The translations under genes were made by a program, and so were the position numbers. The notes under the pieces are model-generated. The model made no database searches. It was not told the origin of the DNA and saw only the letters and a list, made by a program, of their open reading frames with translations. 64,000 nt of DNA from contig NZ_AUHG01000011.1 of NCBI RefSeq assembly GCF_000423065.1, forward strand, positions 620,001 to 684,000. The letters are read 5' to 3'. Positions 1-64,000 of this stretch are shown piece by piece. This stretch comes from Christiangramia echinicola DSM 19838. Its GTDB lineage: Bacteria; Bacteroidota; Bacteroidia; Flavobacteriales; Flavobacteriaceae. Numbering within the stretch: position 1 is the stretch's first letter; every line of letters starts with the position of its first letter.

Positions 1-561
1 AGACAATGGAGAAAAAGTGTTATCTACAACCAGTTTAAGATTATGAACTTTACAAATTCTAGCTAAAACCGGAAGATCAGCAACCTCTAGTAAAGGATTG
101 CTTACAGATTCGCAGTAGATAATTTTTGTGTTCTTTTGAACGGCAGCATCTACCATATCCGGTTTAGTAATATCTACAAAGGTGGTCTCTATCCCAAATT
201 TAGGAGCGAAATTCTTTAAAAAAGCATAGGTTCCGCCGTATACAGTTCTGCTGCAAACTATATGATCTCCGGCATTACAAAGTTGCATTAATGTTGAGGT
301 GATCGCGCCCATTCCTGAAGCCGAAACATTAGCGGTTTCGGTTTCTTCCATTGCGGCCAAAGCTTCACCTAGATATAAATTAGAAGGGGAGGAGTGGCGT
401 GAATATAGGTAGCAACCTTCTGCATTTCCTTCAAAAGTATCGAACATGGTCTTTGCTGATAGGAAAGTATAAGTTGAAGAATCAGAGATTGAAGGGTTAA
501 CTCCTCCAAATTCTCCAAAATATTGTAGATCCTGAATGTGATCTGCTGGTTTGTATTTCAT
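1..561 (-). CDS. Cys/Met-metabolism PLP-dependent enzyme, probably methionine gamma-lyase (3' part beyond window)
   Basis: The minus strand reads from an ATG at 559-561 to the window edge, giving the first 187 residues of a trans-sulfuration-family enzyme; the C-terminal half, with the PLP lysine, lies outside. The visible part has the family's N-terminal substrate region (YSRHSSPSNLYLGEALAAME), the SASGMGAI stretch and the strand with CSRTVYGGTY, followed by VVDNTFSPL near the cut, where the Asp contacts PLP. Members cleave or form C-S bonds of methionine, cystathionine or homocysteine in the cytoplasm. I favour methionine gamma-lyase because a divergent Lrp-type regulator follows at once, a usual arrangement for amino-acid catabolism, but cystathionine gamma-lyase or synthase cannot be excluded from half a protein. 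Confidence 0.8.
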   Translation of the reverse strand, partial: MKYKPADHIQDLQYFGEFGGVNPSISDSSTYTFLSAKTMFDTFEGNAEGCYLYSRHSSPSNLYLGEALAAMEETETANVSASGMGAITSTLMQLCNAGDHIVCSRTVYGGTYAFLKNFAPKFGIETTFVDITKPDMVDAAVQKNTKIIYCESVSNPLLEVADLPVLARICKVHNLKLVVDNTFSPLS

Positions 562-671
562 AATAATAGCTTTAGAATATCAAAGTTGGACGATTTTAGT
601 TTTAAAAACAATGATATATATCAGGTGCTGTAAATAAATCTTATAATAAACTTAATCTTAGATTTTAAATC

Positions 672-679
672 TATATTTG
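672..679 (+). promoter_or_regulatory. putative -7 box for the Lrp-type regulator gene
   Basis: TATATTTG matches the Bacteroidota -7 consensus TAnnTTTG. It lies 37 nt before the TTG start of the regulator gene in the divergent intergenic space. No clear TTG -33 element sits 19-20 nt upstream, so this is a half-supported promoter. Confidence 0.4.
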
Positions 680-716
680 AATTAAACATCAATGTTTTGA
701 TGAAAAAAAATAAGTT

Positions 717-1175
717 TTGAAAATAGACGCGTTAGATAAAAGGATCCTGAATCATCTTCAGCAGGATAGTAAAAAGACGAACAAAGAGATTTCAAACGAC
801 CTGGGACTTTCAGTAACTGCAGTTTACGAGAGGATCAGGAAAATGGAAAGGGCAGGAGTGATAAGGGGTCATGTGGCCTTGCTAAATCCGGAAATGGTAG
901 AAAAGGGTTTTATGGTTCTTTGCCAGATAAAACTCACTCAGCATAAAAAGGATTTTCTGACTAAATTTGAAAAAGAAGTGACCAGTCTTCCAGAGGTAAT
1001 AGAATGTCTTCATGTAAGTGGGGATTTTGACTATATCCTTAAAGTTTTGGTAAAAGATATGGACGCCTATCGTGAATTCCTGGTTACAAAACTTACCACC
1101 CTGGATCATATTGGAAGTACAAAAAGTATTTTTACCATAAGCAAAGTCAAGCAAACTACTGAAATCATTCTATGA
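717..1175 (+). CDS. Lrp/AsnC-family transcriptional regulator
   Basis: The 152-residue protein has the standard Lrp layout. An N-terminal winged helix-turn-helix (residues about 4-50) opens with MKIDALDKRILNHLQQDSKK, and an RAM/AsnC effector-binding domain (about 65-145) includes HVSGDFDYILKV. Such proteins form octamers or tetramers and sense amino acids. The start must be TTG at 717: an in-frame stop lies two codons upstream and the canonical sequence begins there. It is divergent from the PLP lyase at 1-561 with a 155-bp shared promoter region, so the simplest inference is that it senses methionine or another amino acid and controls that lyase and itself. The effector cannot be read from sequence. 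Confidence 0.9.
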   Translation: MKIDALDKRILNHLQQDSKKTNKEISNDLGLSVTAVYERIRKMERAGVIRGHVALLNPEMVEKGFMVLCQIKLTQHKKDFLTKFEKEVTSLPEVIECLHVSGDFDYILKVLVKDMDAYREFLVTKLTTLDHIGSTKSIFTISKVKQTTEIIL

Positions 1176-1221
1176 CCAAATTAATTAGTATAAATAGCTC
1201 TTTCTTATTAAATTATATAAG

Positions 1222-1722
1222 ATGAATCGAAAACAATTTGTATTAAAATCTGGAGCCATTTTAGTAGCTCCAACCTTGCTTTCCTTTAGCAATGAAAGTG
1301 CTCAGGAAAAAGGAAAATTAGATGCTAAACTTGTTCAGGAGTTTGTGGGAAAATCACATAGTGATCCGGACCGGGCGAAAGATTTGCTGAAAGAAACCCC
1401 AACTTTATTAAATGCAGCTCACGATTGGGGAAATGGTGATTTTGAAACAGGTTTAGGGGCAGCGAGTCATGTGGGTAATAAAGAACTGGTAAACTATTTT
1501 ATTGAAAAAGGAGCCCAGGCGAATGTCTTTACCGCAGCGCTATTCGGAGAGATGGATATCATCAAAGCCATGCTTCAATTTTCTCCGGAAATCTTACACG
1601 CCAAAGGCCCGCATGGATTTACATTATTGCATCATGCAGAAAGAGGAGGGGAAGAAGCCAGGGCAGTAAAAGAATATTTGATATCCTTAGGAGCTAAAGA
1701 GACCAAAATTCCATTGTATTAA
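1222..1722 (+). CDS. ankyrin-repeat protein with Tat-like signal peptide
   Basis: The 166-residue protein starts with MNRKQFVLKSG followed by a hydrophobic run (residues 10-22), which resembles a flavobacterial Tat signal but has only a single arginine-lysine pair, so Sec export is equally possible. Residues about 55-160 contain ankyrin-like helices: a degenerate repeat near GLGAASHVGNKELVNYFIEK and a clear one near GPHGFTLLHHAERGG, then a C-terminal LISLGAKE. Ankyrin repeats are protein-binding scaffolds, so a periplasmic interaction role is the most that can be said. It stands alone between the regulator gene and lpd, with no recognisable partner gene. Small secreted ankyrin proteins of this kind are common in Bacteroidota and mostly uncharacterised. 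Confidence 0.75.
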   Translation: MNRKQFVLKSGAILVAPTLLSFSNESAQEKGKLDAKLVQEFVGKSHSDPDRAKDLLKETPTLLNAAHDWGNGDFETGLGAASHVGNKELVNYFIEKGAQANVFTAALFGEMDIIKAMLQFSPEILHAKGPHGFTLLHHAERGGEEARAVKEYLISLGAKETKIPLY

Positions 1723-1772
1723 TAAGCTCTGTTCTCAAAATCTTAAAATTTTACTATGTCTATAGCTCTGCA

Positions 1773-1803
1773 TTGGTCATTGTAGAGAATAGTCGTACTT
1801 TTA
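1773..1803 (+). promoter_or_regulatory. putative lpd promoter
   Basis: TTG at 1773-1775 and TACTTTTA at 1796-1803 are separated by 20 nt, matching the Bacteroidota -33/-7 pattern (TTTG-N19-20-TAnnTTTG) except for the final base. The lpd ATG is 39 nt further on. Confidence 0.5.
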
Positions 1804-1841
1804 CGGTCAATTTGTTAAAAAAATAAGTAAAAAATACAATT

Positions 1842-3245
1842 ATGAGTACATATGATGTTGCAGTTATAGGATCAGGACCCGGTGGATATGTAGCCGCCAT
1901 TCGTTGCGCCCAACTGGGAATGAAAACTGCAATCATAGAAAAATATTCCACCCTTGGTGGAACCTGTCTTAATGTGGGATGTATCCCGAGTAAGGCACTT
2001 TTAGATTCTTCTCACCATTTTCATGATGCGATCAAGCATTTTGAAGAACACGGGATTGAAATTCCCGGCGAAGTAAAGCTGAATCTTGAAAAAATGATGG
2101 AACGTAAATCTTCTGTGGTAAGCCAGACTTGTGACGGAGTGAAATTCCTGATGGATAAGAACAAGATCGATGTAATTGAAGGAGTTGGTTCTTTTAAAGA
2201 TAAAACTCATATTAACATCGAAAAAGATGGGGAGACCCAAACAATCGAAGCGAAAAAGACCATTATCGCCACAGGATCTAAGCCAGCAAATCTTCCTTTT
2301 ATTGAATTAGATAAGGAAAGAGTGATCACTTCTACCGAGGCTTTAACGCTTAAGGAAGTTCCAAAACACATGATCGTAATTGGTGGTGGAGTTATTGGTT
2401 TAGAGCTAGGTCAGGTTTATCGTCGTCTTGGTGCTGAGGTAACTGTAGTTGAATTCCTTGACCGGATCATCCCAACGATGGATAGCGCTCTGTCAAAGGA
2501 GCTTCAGAAAGTATTGAAGAAGCAGGGAATTAAATTCCATACCAGCACAAAAGTTAAGTCGGTTGAAAGAAATGGAGATGAAATCATTATCAAAGCTGAT
2601 GATAAGAAAGATAAGGAGATCGAACTTAAAGGAGATTACTGCCTGGTTTCAGTAGGACGTCGTCCTTATACTGACGGATTGAATGCTGAAGCTGCAGGAG
2701 TAGAGCTGGATGATAAAGGAAGAGTAAAAGTGAACGATCATCTGCAAACAAATGTAGAGAATATCTATGCAATTGGAGATGTGGTTCGTGGAGCTATGCT
2801 TGCTCATAAAGCTGAAGAGGAAGGGACTATGGTTGCTGAATTAATGGCAGGACAAAAACCACATATTGATTATAACCTTATTCCTGGTGTAGTTTATACC
2901 TGGCCTGAGGTGGCGTCGGTTGGTAAGACTGAAGAGCAATTGAAGGAAGAAGGAGTAAAATATAAGGAAGGGAAATTCCCAATGCGTGCCCTTGGACGTT
3001 CAAGAGCCAGCGGAGACATCGACGGACTTGTAAAGATTCTCGCCGATGAGAAGACCGATGAGGTTCTTGGAGTACATATGATTGGAGCGAGAACGGCAGA
3101 TCTTATTGCTGAAGCCGTAACTGCAATGGAATTCAGAGCATCTGCCGAAGATATTTCCAGAATGAGCCATGCGCATCCAACCTATGCAGAAGCCGTAAAA
3201 GAAGCTGCACTAGCGGCAACAGATAATAGGCCTCTCCACATATAA
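1842..3245 (+). CDS. lpdA: dihydrolipoyl dehydrogenase (E3)
   Basis: This FAD-dependent pyridine-nucleotide disulfide oxidoreductase of 467 residues reoxidises the dihydrolipoyl groups of 2-oxoacid dehydrogenase complexes and passes electrons to NAD+. Seen in order: an N-terminal FAD-binding Rossmann motif (VIGSGPGGYVAA), the redox disulfide GGTCLNVGCIPSK with Cys42 and Cys47, a second Rossmann fold for NAD (VIGGGVIGLELG), the FAD-contacting YAIGDVVRG, and a C-terminal dimer domain with the catalytic dyad in MSHAHPTYAEAV (His445, Glu450). The length is normal. It is monocistronic: its own promoter-like sequence is upstream and a strong terminator follows. No E1 or E2 genes are in the window, so which complex it serves cannot be told; one E3 commonly serves several. 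Confidence 0.97.
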   Translation: MSTYDVAVIGSGPGGYVAAIRCAQLGMKTAIIEKYSTLGGTCLNVGCIPSKALLDSSHHFHDAIKHFEEHGIEIPGEVKLNLEKMMERKSSVVSQTCDGVKFLMDKNKIDVIEGVGSFKDKTHINIEKDGETQTIEAKKTIIATGSKPANLPFIELDKERVITSTEALTLKEVPKHMIVIGGGVIGLELGQVYRRLGAEVTVVEFLDRIIPTMDSALSKELQKVLKKQGIKFHTSTKVKSVERNGDEIIIKADDKKDKEIELKGDYCLVSVGRRPYTDGLNAEAAGVELDDKGRVKVNDHLQTNVENIYAIGDVVRGAMLAHKAEEEGTMVAELMAGQKPHIDYNLIPGVVYTWPEVASVGKTEEQLKEEGVKYKEGKFPMRALGRSRASGDIDGLVKILADEKTDEVLGVHMIGARTADLIAEAVTAMEFRASAEDISRMSHAHPTYAEAVKEAALAATDNRPLHI

Positions 3246-3270
3246 AGGATTTTCAACAATAAATTTTTAG

Positions 3271-3299
3271 ACCCGGACGTTATATTGTCCGGGTTTTTT
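3271..3299 (+). terminator. rho-independent terminator after lpd
   Basis: ACCCGGAC (3271-3278) pairs perfectly with GTCCGGGT (3287-3294) across an 8-nt loop and runs into six T residues. It closes the lpd transcript 26 nt after the stop codon. Confidence 0.9.
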
Positions 3300-3343
3300 G
3301 TTTTATTGCCAGCCCTTAATTTTAATACATTTCCAAGAACTAT

Positions 3344-5536
3344 ATGAAAAATATTCTACTGCTATTTTTGTTATTCTCTAGCTTAAGTTATTCCCAAAAC
3401 CAGAAGTACAATTTAAATTTCGACCAAACATCGCAGGGAGGAGAACTTCCAGATGATTGGATCAAATGGGGAAATTATCAAATAGAAAAAGATTCCTTAA
3501 ATAGTTATTCAGGAGAATATGCCGCAAAAATATCTTCAGGTGAGAATGGAAGTTCCTTTGGAAGTATTGCTTACAGAATTCCTGCCAGATATAAAGGTCA
3601 CACACTGAAGCTAGAAGGTTATATAAAAACTGAAAATGTAACTAATGGTTTCGCTGGCTTATTGATAAGGGTAGATGGTCTGGCCGGCTCCCTTGCTTTT
3701 AATAACATGAAAAGGCAACAACTTTCCGGAACTAATGATTGGGAAAAGTATAAAGTATTTGTCCGTTTTCCTGAAAATGCAAAGACAATATATGTAGGAG
3801 GTATACTTACGGGAAGTGGAATAGCATGGTTTGACAATCTAAAGCTTGAAATAAATGGTAACAAGGATGTTCAGGATTTGGAAGAAGTAGATATTGAATT
3901 GAAACCTGCGCAGATAGATTCAAGTTTTGCCAGTAATTCAAATTTTAAAATTAAAGAACTTAGCGATTTACAGGAAGAACGATTATATAAATTAGGAAAG
4001 GTATGGGGATTTGTAAAATATCACCATCCTGAAGTTGCAAAAGGGAATGTTAATTGGGACAATGAACTCTTCAGGATTCTGCCAAAACTCAATAATGAAA
4101 ATTTTGACTTTGAGTTAGCGAATTGTATCATCTCACTTGGGGAAGTGGATTCTGAGGAGCATAAATTACCAGAAAATGACAAGGTTGAGATTAAACCAGA
4201 TCACAGCTGGATTTATGATAAAGAATTTCTGAGTGAAGACCTTTCTAATGAGCTGCAAAAGATACTTACCTCTAAGAGAGAAAATGAACATTTTTATGTT
4301 TCAATTAATCCGGGGGTAAGAAATCCATCATTTACCAATGAAACGAGTTATCCCGAAATGGAATGGGATGATACGGGAATAAAGCTGCTGGCTCTTTACC
4401 GCTACTGGAATATGATGGAATATTTTAATCCGAATAATCACCTGACAGATAAAGATTGGGAGGGGGTGCTAAGGGAATATATTCCACGATTTGTTGAAAA
4501 TAATACAGAGCTGGATTATAACCTCAATATGCTTCAGTTAATTGGAGAAGTAGGTGATACCCATGCCAAAATGTGGGGTTATGGTAAAGTGTTGAGTGAG
4601 TTTTTCGGGAACAGAAGATTACCTCTTAAAGTAAGATTTGTAGAGGATATGCCTGTGGTGGTTAAAGTAGGTGATTCCGCAGGTTCAAATATTCAAATTG
4701 GAGATATTATCACACATATTGAAAACAAACCAATTAAAGAGATCATCGAAAATAACCTGAGATATTACCCCGCTTCTAATTATCCTACGAAGTTGAGAGA
4801 TATAGCAAGGAAGCTTTTATGGACCAATAAAGAAAGTCTGGAATTGAAACTTCAAAATAAAGTTGGTTCCTATGAAGAAACGGTAGTTTCGGTAGAAAAA
4901 TGGGATGACTCGGAAAAGATAATACCAAGCCATAAGTATATTGAAAATGATATTGGTTATATCTATCCCGAATCGCTAAAAAGTGGAGAAATCAAGGATA
5001 TTCTCAATAAATTTGAAGACACGAAAGGAATTGTAGTTGATATGCGTTGTTATCCTTCAGATTTTATAGTTTTCAGTATGGGGAATAAGGTTGTTCCTAA
5101 GCCTACCGATTTTGTAAAATTCACTAATACCTCTTTGAATGATCCAGGGTATTTTGATTTTCGTAATGGTTCAAAAGTAGGTTCCTATTTAAAGAATGCT
5201 TACGATGGGAAATTAACTATTCTTATAAATGAAGATACTCAAAGTAATGCAGAATATACTACCATGGCTTTGAGGGCGGCGCCAGAAGCTGTGGTAATTG
5301 GAAGTCAGACTGCCGGAGCTGATGGAAATGTGTCTCCTATAAATTTACCTGGAGGAATTAAAACCATGATTTCAGGTATAGGTGTTTATTATCCAGATGG
5401 AACTGAAACCCAAAGAATAGGTATTGTACCAGACATTGAAATAAAACCAACTATTGCAGGATTTAGACAGGGAAAGGATGAATTATTGGAGAAAGCAATC
5501 GAGGTTATTAGAAATACATCTGATGACACCGAGTAG
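3344..5536 (+). CDS. secreted S41-family (tail-specific/C-terminal processing type) peptidase with N-terminal lectin-like domain
   Basis: This is a 730-residue exported protein. A Sec signal peptide (residues 1-17, ending SYSQ) is followed by a beta-sandwich region at about 20-170 (FDNLKLEI at its end, typical of galactose-binding/CBM-like folds). Next come a helical segment, a PDZ-like stretch around IQIGDIITHIENKPIKEII, and the S41 core. The core contains the serine of DTQSNAEYTTMALR (Ser634) and the GSQTAGADGNV loop. S41 enzymes cleave near free C-termini with a Ser-Lys dyad; I cannot assign the lysine with confidence. It ends one base from the convergent LytTR regulator gene with no terminator between. 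S41 proteins with lectin-like front domains are frequent in Bacteroidota, and their substrates are mostly unknown. Confidence 0.88.
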   Translation: MKNILLLFLLFSSLSYSQNQKYNLNFDQTSQGGELPDDWIKWGNYQIEKDSLNSYSGEYAAKISSGENGSSFGSIAYRIPARYKGHTLKLEGYIKTENVTNGFAGLLIRVDGLAGSLAFNNMKRQQLSGTNDWEKYKVFVRFPENAKTIYVGGILTGSGIAWFDNLKLEINGNKDVQDLEEVDIELKPAQIDSSFASNSNFKIKELSDLQEERLYKLGKVWGFVKYHHPEVAKGNVNWDNELFRILPKLNNENFDFELANCIISLGEVDSEEHKLPENDKVEIKPDHSWIYDKEFLSEDLSNELQKILTSKRENEHFYVSINPGVRNPSFTNETSYPEMEWDDTGIKLLALYRYWNMMEYFNPNNHLTDKDWEGVLREYIPRFVENNTELDYNLNMLQLIGEVGDTHAKMWGYGKVLSEFFGNRRLPLKVRFVEDMPVVVKVGDSAGSNIQIGDIITHIENKPIKEIIENNLRYYPASNYPTKLRDIARKLLWTNKESLELKLQNKVGSYEETVVSVEKWDDSEKIIPSHKYIENDIGYIYPESLKSGEIKDILNKFEDTKGIVVDMRCYPSDFIVFSMGNKVVPKPTDFVKFTNTSLNDPGYFDFRNGSKVGSYLKNAYDGKLTILINEDTQSNAEYTTMALRAAPEAVVIGSQTAGADGNVSPINLPGGIKTMISGIGVYYPDGTETQRIGIVPDIEIKPTIAGFRQGKDELLEKAIEVIRNTSDDTE

Positions 5537-5537
5537 G

Positions 5538-6251
5538 TTATTTAAATTTTTCAAACACTTGTAGAACCTGATCTTTATAGGTTCTGCTTATTGGAATCGA
5601 TTTGTTTTGGATGATCACATCTTCGTTCGAATATGATTGTATCTTATCTATAGCGATAATAAATGAGCGATGGATTCTTAGAAATCTGGATTTTGGAAGC
5701 TTCATTTCAATAGAAGAGATGGTTTCCCGGGTTACTTTAGTGCCATCAGAAGTTTCAATTTTCAGGTAATCGCTCAGGCTTTCGATCCAGAGTATCTTTG
5801 GAAAATCGATCTTATGCATTTTCCGGTCGATCTTAAGGAAAATGAAATCAGATTTATCTTCGTCTTGTACTTCAGAGACTTTATTGCTGAAATGAACTTC
5901 CTGAAAATTATTCACTGCATCCAGTAAGCGTTTAAAGGAGATTGGTTTTAAAAGATAATCTACCGCGTGCAGATCGAAACCCTCAATGGCGTATTCTCGA
6001 TATGCGGTAGTAAATATGATTTTTATATTCTTATTGATAGATTTCGCAAATGATATTCCTGAAATACCGGGCATGTTAATGTCCAGAAAGATAAGATCTG
6101 TCTTATTCGCATTGATCATATTAAATGCTTCCGTAGCATTTTTACAGCGACCAATAATTTCGATCTTATCGATCCTTGAAATGTGATTTTCCAGGATGTC
6201 TAAAGCCACCGGTTCGTCATCAACAATGATACATCGAATCTTATCTAACAT
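5538..6251 (-). CDS. LytTR-type response regulator
   Basis: The 237-residue protein has an N-terminal receiver domain with the acidic pair Asp11-Asp12, phosphoacceptor Asp57 (LIFLDINMPG) and the conserved lysine in LLKPISF. A C-terminal LytTR DNA-binding domain (about 135-235) includes IDFPKILWIESLSDYLKIET and FLRIHRSFII. LytTR domains bind DNA through beta strands rather than a helix-turn-helix. It overlaps the histidine kinase gene by 11 bp at 6241-6251 on the same strand, so the two are translationally coupled and form one two-component system. Targets are not evident; the neighbouring S41 gene converges on it, so is unlikely to be a divergent target. Confidence 0.95.
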   Translation of the reverse strand: MLDKIRCIIVDDEPVALDILENHISRIDKIEIIGRCKNATEAFNMINANKTDLIFLDINMPGISGISFAKSINKNIKIIFTTAYREYAIEGFDLHAVDYLLKPISFKRLLDAVNNFQEVHFSNKVSEVQDEDKSDFIFLKIDRKMHKIDFPKILWIESLSDYLKIETSDGTKVTRETISSIEMKLPKSRFLRIHRSFIIAIDKIQSYSNEDVIIQNKSIPISRTYKDQVLQVFEKFK

Positions 6252-7320
6252 TTGTCGGATTTTTAGCGAGGTTCAAATTAAGTGATACACGAAAATTATC
6301 ATTATCATCTTCAACTTTTAATTTATGATCATTCTCGTATAGAATTTGTAATCTTCTTTGAATATTTTCCAGTCCGATTCCTTCTCCATCAGATCTTTCC
6401 GTTTTTTCACCCAAGGAATTAATGATCTTAAAGTCCATAATTTCATCATCCAGGCTTAATTCAATCATAATTTTCAATTTTCCATCGTTACCCTTTCCAT
6501 GCTTAAAGCTATTTTCTACAAAGGGAAGAAGCAGCATTGGGGCGATCTGAGCATTTTCAGGAATAGGGTCAGAATGAAAATTGATATCCAGGTCTTCTCT
6601 AAAGCGCTTTTTTTCTAGGTCTATATAATTCTTAATATGGTTTACTTCATCTTCTAATTTCACCAGTGGTTTCTTGGTTTGATAAAGTATATAGTCTAGC
6701 AGATCTGATAATTGTAAGATCATTTCTGGAGTGGCCTGATTGTTAGTTAAACTCAATCCATAGATAGTATTCAGGGTATTAAAGAGAAAATGCGGATGTA
6801 TCTGCATTTTCAAATATTGCAACTCCTGTTCTTTAAGTTTAAGCTGTGCTTCCAGAATCCGGTTTTTTAGCTCTTCATTCTTGGCCGCTGCCGAATAATT
6901 ATTTTTCAACAAGCTAAATGCCGAAGCGATCGCAACCACCAGGTATACGCTTATTAGTATATAAATTAGACTCTTGGTGATTGGAAATTTTTCCTCATAA
7001 CCATAGCCAACTGTGATCATTATTCCATAAAATGCCGAAATTGTTATATACGATGCTGAAATTAAAAATGCCGCCAGCGAATATAACGTGAAGGTCAGAT
7101 ATCTCTTAGGAATTAAGTATTTTGGTATAAGTCTGTATACAAAAACATAAGTTGTTCCAATAGTAACAGGAAGGAAAAAAGCAGAAAATGTAACTACAGT
7201 TTTAAAATCTGCATCTTCAAAACCGAAGAAAAAAGTAAAGAAAAGAAGGACCACAAGCCAGAATAGACTATGTAGTAAAAATCGTTTTCCTAATTCTAAA
7301 AAAGCTCCTGAAAGATTCAT
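6241..7320 (-). CDS. membrane sensor histidine kinase, LytS/YehU (His_kinase) type
   Basis: The 359-residue protein has four hydrophobic segments in residues about 15-140, then a coiled-coil-like linker (KNEELKNRILEAQLKLKEQELQYLK), the phosphorylation motif QIHPHFLFNTLNTIYG (His177 in PHFLFN) and an ATPase domain with LLLPFVENSFKHG as the N-box and GEGIGLENIQRRL as the G-box. This is the standard kinase partner of LytTR regulators and overlaps that gene by 11 bp. There is no periplasmic sensing domain of any size; loops between the helices are short, so the signal is probably sensed in the membrane or through it. Confidence 0.95.
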   Translation of the reverse strand: MNLSGAFLELGKRFLLHSLFWLVVLLFFTFFFGFEDADFKTVVTFSAFFLPVTIGTTYVFVYRLIPKYLIPKRYLTFTLYSLAAFLISASYITISAFYGIMITVGYGYEEKFPITKSLIYILISVYLVVAIASAFSLLKNNYSAAAKNEELKNRILEAQLKLKEQELQYLKMQIHPHFLFNTLNTIYGLSLTNNQATPEMILQLSDLLDYILYQTKKPLVKLEDEVNHIKNYIDLEKKRFREDLDINFHSDPIPENAQIAPMLLLPFVENSFKHGKGNDGKLKIMIELSLDDEIMDFKIINSLGEKTERSDGEGIGLENIQRRLQILYENDHKLKVEDDNDNFRVSLNLNLAKNPTNVR

Positions 7321-7498
7321 TCATAGATAAAAATGTGACTAAATAATGGAAAGAGAAAATTTTTGCGACAAATAACCATTTTTAAATGGTGGATAACATT
7401 AGAATGGAATTTGAAATGCTTTATGTTCTATTTTAGGTTAAAAAGGAAATTAAACCTGTAGTTCATCTCAAAATCAAGAAGCAAAAGAACTTATATCA

Positions 7499-7506
7499 TA
7501 GCTTTG
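7499..7506 (+). promoter_or_regulatory. putative -7 box before the ExbB/TolQ-like gene
   Basis: TAGCTTTG fits TAnnTTTG exactly, 26 nt before the ATG at 7533. No convincing -33 element was seen at the expected spacing. Confidence 0.4.
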
Positions 7507-7532
7507 AACTTGTTAATCAATAAAACTAAACA

Positions 7533-7970
7533 ATGATCGCCTTAAGTATTTTCATGTTACAGCAAAGAGGATTTTTTGACCAGTTATTTGCAAGGATAAA
7601 CGAAGGAGGACCCCTTGCAATGAGCCTGATCCTTATTTCTTTTTTATTAATCCTGTTTTTAATCGTAAGAGCAGCGATGAAACTTAAATCGCCAACCCAT
7701 GTATTTCACAAAGCTCTTACTTTAATAAATCAGCTGGCTTTGCTGGCTTTGGTTATAGGTTTATTTGCACAATTCATTGGATTAATTCAAATATTTGATG
7801 CCTTTGAGGCCCTTGGAGATATTAGTCCTGCATTATTTGCCGGAGGTTTGAAGGTTACTCTACTTGCTCCTTTATTTGGAGGTTTCACCTTTCTGGTTGG
7901 CAGGATGGCCAGTTTTATCCTCAATTGGATCCGGAACGTGGACTTAGATAAGGTTTCATCAATCAATTAA
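7533..7970 (+). CDS. MotA/TolQ/ExbB-like inner-membrane protein
   Basis: The 145-residue membrane protein has three strong hydrophobic segments (about 27-48, 67-91 and 100-135), with the order and the glycine/alanine-rich last two helices of the MotA/TolQ/ExbB proton-channel family: LALLALVIGLFAQFIGLIQIFDAF, then SPALFAGGLKVTLLAPLFGGFTFLVG. In the family these helices with an ExbD or TolR partner conduct protons to power outer-membrane transport. No ExbD/TolR gene is adjacent, and the protein is shorter than ExbB (usually 220 residues or more). It could therefore be a family offshoot with another role. It is followed by a 35-residue lysine-rich protein gene. Confidence 0.6.
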   Translation: MIALSIFMLQQRGFFDQLFARINEGGPLAMSLILISFLLILFLIVRAAMKLKSPTHVFHKALTLINQLALLALVIGLFAQFIGLIQIFDAFEALGDISPALFAGGLKVTLLAPLFGGFTFLVGRMASFILNWIRNVDLDKVSSIN

Positions 7971-8045
7971 TGAACAGACTAAAATTTTAATCAAACCAAT
8001 TCAAACTTTCACTACATTTAAAGGTTAATTCTAATTATAGAAATC

Positions 8046-8153
8046 ATGGCAAAGGAAAAATCGCCTTCAAAGAATTCGGCTAAGAAAGAACCGGTATTAA
8101 GTTTAAAAGAAAAGAGGGCTGCAAAGGCAGCTAAGAAAAAGAATAGAAGTTAA
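8046..8153 (+). CDS. small lysine-rich basic protein (35 aa)
   Basis: ATG at 8046 opens a 35-codon frame ending in TAA at 8151. Its product begins MAKEKSPSKNSAKKEPVLSL and ends in alternating Lys/Ala, with about two fifths of residues Lys or Arg and no hydrophobic stretch. Such composition suggests nucleic-acid or ribosome association, but no function is established from sequence. I include it because its coding pattern is clean and short Lys/Ala-rich proteins of this kind recur in Flavobacteriaceae as I recall them. It lies between the ExbB-like gene and a REP-like repeat; the shared terminator at 8282 would end its transcript. Confidence 0.6.
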   Translation: MAKEKSPSKNSAKKEPVLSLKEKRAAKAAKKKNRS

Positions 8154-8167
8154 GAATATTGGCCTTT

Positions 8168-8247
8168 CGTCAAGCTGAACTAGATTCAGTTTCTTAAGAG
8201 ATCCTGGATTTAATGATTTAAGTAAGTTAAATAAAATCAGGATGACG
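8168..8247. repeat. REP-like palindromic intergenic element
   Basis: The 80-bp element is bounded by CGTCA (8168-8172) and its complement TGACG (8243-8247). Inside are two hairpin arms: AAGCTGAA/TTCAGTTT around a 5-nt loop, and ATCCTGGATTT paired with AAATCAGGAT after a spacer. The words GTCAAGCTGAAC and CAGGATGACG are ones I recall from intergenic repeats scattered through Flavobacteriaceae genomes; copy number here cannot be checked. It is non-coding and sits in the 3' region of the small basic protein gene. Confidence 0.6.
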
Positions 8248-8281
8248 ATCGTTGGGTAATTCGTCAGATCAAAAAACAAGA

Positions 8282-8306
8282 AGGAGCGCATTGCGCTCCT
8301 TTTTTA
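8282..8306. terminator. bidirectional terminator between small protein gene and helicase
   Basis: AGGAGCGC (8282-8289) pairs perfectly with GCGCTCCT (8293-8300) over a 3-nt loop. T residues follow on the plus strand, and A-rich sequence before it gives a U-tract for minus-strand transcripts. It overlaps the helicase stop codon region and serves both convergent transcripts. Confidence 0.85.
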
Positions 8307-9647
8307 TTTCTTCCTTCTACGATTAACATTTTTATCGCCTCTCGTTTTTGGTTTTTTATATTTTTGCGCGATCTCTCTTCTGTAAGATCCACCAAGATTT
8401 ATTTTTTTATTCTTATCCTTCTTTTCGTGAAAAGCAGGTCCGGCTTCATCAACCACTTTATTCGGATTGTTGATCTCGATTGCCCTTGGTTTCTCTTCCG
8501 GAATTAATTCTGTGGCAATTTCAATCTCTTTCGGAAGTTCATATTTAGGAACCGCCGTTTTCATCAATTCTTCAATAGCATCAAGGTATTCCTGTTCTGC
8601 TTCAGTAGTAAATAATAACGACTGACCTTTTTTCTCGGCACGGCCGGTTCTACCAATCCTGTGCATATAGTTTTCAGGATATTGCGGAGTATCAAAATTT
8701 ACAACATGAGAAACATTCTCAATATCAAGCCCTCGCGCCATAACATCTGTGGCGATTAGAATTCGAGAAAGACCTTCGTCAAAATCACTCACACTTTTAA
8801 GTCGGTAATTCTGACTTTTTCCGGTATGAACCAGGCTGGTTTCGCCAGGAAACTCTTCACCCAGATTTTCATATAACCTATCTGCAATTCGTTTGTCACC
8901 AATAAAGATAAGTACCTTATGGTAGGCTGCATCATCCGCAAGTAGATGCTTTAAAAGGTTTGCTTTGGTATAGAAATTCGGGATCTTGTATCCACGCTGA
9001 TCGATATTTTCGAGCGGAGTACCGCTTACGGCTACAGAGATCTTTTCTGGCGCCTTGAAATTGGCATTGATCATTTCTTCAACCGTTTCAGTCATCGTAG
9101 CTGAAAACATGATACTTTGTCTGTTGGTTGGAAGCAATTCTATAATGTTATTTACCTGGAATTTAAAGCCCAGATCAAGCATAACATCAACTTCATCTAT
9201 TACAAACTTCTGAATAGATTTTAACTGTACGGCTCTCCTTAAAACCAGGTCATAAAGTCTTCTTGGAGTGGCAACCACAATATCAAGACCCTGCATAAGG
9301 TCCTGGTGCTGGGTATTGATATTTACCCCACCATAAATTCCAATAACTCTAAGGTTGATATATTTTGCGAGTTTTTCAATTTCCTCCACCACCTGTACTA
9401 CCAACTCCCTGGTTGGAACCATAATAAGAATACGCGGATTCTTCTGTTCAGAATATTTCAGCATTCTTAATAATGGCAATAAATAGGCAAAGGTTTTTCC
9501 GGTACCCGTTTGGGCGATACCAACCACATCTCTTCCAGACATTATAGAAGAAAATGCCTGTTCCTGAATAGGAGTGGGAGTCTGAAAATTCAGATCTTCC
9601 AGGGCATTGCGTAACGGGGTATTTAAATTAAGGTCCTGAAAACTCAA
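8304..9647 (-). CDS. DEAD-box ATP-dependent RNA helicase (RhlE/DeaD-like)
   Basis: This RNA helicase of 447 residues has all core motifs in order: Q motif (TPTPIQEQAF), motif I (AQTGTGKT), Ia (PTRELVVQ), II, III (SAT) and VI (HRIGRTGR). A basic C-terminal tail rich in Lys/Arg (from about 410) is likely an RNA-binding extension. Motif II reads DEVD rather than DEAD. The frame is open back to a TTG at 9671, but that TTG forms the end of a TACCTTTG promoter-like box (9669-9676). The next TTG, at 9647, gives an N-terminus MSFQDLNLNTPLRNALEDL that matches how this family usually begins, so I place the start there. Likely roles are ribosome assembly or mRNA turnover, especially in the cold. Confidence 0.92.
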   Translation of the reverse strand: MSFQDLNLNTPLRNALEDLNFQTPTPIQEQAFSSIMSGRDVVGIAQTGTGKTFAYLLPLLRMLKYSEQKNPRILIMVPTRELVVQVVEEIEKLAKYINLRVIGIYGGVNINTQHQDLMQGLDIVVATPRRLYDLVLRRAVQLKSIQKFVIDEVDVMLDLGFKFQVNNIIELLPTNRQSIMFSATMTETVEEMINANFKAPEKISVAVSGTPLENIDQRGYKIPNFYTKANLLKHLLADDAAYHKVLIFIGDKRIADRLYENLGEEFPGETSLVHTGKSQNYRLKSVSDFDEGLSRILIATDVMARGLDIENVSHVVNFDTPQYPENYMHRIGRTGRAEKKGQSLLFTTEAEQEYLDAIEELMKTAVPKYELPKEIEIATELIPEEKPRAIEINNPNKVVDEAGPAFHEKKDKNKKINLGGSYRREIAQKYKKPKTRGDKNVNRRRKK

Positions 9648-9668
9648 ATCGTGAAGTTTAATTTTGCG

Positions 9669-9676
9669 CAAAGGTA
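9669..9676 (-). promoter_or_regulatory. putative -7 box of the helicase gene
   Basis: On the minus strand this reads TACCTTTG, an exact match to TAnnTTTG, 21 nt before the TTG start proposed at 9647. It contains the upstream TTG that a naive start call would choose. Confidence 0.5.
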
Positions 9677-9719
9677 CGTTATGATAGCCAAAGTATTACC
9701 CGATTTTAAAAAGTAAAAA

Positions 9720-10598
9720 TCAGGCAATATGAATTGTATAGTCTGCATTGAATTCATTTTTAGCCTCAAGCTCAATAATTCCTTCCTTATTTTTAAGGTT
9801 TTGGTTGGTTCCTTCTACATCTGCAATTCCTAACCATGGCTCAATACAAACGTAGGGAGCGCCGGGTTTAGCCCATATTCCAAGATTATTAAAATCTTTA
9901 TATTCCATAGTGAGTATTTTGCCATTCTCTTGGCTGATTAGATTAACCTTTTTAGATCTTATATCCTTAAATATTAATGCATCCTGATTAAAAGTTTTAC
10001 TGCTAAGTTTGATAGTTTTCTCGTTTTTCAGAACTGCTTTGGTTTGAGAACTTACAAGACCATCCTCGTTCAATAAATAGGTATTAAGATCCATTTCCCG
10101 ATCAAATTCCAGGGAATAGTCTTCAATTTTTTCATTTTCAAAATGTAGAATATTGAAGGCCGGATGACCGCCAAGGGAAAAATAAATTGGTTTTTCGTCA
10201 AGGTTAATAATATGGTGATTTACCTCCAGGCTTTTTTCGTTCAAGGTAAAGGCGATCCTGAAATCGAATTTAAAAGGATACATTTCCAATGTTTCTTCGG
10301 AATATAAAAGTTCGAAAACCAGTTGATGTTCAGATCTTTCCTTAAGCCTTATTTTGTCATTATGCCTTATAAATCCATGTTTTGGAACTGAATATTCCTT
10401 GCCTTCATAGAAATACTTTCCATTCTTAATAACTCCAATTATCGGGAATAAATTAGGCGCATGGCTGCTCCAGATCTCAGGATCTGCCTGCCATACATAC
10501 TCTTTTCCATTTTTCTTATGGTAAATACTACTAAGTTCAGCTCCTGTCTCTTGGACAGAAATCTTCAAAAATTCATTTTCAATAGAATGCTTTTTCAA
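9720..10598 (-). CDS. aldose 1-epimerase family protein (LacX-like)
   Basis: The 292-residue galactose-mutarotase-fold protein of the LacX-like branch shows the conserved FPIIGVIKNGKYFYEGKEY, KHGFIRH (His near residue 75), FSLGGHPAFN and CIEPWLGIAD segments. Family members interconvert anomers of free or phosphorylated hexoses; the substrate of this branch is unsettled. The start is TTG at 10596-10598: an in-frame stop lies three codons upstream and no ATG is near. An unusually good AAGGAG sits only 2 nt before it, rare in this genome. It is divergent from the FMN reductase gene and separate from galM (17682), so it is not obviously part of the galactose locus. Confidence 0.85.
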   Translation of the reverse strand: MKKHSIENEFLKISVQETGAELSSIYHKKNGKEYVWQADPEIWSSHAPNLFPIIGVIKNGKYFYEGKEYSVPKHGFIRHNDKIRLKERSEHQLVFELLYSEETLEMYPFKFDFRIAFTLNEKSLEVNHHIINLDEKPIYFSLGGHPAFNILHFENEKIEDYSLEFDREMDLNTYLLNEDGLVSSQTKAVLKNEKTIKLSSKTFNQDALIFKDIRSKKVNLISQENGKILTMEYKDFNNLGIWAKPGAPYVCIEPWLGIADVEGTNQNLKNKEGIIELEAKNEFNADYTIHIA

Positions 10599-10702
10599 AT
10601 CTCCTTAATTTTTGAATAAAGTTACAAAATGAAGAATAGTCCGGAAAGCTTAATGGTACTGCCTGAAAATTTTTAGGTATTTTTAAGCGAAAATTGATCT
10701 CT

Positions 10703-11236
10703 ATGAAAATACTTGCGTTTGCCGGCTCCAATAGCAGCACCTCTATAAATCAACAATTGCTGGATCATGTGGTGGGGAGAATTCAGGGTCATGAGATCAA
10801 AGAAGTAAAACTCACCGAGTATCCGTTACCAATTTTCAGTATAGATATTGAAAAAAATGAGGGCATTCCCATAAATGCTACGATTATCAAGAATCTAATC
10901 TCAGATAGCGATGCTCTTGTGATTGCTGTAAATGAACATAATGGAGCTCCTTCGGCCTATTTTAAAAATATCATAGACTGGCTGTCCCGTGCCCACAGGA
11001 ATTTTCTCGAAGACAAGAAGATACTTTTAATTAGTACCTCTCCCGGAAAACGCGGAGCGAAATCTTCACTTGAATACACTGAAAATATCTTCGGTAGATT
11101 TGGAGGAGAAGTAGTACAGAGTTTTAGTTTACCTTCTTTCAAGGATAATTTTGAAGATGGAAAAGTAACAAACGAAGTACTGGATATGGGAATTGAAGAT
11201 GTGCTTACTACCTTTGCGCATCAAATTGGGAATTAA
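10703..11236 (+). CDS. NADPH-dependent FMN reductase-family flavoprotein
   Basis: The 177-residue flavodoxin-fold protein has the N-terminal phosphate-binding turn FAGSNSSTSINQQL, the central EHNGAPSAYFKNIIDWLSR segment, typical of the NADPH:FMN/azoreductase-like family, and a TSPGKRGAKSSLE loop. These enzymes reduce FMN or quinones with NAD(P)H. ATG at 10703 is chosen over an in-frame TTG nine bases upstream because it puts the flavin-binding strand at the usual distance from the start, with a TATTTTTA box at 10678-10685. It is the first gene of a compact run with pabB (start immediately after this stop) and probably tilS. No folate-specific role for the flavoprotein is apparent. Confidence 0.9.
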   Translation: MKILAFAGSNSSTSINQQLLDHVVGRIQGHEIKEVKLTEYPLPIFSIDIEKNEGIPINATIIKNLISDSDALVIAVNEHNGAPSAYFKNIIDWLSRAHRNFLEDKKILLISTSPGKRGAKSSLEYTENIFGRFGGEVVQSFSLPSFKDNFEDGKVTNEVLDMGIEDVLTTFAHQIGN

Positions 11237-12529
11237 GTGCGTACATCGAAAGTTTTTTCTGTAGAAGATCCAAAAAAGTTCAAAGAACAACTTCTATCCT
11301 GGAGTGATAAGTTCCAGGAAATTGCCTGGCTAGACAGTAATGAGGACGATTCCAGAACCGGGGAATATGAAGCTATCCTCGCTGTAGAAGCTTTTACGGC
11401 TATCAAAACAGATCATGTAAGTGCATTTGATAAACTAAAAGAATACCAGGAGACCACTGCAGACTGGCTCTTTGGATATATAAGTTATGATCTAAAGAAT
11501 GATGTAGAGAGACTCAGCTCAAAGAATTTTGACGGACTGCATTTTCCCGATCTCTATTTTTTTCAGCCTCAAAAGATCATTTTTATAAAAGAGGATCAGA
11601 TCGAGTTTCACTATCTAAGAATGGTAGATGATGAAATTGAATATGATTTTGAGGAAATTTATAAAATGGAATCTCAATTTCGGGAAGCGCATGATCTGGT
11701 TGAAGTAAAAGCAAGAATTTCTAAAGAAGAATATTTTGAAAAGATTGGTTTGATGTTAAACCATATTCATCGTGGTGATATCTATGAAGCCAACTTCTGT
11801 CAGGAATTTTATTCTGAAAATGTAAATATTGATCCTTTTAATATTTATAGGTCTTTAAATGAGATCTCAACTCCACCTTTTGCAGCATATTTAAAACTGG
11901 AAAATTTCAATCTTATTTCAGCTTCTCCAGAGCGATATTTAAAGAAAAGCGGGGAGAAATTATTATCTCAACCAATTAAAGGAACGGCCAGAAGAGCGGA
12001 AGATATAGAAGAAGATCTTAAAATTGCTGCAGACTTGGCCAACGACCCCAAAGAACAGTCTGAAAATGTGATGATCGTAGATCTGGTTCGTAATGATCTT
12101 TCCAGAATTGCCAAGAAGGGAAGCGTGAAAGTAGATGAACTTTGCAAGGTCTATACTTTTAAACAGGTGCACCAGTTGATCTCCAGTGTAACCGCAGAAA
12201 TTGCTGAAAATATTCCGCCAGTGGAAGCTTTAAGAACGAGTTTCCCTATGGGAAGTATGACCGGTGCCCCGAAAATTTCAGCGATGAAGATCATTGAGAA
12301 ACTGGAAGAATCTAAACGTGGACTCTATAGTGGTGCAGTAGGTTATTTCACTCCAGATGGGGATTTTGATTTTAATGTAGTGATAAGAAGTATACTTTAT
12401 AACGCAGAGAATAAATATTTGTCATTTTCGGTAGGTGGCGCTATTACTGCAAAATCTGATCCTGAGAAGGAATATGAAGAGTGTCTTTTAAAGGCAAAAG
12501 CTATGCGTGAGGTACTTACAAACTTGTAA
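11237..12529 (+). CDS. pabB: aminodeoxychorismate synthase component I
   Basis: The 430-residue chorismate-binding enzyme of folate synthesis converts chorismate with ammonia to 4-amino-4-deoxychorismate, the precursor of p-aminobenzoate. The C-terminal chorismate-binding domain shows SASPERYL, PIKGTARR and FPMGSMTGAPK. The Lys in PIKGT is the active-site nucleophile of PabB; anthranilate synthase has Ala there, so this is PabB rather than TrpE. The start is GTG directly abutting the TAA of the FMN reductase gene (TAAGTG), implying coupling. No pabA or pabC is adjacent; glutamine amidotransferase may be shared with TrpG. The 60-residue gap to tilS includes that gene's own promoter-like box. 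Confidence 0.93.
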   Translation: MRTSKVFSVEDPKKFKEQLLSWSDKFQEIAWLDSNEDDSRTGEYEAILAVEAFTAIKTDHVSAFDKLKEYQETTADWLFGYISYDLKNDVERLSSKNFDGLHFPDLYFFQPQKIIFIKEDQIEFHYLRMVDDEIEYDFEEIYKMESQFREAHDLVEVKARISKEEYFEKIGLMLNHIHRGDIYEANFCQEFYSENVNIDPFNIYRSLNEISTPPFAAYLKLENFNLISASPERYLKKSGEKLLSQPIKGTARRAEDIEEDLKIAADLANDPKEQSENVMIVDLVRNDLSRIAKKGSVKVDELCKVYTFKQVHQLISSVTAEIAENIPPVEALRTSFPMGSMTGAPKISAMKIIEKLEESKRGLYSGAVGYFTPDGDFDFNVVIRSILYNAENKYLSFSVGGAITAKSDPEKEYEECLLKAKAMREVLTNL

Positions 12530-12574
12530 GGAATTTAGTTCAGTCTCACCAAAAGAAATTCAATTCTAGGTTTG

Positions 12575-12582
12575 TATCTTTG
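12575..12582 (+). promoter_or_regulatory. putative -7 box of tilS, implying a leaderless or near-leaderless mRNA
   Basis: TATCTTTG fits TAnnTTTG exactly and ends only 7 nt before the ATG at 12590, so initiation would fall at or within a few bases of the start codon. It also lies downstream of a TTG (12572) that a longest-frame start would use. No clear -33 was seen. Confidence 0.5.
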
Positions 12583-12589
12583 GGAAACG

Positions 12590-13903
12590 ATGGAAAAAAC
12601 CTTCAGAAATCTTGTAAAAACTGACTATCCTTATTTATGCGGAGGAAAACTTTTACTTGCGGTTAGTGGAGGAGTAGATAGCGTTGTTCTGGCACATCTA
12701 TGTCATGATGCAAAACTGGATTTCGCGATCGCCCATTGTAATTTTAATTTAAGAGGAGACGAAAGCGATGGAGACGAGAAATTTGTCGTAGACCTTGCAG
12801 ATCACCTGGAAGTTGAAGTTTATACGGAAAGTTTTGATACTTTGAATTTTGCTGAAACTCATAAGATATCTGTGCAAATGGCCGCCCGCGATCTCCGTTA
12901 TGAATGGTTTGCTGAATTAAGTAGTTCTACTCAATTTGATTACACGCTCACGGCGCATCATGCCAATGATAACCTCGAAACCTTTTTGATCAATCTTATT
13001 CGTGGAACTGGACCTGAAGGCCTAACCGGAATTAAAAAGGAGCGAAATGAGGTGATTAGACCTTTGTTGCCATTTACCAGATCTGAGATCGAAAATTTCG
13101 CCAGGAAAAGAAATTATAAATGGAGGGAAGACAGCAGTAATTCCTCAGATAAATATATGCGTAATAAGATAAGGCAGCAGATCGTTCCGGTGATGGAAGA
13201 GATCAATCCGCAGCTTTTGGATAGTTTCGCAAAAACCCAGGAGCATTTGCAGGAGAGCCTGGATCTCGTTGAAGATTATATCAGTTTGTTATACCCAAAA
13301 CTGGTACAAAAAGACAAATATGGATATTCTATCGATATTGAGTTCTTAAAAAAAGTTCCTAACCAAAAACAGATCTTATATCAGTTATTAAAGACATTTG
13401 GATTTACGGAATGGAATGATGTCTATGATCTTATGAATGCCCAAACTGGAAAAATGGTACTTTCAGATTCTCACCGACTCATAAAAGACCGAAAAAAACT
13501 CCTGCTTACAGAGCATAATGAGAAAACCGGTAACAAGCAGTATAATCTGGATAGGGAAGAGGACCTGGTGATGATTCCCGGCATGGGGACTTTTCATATG
13601 AGTGAAGTTGACAAAATGGGGCAGACATCCCAAAGTTGTATCTATGTGCCCGAGCATAAATTAAAGTTTCCCTTAACCATCAGAAAATGGAAAAAAGGAG
13701 ATTTCTTTTATCCATTCGGGATGAATGGCAAGAAGAAACTTAGTGATTTCTTTAAAGACGAAAAATTCTCTTTGCCAGAAAAAGAACATACCTGGATCCT
13801 GTGTTCAGAAAAGGATATCGTTTGGATAATTGGTCATCGTGCCGATAATCGATTTGCCGTTGAAAAATCTGATTCGAAGATTCTCAAGATCTGTATTACT
13901 TAA
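12590..13903 (+). CDS. tilS: tRNA(Ile)-lysidine synthase
   Basis: TilS attaches lysine to the wobble cytidine of tRNA-Ile(CAU), changing its reading from AUG to AUA; it is essential in bacteria. The 437-residue protein has the N-type ATP pyrophosphatase P-loop LAVSGGVDSVVLAHL near residue 25, the HCNFNLRGDESDGDE segment, TAHHANDNLETFLINLIRG, REDSSNSSDKYMRNKIR and the C-terminal domain ending around RKWKKGDFFYPFGMNGKKKL. Start choice: ATG 12590 rather than the in-frame TTG at 12572, because a -7 box lies between them. It follows pabB by 60 bp, an order I recall as common in Flavobacteriaceae. Confidence 0.96.
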   Translation: MEKTFRNLVKTDYPYLCGGKLLLAVSGGVDSVVLAHLCHDAKLDFAIAHCNFNLRGDESDGDEKFVVDLADHLEVEVYTESFDTLNFAETHKISVQMAARDLRYEWFAELSSSTQFDYTLTAHHANDNLETFLINLIRGTGPEGLTGIKKERNEVIRPLLPFTRSEIENFARKRNYKWREDSSNSSDKYMRNKIRQQIVPVMEEINPQLLDSFAKTQEHLQESLDLVEDYISLLYPKLVQKDKYGYSIDIEFLKKVPNQKQILYQLLKTFGFTEWNDVYDLMNAQTGKMVLSDSHRLIKDRKKLLLTEHNEKTGNKQYNLDREEDLVMIPGMGTFHMSEVDKMGQTSQSCIYVPEHKLKFPLTIRKWKKGDFFYPFGMNGKKKLSDFFKDEKFSLPEKEHTWILCSEKDIVWIIGHRADNRFAVEKSDSKILKICIT

Positions 13904-13968
13904 TATCTCTAAAAGCTTGCTAATTCTTATTAAACTTCATTTTCTTTTAGGTTTAATTACCTAATTTC

Positions 13969-13976
13969 TATCTTTA
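13969..13976 (+). promoter_or_regulatory. putative -7 box before the CocE-type hydrolase operon
   Basis: TATCTTTA fits TAnnTTTG except for the last base and lies 24 nt before ATG 14001, at the head of a plus-strand run of closely spaced genes reaching the symporter. Confidence 0.4.
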
Positions 13977-14000
13977 GGGTTTTTAATATAATCCCTTTAA

Positions 14001-15851
14001 ATGAAAATCTTCAAATACCCCCTGTTTACAATACTTTTCATATTTGTAATTAATCCGGTTTTAGCTCAATCTGAAACTGAATATGTAAAAGATCATTATA
14101 ATAAAATTGAAGTAGACATTCCTATGCGGGATGGTACAAAACTTCATACTACTATTTATTCTCCAAAGGATACTTCACAGGAATACCCAATCCTTATGCA
14201 GAGAACTCCATATAGTTCCAGACCTTATGGCGAAGATCAATTCCGTTCCAAAATTGGTCCTAATGAAATCCTGATGAAAGAAGGAAATATCATTGTATAT
14301 CAGGATGTACGTGGTAGATGGATGAGTGAAGGGAAATACGATAATATGCGTGCTTATATTCCGAATAAAAAAGGAAAGGAATTCGATGAAGCCAGCGATA
14401 CTTATGACACGATTGAATGGCTGATCAATAATGTTGAAAATAATAATGGTAAGGTTGGGACCTGGGGTATATCGTATCCTGGATTCTATGCGACCTATTC
14501 CTTACTTAGCGGGCATCCTGCACTTAAAGCAGCTTCACCACAAGCAAGTATAGGGGATTTCTTTTTTGACGATTTTCACCATAATGGGGCTTATTTATTA
14601 AGTTACTGGAGAGCTACGGCTGTTTTTGGTTATCAGCATGATAAACCAACAGATTCCTCATGGTATGATTTCCCAAAGCTGGGTACTGAAGATCAATATC
14701 AATTCTTTCTGGATGCAGGACCGTTGAGCAATCTTGATGAATATTACAAGGAAGACAATGAGTTCTGGCAACAACTAAAGGAACATCCTAATTATGATGA
14801 ATTCTGGCAAAAACGCGGAATCGTTCAGCATATGAAAGATATCAAACCGGCAGTTATGATCGTAGGTGGGCTATTTGATGCTGAAGATCTTTACGGTCCT
14901 TTTGCCATTTATAAAAGTATAGAAGAGAATAGCGATAATTATAATTCCATTGTTTTTGGACCCTGGAGCCATGGAGATTGGGCAAGAGAATCAGGTAGAC
15001 AAGGTGTGGGGAATGTTTATTTTGGAGATAGTATATCTACTCATTTTCAAAGAGATTATGAAACTGAATTCTTCAATCATTTTCTGAAAAAGAAAACTAA
15101 AGATGCCTTAAGACTTCCGGAAGCTCATATTTATGACACTGGAGCAAGAGAATGGAATGATTATGCTGAGTGGCCTCCAAAAAATACTACTCCAAAAACC
15201 TGGTATCTAGGAGATGAACAGGAATTCACCGAAGAGCCAACAGATAATAAAGAAGAGTTTATTAGTGATCCTGACAAGCCTGTTTCTTATAATGATGAGA
15301 TCAAAATGGTATTCACTCCACGTGAATATATGACCGGCGATCAGCGTTTCGCAGCAAGAAGACCAGATGTGCTGGTTTTTGAAACTGAGGTTCTGCAAGA
15401 AGACATGAAAATTGCCGGCCCTATAGAAGCTATGTTAAAAGTTGCTACTACTGGTAGCGCTGCAGACTGGGTGGTAAAAGTAATTGATGTTTATCCTCCA
15501 GATGCTGAAAATTATGAAGAAACCATGCCGCATCTAAAAATGGGGAATTATCATATGATGGTTCGTAGTGAAGTAATGAGAGGTAGATTTAGAGACAGTT
15601 TTGAAGATCCTCAGGCATTTGAGCCTAATATAAAGACAGATGTGAACATTAAATTACAGGGAATAAATCATACTTTTAAAAAAGGACATAAGCTGCAAGT
15701 GCAGATTCAGAGCACCTGGTTCCCGTTAATTGATAGAAATCCTCAAACTTATGTGGATAATATCTTTGAAGCGGAAGAAGAAGATTTTCAAAAGCAAACT
15801 CATACCGTTTACGGAGATTCAGCAATTAAATTTTCTGTAATAGAAGAATAG
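14001..15851 (+). CDS. secreted CocE/NonD-family serine hydrolase (X-Pro dipeptidyl-peptidase S15 type)
   Basis: The 616-residue protein has a Sec signal peptide ending at VLAQ (about residue 23). Residues 30-380 form an alpha/beta-hydrolase with the triad visible as Ser158 in TWGISYPGFYA, Asp293 in GGLFDAEDLYG and His324 in GPWSHGDWAR. Residues 420-615 are the beta-rich C-terminal domain typical of X-Pro dipeptidyl-peptidase and cocaine-esterase relatives. The family hydrolyses acyl or peptidyl bonds: glutaryl-7-ACA acylases, Xaa-Pro peptidases and alpha-amino-ester hydrolases. The substrate is not predictable. Four bases separate it from the next gene, a DUF885 peptidase-like lipoprotein, which suggests joint action on peptides in the periplasm. 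Confidence 0.9.
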   Translation: MKIFKYPLFTILFIFVINPVLAQSETEYVKDHYNKIEVDIPMRDGTKLHTTIYSPKDTSQEYPILMQRTPYSSRPYGEDQFRSKIGPNEILMKEGNIIVYQDVRGRWMSEGKYDNMRAYIPNKKGKEFDEASDTYDTIEWLINNVENNNGKVGTWGISYPGFYATYSLLSGHPALKAASPQASIGDFFFDDFHHNGAYLLSYWRATAVFGYQHDKPTDSSWYDFPKLGTEDQYQFFLDAGPLSNLDEYYKEDNEFWQQLKEHPNYDEFWQKRGIVQHMKDIKPAVMIVGGLFDAEDLYGPFAIYKSIEENSDNYNSIVFGPWSHGDWARESGRQGVGNVYFGDSISTHFQRDYETEFFNHFLKKKTKDALRLPEAHIYDTGAREWNDYAEWPPKNTTPKTWYLGDEQEFTEEPTDNKEEFISDPDKPVSYNDEIKMVFTPREYMTGDQRFAARRPDVLVFETEVLQEDMKIAGPIEAMLKVATTGSAADWVVKVIDVYPPDAENYEETMPHLKMGNYHMMVRSEVMRGRFRDSFEDPQAFEPNIKTDVNIKLQGINHTFKKGHKLQVQIQSTWFPLIDRNPQTYVDNIFEAEEEDFQKQTHTVYGDSAIKFSVIEE

Positions 15852-15855
15852 AATT

Positions 15856-17679
15856 ATGAAAATAAGAAATAGCATATTATCCATCCTTTTAGCTGCTATG
15901 ATTTTTTCATGCGGAAATAATCAAAATGAAGATAATTTATCGTCTGGCGATGTGGCGCAGGAATCAGCTGAATTGAATAAATATTTTAATAAAGAATTTC
16001 AGAAAGAAGTTGATGAATCTCCGATGATGCAAACCAGAATGGGGATGAAATCTGATTATGGGAAATGGGATGATTTTTCGAATTTGAAATATGCAGAAGA
16101 CCTGGAACAGGCAAAAACCCGATTAGGTTATCTAGATAAGGTTAATAAAGAGGCATTGGATGAAGATACCAGGTTAAGTTATGACCTATTTAAAAGACAG
16201 GTGCAGAATGAGATCGATGATTATAAGTATAGATTTTATGATTATCCGGTGGAGCAAATGCATGGTATACATGCTGAATTACCTGCGTTTTTGATCAATA
16301 TGCATCGAGTGGATTCCATTGCAGATGCCAGGGCTTATATCTCGAGATTGGTAGGTGTGGAAAAGGTTATGAATGATATTATTGAGCAACTTAAAATAAG
16401 GGAGCAGAATGGAGTAGTTCCGCCTAAATTTGTTTTTGACAGAACCCTGGATGCCTCAAGAAATATTATAAAGGGGAAACCTTTTACCAATTCAGCTGAA
16501 GCCAGTACATTGATGGAAGACTTTACTTCCAAGATCGAAAAACTCGACATTTCAGAAGAACAAAAGACCGTTCTTATTAATGAGGCAGAGACTGCATTAG
16601 TGGAACATATGCAGCCCGCTTATGAAAGCCTTATAGAATTTCTAGCTAACCAGCAGAAGAGAGCCACAGAGGAAGCTGGTGTCTGGAAGTTTCCAAAAGG
16701 AGATGAATTTTATAATAATGCGCTTAAACGAGTCACAACAACCAATCTTACGGCAGAAGAGATCCATAAAATAGGGCTCAACGAAGTAGCCAGAATCCAT
16801 GGAGAAATGGAACAGATCATGGAAGAAGTCGGTTTTGAAGGAACTCTGGTAGATTTCTTTGAATTCATGAAAAATGATGAACAATTTTATTATGAGAACA
16901 CTGAGGAGGGAAAAGCGGCTTATCTAGAGGAAGCGAAAGAAATTATCAACTCTATGAAAGCCAGGCTTCCGCAGCTTTTTAATAGCAAACCAGAAGCCGG
17001 TATCATTGTAAAAGCTGTAGAGTCCTTCCGAGAAAAAAGTGCTGGAAAAGCATTTTATCAACAGCCAGCGATAGACGGTTCCAGACCTGGTACTTATTAT
17101 GCTAATCTATATGATATGAAGGCGATGCCTAAATACGAGATGGAAGCTCTGGCATATCACGAAGGAATCCCGGGTCATCATATGCAAATAGCGATCGCCC
17201 AGGAACTGGATAGTATCCCGGAATTTAGAAAGTATGGCAGGTATACCGCTTATGTAGAAGGATGGGGGTTGTATAGTGAATATATTCCGAAGGAGATAGG
17301 CTTCTATAAAGATCCATATTCAGATTTTGGAAGACTCGCGATGGAGCTATGGAGGTCGTGCAGACTAGTAGTGGATACTGGAATACATGCAAAAAAATGG
17401 ACCAGACAGGAAGGTATAGATTATTATAAAGAAAATACACCTGCGGCTGAAAGCGCCTGTGTAAAAATGGTAGAAAGACATATTGTTATGCCGGGACAGG
17501 CGACAGCTTATAAGATTGGGATGAACAAGATCCTGGATCTTAGGGAAAATGCTAAAGAGCGATTAGGTGATAAATTTAAAATCGCCGAATTCCATGATGT
17601 TGTATTAACAGATGGAGCTTTACCACTCACGATACTTGAATCTAGAGTAGATTCCTGGATCAAATCTAAAAAAAGATAA
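15856..17679 (+). CDS. DUF885-family lipoprotein, putative metallopeptidase
   Basis: The 607-residue lipoprotein has a signal peptide with lipobox at MIFSCGNN (Cys19), and the body matches DUF885. The conserved motif YHEGIPGHHMQ places His435-Glu436 and His441-His442 in a zinc-site pattern, HExxxHH. Further family blocks are PGTYYANLYDMKAMPKYEME, YVEGWGLYSEYIPKE and MPGQATAYKIGMNKI. Members are thought to be zinc-dependent carboxypeptidase-like enzymes, but few are studied. It lies 4 bp after the CocE-type hydrolase gene and 2 bp before galM, so it is almost certainly co-transcribed with both; the link of two peptidase-like genes with galactose genes is unexplained. Confidence 0.9.
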   Translation: MKIRNSILSILLAAMIFSCGNNQNEDNLSSGDVAQESAELNKYFNKEFQKEVDESPMMQTRMGMKSDYGKWDDFSNLKYAEDLEQAKTRLGYLDKVNKEALDEDTRLSYDLFKRQVQNEIDDYKYRFYDYPVEQMHGIHAELPAFLINMHRVDSIADARAYISRLVGVEKVMNDIIEQLKIREQNGVVPPKFVFDRTLDASRNIIKGKPFTNSAEASTLMEDFTSKIEKLDISEEQKTVLINEAETALVEHMQPAYESLIEFLANQQKRATEEAGVWKFPKGDEFYNNALKRVTTTNLTAEEIHKIGLNEVARIHGEMEQIMEEVGFEGTLVDFFEFMKNDEQFYYENTEEGKAAYLEEAKEIINSMKARLPQLFNSKPEAGIIVKAVESFREKSAGKAFYQQPAIDGSRPGTYYANLYDMKAMPKYEMEALAYHEGIPGHHMQIAIAQELDSIPEFRKYGRYTAYVEGWGLYSEYIPKEIGFYKDPYSDFGRLAMELWRSCRLVVDTGIHAKKWTRQEGIDYYKENTPAAESACVKMVERHIVMPGQATAYKIGMNKILDLRENAKERLGDKFKIAEFHDVVLTDGALPLTILESRVDSWIKSKKR

Positions 17680-17681
17680 AA

Positions 17682-18680
17682 TTGAAAGAGATCCGAAAAT
17701 CTGATCTAAAGGTCATAGATCTTGTAAATTCGAAAAAGAGTCGATTACAAATCCTTAACTACGGCGCAGCTATCTTCAGTTTCAAAATGCGCAATAAACA
17801 TGAGGACCTAATAAACCTTGTAGTTGGGCCAAGAGAAGCAGAGGATTATTTATCTCCGGCGTACCGGGAGGAAAATAAATGTTTTGGTGCAACTATAGGT
17901 AGATTCGCCGGGCGTATTGCCGAAGGTAAATTCAGAATTGAAGATGAAGAATATAAACTTGAAGAGGTAAAGCGTGGATTTCACATACATGGAGGTGCTT
18001 ATGGTTTTCAATATAGATTATGGGAAATAGATAAGATAGAGGAAGGAGAAAATCCATCGGTTACGCTATCATATACCAGCGAACATCTTGAAGAAGGATA
18101 TCCAGGAAAACTGGAAGTGACCGCTAAGTATACTTTAACTGAAGAAAACGAGATTAAAATCTCATATTCAGCAAAAACAGATAGGGATACAATCGTTAAT
18201 ATTACGAATCATTCCTACTTCAACCTGAATGGATCGGGAAGTGTGAGCGATCATTTTATGCAAATCCATGCAACAAAGATCCTTGAACTCAATGAAGAAA
18301 AATTACCTACCGGGAATCTTACCAGGTTGAAGAGTAATCCTAAAAACTACATAGAGAATAAGTTATTGGGAAATCGCGAACTGGACGATGTATATATACT
18401 TGATGTAATGGATGATGAAGTGCAGGCACAACTTTTCGCACCTCTTAGCGGTATCAAGATGAAATTAAGTAGTAATCAACCGGTATTGGTTGTTTATTCT
18501 CCTGAAAAATTGCCAGAAGACTGGACTTACTTAACTGAAATAGATAGTAGCTATCCGGCGGTAGCATTAGAAGCTCAGAATTATCCTGATGCACCAAATT
18601 TTAGAAACTTTCCATCGAGTTTATTAAAGCCCGGAGACTTGTATGAAAACAACATCATTTATGCTTTTTCTGTAAAATAA
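17682..18680 (+). CDS. galM: aldose 1-epimerase (galactose mutarotase)
   Basis: GalM equilibrates alpha- and beta-anomers of galactose or glucose so that galactokinase can use beta-galactose released by beta-galactosidases. The 332-residue protein carries GATIGRFAGRIAEGKF, the catalytic-base region HIHGGAYGFQYRLW, the catalytic His in NITNHSYFNLNG and the C-terminal VALEAQNYPDAPN with its catalytic Glu. The start is TTG at 17682, two bases after the preceding stop; no in-frame ATG fits the N-terminus. It has no signal peptide, so it is cytoplasmic. It heads the galactose half of the locus, followed 36 bp later by the symporter. Confidence 0.95.
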   Translation: MKEIRKSDLKVIDLVNSKKSRLQILNYGAAIFSFKMRNKHEDLINLVVGPREAEDYLSPAYREENKCFGATIGRFAGRIAEGKFRIEDEEYKLEEVKRGFHIHGGAYGFQYRLWEIDKIEEGENPSVTLSYTSEHLEEGYPGKLEVTAKYTLTEENEIKISYSAKTDRDTIVNITNHSYFNLNGSGSVSDHFMQIHATKILELNEEKLPTGNLTRLKSNPKNYIENKLLGNRELDDVYILDVMDDEVQAQLFAPLSGIKMKLSSNQPVLVVYSPEKLPEDWTYLTEIDSSYPAVALEAQNYPDAPNFRNFPSSLLKPGDLYENNIIYAFSVK

Positions 18681-18686
18681 TAATTC

Positions 18687-18694
18687 TATATTTA
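18687..18694 (+). promoter_or_regulatory. putative secondary -7 box before the symporter
   Basis: TATATTTA (7 of 8 to TAnnTTTG) lies 22 nt before the symporter ATG, within the 36-bp gap after galM, and could give the symporter extra expression. Confidence 0.3.
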
Positions 18695-18716
18695 ACCGAA
18701 AATTTAAGAAAACGTT

Positions 18717-20366
18717 ATGATTGGAATTCTATCCTTTGTGGGGTTTACTGCCCTGGTAGCTGTAATCGCTTATTTCGCAACCAGAAAAACTGATGAATCT
18801 ACCAGTGACGGTTATTTCTTAGGGGGGAGAAGTCTTACGGCAGGTGTAATAGCCGGGTCTTTATTACTTACAAATCTATCTACAGAACAGATAGTTGGAT
18901 TGAACGGAAGCTCTTATGCGAACGGCCTTTCAGTAATGGCATGGGAAACTTTAGCTGCAATAGCCATAGTGGTTACAGCAATTTTCTTATTGCCCAGATA
19001 TCTTAAAGGTGGACTAACTACAGTGCCTCAGTTTCTGGCTGAACGTTATGATATCACAACTAAAACTTTAACCTCTGCTTTATTCCTAACAGGTTATGTA
19101 GTGGTTCTTTTACCTATTATACTTTATTCTGGTTCTGTTGCAATTAGCGGGATGTTCGATGTGCCGACTTTGCTCAATGTTTCAGATGATGCAGCGATAA
19201 AGATCTGTGTTTGGGGAATAGGGATCGTAGGTTCCATTTATGCCGTATTTGGTGGTCTTAAGGCGGTTGCAGTTTCAGATAGTATAAATGCAATCGGACT
19301 TTTAATTGGCGGTATTCTTGTACCGGTTTTTGGATTGGTCATCATTGGTGATGGTGATTTCTTCGAAGGGATTACTATTTTGATGGAATCAAATCCAGAG
19401 AAGTTCAAGTCTATGGGGTCAGAAACCAGTCCTGTTCCATTTCATACGTTATTCACGGGAATGATGCTGGTACAGTTGTTTTACTGGGGTACAAACCAAC
19501 AGATCATTCAGCGTGCTCTGGCCGCGAAAAACTTAAAAGAAGGTCAGAAAGGTTTAATGTTAGCCTCTTTCATAAAAATATTAGGTCCTCTTATTGTAGT
19601 TCTACCCGGGATCATTGCTTTCCATATTTTTGGAGCAGATCTTGAAAATGGAGATGAAGCTTATCCGCTATTGGTAAATAGAGTTTTACCAAGTACACTT
19701 ATAGGTTTCTTTGCAGCGGTTATTTTTGGAGCGATTCTGAGTTCTTTTAATAGTGTGCTGAATAGTTCGGTTACTTTATTCGGAATAGATATCTACAAGC
19801 AACATATCAATAAAGACGCGAATGAAAAAACCGTGGTAAAATACGGAAAGATATTCGGAACTTTTCTTGCTATTGCTGCTATGTTTATAGCGCCTTTTAT
19901 AGCAAATGCTGGAAGTTTATTTGCTTATCTGCAAGAAGTGAACGGTATCTATAGTATCCCGATTCTAACCATTATTGTAGTTGGATATTTAACAAAATAT
20001 GTTCCGGCAATTGCAGCTAAAATTGGTCTTATTTCTGGTTCGTTATTATATATAATTAGCCAGTTTTTCCTTCAACCGTATTTTCAGACGGCAGCTGTTG
20101 AAGAGGCACGTGCTAATGGAATTACAGATGCGGCCGAATTAGCTGCTATAGAAGCAAGTGGTTATCCTCACTTCCTGGACGTAATGGCCATATTATTTGC
20201 ACTGAATGTTATAATTATGCTGGTAATTGGTAAGATCTGGCCTCGAAAAGTGCCTTATTTACAGGAGCATACCAAGCAGGTGGATATCACCCCATGGAAA
20301 TACGTTAAGCCGGTAGGGATCTTAATTGTAGTAGTAGTTATTGGGATCTATGCATATTTTGCATAA
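18717..20366 (+). CDS. sodium/sugar symporter, SSS family (SglT-like)
   Basis: The 549-residue inner-membrane transporter has about 14 hydrophobic segments and no signal peptide. It shows the SSS-family N-terminal helix pair (DGYFLGGRSLTAGVIAGSLL, TNLSTEQIVGLNGSSYANGL), the helix-6 region YWGTNQQIIQRALAAKNLKEGQKG and the sodium-site region GAILSSFNSVLNSSVTLFGIDIY. The asparagine/glutamine-rich TNQQIIQRAL is typical of the SGLT sugar branch. Placement between galM and galT/galK strongly suggests sodium-driven galactose uptake across the cytoplasmic membrane; glucose or other hexose transport remains possible. A terminator shared with galT closes the transcript. Confidence 0.92.
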   Translation: MIGILSFVGFTALVAVIAYFATRKTDESTSDGYFLGGRSLTAGVIAGSLLLTNLSTEQIVGLNGSSYANGLSVMAWETLAAIAIVVTAIFLLPRYLKGGLTTVPQFLAERYDITTKTLTSALFLTGYVVVLLPIILYSGSVAISGMFDVPTLLNVSDDAAIKICVWGIGIVGSIYAVFGGLKAVAVSDSINAIGLLIGGILVPVFGLVIIGDGDFFEGITILMESNPEKFKSMGSETSPVPFHTLFTGMMLVQLFYWGTNQQIIQRALAAKNLKEGQKGLMLASFIKILGPLIVVLPGIIAFHIFGADLENGDEAYPLLVNRVLPSTLIGFFAAVIFGAILSSFNSVLNSSVTLFGIDIYKQHINKDANEKTVVKYGKIFGTFLAIAAMFIAPFIANAGSLFAYLQEVNGIYSIPILTIIVVGYLTKYVPAIAAKIGLISGSLLYIISQFFLQPYFQTAAVEEARANGITDAAELAAIEASGYPHFLDVMAILFALNVIIMLVIGKIWPRKVPYLQEHTKQVDITPWKYVKPVGILIVVVVIGIYAYFA

Positions 20367-20390
20367 AGGATGCTGAATATTAAAACATTG

Positions 20391-20424
20391 AAAACCGGGA
20401 GCTTTTAAATTTCCGGTTTTTTTT
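20391..20424. terminator. bidirectional terminator between symporter and galT
   Basis: AAAACCGG (20391-20398) pairs with CCGGTTTT (20413-20420) across a 14-nt loop and runs into T residues. The A/T-flanked stem also works for the convergent galT transcript, whose stop codon begins within it. Confidence 0.85.
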
Positions 20425-21460
20425 ATTTTAAATAATGAGTTGAAGACAATTCATTTAGTCGCCTTGCAGCCTGTTCTGCGGTAATATCACGCTGAGGTCC
20501 CGCGAACATTTCGTAACCCACCATGAATTTTTTTACAGTTGCAGATCGTAATAAGGGCGGATAAAAACTCATATGAAAATGCCATTCGGGATACTCCTTT
20601 CCATCTGTAGGAGCCTGGTGAATTCCAGAGGAGTAGGGAAATGAAGTTTCAAAAAGGTTGTCATATTTAATGGTAAGTTTTTTCAGAATTTCAGCATAAG
20701 CTTTTTCCTCTTCCTGGCTTAACTCACCAATATGCTGAAGATGCCTTTTCGGGATGATCATAGCTTCAAATGGCCAGACTGCCCAATACGGAATAAGCGA
20801 CACAAAATGCTCATTTTCATCAAGGATCCTCTCTCCGGCTTTCAGTTCCTGATTAAGATAATCTAATAATAAGCTTCTATTGTTCTTCTCCCAATACTCC
20901 CTGAATTTTCCTGATTTCTTCAATACTTCTGTAGGAATTGAGGATTGCGACCAGATCTGTCCATGCGGATGCGGATTACTACAGCCCATGATGGCTCCTT
21001 TATTTTCAAAGATCTGAACGTAATTAATGGCTTCTGCAGATCCTAATTCGAGGTATTCCTTTTTCCATATTTCGATCACCTTTGTAACATCTTCAACCTC
21101 CATGAGGGGAAGAGTTAGAGAGTGGTCTGGTGAAAAGCAGACTACCTTGCAAATACCCTTTTCGCTTTCAGCCTGTAATAATCCCTTTTCAAATTTTATT
21201 TCAGGTGCATCTGGGAGTAAAGAAGAGAAGTCATTTACGAAAGAATAAGGTTCCTGATAATCTGGATTGGTATCCCCGCTCGCCCTGGTGTTTCCAGGAC
21301 ACAAATAACAGGAAGGATCATAATTATCCTTCTTATCTGCTTTATTTTCCTCGGTTTTACCCTGCCATGGCCTCTTAGTCCTGTGGGGGGAAACCAGGAT
21401 CCACTCGCCCGTTAGAATATTATATCTTCTATGTGGAGTATTATTCAGTTCCTTATCCAT
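20423..21460 (-). CDS. galT: galactose-1-phosphate uridylyltransferase
   Basis: GalT exchanges UMP between UDP-glucose and galactose-1-phosphate in the Leloir pathway. The 345-residue protein has the HIT-superfamily active site [12 protein letters not shown], where His166 is the uridylylated nucleophile, a structural metal site that includes Cys51 and Cys54 (CYLCPGN), and the N-terminal [24 protein letters not shown]. It has no signal peptide. It begins 3 bp after the galK stop on the same strand, so galKT is an operon transcribed toward the symporter. No galE is in the window; the epimerase must lie elsewhere. Confidence 0.97.
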
Positions 21461-21463
21461 ATT

Positions 21464-22627
21464 TTATTCTTTATAAATTTTAGTGCCTTCACCTGGGCGT
21501 ACACTAATGGCATCCAGCTCTATATTGAATTTACTGAAGTAAGCTGAAGACACTTCTTCAACATATGCATCAATTTTATCTTCTTCAATAAGATTAATAG
21601 TACAGCCGCCAAATCCGCCACCCATCATACGTGAACCATATATGAAATCTTTTTCCCTGGAGAAAGCTACCAGAAAATCTAACTCCTGGCAACTTACCTC
21701 GTAGTTATGCTGAAGGCCTTCATGAGACTCGTACATCAACTTACCGAAATCTCGAAGGTTTCCGGACTTTAAAGTTTTGGCAGCCTCTAAGACTCGCCCA
21801 TTTTCCTTAAGTACGTAAAGGCATCTTTCGTACATTTTACCTTCCAGTTCTTCTTTGAATTCTTCCAGAGTATCAAAATTCAGGTCTCTAGCCGATCTTA
21901 TTTCAGGTTTCGATTTCTGAATAATACGAATAGCTGCTTCACATTCTTCCCGGCGGGAATTATAATCGCTATCTGCCAGATTATGAGATACGTTGGTGTT
22001 GAGCAGTAATAATTTACAATTCTGAAAGTGGGCAGGAATATATTCGGCTTCTAGACTTCGGCAGTCAAGAAGGATAATATGATCTTTCTTACTCATAACC
22101 GAAGAGTACTGATCCATGATCCCACAGTTAGAACCTACGAAGTCATTTTCAGCTTTCTGAGATAATTTTACTATTTCAAGATCTTCCAGGCCAAGATCGA
22201 ATAGGTGATTTAGACCGCTGGCAATTCCGCATTCTAAGGCTGCAGAAGAACTTATGCCGGCACCAACTGGTAATTTACTTTCGATAATACAATCGAAGCC
22301 TTCCAGCTTTGCATTCTTGCCTAGTAATTCCTGAACCACGCCAAGGACATAATTCTCCCAGCCTGATCCTTTTTCAATCTTTTTATCCAGATGAAATTCG
22401 AAGCCTTTGCTAAAAGTTTCACTATAGATGCGACAAAAGTTCTCGATTTGATTCTTCTGAAACCTGAGAATGATCTTTTTATCAATTGCAGTTGGCATCA
22501 CAAAGCCATCATTATAATCTGTATGTTCTCCAATAAGGTTGATACGACCGGGAGATTCCACTTTTATGGTGCCTTCATTTTTCTGAAAGAAAGCAGGTTT
22601 TCTGGAAAAAGATCTAATATTCGTCAA
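21464..22627 (-). CDS. galK: galactokinase
   Basis: This GHMP-family kinase of 387 residues phosphorylates alpha-D-galactose at C1. It carries the galactokinase signature GRINLIGEHTDYNDG, the ATP-binding loop PVGAGISSSAALECG and the C-terminal GGGFGGCTINL. It is first in the galKT operon and divergent from the Nudix-type regulator gene, with a 108-bp shared promoter region. A TACCTTTG box on the minus strand at 22652-22659 lies 25 nt before its ATG. Together with galM and the symporter this gives galactose import, mutarotation and the first two Leloir steps. Confidence 0.97.
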   Translation of the reverse strand: MTNIRSFSRKPAFFQKNEGTIKVESPGRINLIGEHTDYNDGFVMPTAIDKKIILRFQKNQIENFCRIYSETFSKGFEFHLDKKIEKGSGWENYVLGVVQELLGKNAKLEGFDCIIESKLPVGAGISSSAALECGIASGLNHLFDLGLEDLEIVKLSQKAENDFVGSNCGIMDQYSSVMSKKDHIILLDCRSLEAEYIPAHFQNCKLLLLNTNVSHNLADSDYNSRREECEAAIRIIQKSKPEIRSARDLNFDTLEEFKEELEGKMYERCLYVLKENGRVLEAAKTLKSGNLRDFGKLMYESHEGLQHNYEVSCQELDFLVAFSREKDFIYGSRMMGGGFGGCTINLIEEDKIDAYVEEVSSAYFSKFNIELDAISVRPGEGTKIYKE

Positions 22628-22651
22628 GGTTTATAATTAGCTATATCCTTC

Positions 22652-22659
22652 AAAGGTAA
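22652..22659 (-). promoter_or_regulatory. putative galKT -7 box
   Basis: The minus strand reads TACCTTTG here, an exact TAnnTTTG match placed 24 nt upstream of the galK start codon. No TTG -33 at 19-20 nt was found, which is compatible with an activator-dependent promoter. Confidence 0.5.
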
Positions 22660-22686
22660 TAAATGTAAAATATACGCTCATTCTAA

Positions 22687-22717
22687 TTTGAACAAAATTT
22701 TAGATTCTCTATCTTTA
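22687..22717 (+). promoter_or_regulatory. putative promoter of the Nudix-type regulator gene
   Basis: TTTG (22687-22690) and TATCTTTA (22710-22717) are separated by exactly 19 nt, the best full match to the Bacteroidota -33/-7 consensus in the window. The ATG at 22736 is 18 nt downstream. The TTG of the -33 element is in frame with the gene and could be mistaken for its start codon. Confidence 0.7.
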
Positions 22718-22735
22718 TGCAAATTACAGTTGTTG

Positions 22736-23440
22736 ATGACAGAAATTACCACAGATCTCTACCAGGTAAAAGAAAAGATGTATGTAGCTACAGATTGCAT
22801 TATTTTCGGTTTTCATGAAGGAAAATTAAAGCTCCTGGTATTTAAAAGGAAAGTGGAACCCCTGAAGGGTGAATCTTCTCTTATAGGAAGTTTTGTGAGG
22901 CTAGATGAAGATCTGGATGTAGCGGGTAGAAGAGTTTTAAAAGAGGCTACCGGACTTGAAAATGTCTTTATGCAGCAATTGAAAAGCTACGGAAAAAAAG
23001 ACCGGGATCCAGGATATCGCTGTATATCTATTGCCCAGTATGCCTTGATCAGGATTGATGAATATGATGAGAAACTGGTGGAAGAGCACGGCGCGCACTG
23101 GTATGAAATTGATCAATTACCAAATTTAATTCTGGATCATAATGAGATGGTTCAGGATGCCATGTATCAGTTAAAACACAATGCAAGGTATAAACCCATT
23201 GGTTTTGAACTATTACCAGAAAAGTTCACCATACCTCAATTACAGATTTTATACGAAGCAATTTATCAGAGAGAGCTCGACGCAAGGAATTTCAGGAAAA
23301 AAGTACTGTCTTTAAATGTGTTGAAGAAACTTGATGAGAAAGATAAAACTACTAGTAAAAGAGGAGCATTCCTTTACAAATTTGATTACGAGAATTATCA
23401 GAAACTTTTGACTTCTGGCTATAACTTTGAAATCGCCTAA
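22736..23440 (+). CDS. NrtR-family transcriptional regulator (degenerate Nudix domain plus winged helix)
   Basis: The 234-residue protein has a Nudix domain (about 15-130, GFHEGKLKLLVFKRKVEP onward) and a C-terminal winged-helix domain (about 145-230, FTIPQLQILYEAIYQRELDARNFRKKV), the arrangement of NrtR regulators. Its Nudix box is IGSFVRLDEDLDVAGRRV followed by LKEATGL. Relative to GX5EX7REUXEEXGU, the Glu after Arg is Val and one of the paired Glu is Ala, so hydrolysis is unlikely and the domain probably only binds an effector. Start: ATG 22736, because the longer frame begins inside the promoter. Divergence from galKT suggests galactose control, by analogy with NrtR-type sugar regulators such as AraR of Bacteroides. 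Confidence 0.88.
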   Translation: MTEITTDLYQVKEKMYVATDCIIFGFHEGKLKLLVFKRKVEPLKGESSLIGSFVRLDEDLDVAGRRVLKEATGLENVFMQQLKSYGKKDRDPGYRCISIAQYALIRIDEYDEKLVEEHGAHWYEIDQLPNLILDHNEMVQDAMYQLKHNARYKPIGFELLPEKFTIPQLQILYEAIYQRELDARNFRKKVLSLNVLKKLDEKDKTTSKRGAFLYKFDYENYQKLLTSGYNFEIA

Positions 23441-23480
23441 TCCAGCAAGAGGTTTTTTTCTGATTTATAACTGTAAATAA

Positions 23481-23488
23481 TACATTTA
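23481..23488 (+). promoter_or_regulatory. putative -7 box before the isomerase-like/glycosidase pair
   Basis: TACATTTA (7 of 8 to TAnnTTTG) lies 26 nt before ATG 23515, in the 74-bp AT-rich gap after the regulator gene. Confidence 0.35.
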
Positions 23489-23514
23489 TTATTAAATTTA
23501 GAAAAATTAACTCG

Positions 23515-24411
23515 ATGGCTGAGAAGATCAACAGACGAAAATTACTTAAGAATCTGGGACTTGGTGCCGGATTATTAAGTTTTAGCGGAATACCAGGTGT
23601 ATTTGCATCTAGCTTAAAACCTGTAGAAGCTAAAACTGATTTTCAGTATTCAGGTAAGATCAATCATTCTGTTTGCAGATGGTGTTATCAGGATATTCCG
23701 CTTCAGAAATTTGCCAGGGCATGCGTTGGAATGGGCATTCAGGCCATAGATCTTTTAAAACCTTCAGAATGGGATACCGTGGAGAAAGAAGGATTGGTAT
23801 GTTCCATGGCCACAGATGATTTTGCCAGTATTACCGATGGATTCAACGATCCCGCTAATCATAAGAAATTACAGTCGGCCTATAAAGCACTAATTAAAAA
23901 GGCTTCGGAACATAATATTCAAAATGTGATCTGTTTTTCAGGCAACCGAAGAGGAATGGACGGAGAAACAGGCATCCAAAATTGCGTTACCGGTCTTACT
24001 CCGCTTTTAGATTATGCAGCTGGATTGAATGTAAATCTGGTAATGGAGTTACTCAATAGCAAAGTAGACCATGTAGATTATATGTGCGACCATACCAAAT
24101 GGGGGATAGAACTTGCCCAGGCTCTTAATAAGCCTAACTTCAAACTTCTTTATGATATCTACCATATGCAGATCATGGAAGGAGATGTGATAAGAACGAT
24201 CAGAGAAAATCACGAATATATCAGCCATTATCATACCGGAGGCAATCCTGGAAGAAATGAAATAAATGATTCTCAGGAACTAAATTATCCTGCGATCATG
24301 AAAGCGATCTACGAAACCGGCTTCGACGGATTTGTAGCCCAGGAATTTATTCCTACTTATGATGATAAGTTAGCTGCATTAAGAGAAGGGATTCAAATCT
24401 GTGATATTTAA
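23515..24411 (+). CDS. Tat-exported TIM-barrel sugar isomerase-like protein (hydroxypyruvate isomerase/xylose isomerase-like family)
   Basis: The 298-residue protein has a twin-arginine signal, INRRKLLKNLGLGAGLLS, and a likely cleavage site near Ala33. The mature part is an AP-endonuclease-2/xylose-isomerase-like barrel with the hydroxypyruvate isomerase pattern: MATDDFASITDGFNDPANH, LVMELLNSKVDHVDYMCDH with a metal-ligand Glu, LLYDIYHMQIMEGDVI with Asp and His ligands, and a late FVAQEFIPTY with the second Glu. Cytoplasmic Hyi converts hydroxypyruvate to tartronate semialdehyde; an exported copy probably acts on another keto or aldo sugar. It is 14 bp before the clan-A glycosidase gene, so the pair is likely co-expressed. 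Confidence 0.85.
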   Translation: MAEKINRRKLLKNLGLGAGLLSFSGIPGVFASSLKPVEAKTDFQYSGKINHSVCRWCYQDIPLQKFARACVGMGIQAIDLLKPSEWDTVEKEGLVCSMATDDFASITDGFNDPANHKKLQSAYKALIKKASEHNIQNVICFSGNRRGMDGETGIQNCVTGLTPLLDYAAGLNVNLVMELLNSKVDHVDYMCDHTKWGIELAQALNKPNFKLLYDIYHMQIMEGDVIRTIRENHEYISHYHTGGNPGRNEINDSQELNYPAIMKAIYETGFDGFVAQEFIPTYDDKLAALREGIQICDI

Positions 24412-24425
24412 TTACAATCTTTTTA

Positions 24426-27011
24426 TTGAATATGAATCTAAAACTAAATTTTAGCCTGCTTTTTATGGGCTTAATTCTAATAAACTCGGTAGTAATTGGA
24501 CAAAATACTACCCGGAAGGATGTATTTGTAGACGAAGACGGTGTGATGCGCTGGGGTGGGACCAATGAGGAAGTTCATGGTTTCGGAGTAAATTATTCTG
24601 CGCCATTTGCACATGCCTATAGATCTGCAGAGAAGAAGGGATTAGATATAAAGTCTGAAATAGACAAAGATGTTTATCATTTTACCAGGTTAGGTTTTGA
24701 CCTGTACCGTTTACATGTCTGGGATACCGAAATAAGTGATGAAAAAGGGAATTTACTGGAAAACGATAAGCTGGAAACATTTGATTATTTGCTAAATGAA
24801 CTTAAAAAACGAGATATCAATTTTGTGATAACGCCAATTGCATATTGGGGAAATGGCTGGCCGGAACCGGACGAAGATACTCCTGGCTTTTCAAATAAAT
24901 ACGGGAAAGAGAACAGTTTAACCGATCCTGAAGCTATCAAAGCTCAGCAGAATTACCTGGAGCAATTTCTTGATCATGTGAACCCTTATACCGGAGTTGC
25001 CTATAAAGACGAACCCAATCTCATTGCTTTTGAAATTAGTAATGAACCTCACCACCGCGGAGAACCGGAGGAGGTTAAAGATTTCATCAATAAAATGGTG
25101 GCGGCAATGCGTAAGACCGGCACTGAAAAGCCAATTTTTTACAACGTAAGTCATAGCGTGCAGCTGGCTGAAACTTATTTTACTTCAGATATTGACGGGG
25201 GAACTTTCCAGTGGTATCCAACTGGTCTCGGGTTTCAGAAAGAACTGGAAGGGAATCTTCTGCCAAATGTAAATGATTATCATATTCCTTTTAATGATGT
25301 GATTAAGAAGAACAATAAAGCCAAACTGGTTTATGAATTTGACGCGGCAGACGTTAATAAATCTTATATGTATCCAGCTATAGCCAGGAGTTTTCGTGAG
25401 GCGGGTATTCAACTCGCGACACATTTTGCGTACGACCCTACTTTTCTGGCCTATGCTAATACAGAGTATAATACACACTTTATGAACCTGAACTATACTC
25501 CTCATAAGGCCCTGGCTTTAATGATCGCTTCAGAAATTTTTCATGAAGTTCCCATGCGTGAGGAGCTTGGTACTTATCCAGAAAACCTCGAATTTGGTGA
25601 TTTTAAGATCAGCTATGAGGGTGATGTGGCAACTTATAATTCAGGGGATACTTTTATTTATACGAATACGAATACAATTCAGCCAAAAAGTTCTTTGGAA
25701 CTGAAGAAAGTTGCCGGACATGGAAATTCTGAGCTTGTGAACTATGAGGGCAAAGGAGCATATTTTCTGGATAAACTAAAAGATGGAGTATGGAGACTGG
25801 AAGTGATGCCAGATCCAATATTGATCAACAACCCTTTCGGTAGTAATAGCCTGGAAAAGACAGTTTCAGTGATCAGCTGGAAAGAGAATTCTATGGAGAT
25901 AGATTTAGCAGATCTAGGCAAAAACTTTAAAATTTCGGGATTGAACGAGGGGAATATGAAAGAATTTGAAGTTAACGGAAGAGCATTTGGTATCTCACCC
26001 GGCACCTATTTAGTTCAATCTGTAAATGCCAATTTTAAGATCAACGATTTTGAGAATAACTGGAATTTCGACCTTAGATCTTTTGAAGCCCAAGAGTCTA
26101 CTGTAGACAGGACTTATTTGATCCATGAGCCATCTAAAACAATCACAGCCAACAGCAGATTGAATATTGAAGCTATTGTAGTTTCAGATAGAGAAATTGA
26201 AAAAGTAGAGGCCTGGTTCCAGAATGGAAGTACATACAATTCGGTAGAATTGACTGCGAAGAACAATTATGATTATTCAGCTGAAATTCCGGAAAGCTTG
26301 ATCAAAAATGGTTTTTTGAGCTATAGAATAATTGTTTCTACAGATGATGGTTCGGTTACCTTTCCTGGTGGAGTAGAAGGAAGCCCCTCAAACTGGGATT
26401 TTTATTCTGAAGCGAAATACCAGACCAGGATCTTAAAAGAAGCTTCTCCAATTACCCTTTTCAATCCGGCGACAGATTCGAATAATTTGGTAATTGGTTG
26501 GTCTCCTAAGAACAACCTGGTTCCGGTACATGAAAATGAAGCAGAATTCCAGGTAGGGATAGATAGTTTGTTCAAAGAAGATGTTGAGAATACAGAAGCA
26601 AAGCCTATTTATGATTATTCTTTCCGATATAATTTTCAGAAGAAAATTGCGAGTCGCAACCTGAATGGGAGGAATAGAATTGTAATAAAAGCAAGCACTC
26701 TCCATGATAAAACAGGAAAAATCCAGGTAGCCCTGCTAATGAATAACGGAGCTTCTTTTGGGAAGACTATCGAACTAACCAACGAAATACAGGAGATAGA
26801 GATCGATCTTGAAGACCTGGAACCGGTTAAAACGGTAACGCTGCCAAGACCATATCCTGGATTCCTGCCTTATTATTTTGATCATTCTTATTCGGGTGAA
26901 TTCAAAATAGAAGATATAGAGGCCATTCAGTTTTCCATTGGTCCCGGGATGGAACAGGAAAATCTTCAGAAGCCACTTTCCGTAGGAATAAGAGAGGTAA
27001 GATTGGAATAA
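24426..27011 (+). CDS. large secreted clan GH-A glycoside hydrolase (GH5-like)
   Basis: The 861-residue protein has a signal peptide (1-25, ending VVIG-Q) and a TIM-barrel domain at about 30-400 containing GFDLYRLHVWD, AFEISNEPHH (Glu207, likely acid/base) and KLVYEFDAADV (Glu304, likely nucleophile). That is the strand-4/strand-7 Glu pair of clan GH-A. Beta-sandwich regions follow: about 400-535, an Ig-like part around 555-680, and a C-terminal carbohydrate-binding-like domain (about 735-861). I do not recognise the exact family; GH5 or a beta-galactosidase-type relative would fit. Co-location with galactose genes suggests a galactose-containing polymer. There is no T9SS sorting tail or lipobox, so it is probably periplasmic. 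Confidence 0.8.
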   Translation: MNMNLKLNFSLLFMGLILINSVVIGQNTTRKDVFVDEDGVMRWGGTNEEVHGFGVNYSAPFAHAYRSAEKKGLDIKSEIDKDVYHFTRLGFDLYRLHVWDTEISDEKGNLLENDKLETFDYLLNELKKRDINFVITPIAYWGNGWPEPDEDTPGFSNKYGKENSLTDPEAIKAQQNYLEQFLDHVNPYTGVAYKDEPNLIAFEISNEPHHRGEPEEVKDFINKMVAAMRKTGTEKPIFYNVSHSVQLAETYFTSDIDGGTFQWYPTGLGFQKELEGNLLPNVNDYHIPFNDVIKKNNKAKLVYEFDAADVNKSYMYPAIARSFREAGIQLATHFAYDPTFLAYANTEYNTHFMNLNYTPHKALALMIASEIFHEVPMREELGTYPENLEFGDFKISYEGDVATYNSGDTFIYTNTNTIQPKSSLELKKVAGHGNSELVNYEGKGAYFLDKLKDGVWRLEVMPDPILINNPFGSNSLEKTVSVISWKENSMEIDLADLGKNFKISGLNEGNMKEFEVNGRAFGISPGTYLVQSVNANFKINDFENNWNFDLRSFEAQESTVDRTYLIHEPSKTITANSRLNIEAIVVSDREIEKVEAWFQNGSTYNSVELTAKNNYDYSAEIPESLIKNGFLSYRIIVSTDDGSVTFPGGVEGSPSNWDFYSEAKYQTRILKEASPITLFNPATDSNNLVIGWSPKNNLVPVHENEAEFQVGIDSLFKEDVENTEAKPIYDYSFRYNFQKKIASRNLNGRNRIVIKASTLHDKTGKIQVALLMNNGASFGKTIELTNEIQEIEIDLEDLEPVKTVTLPRPYPGFLPYYFDHSYSGEFKIEDIEAIQFSIGPGMEQENLQKPLSVGIREVRLE

Positions 27012-27033
27012 TATCCAATTACAAAACTGAAAT

Positions 27034-27072
27034 AAAAAAAAAGGTCTCACTAATAAGCGAGACCTTTTTTTC
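27034..27072. terminator. bidirectional terminator between glycosidase and ribonucleotide reductase
   Basis: GGTCTC (27043-27048) pairs with GAGACC (27059-27064), extended by facing A and T runs on both sides. It terminates both convergent transcripts. Confidence 0.9.
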
Positions 27073-27087
27073 AGTTATAACAGAAAA

Positions 27088-29643
27088 TTAACCACATTTA
27101 GAGGAACCACAGTCCTTACAGGTTAAGCATCCTTCCTGGTAAATCAGATTTGAGGAATTACAATTTGTACATTTTTCCTTTTTAGCTACAGTACCATCCG
27201 CTATAAAGCGCTTAAGTGCTCTTACTACACCATTTTTCCAGGTGTTGATAGATTCACTATCCAGCTGCAGACTATTGATGAGATCTACCACGTTGTCTAT
27301 AGACATTCCGTGACGAAGCGTACTCGAAATTAGTTTTGCATAGTTCCAGAATTCTGGGTTAAACTTATGCGAAAGTCCTTCAATAGTAGTTTTATAACCA
27401 CGTTTGTTCTCATACTGGAAATCATATCTTGAAGTTCCGTCTTCATTTCTGGCCTTGATGATATAGCCTTCGTTGACCCATCTAGGGATCAGGATTCCTT
27501 CTTCATCATCGGCAAAACCGGTAAAGATCTCATAAGGACGTCCATCTACAAGACCAATAAATGCGATCCATTTATCTTTATTATTCTGGAAACGAACTAC
27601 ATCTGCAGTTAGTACTTCTGGTCTTTTAAGTGGGAAGTTCCCGCCAGTAGTTTCAGCTTCTTCCTCCTTTTTCTCTTCATTAGAGATAAGGACTCCAGAA
27701 CGCGAACCATCACGATAAACCGTTACACCTTTACAGCCAGCTTCCCAGGCCTCTAGATATAGTTTCCCTACCAGCTCTTCATCAACATCGTTTGGAAGGT
27801 TGATAGTTACACTAATAGAATGATCTATCCATTTTTGAACTGCTCCCTGCATCTTCACTTTACTCAACCAATCCACATCGTTTGATGTCGCCTGATAATA
27901 AGGAGAAAGTTTTACCAGTTTGTCAAGTTCTTCCTGAGAGTAATTCTTATCGGTATCATGACCTTTAGCTCTCATCCATTCTTTGAAACGGTGGTGGAAA
28001 ACCACATATTCTTCCCAGGAATCTCCAACTTCATCAACGAAGTCTACTCGAGCATTCTTATCATTAGGATTTACTTTTCTTCTTCTTTTATATACCGGAA
28101 GGAAAACAGGCTCGATCCCAGAAGTTGTCTGGGTCATCAAACTAGTTGTTCCTGTTGGAGCTATAGTAAGAAGTGCAATGTTTCTCCTACCGTATTCCAG
28201 CATATCATAATAAAGCTTTTCATCAGCTTCCTTAAGTCTCAGGATAAACGGATTGTCTTTTTCTCTATCTGATTCAAATATTGAAAAAGCACCTCTTTCT
28301 TTCGCTGTATCTACAGAAGCTCTGTAAGCCGCAAGAGCGATAGTCTTATGAATGTCTACGGAAAAGTCTATTCCTTCCTTGCTTCCGTATCTAATTCCAA
28401 GTCCGGCAAGCATATCACCTTCAGCAGTAATACCAATTCCGGTTCTACGACCTTCATAGGCTTTCTGACGAATATTCAGCCAAAGATTTTTCTCTACAGC
28501 TTTGATCTCCTCATTTTCAGGATCGGCATCGATCTTAGCTAATATATTGTCTATCTTTTCAAGTTCAAGATCAATAATATCGTCCATGATTCTTTGTGCC
28601 GCTCCAATATGTTTTTTGAAAAGTTCAAAATTGAATTGAGCTTTATCTGTAAATGGATCTTCAACATAAGAGTAAAGATTGATAGCCAGAAGACGACATG
28701 AATCATAAGGACATAACGGGATCTCACCGCAGGGGTTAGTAGAAACCGTTTTATAACCAAGATCTGCATAACAATCTGGAACCGACTCATTAATTACAGT
28801 ATCCCAGAAAAGTATTCCTGGCTCTGCAGATTTCCATGCATTATGTACGATCTTTTTCCAAAGCTTATCAGCTTCTATATCTTTCTGGAATTTAGGTTCT
28901 TTACTAAAGACCGGATATTTTTGAGTATATGAACCGTTATTCTTAACGGCATTCATGAATTCATCATCAATTCTAACCGAGACATTGGCGCCTGTAACTT
29001 TCCCTTGTTCCATTTTAGCATCGATGAAGTCTTCAGCATCCGGGTGGTTAATAGAAACCGAAAGCATAAGTGCTCCACGTCTCCCGTCCTGAGCAACCTC
29101 TCTCGTAGAGTTTGAATAGCGCTCCATAAAAGGAACAATTCCGGTAGAGGTTAAAGCAGAATTATTTACTGCAGAACTCTTAGGTCTTATATGTGAAAGG
29201 TCATGACCAACACCACCACGACGTTTCATTAACTGTACCTGCTCCTGGTCTATCTTCATGATGCCTCCATAAGAATCTGAATTTCCATCATTTCCAATTA
29301 CGAAACAGTTAGATAATGAACCAACCTGATAAGGATTTCCTATTCCTGCCATAGGGCTTCCCTGTGGTACGATATATTTAAAATTTTTGATAAGGTCAAA
29401 AACTTCATCCTCACTCATCGGGTTCGGATATTTCTTTTCAACTCTTGCAATTTCCCCGGCGATGCGTCTGTGCATATCGTCTGGAGTGAGTTCGTAAATA
29501 TTCCCTTGAGAATCTTTAAGGGCATATTTATTTACCCAAACTCTGGCTGCAAGATCATCTCCTTTAAAATATTTCAAGGATGCATCATAAGCCTGATCCT
29601 GGGTATAGGTTTGTGGAACAACTGGTTTTTCTTCTACAGGCAT
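27088..29643 (-). CDS. nrdJ: adenosylcobalamin-dependent (class II) ribonucleotide reductase
   Basis: The enzyme reduces ribonucleotides to deoxyribonucleotides using adenosylcobalamin as radical source and needs no oxygen. The 851-residue protein shows SNCFVIGNDGNSDSYGG, the catalytic region VSTNPCGEIPLCPYDSC, the NLYSY segment and APTGTTSLMTQTTSGIEPVF. The C-terminal tail has CTNCNSSNL...CLTCKDCGSSKCG, cysteine-rich like the zinc-ribbon and redox tail of the TIGR02504-type class II enzymes. An intact ATP-cone is not obvious; the N-terminal 100 residues are a divergent regulatory region. It is monocistronic. I looked for a cobalamin riboswitch in the upstream 300 bp and saw none. Confidence 0.95.
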   Translation of the reverse strand: MPVEEKPVVPQTYTQDQAYDASLKYFKGDDLAARVWVNKYALKDSQGNIYELTPDDMHRRIAGEIARVEKKYPNPMSEDEVFDLIKNFKYIVPQGSPMAGIGNPYQVGSLSNCFVIGNDGNSDSYGGIMKIDQEQVQLMKRRGGVGHDLSHIRPKSSAVNNSALTSTGIVPFMERYSNSTREVAQDGRRGALMLSVSINHPDAEDFIDAKMEQGKVTGANVSVRIDDEFMNAVKNNGSYTQKYPVFSKEPKFQKDIEADKLWKKIVHNAWKSAEPGILFWDTVINESVPDCYADLGYKTVSTNPCGEIPLCPYDSCRLLAINLYSYVEDPFTDKAQFNFELFKKHIGAAQRIMDDIIDLELEKIDNILAKIDADPENEEIKAVEKNLWLNIRQKAYEGRRTGIGITAEGDMLAGLGIRYGSKEGIDFSVDIHKTIALAAYRASVDTAKERGAFSIFESDREKDNPFILRLKEADEKLYYDMLEYGRRNIALLTIAPTGTTSLMTQTTSGIEPVFLPVYKRRRKVNPNDKNARVDFVDEVGDSWEEYVVFHHRFKEWMRAKGHDTDKNYSQEELDKLVKLSPYYQATSNDVDWLSKVKMQGAVQKWIDHSISVTINLPNDVDEELVGKLYLEAWEAGCKGVTVYRDGSRSGVLISNEEKKEEEAETTGGNFPLKRPEVLTADVVRFQNNKDKWIAFIGLVDGRPYEIFTGFADDEEGILIPRWVNEGYIIKARNEDGTSRYDFQYENKRGYKTTIEGLSHKFNPEFWNYAKLISSTLRHGMSIDNVVDLINSLQLDSESINTWKNGVVRALKRFIADGTVAKKEKCTNCNSSNLIYQEGCLTCKDCGSSKCG

Positions 29644-30318
29644 ATAAATGAGATTTTTAGGTTAGAATTTCGTTTTAGTCTGGTATAAAACTAAACAAAG
29701 AAATGAGATAATTAACAATTTGTTTAGAAAAAGTTATCAAGAAAAAACTGTTAATATATTGATTATCAGCACTATAAAAAATTACTAACAATGGAAAGTT
29801 GACAAATAATGAAAATTATAATTTTCTTATTTGAATTTGTGTTACATACTTACAATGTGAATTGTTTTTCGGGTTCGCAAGTGAAATTAGATAAATTTCA
29901 GGGTTAATAGGAAATTATATTCTGTGAATTTCAGAAAAAAAAGAGGCCCCGCTAATAGCAGGGCCTTCTTTGAATTAACACCTATGAAAATTCAAAAATA
30001 AAATCGTTTATCCTTGATAGTCCAAATTTTCTATTCCTATTCAGAATATAAATTGGCACCACTCCATTTTCAAAAGGAGGTAGGGTTATATTTTAAGTTA
30101 CACTTATAAAGTAACAGAGTAACATTCATTTATTAAGAACATACGGCATGATTTGTTAGCCGTAACCGACGCTAATATATATAATAAATCTTTGGTTTTA
30201 CACTCATACAGCGTCTTTTCGTGAATTTTTGAAAGTTATTGTACAAACTTCAAACTCTCATTATTTTCGATATTAACATCTATTTATCATAAATTACTGA
30301 GATAAAGGTTTTTAATAA
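29644..30318. other. 675-bp gene-poor interval with small hairpins
   Basis: No convincing gene is present. The right two thirds would be the 3' untranslated region of the susCDE operon, ending at the terminator at 29934-29972. Within it ACGGC/GCCGT (30143-30163) and GACGCT/AGCGTC (30168-30215, followed by TTTTC on the plus strand) form two adjacent stems. The left third is AT-rich DNA upstream of nrdJ. A 32-codon frame at 29809-29907 has no supporting signals. Confidence 0.6.
29934..29972 (-). terminator. terminator of the susCDE-amylase operon
   Basis: On the minus strand GGCCC pairs with GGGCC around a short loop with further A/T pairing, followed by eight consecutive T residues (A run at 29936-29943 on plus). 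It lies about 350 bp after the last operon gene, leaving an unusually long 3' untranslated region. Confidence 0.8.
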
Positions 30319-31032
30319 TCAGTTTGTGGTCTTAAATGTATAAATGCTACTGGTGGAAGTATTGCTGCCATCACTGGTTACTACTCTCCAGTAATATACA
30401 GTATTCGCCTCTACAGAAACATTTACGCTTGTACTGGTTATATTTTTCCAATTTGCAGGTGGTTCCTGTGTTGCATCAACCTTATCTGCAAATAGGGTAT
30501 AAGTGACGGCCTCTCCATCTGGATCCTGGGACGCTTCCCAGCTAATAGATACTTCACCGTTATCTGGCGTAACTGTAGCTCCCGGAGTTGGTGATAGTGC
30601 ATTTACCGGGAATGGAGCGAAATTGGATTCTCCGTCTCCCGCCAGGTAAAACTTCCAGGTATTAGAACTGTTTGTAATTGAACCGCTATTTCTGGAAATA
30701 ACCTGCCACGAATATGGGTGTCCTCTTCCAAGACTTACATCTGTAAAAGTAGCAGTGAGCGCTGTTTTAACTGAAGTGGTCTGATTATCTAAATTAGTGA
30801 TCTTTAGGTCATAACTTTCTGTTTCTGAAGCTTCTTCCCAGCTAAATTCTACCATGGCTGAATTGCCTGAAATTTCTCCCTGTTCACATTCTTTATTGTT
30901 TTCCGGAAGCTTTAAAGTGGCCATTCCGGGTTCATCAATATCCGGTTGTGGAGTTGGAGTTGGATCACTTCCGCTATCGCAGGAAGTAAGCAGTATGAGT
31001 CCTGATATGTATAAAGTAAATAACTTTTTCAT
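30319..31032 (-). CDS. surface lipoprotein with two fibronectin type III-like domains
   Basis: The 237-residue lipoprotein has lipobox LLTSCDSG (Cys19) and a Pro/Thr/Asp linker (PTPTPQPDIDEPG). Two Fn3-like modules follow: residues about 35-130, with VEFSWEEASETESYDLKI and YSWQVISRN, and about 140-237, with ISWEASQDPDGEAVTYTL and VYYWRVVTSDG. The acidic residues behind the lipid-anchor cysteine (CDSGSD) resemble the export signal that sends Bacteroidota lipoproteins to the cell surface. It is the last gene of the operon, 3 bp after the amylase gene, in the position SusF holds in Bacteroides, but is unrelated in sequence. Fn3 domains are often spacers in glycan systems; direct starch binding is unproven. 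Confidence 0.8.
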   Translation of the reverse strand: MKKLFTLYISGLILLTSCDSGSDPTPTPQPDIDEPGMATLKLPENNKECEQGEISGNSAMVEFSWEEASETESYDLKITNLDNQTTSVKTALTATFTDVSLGRGHPYSWQVISRNSGSITNSSNTWKFYLAGDGESNFAPFPVNALSPTPGATVTPDNGEVSISWEASQDPDGEAVTYTLFADKVDATQEPPANWKNITSTSVNVSVEANTVYYWRVVTSDGSNTSTSSIYTFKTTN

Positions 31033-31035
31033 CTC

Positions 31036-34000
31036 TTATTCTTTAATTACTTTAATAGTTTTATTTACCGTGGCGCCCTGCATTCTTACGATATAAAGGC
31101 CTGAGCTTCTTCCTTTAAGATCTAGTTCTATTACCCTATTCGCTGCAACCGATTTTGATTTTTGATTTAAAAGGTTTCCGGTTCCGTCAAATATTTTAAC
31201 TAGTACTTCTGAGTCATCCCCAGCTACATATACCTGCAGGTAACCCCTGGTTGGATTCGGGTAAAATGAAACTTTCTCGCTAACAAATATTTCTTCAAAA
31301 TAACTTCCCTGACAATCAAGGTCTGTATTCACCTGAATTTTGTTCGAACCACTCTCCAGGTTCAATGTGATCTCAGATTCTGAGGTTACAAAATGTTCAT
31401 TATTAAGGCTTATATAATATCTTTCTGCTCCATCGAGTTTTAAAGTGATCTGCTTTCTTGATTGGTTTACGGCCGAAGTGGTAGAAAGATCATCCGGTTC
31501 AGTAATAGTTACCGTATAACATCTTTCAAAATCGCTTTCTCCATTTACGGTAAAGCAAATTTCATAAGTTCCCGTGGCCAGGTTCTGAAAGTTTCCAGCA
31601 TGATCATTTTCATTATTCAATACTATGGCATCCCCGCCATTAATAGATACTGAATAAGTATGATCTGGAATTGTTGCATTTACATTTATAGATCCGTTAT
31701 CCTGTCCATTACAACTTGAACCTACAGCTTCAACATTAAATGCATCTGCCGGAAGATTAAAAACTGTGCATCCTTCTACATTTACTGAATCACCAATTGG
31801 TGTATCAGGACAATTGTCTTCTGCATCTGGAACCCCATCTTCATCGGCATCAGGGAAATTATCGTTTGGGAACAGGGCCGAAGGCTGATCTGCATAAATA
31901 TGCCATTCTCCCGGAGCAAGGCTAAGGGTAGTAGTATTGGCAGTGATCGTCTTCTTTTTGTTATTATTAAAGAGGTCATACCAGTCTCCTGTTTGCTGAA
32001 ATTCTACCTCAGTAGATTTTGTTGTCACACCAAAATTTCCAACAATAAGCATTTTTGAGATCTGGTTAGATCCGGCTGAAGAATAGTTAAGATGAATGGT
32101 TTTAATTCCATTTGTATTATCTGCATCTATAGTGAAATCATCAGTGTCAAAGATGGCTTCAGAATTCCTTAAAGCGATCAATTTTGAATAATCTTTATAT
32201 AGGTCTTTGCGATCTGCATCTTCAAAATAATCCCAGCGAATAGGTTTGTTTCCCACCCTTCCGTTATAATCTATAGAAAAGTCATAGCCAAGTTCACCAA
32301 ACTGCCAGATCATCTTAGGACCTGGAATTGTAAAAAAGAAGGCTGCATTCATGCTCATTCTGTCTAAGGCCGTAGGCAGTGATTTTACAGAATAGTCACC
32401 GGAGGAATTGCCATATTCTAATGCTTTGAACATTAAACGTTCTTCATCATGACTCTCCATATAAACTACGTTTCTAGGTTCTTCCCATCCACGATTTTTA
32501 TAAGATGCCCAGGCAAAATCAGATTTACCACCATCGTGATATCCCATGATCGCTTCTCCGTAGGAACCGGTAAGATTGCTCCAAAGCATAATACCTTTCC
32601 CTTCATCAAGGCGGTAATTTGCCCATTCGGTCTCTTCGTTATTTCCGCCAAGGTGCTCAAAGATCACATAAGAGTCATCATCTACCGCCCATTGATAATC
32701 GGCGTATTCTTTTAACAATGCAACGCGGTCTGCCTGGTAGGAACCAGTACAACCTTCATCACTTGCTGAGCAATTCTGGGTAAATCCTTTTGTAAGATCC
32801 CAGCGAAATCCATCAAATTTGAATTCTTCGATCCAATATTGAACAATTCTTTTTACGTAATCCTGCGTTCCCTGGTATTGATGATTATAATCATAAAATA
32901 CAGAATATGAATGTTTCGCAGATTGATTGAAAAAAGGATTGTCTGCAGATGGCGTCCCATTCGTATCACCATTTGAGTCATTATATAATCTGAAATATGG
33001 ATTCTGTCCTGTTGCATGATTGAATACGATATCGGCTATTACAGCGATTCCTCGTTGATGTGCTTCGTCTATTAATTTCTTCAGCATTTCCGGGGAACCG
33101 TAATATTTATCTGTGGCCATATGGAAAGAAGGGTTATATCCCCAACTTTCATTACCGTCAAATTCATTTACCGGCATTAATTCAATAGCATTTATCCCTA
33201 AATTCTCCAGGTAATCCAATCTGTCTATAAGGGCCTTATAAGAATGATCTTCATCAAAATCTCTTAGAAGAAGTTCATAGATTACGAGGTCTTCTTTAGC
33301 TGGTTTTTCGAAAGAAGAGTCATTCCAGGTATAAGTGCTAGTATCTGTTTGAAACCAGGTTACTGCATTTGTTGTTTTACCTGAAGGATAGGAAGGAATA
33401 TCAGAATAAGTTTCAGATTCTATATATTGATCATTCCATGGATCCAGGATCAAATGCGAAAAAGGATCTGCTATAGAGATTGAATAATCAACTTTATACT
33501 GGTAAAGAATATCGCTATTGGCAGTAAGTCCATCTAAGGTGATCCAGAAACGATCTTTTGCCGAATCATAATTCATTAAATAGTCATTAGACATTTCCCA
33601 GTTAGTAAGAGAACCAATCCAATGAACAACCTCCTTATTAGGAGCGTATAATACGAATGTTGCCTCTGTAGGATTAGATGGATCAAAATTGATCCCATCT
33701 TCTAATCCGGCCGGCAGGGAAACTTCGGGTACGTCTGCTTTAGCAGCGGCATAAAAGATCACAGACTGTGAATCATCACCGTCTATTGCTTTTAAACTTA
33801 TCTCACTATAATCTGATAAGTTTAAAGAGTAAGAGTAATTCTTGGATAGAATAGAAGTGGAGTTAACTAATTCACCGCCTACATATAATTCAAAAAGAGC
33901 ATCGATGCTAGAAGTTGCAGAGATCGATAAAGGATTTCCGTTTTCTAATAAAGTAAAACTAGCAGTCGGATTGTTTAAGGTTAGCTCGAAAGTACCCACA

Positions 34001-34404
34001 TCCACTATAAAATCCTGAGTTTTTTTGTCACCGTTACCATCTTTAGCCTTTACTAAAAAGCCAATTCTTGTAATGCCGGTTCGACCAAAAAATTCAGAGA
34101 CTTTAAAGGTGATACTTAATTTTTCACCATCCGCTGTAAGCTTGTGCGCTTCATTAGAATTATCCCAGCTCCCATTATTTGGAGCATTTTGTTGTACATC
34201 TGCATTATTGTAACTCCATGCCCATAAATAGGCATCGGTCACTCCCCATTGATCCAGATCTATATCTGAAAATGTTAAGGTTACGGTATCATTTTCTCCA
34301 AAAGGATCAGGATCTATTTCTACAGAAGCTGTTTGTTGCTGTCCCACGACCATTTGGAAAAACCCGATAGTGAATAACCAAAAAACAAGTAATTTTTGTT
34401 TCAT
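31036..34404 (-). CDS. T9SS-secreted GH13 alpha-amylase, multidomain
   Basis: The 1122-residue amylase cleaves alpha-1,4-glucans outside the cell. Domains in order: signal peptide (1-22); N-terminal beta-sandwich (about 25-135); a CBM48-like module (about 235-330) with VLYAPNKEVVHWIGSLTNWE; and a GH13 barrel (about 370-720) with nucleophile Asp536 (DGFRWDLTKG), acid/base Glu583 (IFEHLGG) and Asp653 (MESHDEERL). Then come an all-beta domain, thrombospondin type 3-like calcium repeats (DADEDGVPDAEDNCPD), and a C-terminal type IX sorting domain (SFYPNPTRGYLQVYV to the final KTIKVIKE). Export is therefore by T9SS. A terminator-like hairpin separates it from the preceding susE-like gene. Confidence 0.93.
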   Translation of the reverse strand: MKQKLLVFWLFTIGFFQMVVGQQQTASVEIDPDPFGENDTVTLTFSDIDLDQWGVTDAYLWAWSYNNADVQQNAPNNGSWDNSNEAHKLTADGEKLSITFKVSEFFGRTGITRIGFLVKAKDGNGDKKTQDFIVDVGTFELTLNNPTASFTLLENGNPLSISATSSIDALFELYVGGELVNSTSILSKNYSYSLNLSDYSEISLKAIDGDDSQSVIFYAAAKADVPEVSLPAGLEDGINFDPSNPTEATFVLYAPNKEVVHWIGSLTNWEMSNDYLMNYDSAKDRFWITLDGLTANSDILYQYKVDYSISIADPFSHLILDPWNDQYIESETYSDIPSYPSGKTTNAVTWFQTDTSTYTWNDSSFEKPAKEDLVIYELLLRDFDEDHSYKALIDRLDYLENLGINAIELMPVNEFDGNESWGYNPSFHMATDKYYGSPEMLKKLIDEAHQRGIAVIADIVFNHATGQNPYFRLYNDSNGDTNGTPSADNPFFNQSAKHSYSVFYDYNHQYQGTQDYVKRIVQYWIEEFKFDGFRWDLTKGFTQNCSASDEGCTGSYQADRVALLKEYADYQWAVDDDSYVIFEHLGGNNEETEWANYRLDEGKGIMLWSNLTGSYGEAIMGYHDGGKSDFAWASYKNRGWEEPRNVVYMESHDEERLMFKALEYGNSSGDYSVKSLPTALDRMSMNAAFFFTIPGPKMIWQFGELGYDFSIDYNGRVGNKPIRWDYFEDADRKDLYKDYSKLIALRNSEAIFDTDDFTIDADNTNGIKTIHLNYSSAGSNQISKMLIVGNFGVTTKSTEVEFQQTGDWYDLFNNNKKKTITANTTTLSLAPGEWHIYADQPSALFPNDNFPDADEDGVPDAEDNCPDTPIGDSVNVEGCTVFNLPADAFNVEAVGSSCNGQDNGSINVNATIPDHTYSVSINGGDAIVLNNENDHAGNFQNLATGTYEICFTVNGESDFERCYTVTITEPDDLSTTSAVNQSRKQITLKLDGAERYYISLNNEHFVTSESEITLNLESGSNKIQVNTDLDCQGSYFEEIFVSEKVSFYPNPTRGYLQVYVAGDDSEVLVKIFDGTGNLLNQKSKSVAANRVIELDLKGRSSGLYIVRMQGATVNKTIKVIKE

Positions 34405-34416
34405 ATTATAATGTTT

Positions 34417-34456
34417 AAAAAAAGAAGGGGCTATATAAAATATACCCCCTTTTCTT
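34417..34456 (-). terminator. intra-operon terminator/attenuator between susE-like and amylase genes
   Basis: On the minus strand AAGGGG-G-TATAT and ATATA-G-CCCCTT pair around a TTT loop: eleven pairs with one G-G mismatch, followed by TCTTTTTTT. It lies in the 64-bp gap between two genes that otherwise look co-transcribed, so it probably lowers downstream expression or marks a processing end. Confidence 0.75.
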
Positions 34457-34468
34457 ATAAGCTAATTC

Positions 34469-35602
34469 TTAGTTCTTAGTAAGAGTGTAAGTATACATTC
34501 TAGGATTGCTTAGGTCCAAAGTAATAGTATAATTACCATCTTCTGGCACACCTATATTTTCTCCTCCGAACTCCATAGTCCCATCTGCTCCACTATCACC
34601 AATATTGAGATCCCAAGCGTCATTAGCTCTGAATTTAATACCGTTATCTGGAGCAACCTGTGCAGTTAGGTCCAGAGTTAATGTCCAGATCTTATTTTCT
34701 GCATCATAAGTCATATCTGTATCGCTATCCCAACCTGTTGGAGTAGCATTACCAATTATTCCCCAGCTAGTTTTAGTAAGAGAATATGTAAGTGCTTCAG
34801 GATCTGCTTTTACAAGATAATAGCCACCAGTTCCATCTGGAGTTCCAGCATTTACACCCGGTGCGGCCAGGATTTCTGTATAATCACCATCTGCTGCACC
34901 AGCATCACCATAATTCCCATCCCAACCTTCATTAGTTGGAAGGAATTTGTACATAGGCTGGTCGACATTCATGTAGATGAAACCTTCATAATTAGTGTTG
35001 CCCATTTCAGCTGCTAAAGGAATACCATTTTCAGGACTCCAGTTTGCTGCATATCCACTATCTTCTGGAAAGCTTCCGGTAACATAGATCTTAGGAAGTT
35101 CTGGTTCTTCGTCCTCAGCCTCTGGTAAAGTAACATTTACAGTGATCACGTCAGAGAATTGCTCTACTACATTACCACCATCACCGCCAACATATGCACG
35201 CACCTGGAAATTAATAGTTCCAGTGTTTGGAGCATCTGTTTCAGGATCATTATCCAAACCAGCATCTGCAGCAAGACTTAGCATTTCACTAACTGTTACT
35301 CCAGCATTTGTAACTTCTCCTCCAAAAATTGGGTCTGAATAATCAAAAGTCATATCTGCAGAACCTGCAAGCTGATAGTTCACCGGAGTTTGAACATCGA
35401 AATCTACAGGATTCCAAACGAATCTTTCGGCAAGACTGGCACCATTAGATGCTTTTAAATCATAATTGTCTGCAGTAGCACTGGTAAAGGCCAGGCCAGC
35501 AGGATCTGGTTTTGCCACAAAAGTGAATGAGTCATCTTCGGTACATGAATTCAAGCCAATTAGCCCGATTAATGCGAATAATAAAAAACTTAATTTTTTC
35601 AT
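34469..35602 (-). CDS. SusE-like starch-binding outer-membrane lipoprotein
   Basis: The 377-residue lipoprotein has lipobox LNSCTEDD (Cys20) with the acidic surface-export residues behind it. The N-terminal SusE domain (about 25-165) has the phrase AERFVWNPVDFDVQTPVNYQL and ends in a linker of acidic residues and prolines. Two SusE/F-type carbohydrate-binding repeats follow (about 170-270, KIYVTGSFPEDSG and MYKFLPTNEGWDGNYG; about 275-377, WGIIGNATPTGWDSDTDM and IKFRANDAWDLNIG). These aromatic-rich modules bind starch helices on the cell surface. It follows susD by 13 bp. Confidence 0.9.
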   Translation of the reverse strand: MKKLSFLLFALIGLIGLNSCTEDDSFTFVAKPDPAGLAFTSATADNYDLKASNGASLAERFVWNPVDFDVQTPVNYQLAGSADMTFDYSDPIFGGEVTNAGVTVSEMLSLAADAGLDNDPETDAPNTGTINFQVRAYVGGDGGNVVEQFSDVITVNVTLPEAEDEEPELPKIYVTGSFPEDSGYAANWSPENGIPLAAEMGNTNYEGFIYMNVDQPMYKFLPTNEGWDGNYGDAGAADGDYTEILAAPGVNAGTPDGTGGYYLVKADPEALTYSLTKTSWGIIGNATPTGWDSDTDMTYDAENKIWTLTLDLTAQVAPDNGIKFRANDAWDLNIGDSGADGTMEFGGENIGVPEDGNYTITLDLSNPRMYTYTLTKN

Positions 35603-35615
35603 TTTATGAGATATT

Positions 35616-37241
35616 TTAATAACCTGTATTTTGAGTTAGATTTGGATTTACTGAAATAAGATTGCCTGGTAAAGGGAATAAAGTTCTGAAGTCTTCAACC
35701 GCTGTTCCACTACGGGTACCACCTTTAAAAGGCCATAAATAACTTCCTGTAGTGAATAAATTATAACGTATCAAATCTGTTCTTCTTTGACCTTCCCAGT
35801 ACAATTCTCTTGCTCTTTCATCAAGGATGAAATTCAGGGTAAGATCTGAACTGTTAATGTTCCCACTATTATCACCAAATGCTCTTTCTCTAAGCTCATT
35901 GATGTAACCTGTTGCTGTGGCAAGGTCACCACCAGCACCACCTCTTACTACAGCTTCTGCGTAGTTAAGGTACATCTCAGCAAGGCGAATAAGAGGTAGA
36001 TCTGTATCAACGAAATCTCCACCGCCATCACTTCCCTGGTTGCCTTCAGAATCGATATTCTTGAATTTGGTGACAGCGTATCCATCTGTAAATGTATTTG
36101 CGATGGTATTGATCTCTAAGCTTTGTCCATCTGTATAGAACATAGCTCTTGAGTCTTCCCATTCTACAGGGTTTCCATCATCGTCAGTCTGAGTCACAGC
36201 ATAATCGAATTGATTTACAAGAGCCTTTGTAGCTCTTAAACCTTCCCATCCACCATTAACACCAAACTCGCTGGCTTCCATAGAGCCTCCAATTGAAGCA
36301 TGTACCAGGAAGGTAGTACCTCCAAAGGTTTTGGATTCATTTCCGTCAAAATTAGCAGTGAAAATGAATTCACTTTGAGCACCATTGCTATTATTATCGG
36401 CTAGGAATAATTCATCATAAGCAGAACCATTTCCGTTCGCATCTGTAGTATTAATAGAATAAGTTGAATTGATCGCCATTTTTGAGAATTCCACGGCATC
36501 TGAATATCTATCTTCACTAACCCATGAATCTGCATTCAGGTATAATTTAGATAATAGTGCCCATGAAGCTACTTTATCTACACGACCATATTCATTTGCA
36601 CCACTCTCCTTAAGATTAGCCTGAATATCTAATAACTCAGCCTCTACAAAATCAAAGATCTCTTTTCTTGAAGCCTGCTCCGGTGGAACTGTAGATACCT
36701 GTGTAACCAAAGGAACGTTACCGTAAATATCTATAAGGTTATAATAGGCAAAAGCTCTTAGAAACCTTGCTTCAGCTATATAAGCTGCAACTTCTGGATC
36801 ATCACCAAAGCTTTGTGCATTAGTAATAAAGGAGTTACAAAATGACACTTCCTGAGCAAGTCTGTAATACATACCTGTAGAGAAGTCATTAGAAGCTCCC
36901 CAGTTCATTGCATGTAAGTTAGGAAGTCCGGGATCTCCCCATCCTACTACGGCATTATCTGTGGTTAATTCATTAAGACTGTATAACATTCTCGTATACT
37001 GAGAAGTACCTTCGTCTATTCCTGTAATATCAGCTTGTCCAGAAGGACCTTGCTGACCAGTTAACGCTAAACTGGCATAAAGCTTAGCCAGGGCGCTTTT
37101 AGCTTCCTGAGCATCTGCAAAAACGTTAGTTTCTGTAAAACTATCAGGATCTATAGGATCTTGATCTAGATCGGCGTGGCAACTTACAATGAAGCAAGCC
37201 GGTACGATCAGGATTAATTTCTTTATAATATTCATTTTCAA
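35616..37241 (-). CDS. susD: SusD-like starch-binding lipoprotein
   Basis: The 541-residue surface lipoprotein has lipobox FIVSCHAD (Cys21), an N-terminal SusD-like region (LDQDPIDPDSFTETNVFADAQEAKSALAKLYASL), TPR-like helices (FLRAFAYYNLIDIYGNVPLVTQ) and the C-terminal RagB/SusD block RAFGDNSGNINSSDLTLNFI...ERARELYWEGQRRTDLIRY. SusD caps the SusC barrel like a lid and captures oligosaccharides. Eight bases separate it from susC. Substrate assignment to alpha-glucan comes from the flanking GH13, GH65 and SusE-like genes, not from the sequence of SusD itself. Confidence 0.95.
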   Translation of the reverse strand: MKMNIIKKLILIVPACFIVSCHADLDQDPIDPDSFTETNVFADAQEAKSALAKLYASLALTGQQGPSGQADITGIDEGTSQYTRMLYSLNELTTDNAVVGWGDPGLPNLHAMNWGASNDFSTGMYYRLAQEVSFCNSFITNAQSFGDDPEVAAYIAEARFLRAFAYYNLIDIYGNVPLVTQVSTVPPEQASRKEIFDFVEAELLDIQANLKESGANEYGRVDKVASWALLSKLYLNADSWVSEDRYSDAVEFSKMAINSTYSINTTDANGNGSAYDELFLADNNSNGAQSEFIFTANFDGNESKTFGGTTFLVHASIGGSMEASEFGVNGGWEGLRATKALVNQFDYAVTQTDDDGNPVEWEDSRAMFYTDGQSLEINTIANTFTDGYAVTKFKNIDSEGNQGSDGGGDFVDTDLPLIRLAEMYLNYAEAVVRGGAGGDLATATGYINELRERAFGDNSGNINSSDLTLNFILDERARELYWEGQRRTDLIRYNLFTTGSYLWPFKGGTRSGTAVEDFRTLFPLPGNLISVNPNLTQNTGY

Positions 37242-37249
37242 ACTATTTT

Positions 37250-40165
37250 TTAAAAGTTAAGATTTGCTCCGATTGCGAATGTTCTAGGGCGAGGATAGAA
37301 GTTATTATCTATTCCTCCGCTAATCTCAGGATCCAGACCTTCGTAGTCGGTTACCGTCAATACATTTAAAGCAGAACCATAAATTCTTAAGGTTGACTCT
37401 TTAAATATTTCTGGTAGCGTGTAGCCTAAAGTGATATTATCTAATTTAAAGAAAGACGCATCCTGAACGTAGTAATCACTAGACAGGTTTGTTTCTGTAG
37501 TAGTTACAAAACCAGAGTTATAGTAATCTGACTGCAGGTTTCTTAGAATAGCATTTGCCGTAGCACGGGTTTCAAAAGATTTACTCGATGCCATGTTATT
37601 ATAGGCATAGTTTCCAAGATTAGCTCTGGTTACAATTGCCAGATCCCAGCTCTTATAATTTAAATTGGTGTTTAGACCCATACTGATATCTGCATAAGGA
37701 TCCTTATAAAGATATTTGTCATCATCATTGATCTCATTATCTCCATTTCTGTCTACATATGCACCTTCAACAGGTCTTCCGTTTTCATCATATACCTGTT
37801 TAAAAACCCAGTAGCTAAAAGGAGCAAATCCTTCTTTATGAAGTTGAATTGTATTCCCGGTACCACCGTTAATTCCACCTACCTGAACTTCATCCGGTAA
37901 GTTTGTGATCTCGTTTTCATTGTAGCTGATGTTATAACCAATGCTCCAGTTAAAATTTTCTTTTCTAACAGGGACTACATTTATTTCAAATTCAATACCT
38001 CGGTTTTCCATATCACCAATATTATCATCGATGGCATTAGCGAAGTTTGTAAATGGATCTACAGTTACAAAGCTTATGAGGTCTTCAGTTTCTTTAAGGT
38101 AGACATTCACAGAACCTGAAATTCGATTACTAAATAGTCCGTAATCTAAACCTAGGTTATAGGTTTTTCCAACTTCCCATCTAAGGTCTTTATTTAAAGG
38201 TTCTGGTCTGTAAGTTTGATAGAATTGATTACCTAACTGATAGCTGGCGCCTCCAATACTTCCGGCATATTTTGTAAGGAAGTTATAATCACCAAGGCCA
38301 TTTACGTTACCAATTTCACCATAACCAACTCTCAATTTAAGTTGATCAACAACGGCAGAGCTCTCTAAGAAATTTTCGTTATTTAGATTCCATGCTAATG
38401 CGAATGACGGGAAATAACCCCATCTGTCATCTGGATTTAGTTTAGAAGAAGAGTCAGCTCTCATAGTAGCTGTAAAAAGATATCTGTTATCGAAGTTATA
38501 ATTGAATCTTCCAAAGTAAGATAGGAGTACACTCTTAGCTTTATCGATAAATTCAAAATCAAGACCATCCTCTTCTAATTCACTATCATAGCTATAATTG
38601 TCATTTTCAAAACTCTGATAAGAATATCCGGCTACTGCGTTTACTGAATGGACATCAAAATCATTATCATAAGTTAAATAAGCATCAAATAATTTATTTG
38701 TGTTTTCATTGCTATAAGAATTATATGATCCATTCCAGTCTTGTGCTGAAGACGGCATTTGATCTGAAGTCACAACTCTTCCATTTGCGTTAGATTTATC
38801 TAAACCTACATTCACTGTTGCGGTTAATTCCGGAAGAAAATGGAAATCATAATCAACTTTAGCATTACCAATGAATCTTCTAACTTCAGAAGTGTCATCT
38901 TTGAATGCTAAAAGTGCAACCGGGTTGGTTGGAGCAAGACTATTTTGAACATTTTCTGAATTTAACCAGGTGAAATAACCTCCAAATGGAGAATTTTCGT
39001 CAAACACAGATTGTGTTGGGTCAAAATCTACTGAACTTCCAATAGCATCTCTATTGGCAAAAGTATTTTCAGTATACATTCCCCGACCATTCAGTTCAAC
39101 GGTTAGGTGACTATCAAGAAAACTAGGTCGTAAATTAATAGAGGCTGTAGTTCTTGTAAAATTATCACCTCTTAAAACACCATCCTGATCTGTATAACCT
39201 AATGAAGCACGTACTGGCATAAAATCACCAACTCTACCTGTGGTGCTTAGATTGTGTTCAGATCCAAAAGAAGTAGTATAAATTTCATCCTGCCAGTCTG
39301 TATTAGTGTTTCCTAATCTTTCAATTGCAGCATCATCACCTATTTCATTAATTAGTGTTCTAAACTGGTCCCCGTTAAGTACATCTACATAATCTGTTGG
39401 AGTATAAACGGTTGTAGAAGTAGAAAGATTGAATTTAAATTCATTTCCTTTTCCTTTCTTGGTGGTGATCATAATTACACCATTCGCAGCTCTCGAACCG
39501 TAAATCGCGGTTGAAGATGCATCCTTTAGAATGGTCATACTTTCAATATCACTAGGATTAATGAAATCTAAAGCATTTCTGGATCCACCTACGGCATCGT
39601 TTGATAATGGAATCCCATCAACTACAATAAGCGGAGAACTTGTAAGGGATAATGATCCCTGTCCTCTAATATTAATAGTTTGGCCTTCACCAGGAGCACC
39701 ACCACCAGAAGTTACACTTACTCCAGCAACTTTACCGGTAATAAGCTGACCAGCAGTTTGCACTGGACCCTGGTTAAAATCTTCGGTACTAACCTGGTCC
39801 ACAGCTCCGGTTGCATCTTTTTTGCTTACAGAGCCATAACCAATAACCACAACCTCATCTAGAGCAGCAGAATCTTCTTCTAACTGAATATCCAGAGTGG
39901 ATTGGCCACTATAAGTTATTTCCTGAGTGGCAAATCCTAAAAATGAAAAAGAAAGGATATCACCGTCTGAAACATTTTCGATGGAATATTCACCATCAAA
40001 ATTTGAAATGGTACCATTTGTGGTACCCTGAACAATTACATTCACACCTGGAACTGGTAAACCTGTGGCGCTTTCGGTCACGGTCCCACTAACGGTGTTT
40101 TGGGCAAAAAAGCTCATTGGTAGCATAAACAGCAAAAACAATGTGCTTTTAAATAAAGTTCTCAT
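37250..40165 (-). CDS. susC: SusC-like TonB-dependent outer-membrane transporter
   Basis: The 971-residue protein has a signal peptide (1-21, ending FFAQ), a carboxypeptidase-regulatory-like domain (VSGTVTESATGLPVPGVNV), a TonB-box/plug region with the SusC signature YGSVSKKDATGAVDQVST and PLIVVDGIPLS, and a beta barrel to the C-terminal Phe (FAIGANLNF). It imports maltooligosaccharides through the outer membrane with TonB energy and pairs with SusD. It is first in the five-gene minus-strand operon. The start is 107 bp from a perfect 16-bp palindrome that lies between it and the LacI regulator gene. Confidence 0.95.
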   Translation of the reverse strand: MRTLFKSTLFLLFMLPMSFFAQNTVSGTVTESATGLPVPGVNVIVQGTTNGTISNFDGEYSIENVSDGDILSFSFLGFATQEITYSGQSTLDIQLEEDSAALDEVVVIGYGSVSKKDATGAVDQVSTEDFNQGPVQTAGQLITGKVAGVSVTSGGGAPGEGQTINIRGQGSLSLTSSPLIVVDGIPLSNDAVGGSRNALDFINPSDIESMTILKDASSTAIYGSRAANGVIMITTKKGKGNEFKFNLSTSTTVYTPTDYVDVLNGDQFRTLINEIGDDAAIERLGNTNTDWQDEIYTTSFGSEHNLSTTGRVGDFMPVRASLGYTDQDGVLRGDNFTRTTASINLRPSFLDSHLTVELNGRGMYTENTFANRDAIGSSVDFDPTQSVFDENSPFGGYFTWLNSENVQNSLAPTNPVALLAFKDDTSEVRRFIGNAKVDYDFHFLPELTATVNVGLDKSNANGRVVTSDQMPSSAQDWNGSYNSYSNENTNKLFDAYLTYDNDFDVHSVNAVAGYSYQSFENDNYSYDSELEEDGLDFEFIDKAKSVLLSYFGRFNYNFDNRYLFTATMRADSSSKLNPDDRWGYFPSFALAWNLNNENFLESSAVVDQLKLRVGYGEIGNVNGLGDYNFLTKYAGSIGGASYQLGNQFYQTYRPEPLNKDLRWEVGKTYNLGLDYGLFSNRISGSVNVYLKETEDLISFVTVDPFTNFANAIDDNIGDMENRGIEFEINVVPVRKENFNWSIGYNISYNENEITNLPDEVQVGGINGGTGNTIQLHKEGFAPFSYWVFKQVYDENGRPVEGAYVDRNGDNEINDDDKYLYKDPYADISMGLNTNLNYKSWDLAIVTRANLGNYAYNNMASSKSFETRATANAILRNLQSDYYNSGFVTTTETNLSSDYYVQDASFFKLDNITLGYTLPEIFKESTLRIYGSALNVLTVTDYEGLDPEISGGIDNNFYPRPRTFAIGANLNF

Positions 40166-40272
40166 AAATTTTCTATTGGTTTTACTAAAAATTAACCTTA
40201 TATTTTTACTTCCTGAGGTTAAATGTATGTAAATTCCTCACCAATAATGGGGCATTCAGCGCCACTACTACA

Positions 40273-40288
40273 ACGAAAACGTTTTCGT
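40273..40288. promoter_or_regulatory. LacI-family operator between susC and the regulator gene
   Basis: ACGAAAACGTTTTCGT is a perfect 16-bp palindrome with the central CG typical of LacI-family sites. It lies between the divergent susC and LacI-type genes, 45 nt upstream of the regulator's -7 box. A close relative (49403-49420) precedes pfkA. Confidence 0.85.
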
Positions 40289-40332
40289 GTTGAAAACTTT
40301 TTTCAGTTAAGGCATTAATAATATAAATATGG

Positions 40333-40340
40333 TAAATTTG
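40333..40340 (+). promoter_or_regulatory. putative -7 box of the LacI-type regulator gene
   Basis: TAAATTTG matches TAnnTTTG exactly, 47 nt before the regulator's ATG. No TTG -33 at the standard spacing. Confidence 0.5.
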
Positions 40341-40387
40341 ATATTTCCAGAATCAAAGCCACCCAAAATCAAGAATATCGAAACTAA

Positions 40388-41416
40388 ATGAAGCCAAAAC
40401 TTACCCTAAAAAAGATTGCGAAAGAATTAGATGTTTCAATTTCTACAGTTTCGAAAGCCCTTCGCGATAGCCCGGAAATCGGAGAAGAAACCCGCGAAAA
40501 GATCAAGGCTTTTGCCAAACATTATAATTACAAGCCAAATAATATAGCTCTTAGCCTTAAAAATAGAAAGACCAAGACCATAGGTATCATTATTCCTGAA
40601 ATTGTACACCATTTCTTTACTACCGTCATTAGTGGTGTAGAGAAGGTTGCCAATGAAATGGGGTATAACGTTTTGGTTTGCCTTTCAGACAATTCTTTTG
40701 ATAAAGAGGTCCTGAATATGGAAATGCTGGCAAATGGTAGTACAGATGGATTTATTCTTTCCCTTGCCAAGGAAACCATGCAAAAGGGAGATTATCATCA
40801 TTTAATAGAAGCTATAAATCAAGGGATGCCACTAGTTCTTTTTGATAGAGTGGTAGAAGATATTTCCTGTGATAAAGTGATCATAGATGATGTTACGGGT
40901 GGTAAGAAAGCGGTACAATATCTTGTGGATATTGGCTGTAAAAAGATTGCATTGATCTCTACAGTAGATTATGTAAGTGTCGGGAAACTTAGAACTAAAG
41001 GTTATAAGGATGCCCTGGAAGAAAACGGAATTTCGGTAAATGAAGATCTGATATTAAAGATCGAAGAAATGGAAGATTCTGAGGCTGAAATAGAGCAATT
41101 CCTTAAAGAGAAAGACGTTGATGGGGTGTTTGCTGTGAATGAGCATTTTGCCATTTCAGCGATCAAGACGATACAGGAACAGGGTAAAAAAGTTCCAGAT
41201 GATGTTTCGGTAATTGGCTTTACAGATGGTGAGCTTTCTAAAAGGTTCATACCAAGTTTAACTACAGTTAGTCAGCATGGGATGAGAATAGGAGAGGAGT
41301 CTGCCAGGTTATTGATAGAAAAACTTGAGAGAACCCCTTCAGAAGAAGAATATTACAAAACAATTATAGTAGAGACAGGCCTGGTGACCAGAAATTCAAC
41401 AAAATCAAAGAAATAA
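40388..41416 (+). CDS. LacI-family transcriptional regulator of alpha-glucan utilisation
   Basis: The 342-residue protein has an N-terminal LacI helix-turn-helix (TLKKIAKELDVSISTVSKAL), a hinge helix (NNIALSLKNRKT) and a periplasmic-binding-protein-like effector domain (about 60-335, from TIGIIIPEIVHHFF to the late SVIGFTDGELSKRFIPSLTT). LacI proteins usually bind central-CG palindromes, and a perfect one lies just upstream. Divergence from susC and leading of the MFS-pgmB-GH65-GH13 set make it the local regulator. In Bacteroides, SusR is an unrelated membrane-spanning activator; a LacI in this role is the flavobacterial arrangement. The inducer is likely maltose or a phosphorylated product, and whether it represses or activates is unknown. 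Confidence 0.92.
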   Translation: MKPKLTLKKIAKELDVSISTVSKALRDSPEIGEETREKIKAFAKHYNYKPNNIALSLKNRKTKTIGIIIPEIVHHFFTTVISGVEKVANEMGYNVLVCLSDNSFDKEVLNMEMLANGSTDGFILSLAKETMQKGDYHHLIEAINQGMPLVLFDRVVEDISCDKVIIDDVTGGKKAVQYLVDIGCKKIALISTVDYVSVGKLRTKGYKDALEENGISVNEDLILKIEEMEDSEAEIEQFLKEKDVDGVFAVNEHFAISAIKTIQEQGKKVPDDVSVIGFTDGELSKRFIPSLTTVSQHGMRIGEESARLLIEKLERTPSEEEYYKTIIVETGLVTRNSTKSKK

Positions 41417-41438
41417 GCCCGACGTTTTAAAAATTATA

Positions 41439-41446
41439 TATATTTG
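41439..41446 (+). promoter_or_regulatory. putative -7 box before the MFS-pgmB-GH65 genes
   Basis: TATATTTG matches TAnnTTTG exactly, 98 nt before the MFS start, in the 128-bp gap after the regulator gene. A hairpin (GATAAG/CTTATC, 41503-41522) lies in the resulting 5' leader. Confidence 0.45.
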
Positions 41447-41544
41447 CCTCAGTTGAAATTTATCAGAACTTATATTTTTACTTCCTACCTTGTTTAAGTT
41501 TTGATAAGTCTTAGTGCTTATCGTAGAATAACTAAAATCGCGAT

Positions 41545-42978
41545 ATGCAAAAACCCCGTTTAAAGTTTTGGGATATCTGGAACATGAGTTTTGGATTTCT
41601 GGGTATTCAATTTGGTTTCGCTCTTCAGGGCTCGACCATGTCCCGTATTTTTGAAACTCTTGGAGCAGAAAAAGATAATATACCTTTATTATGGATAGCA
41701 GCTCCGTTGGCAGGTTTAATCGTTCAGCCTATTATTGGGTATTTGAGCGACAATACCTGGCATAAAACCCTTGGTAGAAGAAGACCATTCTTTTTGCTGG
41801 GAGCCATCTTAAGTTCCATCGCTTTATTAGCGATGCCATATTCTTCCGCAGTATGGATGGCGGCCGGGCTACTATTAGTTTTAGATGCCTCTATTAATAT
41901 TTCCATGGAACCTTTTCGTGCTTTGGTCGCAGATAAATTACCAGACTCTCAAAGGAGTTACGGTTTTGTGATTCAAACATTGATAATTGGAATAGGAACC
42001 TGGGTTGCCAGTAACCTTCCTAAATTCATGAACAACGTTCTTAATATAAGTAATGAAGCAGCACCAGGAGTTGTTCCTGAATCTGTGAAAGTTGCATTTA
42101 TTGTTGGAGCCGTTGTATTCTTAGGTTCGATTCTGGTTACAATTTTCACCACCAAGGAATTTTCTCCGGAAGAAATGAAGAAATTCGATCCAGATTCGGT
42201 AGAAGAAGAGGATAAGGGAATGCTGAAAACAATTCTCGGTACCTATGCCTTAATGCCGAAGATCATGAAAAAATTAGGCGTCGTTCAATTTTTCTCCTGG
42301 TTCGCTTTTTTTGCCATGTGGACCCTGGCGAATCCTGCTTTAACAAGTCATATATATAATGCGCCGAAACCTCAAATACAAGAATTTGCTCAAAAAGACG
42401 CAGATGGCGAGGTTATGTATGATGCAGATAGGGTAATTCTTTTTGAAGATGATCAGTCAAAAGCAGAGTATTCTCAACTGGATAAACAATATAACGAAGC
42501 CAGTGATGATGTAGGATCTAAAATGGGAATTTATGGCCTGTCATCCATGGCATTTGCATTATTACTTACCTTCTATACTTCCAGGTTTTCTATAAATAGA
42601 AAGATCGTACACATGGGAAGTTTGATAATGGGAGGATTAGGGTTCCTTTTAATGTTCTTTATTCCCGGAGATCCAGATATGCTATACGTTTCTTTTACTC
42701 TTATAGGATTTGCCTGGGGTAGTATACTTTCAATGCCATATGCTATGCTTTCCAGTTCTGTAGAGTCCTCAAAAATGGGACTAATGATGGGGGTTTTCAA
42801 TATGTTTATTGTAATTCCTCAGATCATAGCAGCTTTAGGGGGTGTAGTATTTCTTCAGAAATTAATAGGTGATGAATCTATACATGCTATGACCATTGCC
42901 GGAATATTCTTAATGTTGGCGGCATTTTCTAATTTATTAATAACAGACAGAAAAGCAATAAAATATGAACCAGCCTAA
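41545..42978 (+). CDS. MFS sugar transporter, probable maltose/maltooligosaccharide importer
   Basis: The 477-residue cytoplasmic-membrane protein has 12 hydrophobic segments and the MFS helix 2-3 loop pattern (PIIGYLSDNTWHKTLGRRRPF, with D and RRR). It resembles the SLC45/GPH-like maltose and sucrose carriers. A central hydrophilic insert (about 270-325) separates the halves. The C-terminal half contains GFAWGSILSMPYAMLSSSV. Placement between the LacI gene and pgmB/GH65 implies import of maltose or short maltooligosaccharides from the periplasm. It overlaps pgmB by 14 bp, so the two are translationally coupled. Confidence 0.88.
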   Translation: MQKPRLKFWDIWNMSFGFLGIQFGFALQGSTMSRIFETLGAEKDNIPLLWIAAPLAGLIVQPIIGYLSDNTWHKTLGRRRPFFLLGAILSSIALLAMPYSSAVWMAAGLLLVLDASINISMEPFRALVADKLPDSQRSYGFVIQTLIIGIGTWVASNLPKFMNNVLNISNEAAPGVVPESVKVAFIVGAVVFLGSILVTIFTTKEFSPEEMKKFDPDSVEEEDKGMLKTILGTYALMPKIMKKLGVVQFFSWFAFFAMWTLANPALTSHIYNAPKPQIQEFAQKDADGEVMYDADRVILFEDDQSKAEYSQLDKQYNEASDDVGSKMGIYGLSSMAFALLLTFYTSRFSINRKIVHMGSLIMGGLGFLLMFFIPGDPDMLYVSFTLIGFAWGSILSMPYAMLSSSVESSKMGLMMGVFNMFIVIPQIIAALGGVVFLQKLIGDESIHAMTIAGIFLMLAAFSNLLITDRKAIKYEPA

Positions 42979-43645
42979 TATAGAAAATCATAAAGCATTC
43001 ATTTTCGATCTGGATGGCGTAATAGTAGATACTGCTAAGTTTCATTTTTTGGCCTGGAGAAAACTAGCGAATGACCTGGGGTTCGATTTTACCGAAGAGC
43101 AGAATGAGCAGTTAAAAGGCGTGAGCCGCGTAGAATCCTTAAAAAGGATCCTTAAATGGGGAAATATGGAGCTGTCTGAAGATGAATTTCAGAGGCAAAT
43201 GGCCATGAAAAATGAAAATTACTTATCTTATGTAAATGAGATGGACGATAACGAGATTCTTCCAGGCGTTCGTAAAGTGCTGGATTATCTTACCGAGAAG
43301 AACATTCCATTCGCTTTAGGTTCTGCCAGTAAAAATGCCAGGCCTATCTTAAAAAAGCTCGATCTGTACGATAAATTCGATGCAATAGTAGATGGTACAG
43401 ATGTTAGTAAGGCAAAGCCAGATCCTGAAGTTTTCCTGATCGCGGCAGACAAATTAAATACACCACCACATCAATGTGTGGTATTTGAAGATTCGGTTGC
43501 GGGAGTTCAGGCTGCCAATATCGGCAATATGACAAGTGTTGGAATTGGAGATACCGATGTGCTGAACGAAGCAGATCATATTTTCGCAGACTTCACCGAG
43601 ATTAAAATAGAATTTATAGAAAATTTATTGAGAAAAGAGAACTAA
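42965..43645 (+). CDS. pgmB: beta-phosphoglucomutase
   Basis: This HAD-superfamily phosphomutase of 226 residues converts beta-glucose-1-phosphate to glucose-6-phosphate. Motif I is FDLDGVIVDTAKFHFLAW, with nucleophile Asp15 and acid/base Asp17. The cap-domain substrate loop is GVSRVESLKRIL, motif II lies in GSASKNA, and the late motifs are KAKPDPEVF and VFEDSVAGVQAA. These match beta-PGM closely rather than generic phosphatases. It overlaps the MFS gene by 14 bp and the next gene, GH65 maltose phosphorylase, starts on its last base (TAATG). The phosphorylase releases beta-glucose-1-phosphate, its substrate. Confidence 0.95.
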   Translation: MNQPNIENHKAFIFDLDGVIVDTAKFHFLAWRKLANDLGFDFTEEQNEQLKGVSRVESLKRILKWGNMELSEDEFQRQMAMKNENYLSYVNEMDDNEILPGVRKVLDYLTEKNIPFALGSASKNARPILKKLDLYDKFDAIVDGTDVSKAKPDPEVFLIAADKLNTPPHQCVVFEDSVAGVQAANIGNMTSVGIGDTDVLNEADHIFADFTEIKIEFIENLLRKEN

Positions 43646-45954
43646 TGAATCAAGATTATATTAAACCTGATGCGTGGTCCATTATAGAGGAAGAGTTTGA
43701 TACGGGCCGAGTAAAATCTTCTGAAAGTCTATTTAGTATAGGTAACGGAGCCATGGGTCAACGTGCGAACTTTGAAGAGCAGTACTCGGGGCCAAGTTTC
43801 CAGGGAAGTTATATAGGAGGTGTTTTCTATCCAGATAAAACAAAAGTTGGCTGGTGGAAGAATGGTTATCCTGAATATTTCGCGAAAGTATTGAACGCAC
43901 CAAACTGGATAGGGATCAATGTTTTTATTAATGAAGAGCCTTTAGACCTTTTTACCTGTACCCAGGTGAAAAACTTTAGAAGAGAACTTAATATGAAAGA
44001 AGGTTTTCTTGCCAGGTCTTTTGAAGCAACACTACCTAATGGTATTGAGATTGAGGTGAAAGCCGTTCGGTTTCTTTCTATAGTTAACGATGAGCTGGGA
44101 GCTATTAAATATGAAGTGACTCCGCTAAACCAGGATGCGACCGTAAAATTTGATCCTTACCTGGACGGAAGTATTACCAATACAGATGCTAACTGGGAAG
44201 AGCGTTTCTGGGAGACTCAGGAAGTAAAGACAGATGGCGATAGAGGCTTTATAGTATCCAAGACTTTAAAAACAGAATTTCATGTAGGTACCTATATGAG
44301 ATCTGAAATTCTGAAGTCCGGTAAGAAAATTGAAATGTCTCCTGAAGTGAAAACCGATGAGGACCGGATATCTTTCTCTTATTCCCTGGAAACAGCAAAA
44401 GCTGAAACTGCTGGAATTATAAAATATGCCGGGTATGTTTCTGATATGAATCATAAACGATCTGAGCTAATTCAGGGAGCATCTATGGTTCTGGATAAAG
44501 CCATGGAAAAAGGATTCGATCAGCTTAAGAATGAACAGAAAGAAGCCTGGGCTTCTATCTGGGAAATGGCAGATATCACGATTTCCGGAGATGTAAAAGC
44601 TCAACAGGGAATTCGTTTTAATATTTTTCAGCTGAATCAAACCTATCTTGGAAAGGATGAAAGACTGAATATTGGTCCGAAAGGATTTACGGGAGAAAAA
44701 TACGGAGGTAGTACCTATTGGGATACCGAAGCTTATTGTATTCCATTTTATATGGCTACTAAAGATCAGAAAGTTGCCAGGAAATTATTAGCCTACAGGC
44801 ATAATCATTTAGAAAAGGCCAAAGAGAATGCTTCAAAATTAGGATTTTCGAATGGTGCCGCTCTTTACCCTATGGTTACCATGAATGGTGAAGAAAGCCA
44901 TAACGAATGGGAGATCACTTTTGAGGAGATCCACAGGAATGGCGCCATGGTTTTCGCCATTTACAATTATGTGAGGTTTACTGGAGATTTCAGTTATATC
45001 CCGGAAAAAGGGCTGGAAGTAATGATCGCTATCGCCAGGTTCTGGCATCAGCGAGCTAACTTCAGCAAGAATAAAGATAAATATGTCATCCTTGGCGTAA
45101 CCGGCCCTAATGAATACGAGAATAATGTAAACAATAACTGGTATACCAATTATATCGCTAAATGGTGCATTGAATACTGTCTTGAAATGATACGCAAGGT
45201 GAAAGATGGGCATCAGGAAGATTATACCAGAATCATGGGACTCACTTCCCTGAATGAAGGGGAACTTTCTAAATGGAAAGAAGTGGCTGAAAATATGTAT
45301 TTCCCGTATTCTGAAGAACATGGGGTTTACCTTCAGCAAGATGGATTCCTGGATAAGGAAATAATCCCGGTATCAGATCTTGATAAAAAACAACGCCCAA
45401 TTAACCAGAAGTGGAGTTGGGACAGGATCCTTAGATCATGTTATATAAAACAGGCAGATGTACTGCAAGGCTTCTATTTCTTTGCAGATCATTTTACTAA
45501 GGAAGATCTTGAGAAGCATTTTGATTTCTATGAACCGCTTACCGTTCATGAATCATCGCTTTCTCCTTGTGTTCATAGTATTCAGGCTGCGTTATTAGGC
45601 AGAATGGAACAGGCTTATGAATTCTATGTTCGAACTTCCAGACTGGATCTAGACGATTATAATAAAGAGGTTGAAGAAGGTTGTCATATTACCAGTATGG
45701 CTGGAACATGGATGAGTATCGTGGAAGGTTTTGGCGGAATGAGAGTTGAGAATGATATGCTTTCCTTCAAACCTCAAATTCCGGAACAATGGAATGCTTA
45801 CTCTTTCAAAGTGAATTTCAGGGATAGAATTCTAAAGGTAGATGTTTCTTCAGAGAAGACTGAATTCTCACTGGAAGGAAATAAATCTCTTGAGATTCTC
45901 GTAAATGATAAAGTGTTGGAAGTTCAACCCAATACTACTCCAATTAGTGCATAA
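43645..45954 (+). CDS. GH65 maltose phosphorylase (or kojibiose/trehalose phosphorylase relative)
   Basis: The 769-residue GH65 enzyme splits maltose with phosphate to glucose and beta-glucose-1-phosphate, saving ATP. It has an N-terminal beta-sandwich (about 1-270), a helical linker, an (alpha/alpha)6 barrel (about 310-680) with the general acid Glu490 in GVTGPNEYENN and phosphate-site residues in HESSLSPCVHS, and a C-terminal beta sheet. TYWDTEAY is the -1 subsite motif. It is cytoplasmic. The size and motifs agree with Lactobacillus maltose phosphorylase (general acid Glu487). Other GH65 specificities such as trehalose or kojibiose cannot be excluded from sequence, but the amylase context favours maltose. 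Confidence 0.93.
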   Translation: MNQDYIKPDAWSIIEEEFDTGRVKSSESLFSIGNGAMGQRANFEEQYSGPSFQGSYIGGVFYPDKTKVGWWKNGYPEYFAKVLNAPNWIGINVFINEEPLDLFTCTQVKNFRRELNMKEGFLARSFEATLPNGIEIEVKAVRFLSIVNDELGAIKYEVTPLNQDATVKFDPYLDGSITNTDANWEERFWETQEVKTDGDRGFIVSKTLKTEFHVGTYMRSEILKSGKKIEMSPEVKTDEDRISFSYSLETAKAETAGIIKYAGYVSDMNHKRSELIQGASMVLDKAMEKGFDQLKNEQKEAWASIWEMADITISGDVKAQQGIRFNIFQLNQTYLGKDERLNIGPKGFTGEKYGGSTYWDTEAYCIPFYMATKDQKVARKLLAYRHNHLEKAKENASKLGFSNGAALYPMVTMNGEESHNEWEITFEEIHRNGAMVFAIYNYVRFTGDFSYIPEKGLEVMIAIARFWHQRANFSKNKDKYVILGVTGPNEYENNVNNNWYTNYIAKWCIEYCLEMIRKVKDGHQEDYTRIMGLTSLNEGELSKWKEVAENMYFPYSEEHGVYLQQDGFLDKEIIPVSDLDKKQRPINQKWSWDRILRSCYIKQADVLQGFYFFADHFTKEDLEKHFDFYEPLTVHESSLSPCVHSIQAALLGRMEQAYEFYVRTSRLDLDDYNKEVEEGCHITSMAGTWMSIVEGFGGMRVENDMLSFKPQIPEQWNAYSFKVNFRDRILKVDVSSEKTEFSLEGNKSLEILVNDKVLEVQPNTTPISA

Positions 45955-45960
45955 ACTATC

Positions 45961-45993
45961 AAAGGCTTTCTGAATCATCGGGAAGCCTTTTTT
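45961..45993 (+). terminator. terminator after GH65 gene
   Basis: AAAGGCTT (45961-45968) pairs with AAGCCTTT (45983-45990) and is followed by TTT. The next GH13 gene starts 15 bp later, so the terminator probably separates or partly attenuates expression. Confidence 0.75.
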
Positions 45994-46008
45994 ATAATTA
46001 ATAATAAT

Positions 46009-47868
46009 ATGAAACAAATTTTGTTTTGCGTACTTCTCATGTCAGTAATAAATTCATATAGCCAGATAGACCGGGTGGAACCACCTAACTGGTGGGTGGG
46101 ATTTGAAGAATCAAACCTTCAATTGCTTGTATATGGAGAGAATATAGGAAAAGCTACGCCTGTAATAAACTATGACGGAGTTACTATTGAAAAAGTAAAC
46201 CAGGCTAAAAGTCCTAATTATCTTTTTATTGATCTGAATATTTCAGAAAATACTGAGCAGGGAACTTTTGATCTTATCCTTGAAATGCCCGATGGTAAAA
46301 AAGAGACCTATGATTATGAATTAAAGCAGCGTACCAGGCCTGCTGAGGATTATATAGGTTTCAATAATACAGACGCTGTATATCTTATTACACCAGACAG
46401 GTTTGCTAATGGTGATGAATCTAATGATATAGATGAATCTCTGAATGAAAAAACTATAGATCGGGAAGATGACTATGCTCGTCACGGTGGTGATATTCGT
46501 GGTATTATTGATCACCTGGATTATATAGATGAAATGGGCTTCACGGCCCTATGGTCTTCTCCTTTGTTGATCAATGACATGAAATCTGGCTCTTATCACG
46601 GGTATGCCATGACCGATTTTTATCGTGTTGATCCTCGATTTGGAACTCTTGAAGAATACAAAGAGCTGGCTGATAAAGCTGAAAAAAGAGGAATTAAAAT
46701 GATAATGGATCTGGTGGCTAATCATATAGGATTGGAACACTGGTGGATGAAAGACCTACCATTTAGCGACTGGATAAATTATCAGGAGCAATTTGAAAAA
46801 GGCGAGAAGATCTTGCATTCTAACCATAAGAGAACGGCTAATCAGGATAATTACGCTTCAGAATATGATAAGAAAAGGTTGAATGACGGCTGGTTTGTAG
46901 ATACTATGCCAGACCTCAATCAAAAGAATCCTTTTATGGCAAAATATCTTATTCAGAATAGCATCTGGTGGATTGAAACTTTGAAGCTTGGCGGAATTCG
47001 TCAGGACACCTATCCTTATCCAGATAAGGAATTTATGAGCGATTGGGCCGGGGCTATTATGAACGAGTATCCTAATTTTAATATTGTAGGAGAAGAATGG
47101 AGCTACAATCCTTTATTAATAAGATTCTGGCAGGATGGGGTTGATAATGGGTACGATTCAAATCTTAAAACTACCATGGATTTTGCCATGCAGGGAAAAA
47201 TAGTAGAAGGTCTAAATGAAGATGAAGGTTGGGAGCGCGGGCTTCATAAATTATATGAAGGTCTTTCTAATGACTTCTCTTATGCTTCACCTGAAAATAT
47301 CATGATCTTCCCGGATAATCATGATATGAGTAGAATTTATACTCAGCTTAAAGAAGATATCCCAAACACGAAAATGGCGCTGGCTTATCAATTAGTGCTT
47401 CCAAGAATACCGCAGATCTATTATGGAACTGAAATTTTAATGGATGATACTGAAAAACCAGGTGACCACGGATTAATTAGAACTGAATTTCCTGGCGGCT
47501 GGAGCGATAGTGAAGTAAATGCCTTTACCTCTGAAGGCTTGACTGAAGACCAGAAGGATATGCAGTCTTTCCTTAAGTCTATCCTTAATTACAGGAAGGA
47601 AAGTGAAGCGATACATAATGGGAAAACCATTCATTTTGCACCTGAAAATGGAATTTATCTAATTTCCAGAATTTCAGAAAATGAAAAAATTGTACTTATT
47701 CTAAATAAGAATGAGGAGGCATATGATCTGGAGCTGGAGAGATTTAAAGAATTAAATCTTCAGAATTCAGAAATGCAAAACCTGATTTCAAAGGAAAATA
47801 TAACCTGGGATCAAACTCTAGAACTTCCTGAAAGAGGAGTTTATTTCTACACCACAAAATTTAACTAA
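46009..47868 (+). CDS. periplasmic GH13 neopullulanase/cyclomaltodextrinase (SusA-like)
   Basis: The 619-residue enzyme has a signal peptide (1-19, ending SYSQ), an N-terminal cyclomaltodextrinase-type beta domain (about 20-110, RVEPPNWWVGF), and a GH13 barrel with MDLVANHIG, nucleophile Asp333 (GGIRQDTYPY), acid/base Glu362 (IVGEEWSYN) and Asp439 (FPDNHDMSRI), then a short all-beta tail. This layout matches Bacteroides SusA and related neopullulanases, which cut maltooligosaccharides and cyclodextrins in the periplasm. There is no lipobox or T9SS tail. It probably shortens imported oligosaccharides to maltose for the MFS carrier. Confidence 0.93.
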   Translation: MKQILFCVLLMSVINSYSQIDRVEPPNWWVGFEESNLQLLVYGENIGKATPVINYDGVTIEKVNQAKSPNYLFIDLNISENTEQGTFDLILEMPDGKKETYDYELKQRTRPAEDYIGFNNTDAVYLITPDRFANGDESNDIDESLNEKTIDREDDYARHGGDIRGIIDHLDYIDEMGFTALWSSPLLINDMKSGSYHGYAMTDFYRVDPRFGTLEEYKELADKAEKRGIKMIMDLVANHIGLEHWWMKDLPFSDWINYQEQFEKGEKILHSNHKRTANQDNYASEYDKKRLNDGWFVDTMPDLNQKNPFMAKYLIQNSIWWIETLKLGGIRQDTYPYPDKEFMSDWAGAIMNEYPNFNIVGEEWSYNPLLIRFWQDGVDNGYDSNLKTTMDFAMQGKIVEGLNEDEGWERGLHKLYEGLSNDFSYASPENIMIFPDNHDMSRIYTQLKEDIPNTKMALAYQLVLPRIPQIYYGTEILMDDTEKPGDHGLIRTEFPGGWSDSEVNAFTSEGLTEDQKDMQSFLKSILNYRKESEAIHNGKTIHFAPENGIYLISRISENEKIVLILNKNEEAYDLELERFKELNLQNSEMQNLISKENITWDQTLELPERGVYFYTTKFN

Positions 47869-47897
47869 AAACTTAATAAACCCTAAACCCACAATTA

Positions 47898-49343
47898 ATG
47901 AAAAAGGTTGTTTTACTATTGATGGTATTCAGTTTTCTGATATCATGTAAGGATGAGCCCAAAAAAGATAATTTAGAGGAAACAAAAGAGGATACGCTAA
48001 GTCTGGCTCCTGTAGATAATGAGATGCTGGAATCGGCAGTGATCTACGAAGCGAACCTACGTCAGTATTCGCCGGAAGGCACTTTTGATGCGTTTACGAA
48101 AGATATTCCGCAATTAAAAGAACTTGGAGTAAAAGTGATCTGGCTAATGCCGATGTATCCAATTTCTGAAAAGAACAGAAAAGCTACCGGAGGTCGTGAC
48201 GTTGAAGATATCGAGGATCCTGAAGAACGAAAGAAATACCTTGGAAGTTATTATTCTATTTCAGATTACTCCGCGGTAAATCCTGAGCATGGAAACATGG
48301 AAGATTTTGATGAATTGGTACAAACAGCTCATGAGAATGATATGTATGTGATCCTGGATTGGGTGGCAAATCATACCGGATGGGATCATCAATGGATCAC
48401 AGATCATAAAGACTGGTACACTCAGAATGAAAAAGGAGAAATTGTAGATCCTATCAATGATGAAACCGGCGAATCCTGGGGTTGGACAGATGTGGCAGAT
48501 CTTAATTTTGATAATCAGGAAATGAGACAGGCGATGATAGATGAAATGTTATTCTGGGTAGAAGAGCATGATATTGATGGTTTTAGAGCCGACGCAGCGC
48601 ACTCAGTTCCTACAGATTTCTGGGAAACTGCGGCTGAAGAGATAAGAAAAGTAAAGCCGGTATTTATGCTTGCAGAAGCAGATAATCCAAAAGATCTTTT
48701 CCATAATGCTTTTGAAATGGGCTATAACTGGGAAGGTCATCACCTAATGAACAGTATCGCAAAAGGAGAAAAATCAGCTAAAGATTGGGATGAATATATG
48801 AAGAAGGTTGATTCAACTTTTCAGGACGATGATTACCTGATGAATTTTGTGACCAATCATGATGAGAATTCCTGGGCTGGGACGGTAAGAGAAAGAATGG
48901 GAGATGCTTCAGAAGCGATGCTCGCCATGTCCTATACCTTGCCGGGAATGCCTTTGATCTATAGCGGGCAGGAATACGATATGGATAAAAGACTTTTATT
49001 CTTTGAGAAAGACACAATTCCTAAAACAAAAGGAAAGGTCTATCCACTTTTAGAGAAACTTGGTGAATTAAAGAATACGAATCCAGCGCTTAATGGTGGA
49101 AAGGAAGCTGCAAGTTATGCCAACGTGAATACTTCTGCTGAAGACAAGATAATTGCTTATAAGAGAGAGAAAAATGGTGAGACTTTATATTATGTAGCTA
49201 ATATGACTTCTGAACCGGTTTCATTTAAAGCAGAAATAGAAGGTGATTTTATAGAATATATGAGTGGATCTGAAGTGTCGTTTTCTAAAGACCAGGAAAT
49301 GCAATTTGGGCCCTGGGAGTATAAAATTTTGATAAATAAGTAA
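47898..49343 (+). CDS. GH13 alpha-amylase lipoprotein
   Basis: The 481-residue lipoprotein has lipobox FLISCKDE (Cys17), and the following KDEPKKDN is basic-mixed rather than plainly acidic, so surface display is uncertain. The GH13 barrel has VILDWVANHTG, nucleophile Asp232 (DGFRADAAH), acid/base Glu260 (FMLAEAD) and Asp322 (VTNHDENSW). The C-terminal all-beta domain is short. At about 480 residues it resembles small membrane-bound alpha-glucanases of Bacteroidota with endo- or debranching-like action on short substrates. It follows the neopullulanase gene by 29 bp and is likely co-transcribed; a terminator closes the transcript. Confidence 0.9.
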   Translation: MKKVVLLLMVFSFLISCKDEPKKDNLEETKEDTLSLAPVDNEMLESAVIYEANLRQYSPEGTFDAFTKDIPQLKELGVKVIWLMPMYPISEKNRKATGGRDVEDIEDPEERKKYLGSYYSISDYSAVNPEHGNMEDFDELVQTAHENDMYVILDWVANHTGWDHQWITDHKDWYTQNEKGEIVDPINDETGESWGWTDVADLNFDNQEMRQAMIDEMLFWVEEHDIDGFRADAAHSVPTDFWETAAEEIRKVKPVFMLAEADNPKDLFHNAFEMGYNWEGHHLMNSIAKGEKSAKDWDEYMKKVDSTFQDDDYLMNFVTNHDENSWAGTVRERMGDASEAMLAMSYTLPGMPLIYSGQEYDMDKRLLFFEKDTIPKTKGKVYPLLEKLGELKNTNPALNGGKEAASYANVNTSAEDKIIAYKREKNGETLYYVANMTSEPVSFKAEIEGDFIEYMSGSEVSFSKDQEMQFGPWEYKILINK

Positions 49344-49363
49344 TTAAAGTCCTAAATATTTGC

Positions 49364-49392
49364 AAAAAGCCACTTAATAGTGGCTTTTTTTA
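49364..49392 (+). terminator. terminator after the GH13 lipoprotein gene
   Basis: AAAAAGCCACT (49364-49374) pairs with AGTGGCTTTTT (49379-49389) across a 4-nt loop, followed by more T. It separates the sus genes from pfkA. Confidence 0.92.
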
Positions 49393-49402
49393 TTAGTTAT
49401 TA

Positions 49403-49420
49403 ACCGAAAACGTTTTAGTT
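49403..49420. promoter_or_regulatory. second LacI-type operator, upstream of pfkA
   Basis: ACCGAAAACGTTTTAGTT shares CGAAAACGTTTT with the perfect palindrome at 40273-40288; its outer positions are imperfect. It ends 34 nt before the pfkA -7 box, just beyond where the -33 element would be, a position compatible with either activation or repression. Confidence 0.75.
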
Positions 49421-49454
49421 TTTTCCGAAATTAGGTTAATGGAATGAAAGAGGT

Positions 49455-49462
49455 TAGCTTTG
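49455..49462 (+). promoter_or_regulatory. pfkA -7 box with near-leaderless start
   Basis: TAGCTTTG fits TAnnTTTG exactly and ends 6 nt before the pfkA ATG (49469), so transcription would start at or next to the start codon. A TTAG at 49431-49434 with 20-nt spacing may be a weak -33. Confidence 0.55.
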
Positions 49463-49468
49463 AGGTAA

Positions 49469-50455
49469 ATGGTTGAAAATATAAGAAACATCGCAGTTCT
49501 AACTTCCGGAGGAGATGCTCCGGGAATGAATGCTGCAATAAGAGCAGTCGTGCGTGCATGTTCATTTTATAAATTAGAATGCACGGGCGTATATAGAGGC
49601 TATCAGGGATTAATAGAAGCTGACTTCGAAACACTTGATGCCCGGTCAGTAAGAAATATAATAAATAAAGGTGGAACATTCTTAAAGTCCACCCGTTCCG
49701 AAGAATTTAAAACTAAAGAAGGTCGTAAGAAAGCTTTCGATAATTTAAAGGCAAACAATGTAGATGCCTTAATAGTTATAGGAGGTGACGGTACGTTTAC
49801 CGGTGGACAACTCTTTAGCCAGGAATTCAAATTCCCAATAGTAGGTATTCCTGCGACCATAGATAACGACATCAATGGTACAGATTACACATTGGGTTAC
49901 GATACCGCATTGAATACAGTAGTAGAAGCGATCGATAAGATTCGTGATACCGCCAGTTCTCACAATAGACTTTTCCTTATAGAAGTAATGGGAAGAGATG
50001 CTGGGGATATTGCTTTAAATAGTGGTATTGGTGCAGGAGCTGAGGAAATCTTGATCCCAGAAGAAAACCTGGGAGCAGAAAGGCTTATAGATTCACTTCG
50101 GAAAAGTAAAAAATCAGGAAAGACCTCAAGTATTATTGTGGTGGCTGAAGGTGAAAAAAGTGGTAAGAATATATTTGAACTTGCCAGTTACATCGAGGAA
50201 AACCTGGACGAATATGAAATTAGAGTTTCTGTTTTAGGGCATATTCAGCGTGGAGGATCTCCAAGTTGTTTTGATCGTGTCTTGGCCAGTAAACTGGGCG
50301 TTGGTGCGGTTGAAGCCTTAATGAAAGGAAAATCTGAAATCATGGTAGGTATACATCACCAGAAAGTAGTGCATGTAGACCTGGTTACCGCAATAAAAGG
50401 TGACGCGAAAATAGATAAAGAATTAAGAAGGGTGGCAGACATCACTTCGGTATAA
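49469..50455 (+). CDS. pfkA: ATP-dependent 6-phosphofructokinase
   Basis: Pfk phosphorylates fructose-6-phosphate to fructose-1,6-bisphosphate. The 328-residue protein has LTSGGDAPGMNAAIRA, VIGGDGTFTGG, PATIDNDINGTDYTLGYDTA (with the catalytic Asp of TIDND), EVMGRDAGDIAL and HIQRGGSPSCFDR. GGDGT, rather than GGDDT, indicates ATP as phosphoryl donor, not pyrophosphate. The start at 49469 is the only candidate before the conserved TSGGDAPGMN. It is first in a pfkA-gapA transcript, 15 bp before gapA, placed directly behind the starch genes and beneath a sequence resembling the sus operator. Confidence 0.96.
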   Translation: MVENIRNIAVLTSGGDAPGMNAAIRAVVRACSFYKLECTGVYRGYQGLIEADFETLDARSVRNIINKGGTFLKSTRSEEFKTKEGRKKAFDNLKANNVDALIVIGGDGTFTGGQLFSQEFKFPIVGIPATIDNDINGTDYTLGYDTALNTVVEAIDKIRDTASSHNRLFLIEVMGRDAGDIALNSGIGAGAEEILIPEENLGAERLIDSLRKSKKSGKTSSIIVVAEGEKSGKNIFELASYIEENLDEYEIRVSVLGHIQRGGSPSCFDRVLASKLGVGAVEALMKGKSEIMVGIHHQKVVHVDLVTAIKGDAKIDKELRRVADITSV

Positions 50456-51472
<1,017 letters not shown>

Positions 51473-51484
51473 TATTTTTTAGAT

Positions 51485-51554
51485 CTGAAATAAGCACAGT
51501 CTTACCTGATTAAATTGTAAATTTAGTAGACTTAACTGTGTTTATTTCAGGTTT
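51485..51554 (+). terminator. long-stem hairpin after gapA, probable terminator
   Basis: CTGAAATAAGCACAGT (51485-51500) pairs with ACTGTGTTTATTTCAG (51535-51550) as a 16-bp stem with a single G-T pair, and a 34-nt AT-rich loop. It is followed by GTTTTAATT, a weak T tract. The loop is longer than in ordinary terminators here. Confidence 0.65.
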
Positions 51555-51573
51555 TAATTAATCATAAGAACAG

Positions 51574-52434
51574 ATGATTTTAATTGCTGATGGAGGTTCC
51601 ACCAAGTGTGACTGGATACTTCTGAATAATGAAGGGGAGCAGATTTTTAAGACCAGAACAAAGGGTCTGAATCCAGCCGTTTTTAAAGAACCGGTTCTGG
51701 AGGAAAGACTTGCAGAAAATCCTGAGCTTGCCGAAATTAAAGATAAAGTTGAAAAGGTCCATTTCTACGGTGCCGGAGCTGGTACTCCAACTCCCAGAGA
51801 ATTATTAAAGAGTATCATTGGGAATTATTTCACTAATGCAGATGAGGTACTTGTTCTGGAAGATATGGTGGCCGCAGTATACGCTGCTACTACCGAGCCT
51901 GGAATTGTTTGTATTTTAGGTACTGGTTCTAACAGTTGCTATTTTGATGGAGAAAATATTCATCAGGCAGTTGCTTCACTTGGTTATATTTTGATGGATG
52001 AGGCTAGTGGTAATTATTTCGGAAAACGATTGATCCGGGATTATTATTATAAGCGTATGCCTCCCGAAATTGCTGAAAAGTTCGAAGAAAAATTCGACCT
52101 GAATTCAGATACTATTAAAATGAATCTTTATAGAAAAGATAATCCAAATACATATCTCGCACATTTTGCTGAATTTATATTCACCAATGAACGTAACGGG
52201 TATTTCTATAAGTTACTTCATGAAGGTTTGACAGATTTTGTACATTCGAGAGTACTGGCTTATCCTCAGGTATCATCAGTTCCGGTGCATTTTATTGGAA
52301 CGATTGCATATTTTAGTGAAGATATCATTCGAGCAGTATTACAACCTTATGGAATACAATTAGGGAATATTGTTAGAAGACCAATTGACGCCCTGATCGA
52401 TTATTATCGTGAGAACGTGATTAAAGTATCTTAA
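51574..52434 (+). CDS. BadF/BadG/BcrA/BcrD-type ATPase, putative N-acetylglucosamine kinase-like sugar kinase
   Basis: The 286-residue ASKHA-fold kinase has the first phosphate loop LIADGGSTKCDWILL, the second VCILGTGSNSCYF and a conserved adenosine-side region around HFIGTIAYFSEDII. The BadF/BcrA group in Bacteroidota contains N-acetylglucosamine kinases and sugar kinases of the NAGK type. Maltose phosphorylase releases free glucose and no other glucokinase is nearby, so a role in phosphorylating glucose or an amino sugar is plausible but unproven. It has its own terminator, and the strong hairpin before it suggests a separate transcript from gapA. Confidence 0.85.
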   Translation: MILIADGGSTKCDWILLNNEGEQIFKTRTKGLNPAVFKEPVLEERLAENPELAEIKDKVEKVHFYGAGAGTPTPRELLKSIIGNYFTNADEVLVLEDMVAAVYAATTEPGIVCILGTGSNSCYFDGENIHQAVASLGYILMDEASGNYFGKRLIRDYYYKRMPPEIAEKFEEKFDLNSDTIKMNLYRKDNPNTYLAHFAEFIFTNERNGYFYKLLHEGLTDFVHSRVLAYPQVSSVPVHFIGTIAYFSEDIIRAVLQPYGIQLGNIVRRPIDALIDYYRENVIKVS

Positions 52435-52456
52435 AACTCATTTTTTTAATGTATTT

Positions 52457-52486
52457 AAAAGGCCTGCTATCTCAGCAGGCCTTTTT
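52457..52486 (+). terminator. terminator after the BadF-type kinase gene
   Basis: AAAGGCCTGCT pairs with AGCAGGCCTTT across a short loop (52458-52484) and runs into T residues. Confidence 0.92.
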
Positions 52487-52586
52487 GTGTTTTTTATAAT
52501 TATTTAATCAAATTTTAAGTTTTGAAGCTGGTAATTAGCTGGAAGACAAAAATTTAATTTAATTTAAAAGGCTCTAAGCGTTAGAA

Positions 52587-53729
52587 ATGAAAACTGCAGC
52601 AGATATTATTAAATCTAATAGTAACAGGATTATGAAATCCTGGGAGGATCGTGTGAAAAATGAAATTTCTGCTTCTCAAATTTCTAGTAACCTTGCCTTA
52701 AGAAATCAGTTGCCAAATGTTCTGGATGATATTTCTGAAATCCTTACAAGGTATGATGGATTTCTGGAGGTAGAAAGAAATGAGAAATATAATGAGATCA
52801 TAAAAAATAGTCTGGATCATGGACGTCATCGTGCGACCTCTTCTCATTATACCGTAAAGCAAATTCTTCAGGAATATGTCATTTTTCATCGTGTATTAAC
52901 CGAGGTACTGGAGGAAAATGAAGTCTATTCCAAGGAGGTAGGTATTGTTCTTAAATATACATTAGAAACAGCGATGCTAACATCGGCAAGTTCTTTCAGT
53001 GATTCGTTACAGGAGATGAGGGAGAAATTGATTGGCGCCCTGGCACATGACATAAGAAATCCTATTTCTGCAGCATATTTCGCTTTGGATATCATCGACC
53101 CTGATGATGATAAAGAAAGGATAAAAAGGTTAAAATCCATGGGATTGGGTAGCCTTAAAAAAGCCCTTGAACTGGTTGAAGGATTACTTGATGCTATAAG
53201 TATAAAAGCAGGTGAAGGAATCACTCTTAATTTTGAAGCAATTGATATAATAGAAGAAATTAAATGGGTTTGTGAGGAAGCAAACCAGATATATCTAAAT
53301 GAGGTAATTCTACAATCTAATACAAAAGAGTCCTTTGGAGTATTTGACGGTACGGCTATTAGACGAGTCGTTGAAAATCTTGTTACTAATGCCATTAAAT
53401 ATGGTGCTCGGGATGAACCTGTAAGAGTAATTCTAGAAGATAGTCGTGAAAATATTGTTATTAGAGTTCACAATGAAGGAGAATCTATTGATGAAAAACA
53501 TCAAACTGAGATCTTCGAATTCCTGAAAAGAGGTAGAGAGACTGATAATTCCAGACTTGAAAGCTGGGGAATGGGGCTAACTATTGTGAAAAGTGTAGCC
53601 ATCGCTCACGGTGGAAAGGTAGATCTAAAAAGTACTGATGAACATGGTACTACTTTTTCTCTAAGCCTGAAGAAATATTTTAATGAACCTGGGAAGGTTC
53701 GAACTAAATTAAATTATTCCGAAAAATAA
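52587..53729 (+). CDS. orphan cytoplasmic histidine kinase with RsbRD-like N-terminal domain
   Basis: The 380-residue protein without membrane segments has an N-terminal helical domain (about 1-135, with SNSNRIMKSWEDRV and the HRATSSHYTVKQILQEYVIF segment) resembling the RsbRD N-terminal globin-like module. A HisKA domain follows with His154 in GALAHDIRNPISAAY, then a HATPase_c domain with VENLVTNAIKYG, and G-boxes around ESWGMGLTIVKSVAIAHGG. No response regulator is next to it. The N-terminal domain may sense a small ligand or haem-like cofactor in other family members; nothing in this sequence establishes that. The stop is followed within 70 bp by the yifB gene. Confidence 0.85.
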   Translation: MKTAADIIKSNSNRIMKSWEDRVKNEISASQISSNLALRNQLPNVLDDISEILTRYDGFLEVERNEKYNEIIKNSLDHGRHRATSSHYTVKQILQEYVIFHRVLTEVLEENEVYSKEVGIVLKYTLETAMLTSASSFSDSLQEMREKLIGALAHDIRNPISAAYFALDIIDPDDDKERIKRLKSMGLGSLKKALELVEGLLDAISIKAGEGITLNFEAIDIIEEIKWVCEEANQIYLNEVILQSNTKESFGVFDGTAIRRVVENLVTNAIKYGARDEPVRVILEDSRENIVIRVHNEGESIDEKHQTEIFEFLKRGRETDNSRLESWGMGLTIVKSVAIAHGGKVDLKSTDEHGTTFSLSLKKYFNEPGKVRTKLNYSEK

Positions 53730-53799
53730 TGATCTAGATTTCGGATCTCAAATGATTAAATAATTTCAAAAACCCTGCCTTTGAAAAATATATTAAAAT

Positions 53800-55338
53800 A
53801 TGCTGGTAAAGGTATTTGGCAGTGCGGTTTATGGGGTAGAAGCCACTACGATCACTGTAGAAGTTAATGTGGCATCAGGGATTGGATATCATTTGGTTGG
53901 TCTTCCAGATAATGCCGTAAAAGAATCCAGTTACAGGATCACCGCTGCACTTCAGAATAATAAATTCAAGCTGCCGGGTAAAAAGATCATTATTAATATG
54001 GCTCCGGCAGATCTTCGAAAAGAGGGTTCGGCCTATGACCTAACTTTTGCCTTAGGTATACTTGCCGCTTCAGGGCAGATAAAAGCAGAAAACATTTCAG
54101 AGTACCTAATAATGGGAGAACTTTCTCTTGATGGAAGTCTGCAGCCTATTCGTGGATCTCTTCCCATCGCTATCCAGGCTAAGAAAGAAGGATTTAAAGG
54201 TTTTATATTACCAGAGCAGAATGCCAGAGAAGCTGCTATAGTATCTGGCCTTGATGTGTATGGAGTGAATAATATAACCCAGGTAATAGATTTCTTTGAT
54301 AGAGATTTGGATCTTGAAAAAACGGTGATAAATACAAGAGAGACCTTCTTTAAAAGTTTAGATAATCTGGAACATGATTTTGCAGACGTTAAAGGGCAGG
54401 AGTCCATTAAACGCTGCATGGAAATAGCTGCAGCCGGCGGTCATAATATAATTCTTATTGGTCCGCCAGGTGCAGGAAAAACGATGCTCGCTAAGCGTCT
54501 GCCCACTATTTTACCGCCTATGACCTTACAGGAAGCTCTAGAAACTACTAAGATTCATAGTGTAGCAGGAAGGATCAGGGATAATATAGGATTAATGGCG
54601 CAAAGACCTTTTAGAAGCCCGCATCATACGATTTCTGATGTTGCATTGGTCGGAGGTGGAGCATACCCTCAACCGGGTGAGATTTCACTCTCACATAATG
54701 GTGTTCTATTTCTTGATGAATTACCAGAATTTAAAAGGGGTGTGCTGGAAGTTATGCGACAGCCCTTGGAAGACAGAGAGGTTACGATATCAAGAGCTAA
54801 ATTCACCGTAACCTATCCTTCCAGCTTCATGCTGGTAGCGAGTATGAATCCAAGTCCCGGAGGGTATTTCAATGACCCGGGGTCTCCGGTGACTTCTTCT
54901 CCTTATGAAATGCAAAGATATTTAAGCAAGATAAGTGGTCCGCTTTTAGATAGAATAGATATCCATATTGAAGTGACTCCTGTGCCTTTTGAAAAGTTAA
55001 GCGAGGAAAGAAAGGGAGAAAGTAGTATAAAGATCAGGGAAAGAGTTACCAGAGCCAGGGAAATTCAAACAAAACGCTTTGAAGCCCTGGAGCACATCCA
55101 TTATAACGCTCAAATGGGACCAAGGCAAATCCTTGAATTTTGTAAACTTGATGATGCATCCAAAAATCTGTTGAAAACTGCCATGGAACGTCTAAACCTT
55201 TCAGCCAGGGCCTATGATCGAATTTTAAAGGTTTCCAGGAGTATTGCAGATCTTGAAGGTAGTGAGGGGGTAAAAGGAGATCATATTAGCGAAGCCATTC
55301 AATATAGAAGTTTAGATCGCGAAGGCTGGCTTGCCTGA
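53800..55338 (+). CDS. yifB: YifB/ComM-family Mg-chelatase-like AAA+ ATPase
   Basis: The 512-residue protein has an N-terminal ribosomal-S5/Lon-C-like domain (about 1-170, with GIGYHLVGLPDNAVKESSYRI and MAPADLRKEGSAYDL), then a Mg-chelatase ATPase core with Walker A GPPGAGKT (221-228) and Walker B VLFLDELPE (302-310), then SMNPSPGGYFNDP, and a C-terminal helical domain (ARAYDRILKVSRSIADLEG). ComM is a hexameric helicase that promotes branch migration in natural transformation; the family is widespread in bacteria that are not known to be competent. Length is normal for the family. It is likely monocistronic. Confidence 0.95.
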   Translation: MLVKVFGSAVYGVEATTITVEVNVASGIGYHLVGLPDNAVKESSYRITAALQNNKFKLPGKKIIINMAPADLRKEGSAYDLTFALGILAASGQIKAENISEYLIMGELSLDGSLQPIRGSLPIAIQAKKEGFKGFILPEQNAREAAIVSGLDVYGVNNITQVIDFFDRDLDLEKTVINTRETFFKSLDNLEHDFADVKGQESIKRCMEIAAAGGHNIILIGPPGAGKTMLAKRLPTILPPMTLQEALETTKIHSVAGRIRDNIGLMAQRPFRSPHHTISDVALVGGGAYPQPGEISLSHNGVLFLDELPEFKRGVLEVMRQPLEDREVTISRAKFTVTYPSSFMLVASMNPSPGGYFNDPGSPVTSSPYEMQRYLSKISGPLLDRIDIHIEVTPVPFEKLSEERKGESSIKIRERVTRAREIQTKRFEALEHIHYNAQMGPRQILEFCKLDDASKNLLKTAMERLNLSARAYDRILKVSRSIADLEGSEGVKGDHISEAIQYRSLDREGWLA

Positions 55339-55380
55339 ATATCTTGAGTTTTAATTAACTAAACCTAACTGGCTTTTTTA

Positions 55381-55388
55381 TATTTTTG
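55381..55388 (+). promoter_or_regulatory. putative -7 box of the DUF2891-Nramp-like-pxp operon
   Basis: TATTTTTG matches TAnnTTTG, 66 nt before the first gene's ATG. The leader contains a small hairpin near 55415-55438 (TTTCCG...CGGAAA). No -33 TTG at the usual spacing. Confidence 0.4.
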
Positions 55389-55454
55389 GAAAGACCGTAA
55401 ATACCAATCTACGTTTTCCGGAAGTTTTTCTTCGGAAACCAACAACCTAAACTG

Positions 55455-56618
55455 ATGAAAAGATTTTTTCTTGTATTAATATGTCTTGTAATTTTTTCCT
55501 GTAAAGGAGATAAAGCTAAGGAAACCGAAATTAATGAAACCGATAATGATAGTTTAGATGTGGAAGGGCTCCTGCCAGAAGGACTTGCTGTTTCTGAACC
55601 TGTGATTCTTGACTTAGAAGAAGCAAATAAACTCGTAGAATTACCACTAAGTTGTATAAATACAGAATATCCAAATAAATTAGGACAGACACTCGAAAAT
55701 AAAGAAGCTTTAGGTGAGCCTCACGAATTACATCCTGCCTTTTATGGATGTTTTGATTGGCATTCATCAGTGCACGCACACTGGTCTCTGGTTAGCTTAT
55801 TAAAACAATTTCCAAAAATTGAAAGAAAAGAAGCGATTAGAGAAGCTCTACAAAATTCACTTTCAGCCCAGAATATCCAGGGTGAAATTAAGTATTTCGA
55901 ACGTAAGGAAAGCGGATCCTTCGAAAGGACTTATGGCTGGGCATGGTTACTTAAACTGCAAGAGGAACTTAACACTTGGGAAGATCCAATGGGCCAGGAG
56001 TTATCAGGTAATTTGCAACCTTTGACCGATCTTATTGTGCAAAAATATATACAGTTTTTACCTAAACTTAATTATCCTATAAGAGTAGGGGAGCATACTA
56101 ATACCGCATTTGGTCTTACTATGGCTTATGATTATGCTGAAACTACAAAAAATGAAAAATTACTGGAAACCCTTAAGAAAAGGGCTCAGGATTTTTATTT
56201 GAAAGATGATGACTGTCCTGTTACCTGGGAACCTGGAGGATATGATTTTCTATCACCTTGTCTTTCTGAAATTGATATTATGAGAAGGGTGTTGCCTAAA
56301 AATGCTTTTAGTTTATGGGTAGATGATTTTATGCCTCAGTTAAAGAATAAAGATTTTGAGATGGAAGTGGCCGAGGTTTCAGATAGAACCGACGGGAAAT
56401 TAGTGCATCTTGATGGTCTTAATTTTAGTCGTGCCTGGATATTCTATGGTCTGGCAAAGCAATACCCTGATAACTTCGGGCATCTAAAAAGCCTTGCCAA
56501 TGAGCATATCGCTTATTCCTTTCCTAATGTTGTAGGTGATAGTTATGAAGGAGGACACTGGCTTGGAACCTTCGCTATTTATGCTTTACAGGAAGCACAG
56601 ATGAATGTGAAGAAGTGA
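55455..56618 (+). CDS. DUF2891-family lipoprotein, first gene of the 5-oxoproline operon
   Basis: The 387-residue lipoprotein has lipobox LVIFSCKGDK (Cys16). The body matches DUF2891: an all-helical fold with the conserved stretch LHPAFYGCFDWHSSVHAHWSL, a GEHTNTAFGLTMAYDYA block, DDDCPVTWEPGGYDFLSPC, and the late histidine-rich LVHLDGLNFSRAWIFYGLAKQYP. Conserved His and Asp/Glu suggest an enzyme or zinc-binding site. The gene overlaps the Nramp-like gene by 4 bp (GTGA) and opens the operon with pxpABC, so a role at the membrane in 5-oxoproline or glutamyl-peptide release is a reasonable guess. The fold and reaction are not known to me. Confidence 0.8.
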   Translation: MKRFFLVLICLVIFSCKGDKAKETEINETDNDSLDVEGLLPEGLAVSEPVILDLEEANKLVELPLSCINTEYPNKLGQTLENKEALGEPHELHPAFYGCFDWHSSVHAHWSLVSLLKQFPKIERKEAIREALQNSLSAQNIQGEIKYFERKESGSFERTYGWAWLLKLQEELNTWEDPMGQELSGNLQPLTDLIVQKYIQFLPKLNYPIRVGEHTNTAFGLTMAYDYAETTKNEKLLETLKKRAQDFYLKDDDCPVTWEPGGYDFLSPCLSEIDIMRRVLPKNAFSLWVDDFMPQLKNKDFEMEVAEVSDRTDGKLVHLDGLNFSRAWIFYGLAKQYPDNFGHLKSLANEHIAYSFPNVVGDSYEGGHWLGTFAIYALQEAQMNVKK

Positions 56619-57835
56619 AAAAATTTTTAAAAAATCTCGGGCCCGGTATATTGGTTTCAGCGGCATTTATTGGGCCCGGAACTGTAACTATTTGTAGTAT
56701 AGCCGGGGTGAACTTCGGCTATACGCTATTATGGGCATTATTAATTTCAATATTTGCCTGTATTGTACTTCAGGAAATGTCGGCTCGTTTAGGTCTGATC
56801 TCCGGAAAAGGTTTAAGTGACTGCATCCGTGATGAAATGAAAAATCCTGTGATCAGGATCTTTATTCTATTTCTTATTTTCTCAGCCATTGTGATTGGTA
56901 ATGCGGCTTATGAAGCAGGGAATATCACCGGTGCAGTTTTGGGAGCCGAAGCTGTTTTTTCTTCGGTTAATTTTGAAATTGGTGCATTCAGCATCAATAT
57001 CTGGAGTTTAATAATAGGAGGGGTCGCTTTTTCTCTTCTTTACCTGGGGAGCTATAAAAAACTTGAAAAAGTATTTATAGCCCTGGTTCTCTTAATGAGT
57101 ATAGCTTTCATTTTAACAGCATTTCTAACTAAGCCTGATCTATCTGAGGTTTTAAAAGGATTTGTACCCGGATCTTTCGATTCTGGTCTGTTAACCATTA
57201 TAGCTCTGGTCGGGACTACGGTAGTTCCTTATAACCTTTTTCTACATGCTTCACTGGTAAGTGAAAAGTGGAGTGGTCCCAAATTTCTGGGAGCCGTTAG
57301 AAAGGAGCTGGTTTTTTCTCTTATGCTGGGTGGATTGGTGTCAATGGCTATAGTAGTATGTGCCGCAGCTTCAAATATTAGTAATATTGAAAGTGCTGCA
57401 GATCTTGCCGTAGGACTGGAACCATTATTTGGTAGTTCGGCTACTATTTTCCTTGCCGTAGGACTTCTGGCTGCCGGGATCACCTCTTCTATTACTGCTC
57501 CGCTTGCTGCAGCCTATGTTGTGCAAGGGTGCTTGGGATGGAAAGGAGGAATGCAGTCGGCTAAATTTAAAATGGTCTGGATGATCATTATAATTCTTGG
57601 AGTATTGTTTTCATCTCTAGGAGTAAAGCCGGTTGAAATTATACAATTTGCCCAAATTGCCAATGGCCTGGTGCTGCCAGTCATTGCGATTTTCTTATTT
57701 TGGATAGTGAACCAAAGATCTGTTTTAGGTAAGCACAGAAATAATTTTCTCCAAAACCTGATAGGGGGCGTAGTAATAACATTGGCAATTTTTCTAGGTG
57801 TGAAGTCTATTTTTAATGTAATTCAGAACTTATAA
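56615..57835 (+). CDS. Nramp-fold transporter lacking canonical metal-site residues (YcsG-like)
   Basis: The 406-residue inner-membrane protein has about 11 helices and the LeuT-type Nramp fold. In true Nramps helix 1 carries D-P-G-N and helix 6 carries M-P-H, which bind the metal. Here helix 1 reads FIGPGTVTICS (Gly20-Pro-Gly-Thr23) and helix 6 reads TTVVPYNLFLHAS (Val204-Pro-Tyr206), so Asp, Asn, Met and His are all replaced. Start is GTG at 56615, overlapping the DUF2891 stop as GTGA. Bacillus subtilis ycsG, also Nramp-like, lies in the ycsF-kip operon that encodes PxpABC homologues. I therefore infer an organic solute, perhaps 5-oxoproline, rather than manganese or iron. Confidence 0.8.
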   Translation: MKKFLKNLGPGILVSAAFIGPGTVTICSIAGVNFGYTLLWALLISIFACIVLQEMSARLGLISGKGLSDCIRDEMKNPVIRIFILFLIFSAIVIGNAAYEAGNITGAVLGAEAVFSSVNFEIGAFSINIWSLIIGGVAFSLLYLGSYKKLEKVFIALVLLMSIAFILTAFLTKPDLSEVLKGFVPGSFDSGLLTIIALVGTTVVPYNLFLHASLVSEKWSGPKFLGAVRKELVFSLMLGGLVSMAIVVCAAASNISNIESAADLAVGLEPLFGSSATIFLAVGLLAAGITSSITAPLAAAYVVQGCLGWKGGMQSAKFKMVWMIIIILGVLFSSLGVKPVEIIQFAQIANGLVLPVIAIFLFWIVNQRSVLGKHRNNFLQNLIGGVVITLAIFLGVKSIFNVIQNL

Positions 57836-57908
57836 GATCAGCCTTTAGAAGAATTTGATATCTAGTTATAGGGCGCATCTTACAGATTAAAAAAATAATT
57901 ATAAACAG

Positions 57909-58649
57909 ATGAAAAGGATGATTCATATTAATTGTGACCTTGGAGAAGGCGGAGATTTTGATGAGGAGCTTATGCCATTGATTTCTGCCTGTAATATTGC
58001 CTGTGGAGGTCATGCAGGTAATTTAGAAAGCATGCATAGAACCGTTAGACTGGCCATGGAGAATAATGTAGAAATTGGTGCCCATCCATCATATCCAGAT
58101 CGTAAGAACTTTGGCAGAAATCATCTCGAAATGTCTGCAGAAGATCTTAAGCTCTCCATAGAAGGTCAGGTTTTAAGTTTGAAACAGATCGCAGAATCTG
58201 AAGGCGGAAAAATGACTCATATTAAACTTCACGGTGCACTCTATAATGATGCCGCAAAAGATGAAAAAATTGCCCGGTTAATTGTTGAATGTCTCCAGGA
58301 TCTCGAGGATGATTTCAAGATATTTGTTCCTCTAAATTCCAAGATTTCTGAATTTGCGATGGGGAAATTCGACCTGGTTTTTGAGGCATTTGCAGACAGG
58401 AATTATAATGAAAATTTCAGCCTGGTTTCACGTTCTGAAGGGCATGCTTTGATCACCGAAAAAGAAGAGGTTTTTAAACATGTTTTCTCCCTATATAATG
58501 ATAGAAAAATCATCACCAATTCCGGTATTGAAATAGATGGAAAAGCTGATACTTTTTGTGTGCATAGTGACACTCCTTCTTCCCTGGAGATTATTCAATT
58601 TTTGCATAAAAAGTTTGCTGAAAAAGGAATAGGAGTAAAGAATACTTAA
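57909..58649 (+). CDS. pxpA: 5-oxoprolinase subunit A
   Basis: This LamB/YcsF-family protein of 246 residues with PxpB and PxpC hydrolyses 5-oxoproline (pyroglutamate) to glutamate using ATP. It has IHINCDLGEGGDFDEELMP, NIACGGHAGNLESMHRTVRLA, VEIGAHPSYPDRKNFGRNHL, THIKLHGALYNDAA and EAFADRNYNENFSLVSRSE, the conserved blocks of the PxpA TIM barrel. There is no signal peptide; it is cytoplasmic. It is 73 bp downstream of the Nramp-like gene, and its stop overlaps the pxpB start by one base (TAATG). The product glutamate feeds central nitrogen metabolism. Confidence 0.94.
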   Translation: MKRMIHINCDLGEGGDFDEELMPLISACNIACGGHAGNLESMHRTVRLAMENNVEIGAHPSYPDRKNFGRNHLEMSAEDLKLSIEGQVLSLKQIAESEGGKMTHIKLHGALYNDAAKDEKIARLIVECLQDLEDDFKIFVPLNSKISEFAMGKFDLVFEAFADRNYNENFSLVSRSEGHALITEKEEVFKHVFSLYNDRKIITNSGIEIDGKADTFCVHSDTPSSLEIIQFLHKKFAEKGIGVKNT

Positions 58650-59380
58650 TGTCAAAATATCCTCAAATATCACCACTTGGAGACCGCTCTATACTAATAG
58701 ATTTTGGTGGAGAAATTAGTTCTGGATCGCTGGAAAAAGTCCTTTTCTTTAAGAAAAAGATAGAAAAATCAAACTTTAAACAAAAGGTTGAGGTAATTAA
58801 TACATACAACTCGTTATTAATTAGTTACCTATTCACTATAGAAGATGTCTATGGAGAGGTTTTGCGCTTAAAAGGCCTCGTAAGGCAGGCTAATATACCA
58901 AAAAAATCGAACTATAAAATTTTTCAAATCCCGGTTTGTTATGACAAGGATTTTGGTCTCGATCTGGAGTATATTTCTAAAGCAAATAATCTCACCATAG
59001 AAGATATAATTGAACTTCACACAGCTCCTTTATATCAGATCTATTTTATAGGTTTCTTACCCGGTTTTTTATACCTGGGAGGTCTTGATAAAAGACTTCA
59101 TATTTCAAGAAAAAAATCACCCCGCAAATCTGTTGAAAAAGGTGCCGTTGGTATAGGTGAAAATCAAACAGGAATTTACCCGAAATCCAGTCCTGGAGGA
59201 TGGCAGATTTTAGGTAAAACTCCTATTGATTTATTCAATAAAAATGAAGATCCTCCAACTAAATTTTCAGCTGGTGATAAAATTAGATTTGTTGCTGTTT
59301 CTAAAAATGAATTTGTCGAAATTGAAAAGGAAATCGCAGATCAAAATTACACTTTGAAATTTGAAAATTATGAAGGCTGA
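58649..59380 (+). CDS. pxpB: 5-oxoprolinase subunit B
   Basis: The 243-residue KipI/AHS1-type protein has PQISPLGDRSILIDFGGEIS at the start, the conserved FLPGFLYLGGLDKRLHISRKKSPR block, and GAVGIGENQTGIYPKSSPGGWQILGKTPI near the C-terminus. It forms the 5-oxoprolinase complex with PxpA and PxpC; the Bacillus homologue KipI was first known as an inhibitor of kinase KinA. Start overlaps the pxpA stop by one base and its end overlaps pxpC by 11 bp, so all three subunits are translationally coupled. Confidence 0.94.
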   Translation: MSKYPQISPLGDRSILIDFGGEISSGSLEKVLFFKKKIEKSNFKQKVEVINTYNSLLISYLFTIEDVYGEVLRLKGLVRQANIPKKSNYKIFQIPVCYDKDFGLDLEYISKANNLTIEDIIELHTAPLYQIYFIGFLPGFLYLGGLDKRLHISRKKSPRKSVEKGAVGIGENQTGIYPKSSPGGWQILGKTPIDLFNKNEDPPTKFSAGDKIRFVAVSKNEFVEIEKEIADQNYTLKFENYEG

Positions 59381-60239
59381 AATTGAAATTTTACAACCAG
59401 GTTTGTTTTCAAGTATTCAGGATCTGGGTAGATTCGGATATCAAAAATATGGTGTCCCGGCTAGTGGTGTAATGGATAGATATGCTATGCGAATTTGTAA
59501 TTTGGTACTGGGTAATCCTGAAGACACCGGAGTGCTGGAATTTACCATGCAGGGGCCGCATTTAAAATTTACTGAGTCAACTTCAATTTCTATTAGTGGA
59601 GCAGATCTTTCTGCAAGCTTGAACGGAAATTTAATTCCGATGAACGAGCGTATTGAAATAAATGCTGGAGATGAGTTGAAATTTGGTAAGCCAAGGTCAG
59701 GTTTCCGTGCTTATATGGGAATCCTGGGCGGATTTATTTCTGAAGAGCTTATGGGTAGTAGTAGCTGGTATGAAGGTCTTACAGAGAATATCAGGTTGAC
59801 GAAGGGAATGAAGTTGCATTATTCCTCAGAGAATTTGGTAGAAGTTGATACTTACTCTTCCTTAAAAATTGAATCTGACTATGTGCTTTCCAAAGAAATA
59901 GAAGTTTATCCTGGACCTGAATATGATAAATTATCGGTAGACCAGCAGAAAACAATTTTTAATTCTGAATATACAATTGAAGAAACCAGTAATCGAATGG
60001 CGGTTCAATTTAAAGAAGATTTTGAAAATGAGCTGGAACCTATAATAACCGGTCCTGTAATGCCGGGAACCGTTCAATTAACACCTTCAGGAAAGCTAAT
60101 TCTACTTATGAGAGATTGCCAGACTACTGGTGGATACCCCAGGATATTACAGCTTTCGGAATATGGAATACAGGTATTAGCTCAAAAATTACCTGGAGAA
60201 AAGGTCGGCCTTTTTAGAAAAGAATATCCTAATTTCTAA
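59370..60239 (+). CDS. pxpC: 5-oxoprolinase subunit C
   Basis: The 289-residue KipA/AHS2-type protein (biotin-dependent carboxylase extension fold) is the third 5-oxoprolinase subunit. It has QPGLFSSIQDLGRFGYQKYG, the conserved VPASGVMDRYAMRI, and TQ/SGADLSASLNG blocks, with RDCQTTGGYPRILQLSEYG at the end. ATG 59370 is chosen over an in-frame TTG nine bases upstream: it gives the usual KAEIEILQPG start and a conventional 11-bp overlap with pxpB. A large hairpin at 60259-60336 follows its stop by 20 bp and probably terminates the operon. Confidence 0.94.
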   Translation: MKAEIEILQPGLFSSIQDLGRFGYQKYGVPASGVMDRYAMRICNLVLGNPEDTGVLEFTMQGPHLKFTESTSISISGADLSASLNGNLIPMNERIEINAGDELKFGKPRSGFRAYMGILGGFISEELMGSSSWYEGLTENIRLTKGMKLHYSSENLVEVDTYSSLKIESDYVLSKEIEVYPGPEYDKLSVDQQKTIFNSEYTIEETSNRMAVQFKEDFENELEPIITGPVMPGTVQLTPSGKLILLMRDCQTTGGYPRILQLSEYGIQVLAQKLPGEKVGLFRKEYPNF

Positions 60240-60258
60240 ATGTAAATTCATTAAACAT

Positions 60259-60336
60259 AAAAAAGTGCCACCGTGGTTTTATGTTATAGAAAAGACCCTA
60301 CTCAGAACTATAACAAACCTTGGTTAGCACTTTTTT
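60259..60336. terminator. large imperfect hairpin after pxpC (terminator, possibly a mobile palindromic repeat)
   Basis: AAAAAAGTGC (60259-60268) pairs with GCACTTTTTT (60327-60336). Inside, the arms continue imperfectly, with GTTATA (60283-60288) facing TATAAC (60309-60314) around a 20-nt apical loop. The T tract makes it a credible bidirectional terminator, but its 78-nt size and composite stem are unusual and resemble a REP or MITE-type unit. Confidence 0.65.
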
Positions 60337-60401
60337 GCCCCAAAACACTTTAGCTTTACTAAAATGACTGAAACAAATATAGGTTAGAAGATCAATGGTC
60401 A

Positions 60402-60421
60402 AAAGGGGAAATTTCCCCTTT
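60402..60421. promoter_or_regulatory. 20-bp perfect palindrome upstream of the 131-aa protein operon
   Basis: AAAGGGGAAATTTCCCCTTT is symmetric over all 20 bases. It is 83 bp before ATG 60505 and about 35 bp upstream of TATATTTT (60456-60463), a weak -7 box. The position suits an activator site, perhaps for the LuxR-type regulator at the end of the same gene run. Confidence 0.6.
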
Positions 60422-60504
60422 ATTCAGTCTGAAAGTAGAAATAGTTCTAAATAATTATATTTTTAACATTCAATTAATCAATTATTTAATTAGATCTGAT
60501 AATT

Positions 60505-60900
60505 ATGGGGCAAAGAATTCCTAAAGATGACGCTAAACGAATGTGTGAAAACTGGACAGGTTCCAAACAACCTGGTAATTCAAAGAGCCCGGGAAAGGCT
60601 ATTAGAAGTGCTGGATTTGAGGATACTTATGAAACCTGGTTTAGTGTAGATGAACTAGAAAAATATTTAAAGTACGTCAAGGATAAAATAAAGGATAATC
60701 CGGGTATTCGAATTTATTTTGGGAATTATGGTAAAAACATAGGGCCGGCCAATAATTCCTGTACTGTTTTTCTTGCTCCAACCAGAGGTGCCAGTGAAGA
60801 AAGGGTTGATGCTATAGAAAACGTGAACGATTATGATACAGATCCATATAATTCAGGAACAGGAAGAATTCCTCCTGCACCTTATGACCCGAATGCTTAA
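60505..60900 (+). CDS. uncharacterised soluble protein (131 aa)
   Basis: I do not recognise this protein. The 131 residues carry no signal peptide or membrane segment. An N-terminal hydrophilic part (MGQRIPKDDAKRMCENWTGS) is followed by an acidic-helical middle (about 40-70, ETWFSVDELEKYLKYVKDKI), a beta-like region with GIRIYFGNYGKNIG and TVFLAPT, and a Pro/Gly/Asn-rich acidic tail ending in PPAPYDPNA. It heads a plus-strand run with two seven-helix proteins and a two-component pair, under a perfect palindrome, which suggests it is controlled by or works with that module. Base composition matches its neighbours, so no recent transfer is evident. Confidence 0.7.
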   Translation: MGQRIPKDDAKRMCENWTGSKQPGNSKSPGKAIRSAGFEDTYETWFSVDELEKYLKYVKDKIKDNPGIRIYFGNYGKNIGPANNSCTVFLAPTRGASEERVDAIENVNDYDTDPYNSGTGRIPPAPYDPNA

Positions 60901-60962
60901 ATGAATTAAATTATAATAACTGTTCCTCTGCCGGTGAACGCCGTAGAGAAGTTTATCTTTAA

Positions 60963-61703
60963 ATGAAAGAATATCTTATTTATATTTTCGAAACGAAAAT
61001 TTATATTACTCATCTAATGGAATTAATTGCTGCCGTAGCAGGCAGCATTTTTCTCACAAAAACTAACCGGGAAAATTCTGATTATAAAATTTTCGTAAGA
61101 TTCTTATGGTCTGTCCTGTTAATAGATATACTTGGTGGATATGCCGCACTGGCGTATTTCAGTAACTACGAATTATTTGGATTCATAAAGGGAACACCAT
61201 TTGTTCGCAATGAATGGTACTTCAATATAGTAGAGGTTTATTTTATTCTTATATATACCTATCTTTTCCGTAGCCAATTATCTGGAAGAAGAATGAAATA
61301 TTTACTCAAATGGAGTATGATGGGTTATCTGATAATTGCAGTTCTAAATATGTATTTAAGTGATGATTTTTTTACTGGGGACCTTATGTTGAATGACATG
61401 TTAGGGGCTTTTTTGATCGTATTATCTGTATTCTTCTATTTTTTTGATATGATGATTAGTGATAAGGTACTTACCTTTTATAAAAATCTATTTTTTTACG
61501 TTGCCATAGGCGTTACCATTTCCTACCTGGTGAGGGTACCCATTAGTATATATGGAGCCTATTTCAATGAAAGGAATGATGCTTTTCTTGAATTGTTTTA
61601 TGACCTGGTAAGATATACTAACATTTTTATGTATTCCATGTTTGCTATGGGCTTTTATATGGATTATAGGTACAGGAAAAAATGGTTATTACAAAATACC
61701 TGA
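60963..61703 (+). CDS. seven-helix membrane protein, paralogue A
   Basis: The 246-residue protein has seven hydrophobic segments (about 20-35, 47-69, 86-103, 116-135, 140-162, 173-197 and 218-235) and no signal peptide. It starts MKEYLIYIFETKIYITHLME and ends in GFYMDYRYRKKWLLQNT. It is clearly related to the next gene: both share the N-terminal ETK(I/L)YI, a loop (K/D)(G/S)(T/S)PF(V/R)RN(E/V)W, a helix before KVLTFY/RILTFY, and GFYMDYR at the end. No known receptor or transporter family is evident to me. It lies in front of a kinase that has only one membrane helix, so a sensory or accessory role is possible. Confidence 0.7.
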   Translation: MKEYLIYIFETKIYITHLMELIAAVAGSIFLTKTNRENSDYKIFVRFLWSVLLIDILGGYAALAYFSNYELFGFIKGTPFVRNEWYFNIVEVYFILIYTYLFRSQLSGRRMKYLLKWSMMGYLIIAVLNMYLSDDFFTGDLMLNDMLGAFLIVLSVFFYFFDMMISDKVLTFYKNLFFYVAIGVTISYLVRVPISIYGAYFNERNDAFLELFYDLVRYTNIFMYSMFAMGFYMDYRYRKKWLLQNT

Positions 61704-61737
61704 TATCTTTACCGGTAACCGTTAATTCTGCGTTTGT

Positions 61738-62484
61738 GTGAAGCTGATAGAATTTCTTCTAGAAACAAAATTATACATTGGGACGATATTCGAAATAATC
61801 GCGGCACTTTTCGGATTATGGTTTTTAAGAAAATCAGAGAGTACGGCATTAGAGATTAAACTATTTGTCTATTATCTGGTTTTAATAGTATTCTTAGAGA
61901 TTTATGCCTATTTACCTATTTGGGCCTATCTTGAAGAATATGAGATTCTCGGTTTTTATAAGGATTCCCCTTTTCGAAGAAATGTATGGTGGGCTAATAT
62001 TCTTAAAATTATCACGACGCTGTGTGTTTCATGGATATATATCAAGGCACTGAGAAATCATGAATTAAGACGAAATCTTATTTATATCCTTTTAGTTTAC
62101 CCGGTCTTGAGTATCATTAGTTTTTTTACTATCGGAGAATTTTTCAATGCATATGATCCCTATGTAAATATCATTGGAACCTTTATAATCCTTATTAGTG
62201 TAGGTTCATTTTATGTAGAAATTCTGAGATCAGATCGTATACTTACTTTTTATGGTGATATTAGATTCTATATTTCTTTCGGAATGATTCTCTGGAGCCT
62301 GTGTATGGTTCCTCTTGATATTTATAGTAGCTTTTTCAGTCTGAAAAATCCTCTTTACATAGAGCTTCATACATTAATTCATCGTTATGCGAGCATTTTT
62401 CTGTATTCCTTATTTTCGCTAGGATTCTATATGGATTATAGAATGAATAGAAATGGAAAAGGCCAATCGGTTAAAAATAGTTGA
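61738..62484 (+). CDS. seven-helix membrane protein, paralogue B
   Basis: The 248-residue protein has the same seven-helix layout as the preceding gene and the shared landmarks KDSPFRRNVWWANI, SDRILTFYGDI and GFYMDYRMNRNG. The start is GTG at 61738: the sequence MKLIEFLLETKLYIGTIFEI then aligns with the start of paralogue A. It follows that gene by 34 bp, and both are preceded by a similar CCGGTRAMCG motif 26-32 nt before their starts, consistent with a tandem duplication that included the leader. Function unknown. Confidence 0.7.
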   Translation: MKLIEFLLETKLYIGTIFEIIAALFGLWFLRKSESTALEIKLFVYYLVLIVFLEIYAYLPIWAYLEEYEILGFYKDSPFRRNVWWANILKIITTLCVSWIYIKALRNHELRRNLIYILLVYPVLSIISFFTIGEFFNAYDPYVNIIGTFIILISVGSFYVEILRSDRILTFYGDIRFYISFGMILWSLCMVPLDIYSSFFSLKNPLYIELHTLIHRYASIFLYSLFSLGFYMDYRMNRNGKGQSVKNS

Positions 62485-62546
62485 ATCAGGTTTTTCTAGC
62501 TTATGTATTATTTTATGTAACATTGTTGTGCTAATCAATTAATAAC

Positions 62547-63326
62547 ATGCTTCGAAAAGAAGAGATCTTACTCATTATTTATTTTATACTCGTGATCTTA
62601 TTTCTGGCAGGGTTCACTATTTTATTCTTTATAACTTACCAAAGAAGGAAGAATAAAATTCTTCAGGAGAAATTTCAGGCCGAACAGGAGTTTAAAAATG
62701 AACTTACTACTGCGAGATTAGAGATACAGGAAGCCACATTAAAGAATGTTAGCTGGGAATTGCATGATAATATCGGTCAATTATTAGCCGTGGCAAGTAT
62801 GCAGCTCAATGTTCTGAATAAAAAAGTTACCGAGGAGAATAAAAATGGTTTTCTCGAAGTTAAAGATCTTGTAGCAAATTCCCTTGCAGAGATAAGGGCA
62901 CTTTCAAGATCCTTAAATAATGAAGTGATAGAATACGTAGGCCTTGAAGCCTCTGTGAAAAATGAGATAGATCGTTTTAATAGACTTGAAGTTGTTGCAG
63001 CACGACTGGAAATAATAGGAGAAGGTTACACTATTCCACAAGAGCATAGCATTATTCTTTTTAGAATTCTTCAGGAATACTTTTCTAATGTTATTAAATA
63101 TGCTGGTGCCTCTAATCTTAAGGTGAAATTCGAGTATGTTGAGGATGCAATTTTTATTGAAGCGATTGAAGATGGTCGTGGCTTTGACATGGAGAAAGAA
63201 GAATCTGGTGCCGGGCTACTTAATATGCGAAGCCGTGCAGAGATGATTCACTCCGATTTTAATTTAAATTCTTCGATAGGTAAAGGAACTTCTTTATCTT
63301 TACGATATCCAACCAAGATGAACTAA
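62547..63326 (+). CDS. NarL-type (HisKA_3) sensor histidine kinase with one membrane helix
   Basis: The 259-residue kinase has a single N-terminal helix (about 7-31), a coiled-coil (33-66, NKILQEKFQAEQEFKNELTT), the HisKA_3 phosphosite His73 in VSWELHDNIGQLLAVAS, and a HATPase domain with LQEYFSNVIKYA and GAGLLNMRSRAEMI. It has no periplasmic or cytoplasmic sensor domain, so signal input probably comes through the membrane helix or a partner protein. One base separates it from the LuxR-type regulator gene. The two seven-helix proteins directly upstream are obvious candidates for that partner. Confidence 0.92.
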   Translation: MLRKEEILLIIYFILVILFLAGFTILFFITYQRRKNKILQEKFQAEQEFKNELTTARLEIQEATLKNVSWELHDNIGQLLAVASMQLNVLNKKVTEENKNGFLEVKDLVANSLAEIRALSRSLNNEVIEYVGLEASVKNEIDRFNRLEVVAARLEIIGEGYTIPQEHSIILFRILQEYFSNVIKYAGASNLKVKFEYVEDAIFIEAIEDGRGFDMEKEESGAGLLNMRSRAEMIHSDFNLNSSIGKGTSLSLRYPTKMN

Positions 63327-63327
63327 T

Positions 63328-63960
63328 ATGAACAAGACGATTATTATCGTTGATGATCATAAACTTTTTGCACAATCCCTTCAAATACTAGTCAGTTCTT
63401 TCGACGGTTTTGAAGTAATAGAAGTTTGTAAAAACGGAGAAGAGCTTGTAAATTACCTTCAGGCAGGGAATTCCATGCCAGATCTTATTCTACTTGATAT
63501 GCGTATGCCGGTTATGGATGGAATGCAAACCATGAAGTGGTTAAAAGAGCAGCATCCTGATCAAAAGGTGCTTACTCTTACTGTAGATCAGGAAGACGAA
63601 ACCATTATTAAAATGATAAGATTAGGCTGTAGAGGATACCTTTTAAAAGATATTGATCCTGAAGAATTTGAGCATGCCTTGAATGCCATAGATCGTACTG
63701 GATATTATTCTAATAAAACAATTTCTGAAGCTCTGAGCAGAGACGAGAGAAAGCAGAAATATGAAGAACTTACCCACCGGGAATTAGAGTTTTTAAATCA
63801 CGCTTGCAGCGAGCTTACCTATAAGGCCATTGCAGGTGAAATGAACCTGAGCCCTAAAACCGTGGAAAATTATCGTGAAAGTCTATTCAGTAAATTGCAT
63901 GTAAAGAGTAGGGTTGGTCTGGTGATTTTCGCTATTAAGGAAGGTATTTGCGAAGTTTAA
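63328..63960 (+). CDS. LuxR/NarL-type response regulator
   Basis: The 210-residue protein has a receiver domain with Asp9-Asp10, phosphoacceptor Asp57 (LILLDMRMPVMDG) and YLLKDIDPEEF with the conserved lysine, and a C-terminal LuxR helix-turn-helix (about 145-210, LTHRELEFLNHACSELTYKAI and LSPKTVENYRESLFSKLHVKSR). It is the partner of the kinase one base upstream. Its own binding site may be the palindrome at 60402-60421 or others elsewhere. The gene ends 40 bp before the window edge. Confidence 0.95.
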   Translation: MNKTIIIVDDHKLFAQSLQILVSSFDGFEVIEVCKNGEELVNYLQAGNSMPDLILLDMRMPVMDGMQTMKWLKEQHPDQKVLTLTVDQEDETIIKMIRLGCRGYLLKDIDPEEFEHALNAIDRTGYYSNKTISEALSRDERKQKYEELTHRELEFLNHACSELTYKAIAGEMNLSPKTVENYRESLFSKLHVKSRVGLVIFAIKEGICEV

Positions 63961-64000
63961 GAATACTTTAATTCAAATCTCTATTTTCAAATTATATAAC

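Follow-up and report, generated by a model that had tools for sequence, protein, structure and literature searches.

An Nramp-family protein with neutral residues in place of the metal ligands, encoded in a 5-oxoproline breakdown operon of a marine bacterium

Results and discussion

The window analysed here, a stretch of 64,000 nucleotides from Christiangramia echinicola DSM 19838 (contig NZ_AUHG01000011.1, positions 620,001 to 684,000), encodes an Nramp-family member within the 5-oxoproline breakdown operon of this marine bacterium. The protein belongs to a separate clade, termed GPGT/VPY below, in which the metal-holding side chains are swapped for neutral ones across all sampled members while the Nramp scaffold is retained. 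Judged from sequence and gene context, it is probably a LeuT-fold secondary transporter that imports 5-oxoproline across the inner membrane for the 5-oxoprolinase PxpABC. This function is the best supported because the clade is recurrently linked to two unrelated oxoprolinase-like enzyme types and because its metal site is neutralised. It had been proposed in the earlier note as one not assigned to the family, which is outdated: the idea is already published in outline, both for PxpT of Corynebacterium glutamicum (PMC13274462) and earlier for YcsG of Bacillus subtilis (Niehaus 2017, as cited in PMC10448178 and PMC13274462). The need for PxpT during growth on 5-oxoproline was known, and what is new is the separate clade, its fixed substitutions and the linkage to two enzymes. 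If 5-oxoproline is indeed the substrate, the whole clade is misnamed as divalent metal transporters.

The pxp operon

The Nramp-like gene is located between a DUF2891 lipoprotein gene and the three adjoining subunit genes pxpA, pxpB and pxpC on its 3' side, and the operon is flanked by a promoter-like block and a terminator-like hairpin:

55346..55389, + strand: conserved promoter-like block, TTTAATTAACTAA ... TTTTTATATTTTTG, approximate ends (alignment of 13 upstream regions)
55455..56618, + strand: DUF2891 lipoprotein gene, first in the operon (PF11199, 463 bits; lipobox LVIFSC with C16, by eye)
56615..57835, + strand: Nramp-related transporter gene of the GPGT/VPY clade (PF01566, motifs, predicted fold, fold matches)
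57909..58649, + strand: pxpA, 5-oxoprolinase subunit (PF03746; NCBIfam NF003814 above cut-off)
58649..59380, + strand: pxpB, 5-oxoprolinase subunit (TIGR00370 above cut-off)
59361..60239, + strand: pxpC, 5-oxoprolinase subunit, TTG start with an ATG at 59370 (PF02626, CT_A_B)
60258..60337, + strand: terminator-like hairpin 3' of pxpC (minimum free energy -26.3 kcal/mol, z -5.6)

The profile matches bear out the earlier statement that the operon encodes PxpABC. That of PxpC to PF02626 reached 225.7 bits compared to a Pfam cut-off of 25, while its scores for NF045499 and TIGR00724 stayed under the respective cut-offs. None of 200 shuffled sequences was as stable as the hairpin. When the region ahead of the operon was aligned with those of 12 Christiangramia/Gramella loci, a 14-base box proved invariant and the one ahead of it almost invariant, in contrast to the drifting DNA on either side. 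This pattern suggests a promoter-like function for the block, which gave no firm match to the flavobacterial promoter consensus.

The gene of interest encodes 406 amino acids from a GTG start and overlaps the gene ahead by 4 bases. Its product is a member of the Nramp superfamily by its match to PF01566 (293.8 bits, cut-off 29.8), and it also matches the NCBIfam equivalog 'Nramp family divalent metal transporter' (97 bits, cut-off 50). In an AlphaFold2 model, TM1 is predicted to break at residues 19-20 and TM6 at residues 203-204, as is typical of LeuT-type folds. The best fold match was the Nramp-related Mg2+ transporter EleNRMT (Z 40.6, 29% identity), followed by the canonical SLC11 protein DraNramp/MntH (Z 40.3). 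The pocket is unreadable from this model, since confidence is middling (pLDDT 69.7, and below 50 for residues 203-205).

Substitutions at the metal-site positions

The metal-site positions were compared in an alignment of 56 clade members, nine canonical Nramps and five NRMT-like proteins:

56672..56683, + strand: TM1 GPGT, residues 20-23 (DPGN in canonical Nramps; 56/56 clade rows)
56921..56923, + strand: TM3 Asn103 (Glu in canonical and NRMT-like rows; 56/56 clade rows)
57224..57235, + strand: TM6 VPYN, residues 204-207 (MPHN in canonical Nramps; V204, Y206 and N207 in 56/56 clade rows)

All nine canonical rows carry DPGN at residues 20-23 and MPH at residues 204-206, where the window protein has GPGT and VPY, just as the earlier note had read them from helices 1 and 6. 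The four classic ligands D, N, M and H are thus replaced by G, T, V and Y. Column 103, which corresponds to the TM3 glutamate E134 of DraNramp (PMC12873925), holds Glu in 9/9 canonical and 5/5 NRMT-like rows and Asn throughout the clade. Despite the shared fold, the window protein therefore lacks each of the features that define canonical Nramp/MntH proteins (DPGN, MPH and the TM3 glutamate), and the swaps D to G20, N to T23, E to N103, M to V204 and H to Y206 are found in every one of the 56 clade rows. Position 205 is Gly in the four haloarchaeal rows and Thr in four Bacteroidota rows of one branch. The NRMT-like proteins (L017 and L097-L100) differ in another way: they carry DNDAGG in TM1 and APW in TM6, both absent from the window protein, with A204 and W206, and 5/5 retain acidic residues in columns 18, 20 and 103, all of which are gone from the clade. 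No oxoprolinase gene was found near the NRMT-like genes in the five loci fetched.

The earlier note had also proposed comparing the motifs across Nramp-like proteins next to pxpA. DPGN and MPH were missing from all 48 such proteins inspected, comprising 40 alignment rows (among them L015, which stops short of TM1, so that TM6 alone was seen) and L126-L130, L133, L116 and L121. Their absence from the window protein is hence not a chance occurrence, and retention of D/N/M/H in most orthologues, which the earlier note had named as counting against its idea, was not seen. Motif loss by itself proves nothing, however, because EleNRMT lacks DPGN and MPH yet moves both Mg2+ and Mn2+ (PMC12873925). 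A remodelled site of this kind, as in EleNRMT, YcsG/MntG and MumT, could let the window protein import a divalent metal (Mn2+ or Mg2+) needed by the oxoprolinase or its product pathway, and its membership of the Nramp family fits such a role. We nevertheless regard metal import as unlikely, as the metal positions of TM1 and TM3 are free of acidic residues in all 56 clade rows, in contrast to canonical and NRMT-like proteins.

That the protein 'has lost' its metal ligands, as first described, is correct in that the ligands are absent, but the implied direction may be wrong: Nramp-related proteins are described as paraphyletic to the canonical metal-binding Nramps (PMC12873925, a 2026 preprint). 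It is conceivable, if rather doubtful, that the GPGT/VPY clade keeps an older trade of the superfamily, in which the first Nramps imported an organic anion, either 5-oxoproline or some related lactam, and metal transport came later, through changes from neutral residues to Asp and Glu in TM1 and TM3. If true, Bacteroidota and haloarchaea would share a class of 5-oxoproline importers, as yet uncharacterised, that is labelled 'divalent metal transporter' by annotation pipelines, and in some lineages DUF2891 would act as a partner of these importers beyond the inner membrane. The clade may throw light on the evolution of metal transport on an amino-acid-transporter scaffold.

Relation to YcsG, PxpT and MumT

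As judged by titles and the openings of abstracts, pxp operons with an Nramp relative seemed to be the subject of only two papers (PMC13274462 and PMC10448178), and the literature is in conflict over whether the Nramp relatives of such operons import Mn or 5-oxoproline. Like the window protein, YcsG/MntG of B. subtilis and PxpT of C. glutamicum are Nramp relatives encoded in PxpABC operons. In C. glutamicum, growth on 5-oxoproline depends on PxpT, a more distant relative, a requirement supported by complementation (PMC13274462, 2026). YcsG/MntG, on the other hand, is reported to be a Mn importer on genetic and cell-metal evidence (PMC10448178): cell Mn rose when ycsG was expressed more strongly, a triple importer mutant was obtainable only if it carried an additional copy of ycsG, and the promoter of the ycsG operon is bound and repressed by MntR. 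These observations favour metal import by the window protein as well, but YcsG lies outside the GPGT/VPY clade and the two proteins are only distantly related. Close orthology was ruled out at 20-21% identity (21% over 382 structure-aligned residues, PDB 9a52), lower than for every clade member, so that ycsG, named in the earlier note as the equivalent gene, is not equivalent in the narrow sense. Clade members themselves are 31% (L103, an incomplete sequence) to 85% identical to the window protein, a haloarchaeal member (L048) reaching 47%, and the clade has tree support of 92/85, just short of the tool's star.

MumT of Acinetobacter baumannii resembles the window protein in being an Nramp-family protein without DPGN and MPH whose operon includes PxpA, together with a PxpBC-like fusion, a biotin carboxylase and a D-glutamate-cyclase-like 'hydro-lyase'. 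It is described as a Mn importer whose loss lowers cell Mn (PMC5050338), which again speaks for metal import. MumT differs, however, in carrying GPGF in TM1 and GGY in TM6, is 21.9% identical to the window protein in the alignment and falls outside the GPGT/VPY clade. The longer motifs GPGFLTQT (TM1) and GGTVGGY (TM6), absent from the window protein, were found in L116, L121, L126-L130 and L133; with the L121 protein as query, no match at E 1 or better was obtained among PDB chain sequences. PxpT is 50% identical to YcsG (PMC13274462), MntG has been placed in an Nramp-related 'G-motif 3' group (PMC12873925), and YcsG and PxpT presumably belong with this GPGF/GGY, MumT-like clade.

Linkage to two types of oxoprolinase-like enzyme

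In a sample of 198 Bacteroidota genomes with 49 clade matches, 36 of these matches had PxpA (27) or Hydantoinase_B of the HyuAB/OPLAH-type enzyme (9) encoded no more than 10 kb away. The same held for 1 of the 101 other Nramp matches listed (Fisher p 1e-22), while 13 clade matches were more than 10 kb from both enzymes. At the genome level, all 49 carriers held either PxpA (37) or Hydantoinase_B (12) and none held both, compared to 27 of 149 non-carriers with either enzyme (p 3e-27, without kinship correction). A hand count in the window's own family gave the enzyme in 8/8 carriers and 2/11 non-carriers (p 7e-4). PxpABC and HyuAB/OPLAH match different Pfam families, and the simplest substrate for them to share is 5-oxoproline. 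That linkage follows two unrelated enzymes also argues against metal import. A clade free of acids at the metal positions of TM1 and TM3 and paired with both enzymes is a clean test case for the dispute over Nramp relatives in pxp operons. A keyword search of the literature found no Nramp-hydantoinase pairing.

The second enzyme type was also seen in haloarchaea, where HyuA is encoded directly 3' of a clade member in 22 of 23 plasmid records, several of them strains of one species. All 22 transporters are annotated as 'Nramp family divalent metal transporter'. In 4/4 haloarchaeal loci viewed, the gene ahead of the clade member is of the CopG-type RHH kind, whereas on a Natrinema plasmid a canonical Nramp gene comes after one for a metal-dependent regulator, a difference that weighs further against metal import. 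Three linked haloarchaeal loci were viewed. In that of Haloarcula hispanica, the RHH-Nramp-HyuA-HyuB set is immediately preceded by a gene for a Glu/Leu/Phe/Val dehydrogenase, with gdhB some 5 kb off, which would fit glutamate as the product; neither of the remaining loci had a glutamate-type dehydrogenase gene. Among 26 haloarchaeal HyuA records with identities from about 60% upwards, 4 (Halobacterium, Halarchaeum, Halomarina and Halorubrum) lacked a clade member among the 40 Nramp rows listed.

The NCBIfam models closest to the archaeal HyuAB-type enzyme were those for caprolactamase and acetophenone carboxylase, with scores far short of every cut-off, and 5-oxoproline is its putative substrate. 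HyuAB relatives act on several lactams, however, and the last gene of the Halorussus cluster is arylmalonate decarboxylase-like, with a weak resemblance to Asp/Glu/hydantoin racemase. Together with the 13 unlinked members, this would suit an importer of other or more varied amino acids and lactams (glutamate, glutamine, hydantoins, small lactams), for which 5-oxoproline is one substrate among several. Such a breadth appears improbable, as all 13 unlinked Bacteroidota members occur in genomes with PxpA or Hydantoinase_B, and as the PxpABC of both B. subtilis and C. glutamicum is described as a 5-oxoprolinase (PMC13274462).

A putative import route

For 5-oxoproline import, the unwound Gly-Pro-Gly-Thr of TM1 and Val-Pro-Tyr of TM6 would form a neutral pocket with Asn103 of TM3, in which backbone amides and polar side chains may bind the carboxylate and the lactam. 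Glycine-rich TM1 segments bind carboxylates in amino-acid transporters of the APC superfamily. The imported 5-oxoproline (pyroglutamate, an anion) would then be opened by PxpABC with ATP to give glutamate. More tentatively, transport could be coupled to protons, as an acidic E100 in TM3 and a basic K/R319 in TM9 remain. Assigning K319 to a proton pathway was rejected as anything beyond a hint, with MAFFT and phmmer putting the TM9 basic residues in different columns.

Transport direction is unreadable from sequence and 5-oxoproline arises inside cells, so the protein might conceivably export 5-oxoproline or glutamate, or act as a sensor without transport. Either role is very improbable, given that C. 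glutamicum cannot do without PxpT when growing on external 5-oxoproline (PMC13274462) and that the predicted model retains the broken TM1 and TM6 of an alternating-access carrier.

The DUF2891 protein at the start of the operon would be a lipoprotein outside the inner membrane, acting on or before the same substrate as the transporter. It is a homologue of Campylobacter jejuni Cj0554 (structures 8ieu/8iev); fold matches beyond its own family were weak (best E 0.017, to a GH76 enzyme) and no function could be read from them. In a preliminary growth test, a C. jejuni cj0552-4 mutant lost 5-oxoproline use (PMC12795558). This proposed uptake system shares DUF2891 with the window operon but uses another transporter family, DUF969/DUF979. 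DUF969 was rejected as the Bacteroidota 5-oxoproline transporter, with two weak matches and none over cut-off in the 198 genomes.

Both the DUF2891 gene and the TM3 change from Glu to N103 had escaped the earlier note. The proximity of DUF2891 to clade genes is striking (within 10 kb of 7/49 clade matches, directly adjoining 6, and 0/101 other listed Nramp matches), but its genome-wide association is not: an oxoprolinase-type enzyme was present in 11/19 genomes with DUF2891 and 65/179 others (p 0.08), and the idea that DUF2891 strictly marks the use of oxoproline was therefore not supported. In 2/4 plasmid loci viewed, DUF2891 is accompanied by DUF969/DUF979.

Operon architecture

The window's Nramp relative (406 residues; 293.8 bits against the Pfam Nramp family) is encoded between a DUF2891 lipoprotein gene and pxpABC.

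Features of the operon (window coordinates)
~55346-55389, + strand: promoter-like block
starts 55455, + strand: DUF2891 lipoprotein gene, first in operon order, ahead of the transporter gene
56615-57835, + strand: Nramp-relative gene, GTG start overlapping the 3' end of the gene before it
starts 57909, + strand: pxpA, 3' of the transporter gene
starts 58649, + strand: pxpB, between pxpA and pxpC
starts 59361 or 59370, + strand: pxpC, last gene of the operon
60258-60337, + strand: strong terminator-like hairpin after pxpC

Since the promoter-like block was kept, amid drifting flanking DNA, across 13 aligned upstream regions (that of the window and those of 12 Christiangramia/Gramella loci), transcription probably begins upstream of DUF2891. 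Full-length orthologues of the transporter were found 12 times in Christiangramia (Gramella), at 73-85% identity. The host's sole other Nramp-family match (L002, C2:720471-721526) was distant (53.9 bits) and lacked DPGN/MPH, and no canonical MntH was found in the host assembly, which is 99.85% complete. Further along the window, at 60963-62484, two adjoining ORFs (246 and 248 aa), both resembling membrane proteins, looked paralogous by eye.

Neutralisation of the metal site

The earlier note had read GPGT for DPGN in TM1 and VPY for MPH in TM6, and alignment with nine canonical Nramps confirmed this, placing G20 and T23 in the TM1 D and N columns and V204 and Y206 in the TM6 M and H columns. 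A change absent from that note was seen in TM3, where the glutamate kept in 9/9 canonical and 5/5 NRMT-like rows was replaced by N103. All five replacements occurred in 56/56 rows of the GPGT/VPY clade, a set from which ten close Christiangramia rows and the truncated L015 and L103 had been excluded beforehand. Near the site, the position of E100 was glutamate in 50 of these rows and glutamine in six, and a basic residue (K/R319) was present in all 56, in an alignment column that is somewhat doubtful.

The AlphaFold2 model (16 sequences; mean pLDDT 69.7, pTM 0.68) showed helix breaks at both motifs. Its nearest solved folds were EleNRMT and DraNramp (Z ~40), followed at Z 25-30 by amino-acid transporters, ApcT among them, and by KimA, a potassium importer; the predicted structure supports the fold, not the ligand.

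Relation to characterised Nramp relatives

Of 76 Nramp-family proteins placed in a maximum-likelihood tree, 57 formed one group (support 92/85, just under the tool's star), separate from the canonical and NRMT-like rows; the tree was midpoint-rooted and therefore says nothing on ancestry. GPGT was present in 56 of the 57, L103 being unreadable at TM1. Besides the Pxp-linked Bacteroidota proteins, the clade took in those of haloarchaea and a branch from Bacteroidota with HyuAB. GPGF in TM1 and GGY in TM6 marked a distinct group, composed of Acinetobacter baumannii MumT and one Lactiplantibacillus plasmid protein, both placed by the tree, and six Bacteroidota proteins placed by motif, all adjoining pxpA. 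The A. baumannii locus (L116:4707-10911) matched the published mum operon in gene content: PxpA, a D-glutamate-cyclase-type 'putative hydro-lyase' and a PxpB-PxpC-like fusion were matched, a biotin carboxylase gene was recognised by eye, and DPGN/MPH were missing from the Nramp gene. The 5-oxoprolinase operon seems to have a biotin-dependent relative in this 'urea' operon.

Bacillus subtilis YcsG (PDB integrative model 9a52) shared only 21% identity with the window model despite a Z of 37.5, and is therefore outside the clade; by inference it belongs with the GPGF group, and Corynebacterium glutamicum PxpT likewise would fall outside the clade. A 2026 preprint assigned MntG (YcsG) to a 'G-motif 3' group and called the remaining Nramp-related groups, except the NRMT-like, uncharacterised (PMC12873925). 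Metal import is the main rival explanation for the window protein: it belongs to the Nramp family, and manganese import has been argued for YcsG/MntG (PMC10448178) and MumT (PMC5050338). Both of these lie outside its clade, however, and N103 stands where NRMT-like proteins keep the TM3 glutamate; we regard metal import as improbable.

Linkage to two unrelated enzymes

Among 198 Bacteroidota genomes, 49 clade matches were found, including one weak row (G178) and one contig-end fragment (G128). Within 10 kb, 27 of the 49 had PxpA, nine had Hydantoinase_B and 13 had neither; among 101 other listed Nramp matches, one lay as close to either enzyme, and its genome also held its own clade member within the pxp operon. 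One or other enzyme occurred in 49/49 carrier genomes (37 with PxpA, 12 with Hydantoinase_B, none with both) versus 27/149 non-carriers, a genome-level comparison whose p-value is inflated by kinship. The carriers spanned 11 GTDB families (hand count from family codes), and in the window's own family the enzyme was present in 8/8 carriers versus 2/11 non-carriers. Ten PxpA genomes lacked a clade member: a GPGF-type relative adjoined pxp in six (L126-L130, L133), an unassigned multi-helix membrane gene lay among the pxp genes in L132, and no Nramp relative was found at the pxp genes in L125, L131 and L135. In genome G053 (loci L157, L076) the operon was split, with DUF2891 and the Nramp gene together and the pxp genes ~260 kb off, after a gene whose start resembles that of the gene at window 53800-55338.

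The second enzyme was HyuA plus HyuB or, in some Bacteroidota, a long OPLAH-like chain. At L080 the OPLAH-like gene had DUF2891 before it and the Nramp relative after it, all three on one strand, and the best solved relatives of the 1279-aa chain were the N-methylhydantoinase 7hk5 and the 5-oxoprolinase/hydantoinase pair 6yra. HyuA and HyuB lay directly 3' of the clade member in three haloarchaeal plasmid loci viewed, in one of which (Haloarcula hispanica) a Glu/Leu/Phe/Val dehydrogenase gene lay just upstream. By coordinates, HyuA directly followed the clade member in 22/23 haloarchaeal plasmid records, the exception being Natrononativus; four haloarchaeal records contained a similar HyuA but, among the matches listed, no clade member. 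A CopG-type ribbon-helix-helix gene, a candidate regulator, lay 5' of the Nramp gene in 4/4 haloarchaeal loci viewed (L048, L049, L112, L114), including L112, which has no HyuA.

Predicted function

PxpABC and HyuAB belong to different Pfam families and have in common ATP-driven lactam opening; the most economical common substrate is 5-oxoproline. Judged from sequence and gene neighbourhood, import of 5-oxoproline is the likely function of the window protein. The earlier note had proposed this role, and linkage to two unrelated enzymes together with the neutralised site gave it partial support, but its claim to novelty among Nramp relatives was anticipated: 5-oxoproline import was argued for PxpT, of the C. 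glutamicum pxp operon, from deletion and complementation (PMC13274462). Literature searches returned no paper combining Nramp and hydantoinase and, for Nramp with 5-oxoprolinase, pxpA or 5-oxoproline, no title on the GPGT/VPY clade. As far as these searches go, what is new is the tie of the clade to two unrelated enzymes, the full neutralisation of the site, TM3 included, and the recurrence of DUF2891 with clade members.

DUF2891 as a recurrent neighbour

DUF2891 neighboured Nramp relatives in some loci and DUF969/DUF979 in others, and therefore accompanies two unrelated transporters. The latter arrangement occurs in Campylobacter jejuni, whose Cj0554, matched by Foldseek at 38% identity, represents the family with a crystal structure; in a preliminary growth experiment, a cj0552-4 mutant was reported to have lost the use of 5-oxoproline (PMC12795558). 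The same trio was present on Klebsiella and Niveispirillum plasmids and absent from the Agarilytica and Roseomonas loci, the other two of four plasmid loci viewed. Neither enzyme was present in 8/19 DUF2891 genomes of the Bacteroidota sample, which counts against a strict tie. On the Roseomonas plasmid (L118:4970-6990), DUF2891 overlapped a P1-family peptidase gene at the latter's 3' end, which hints at a possible role alongside the hydrolysis of peptides or amides.
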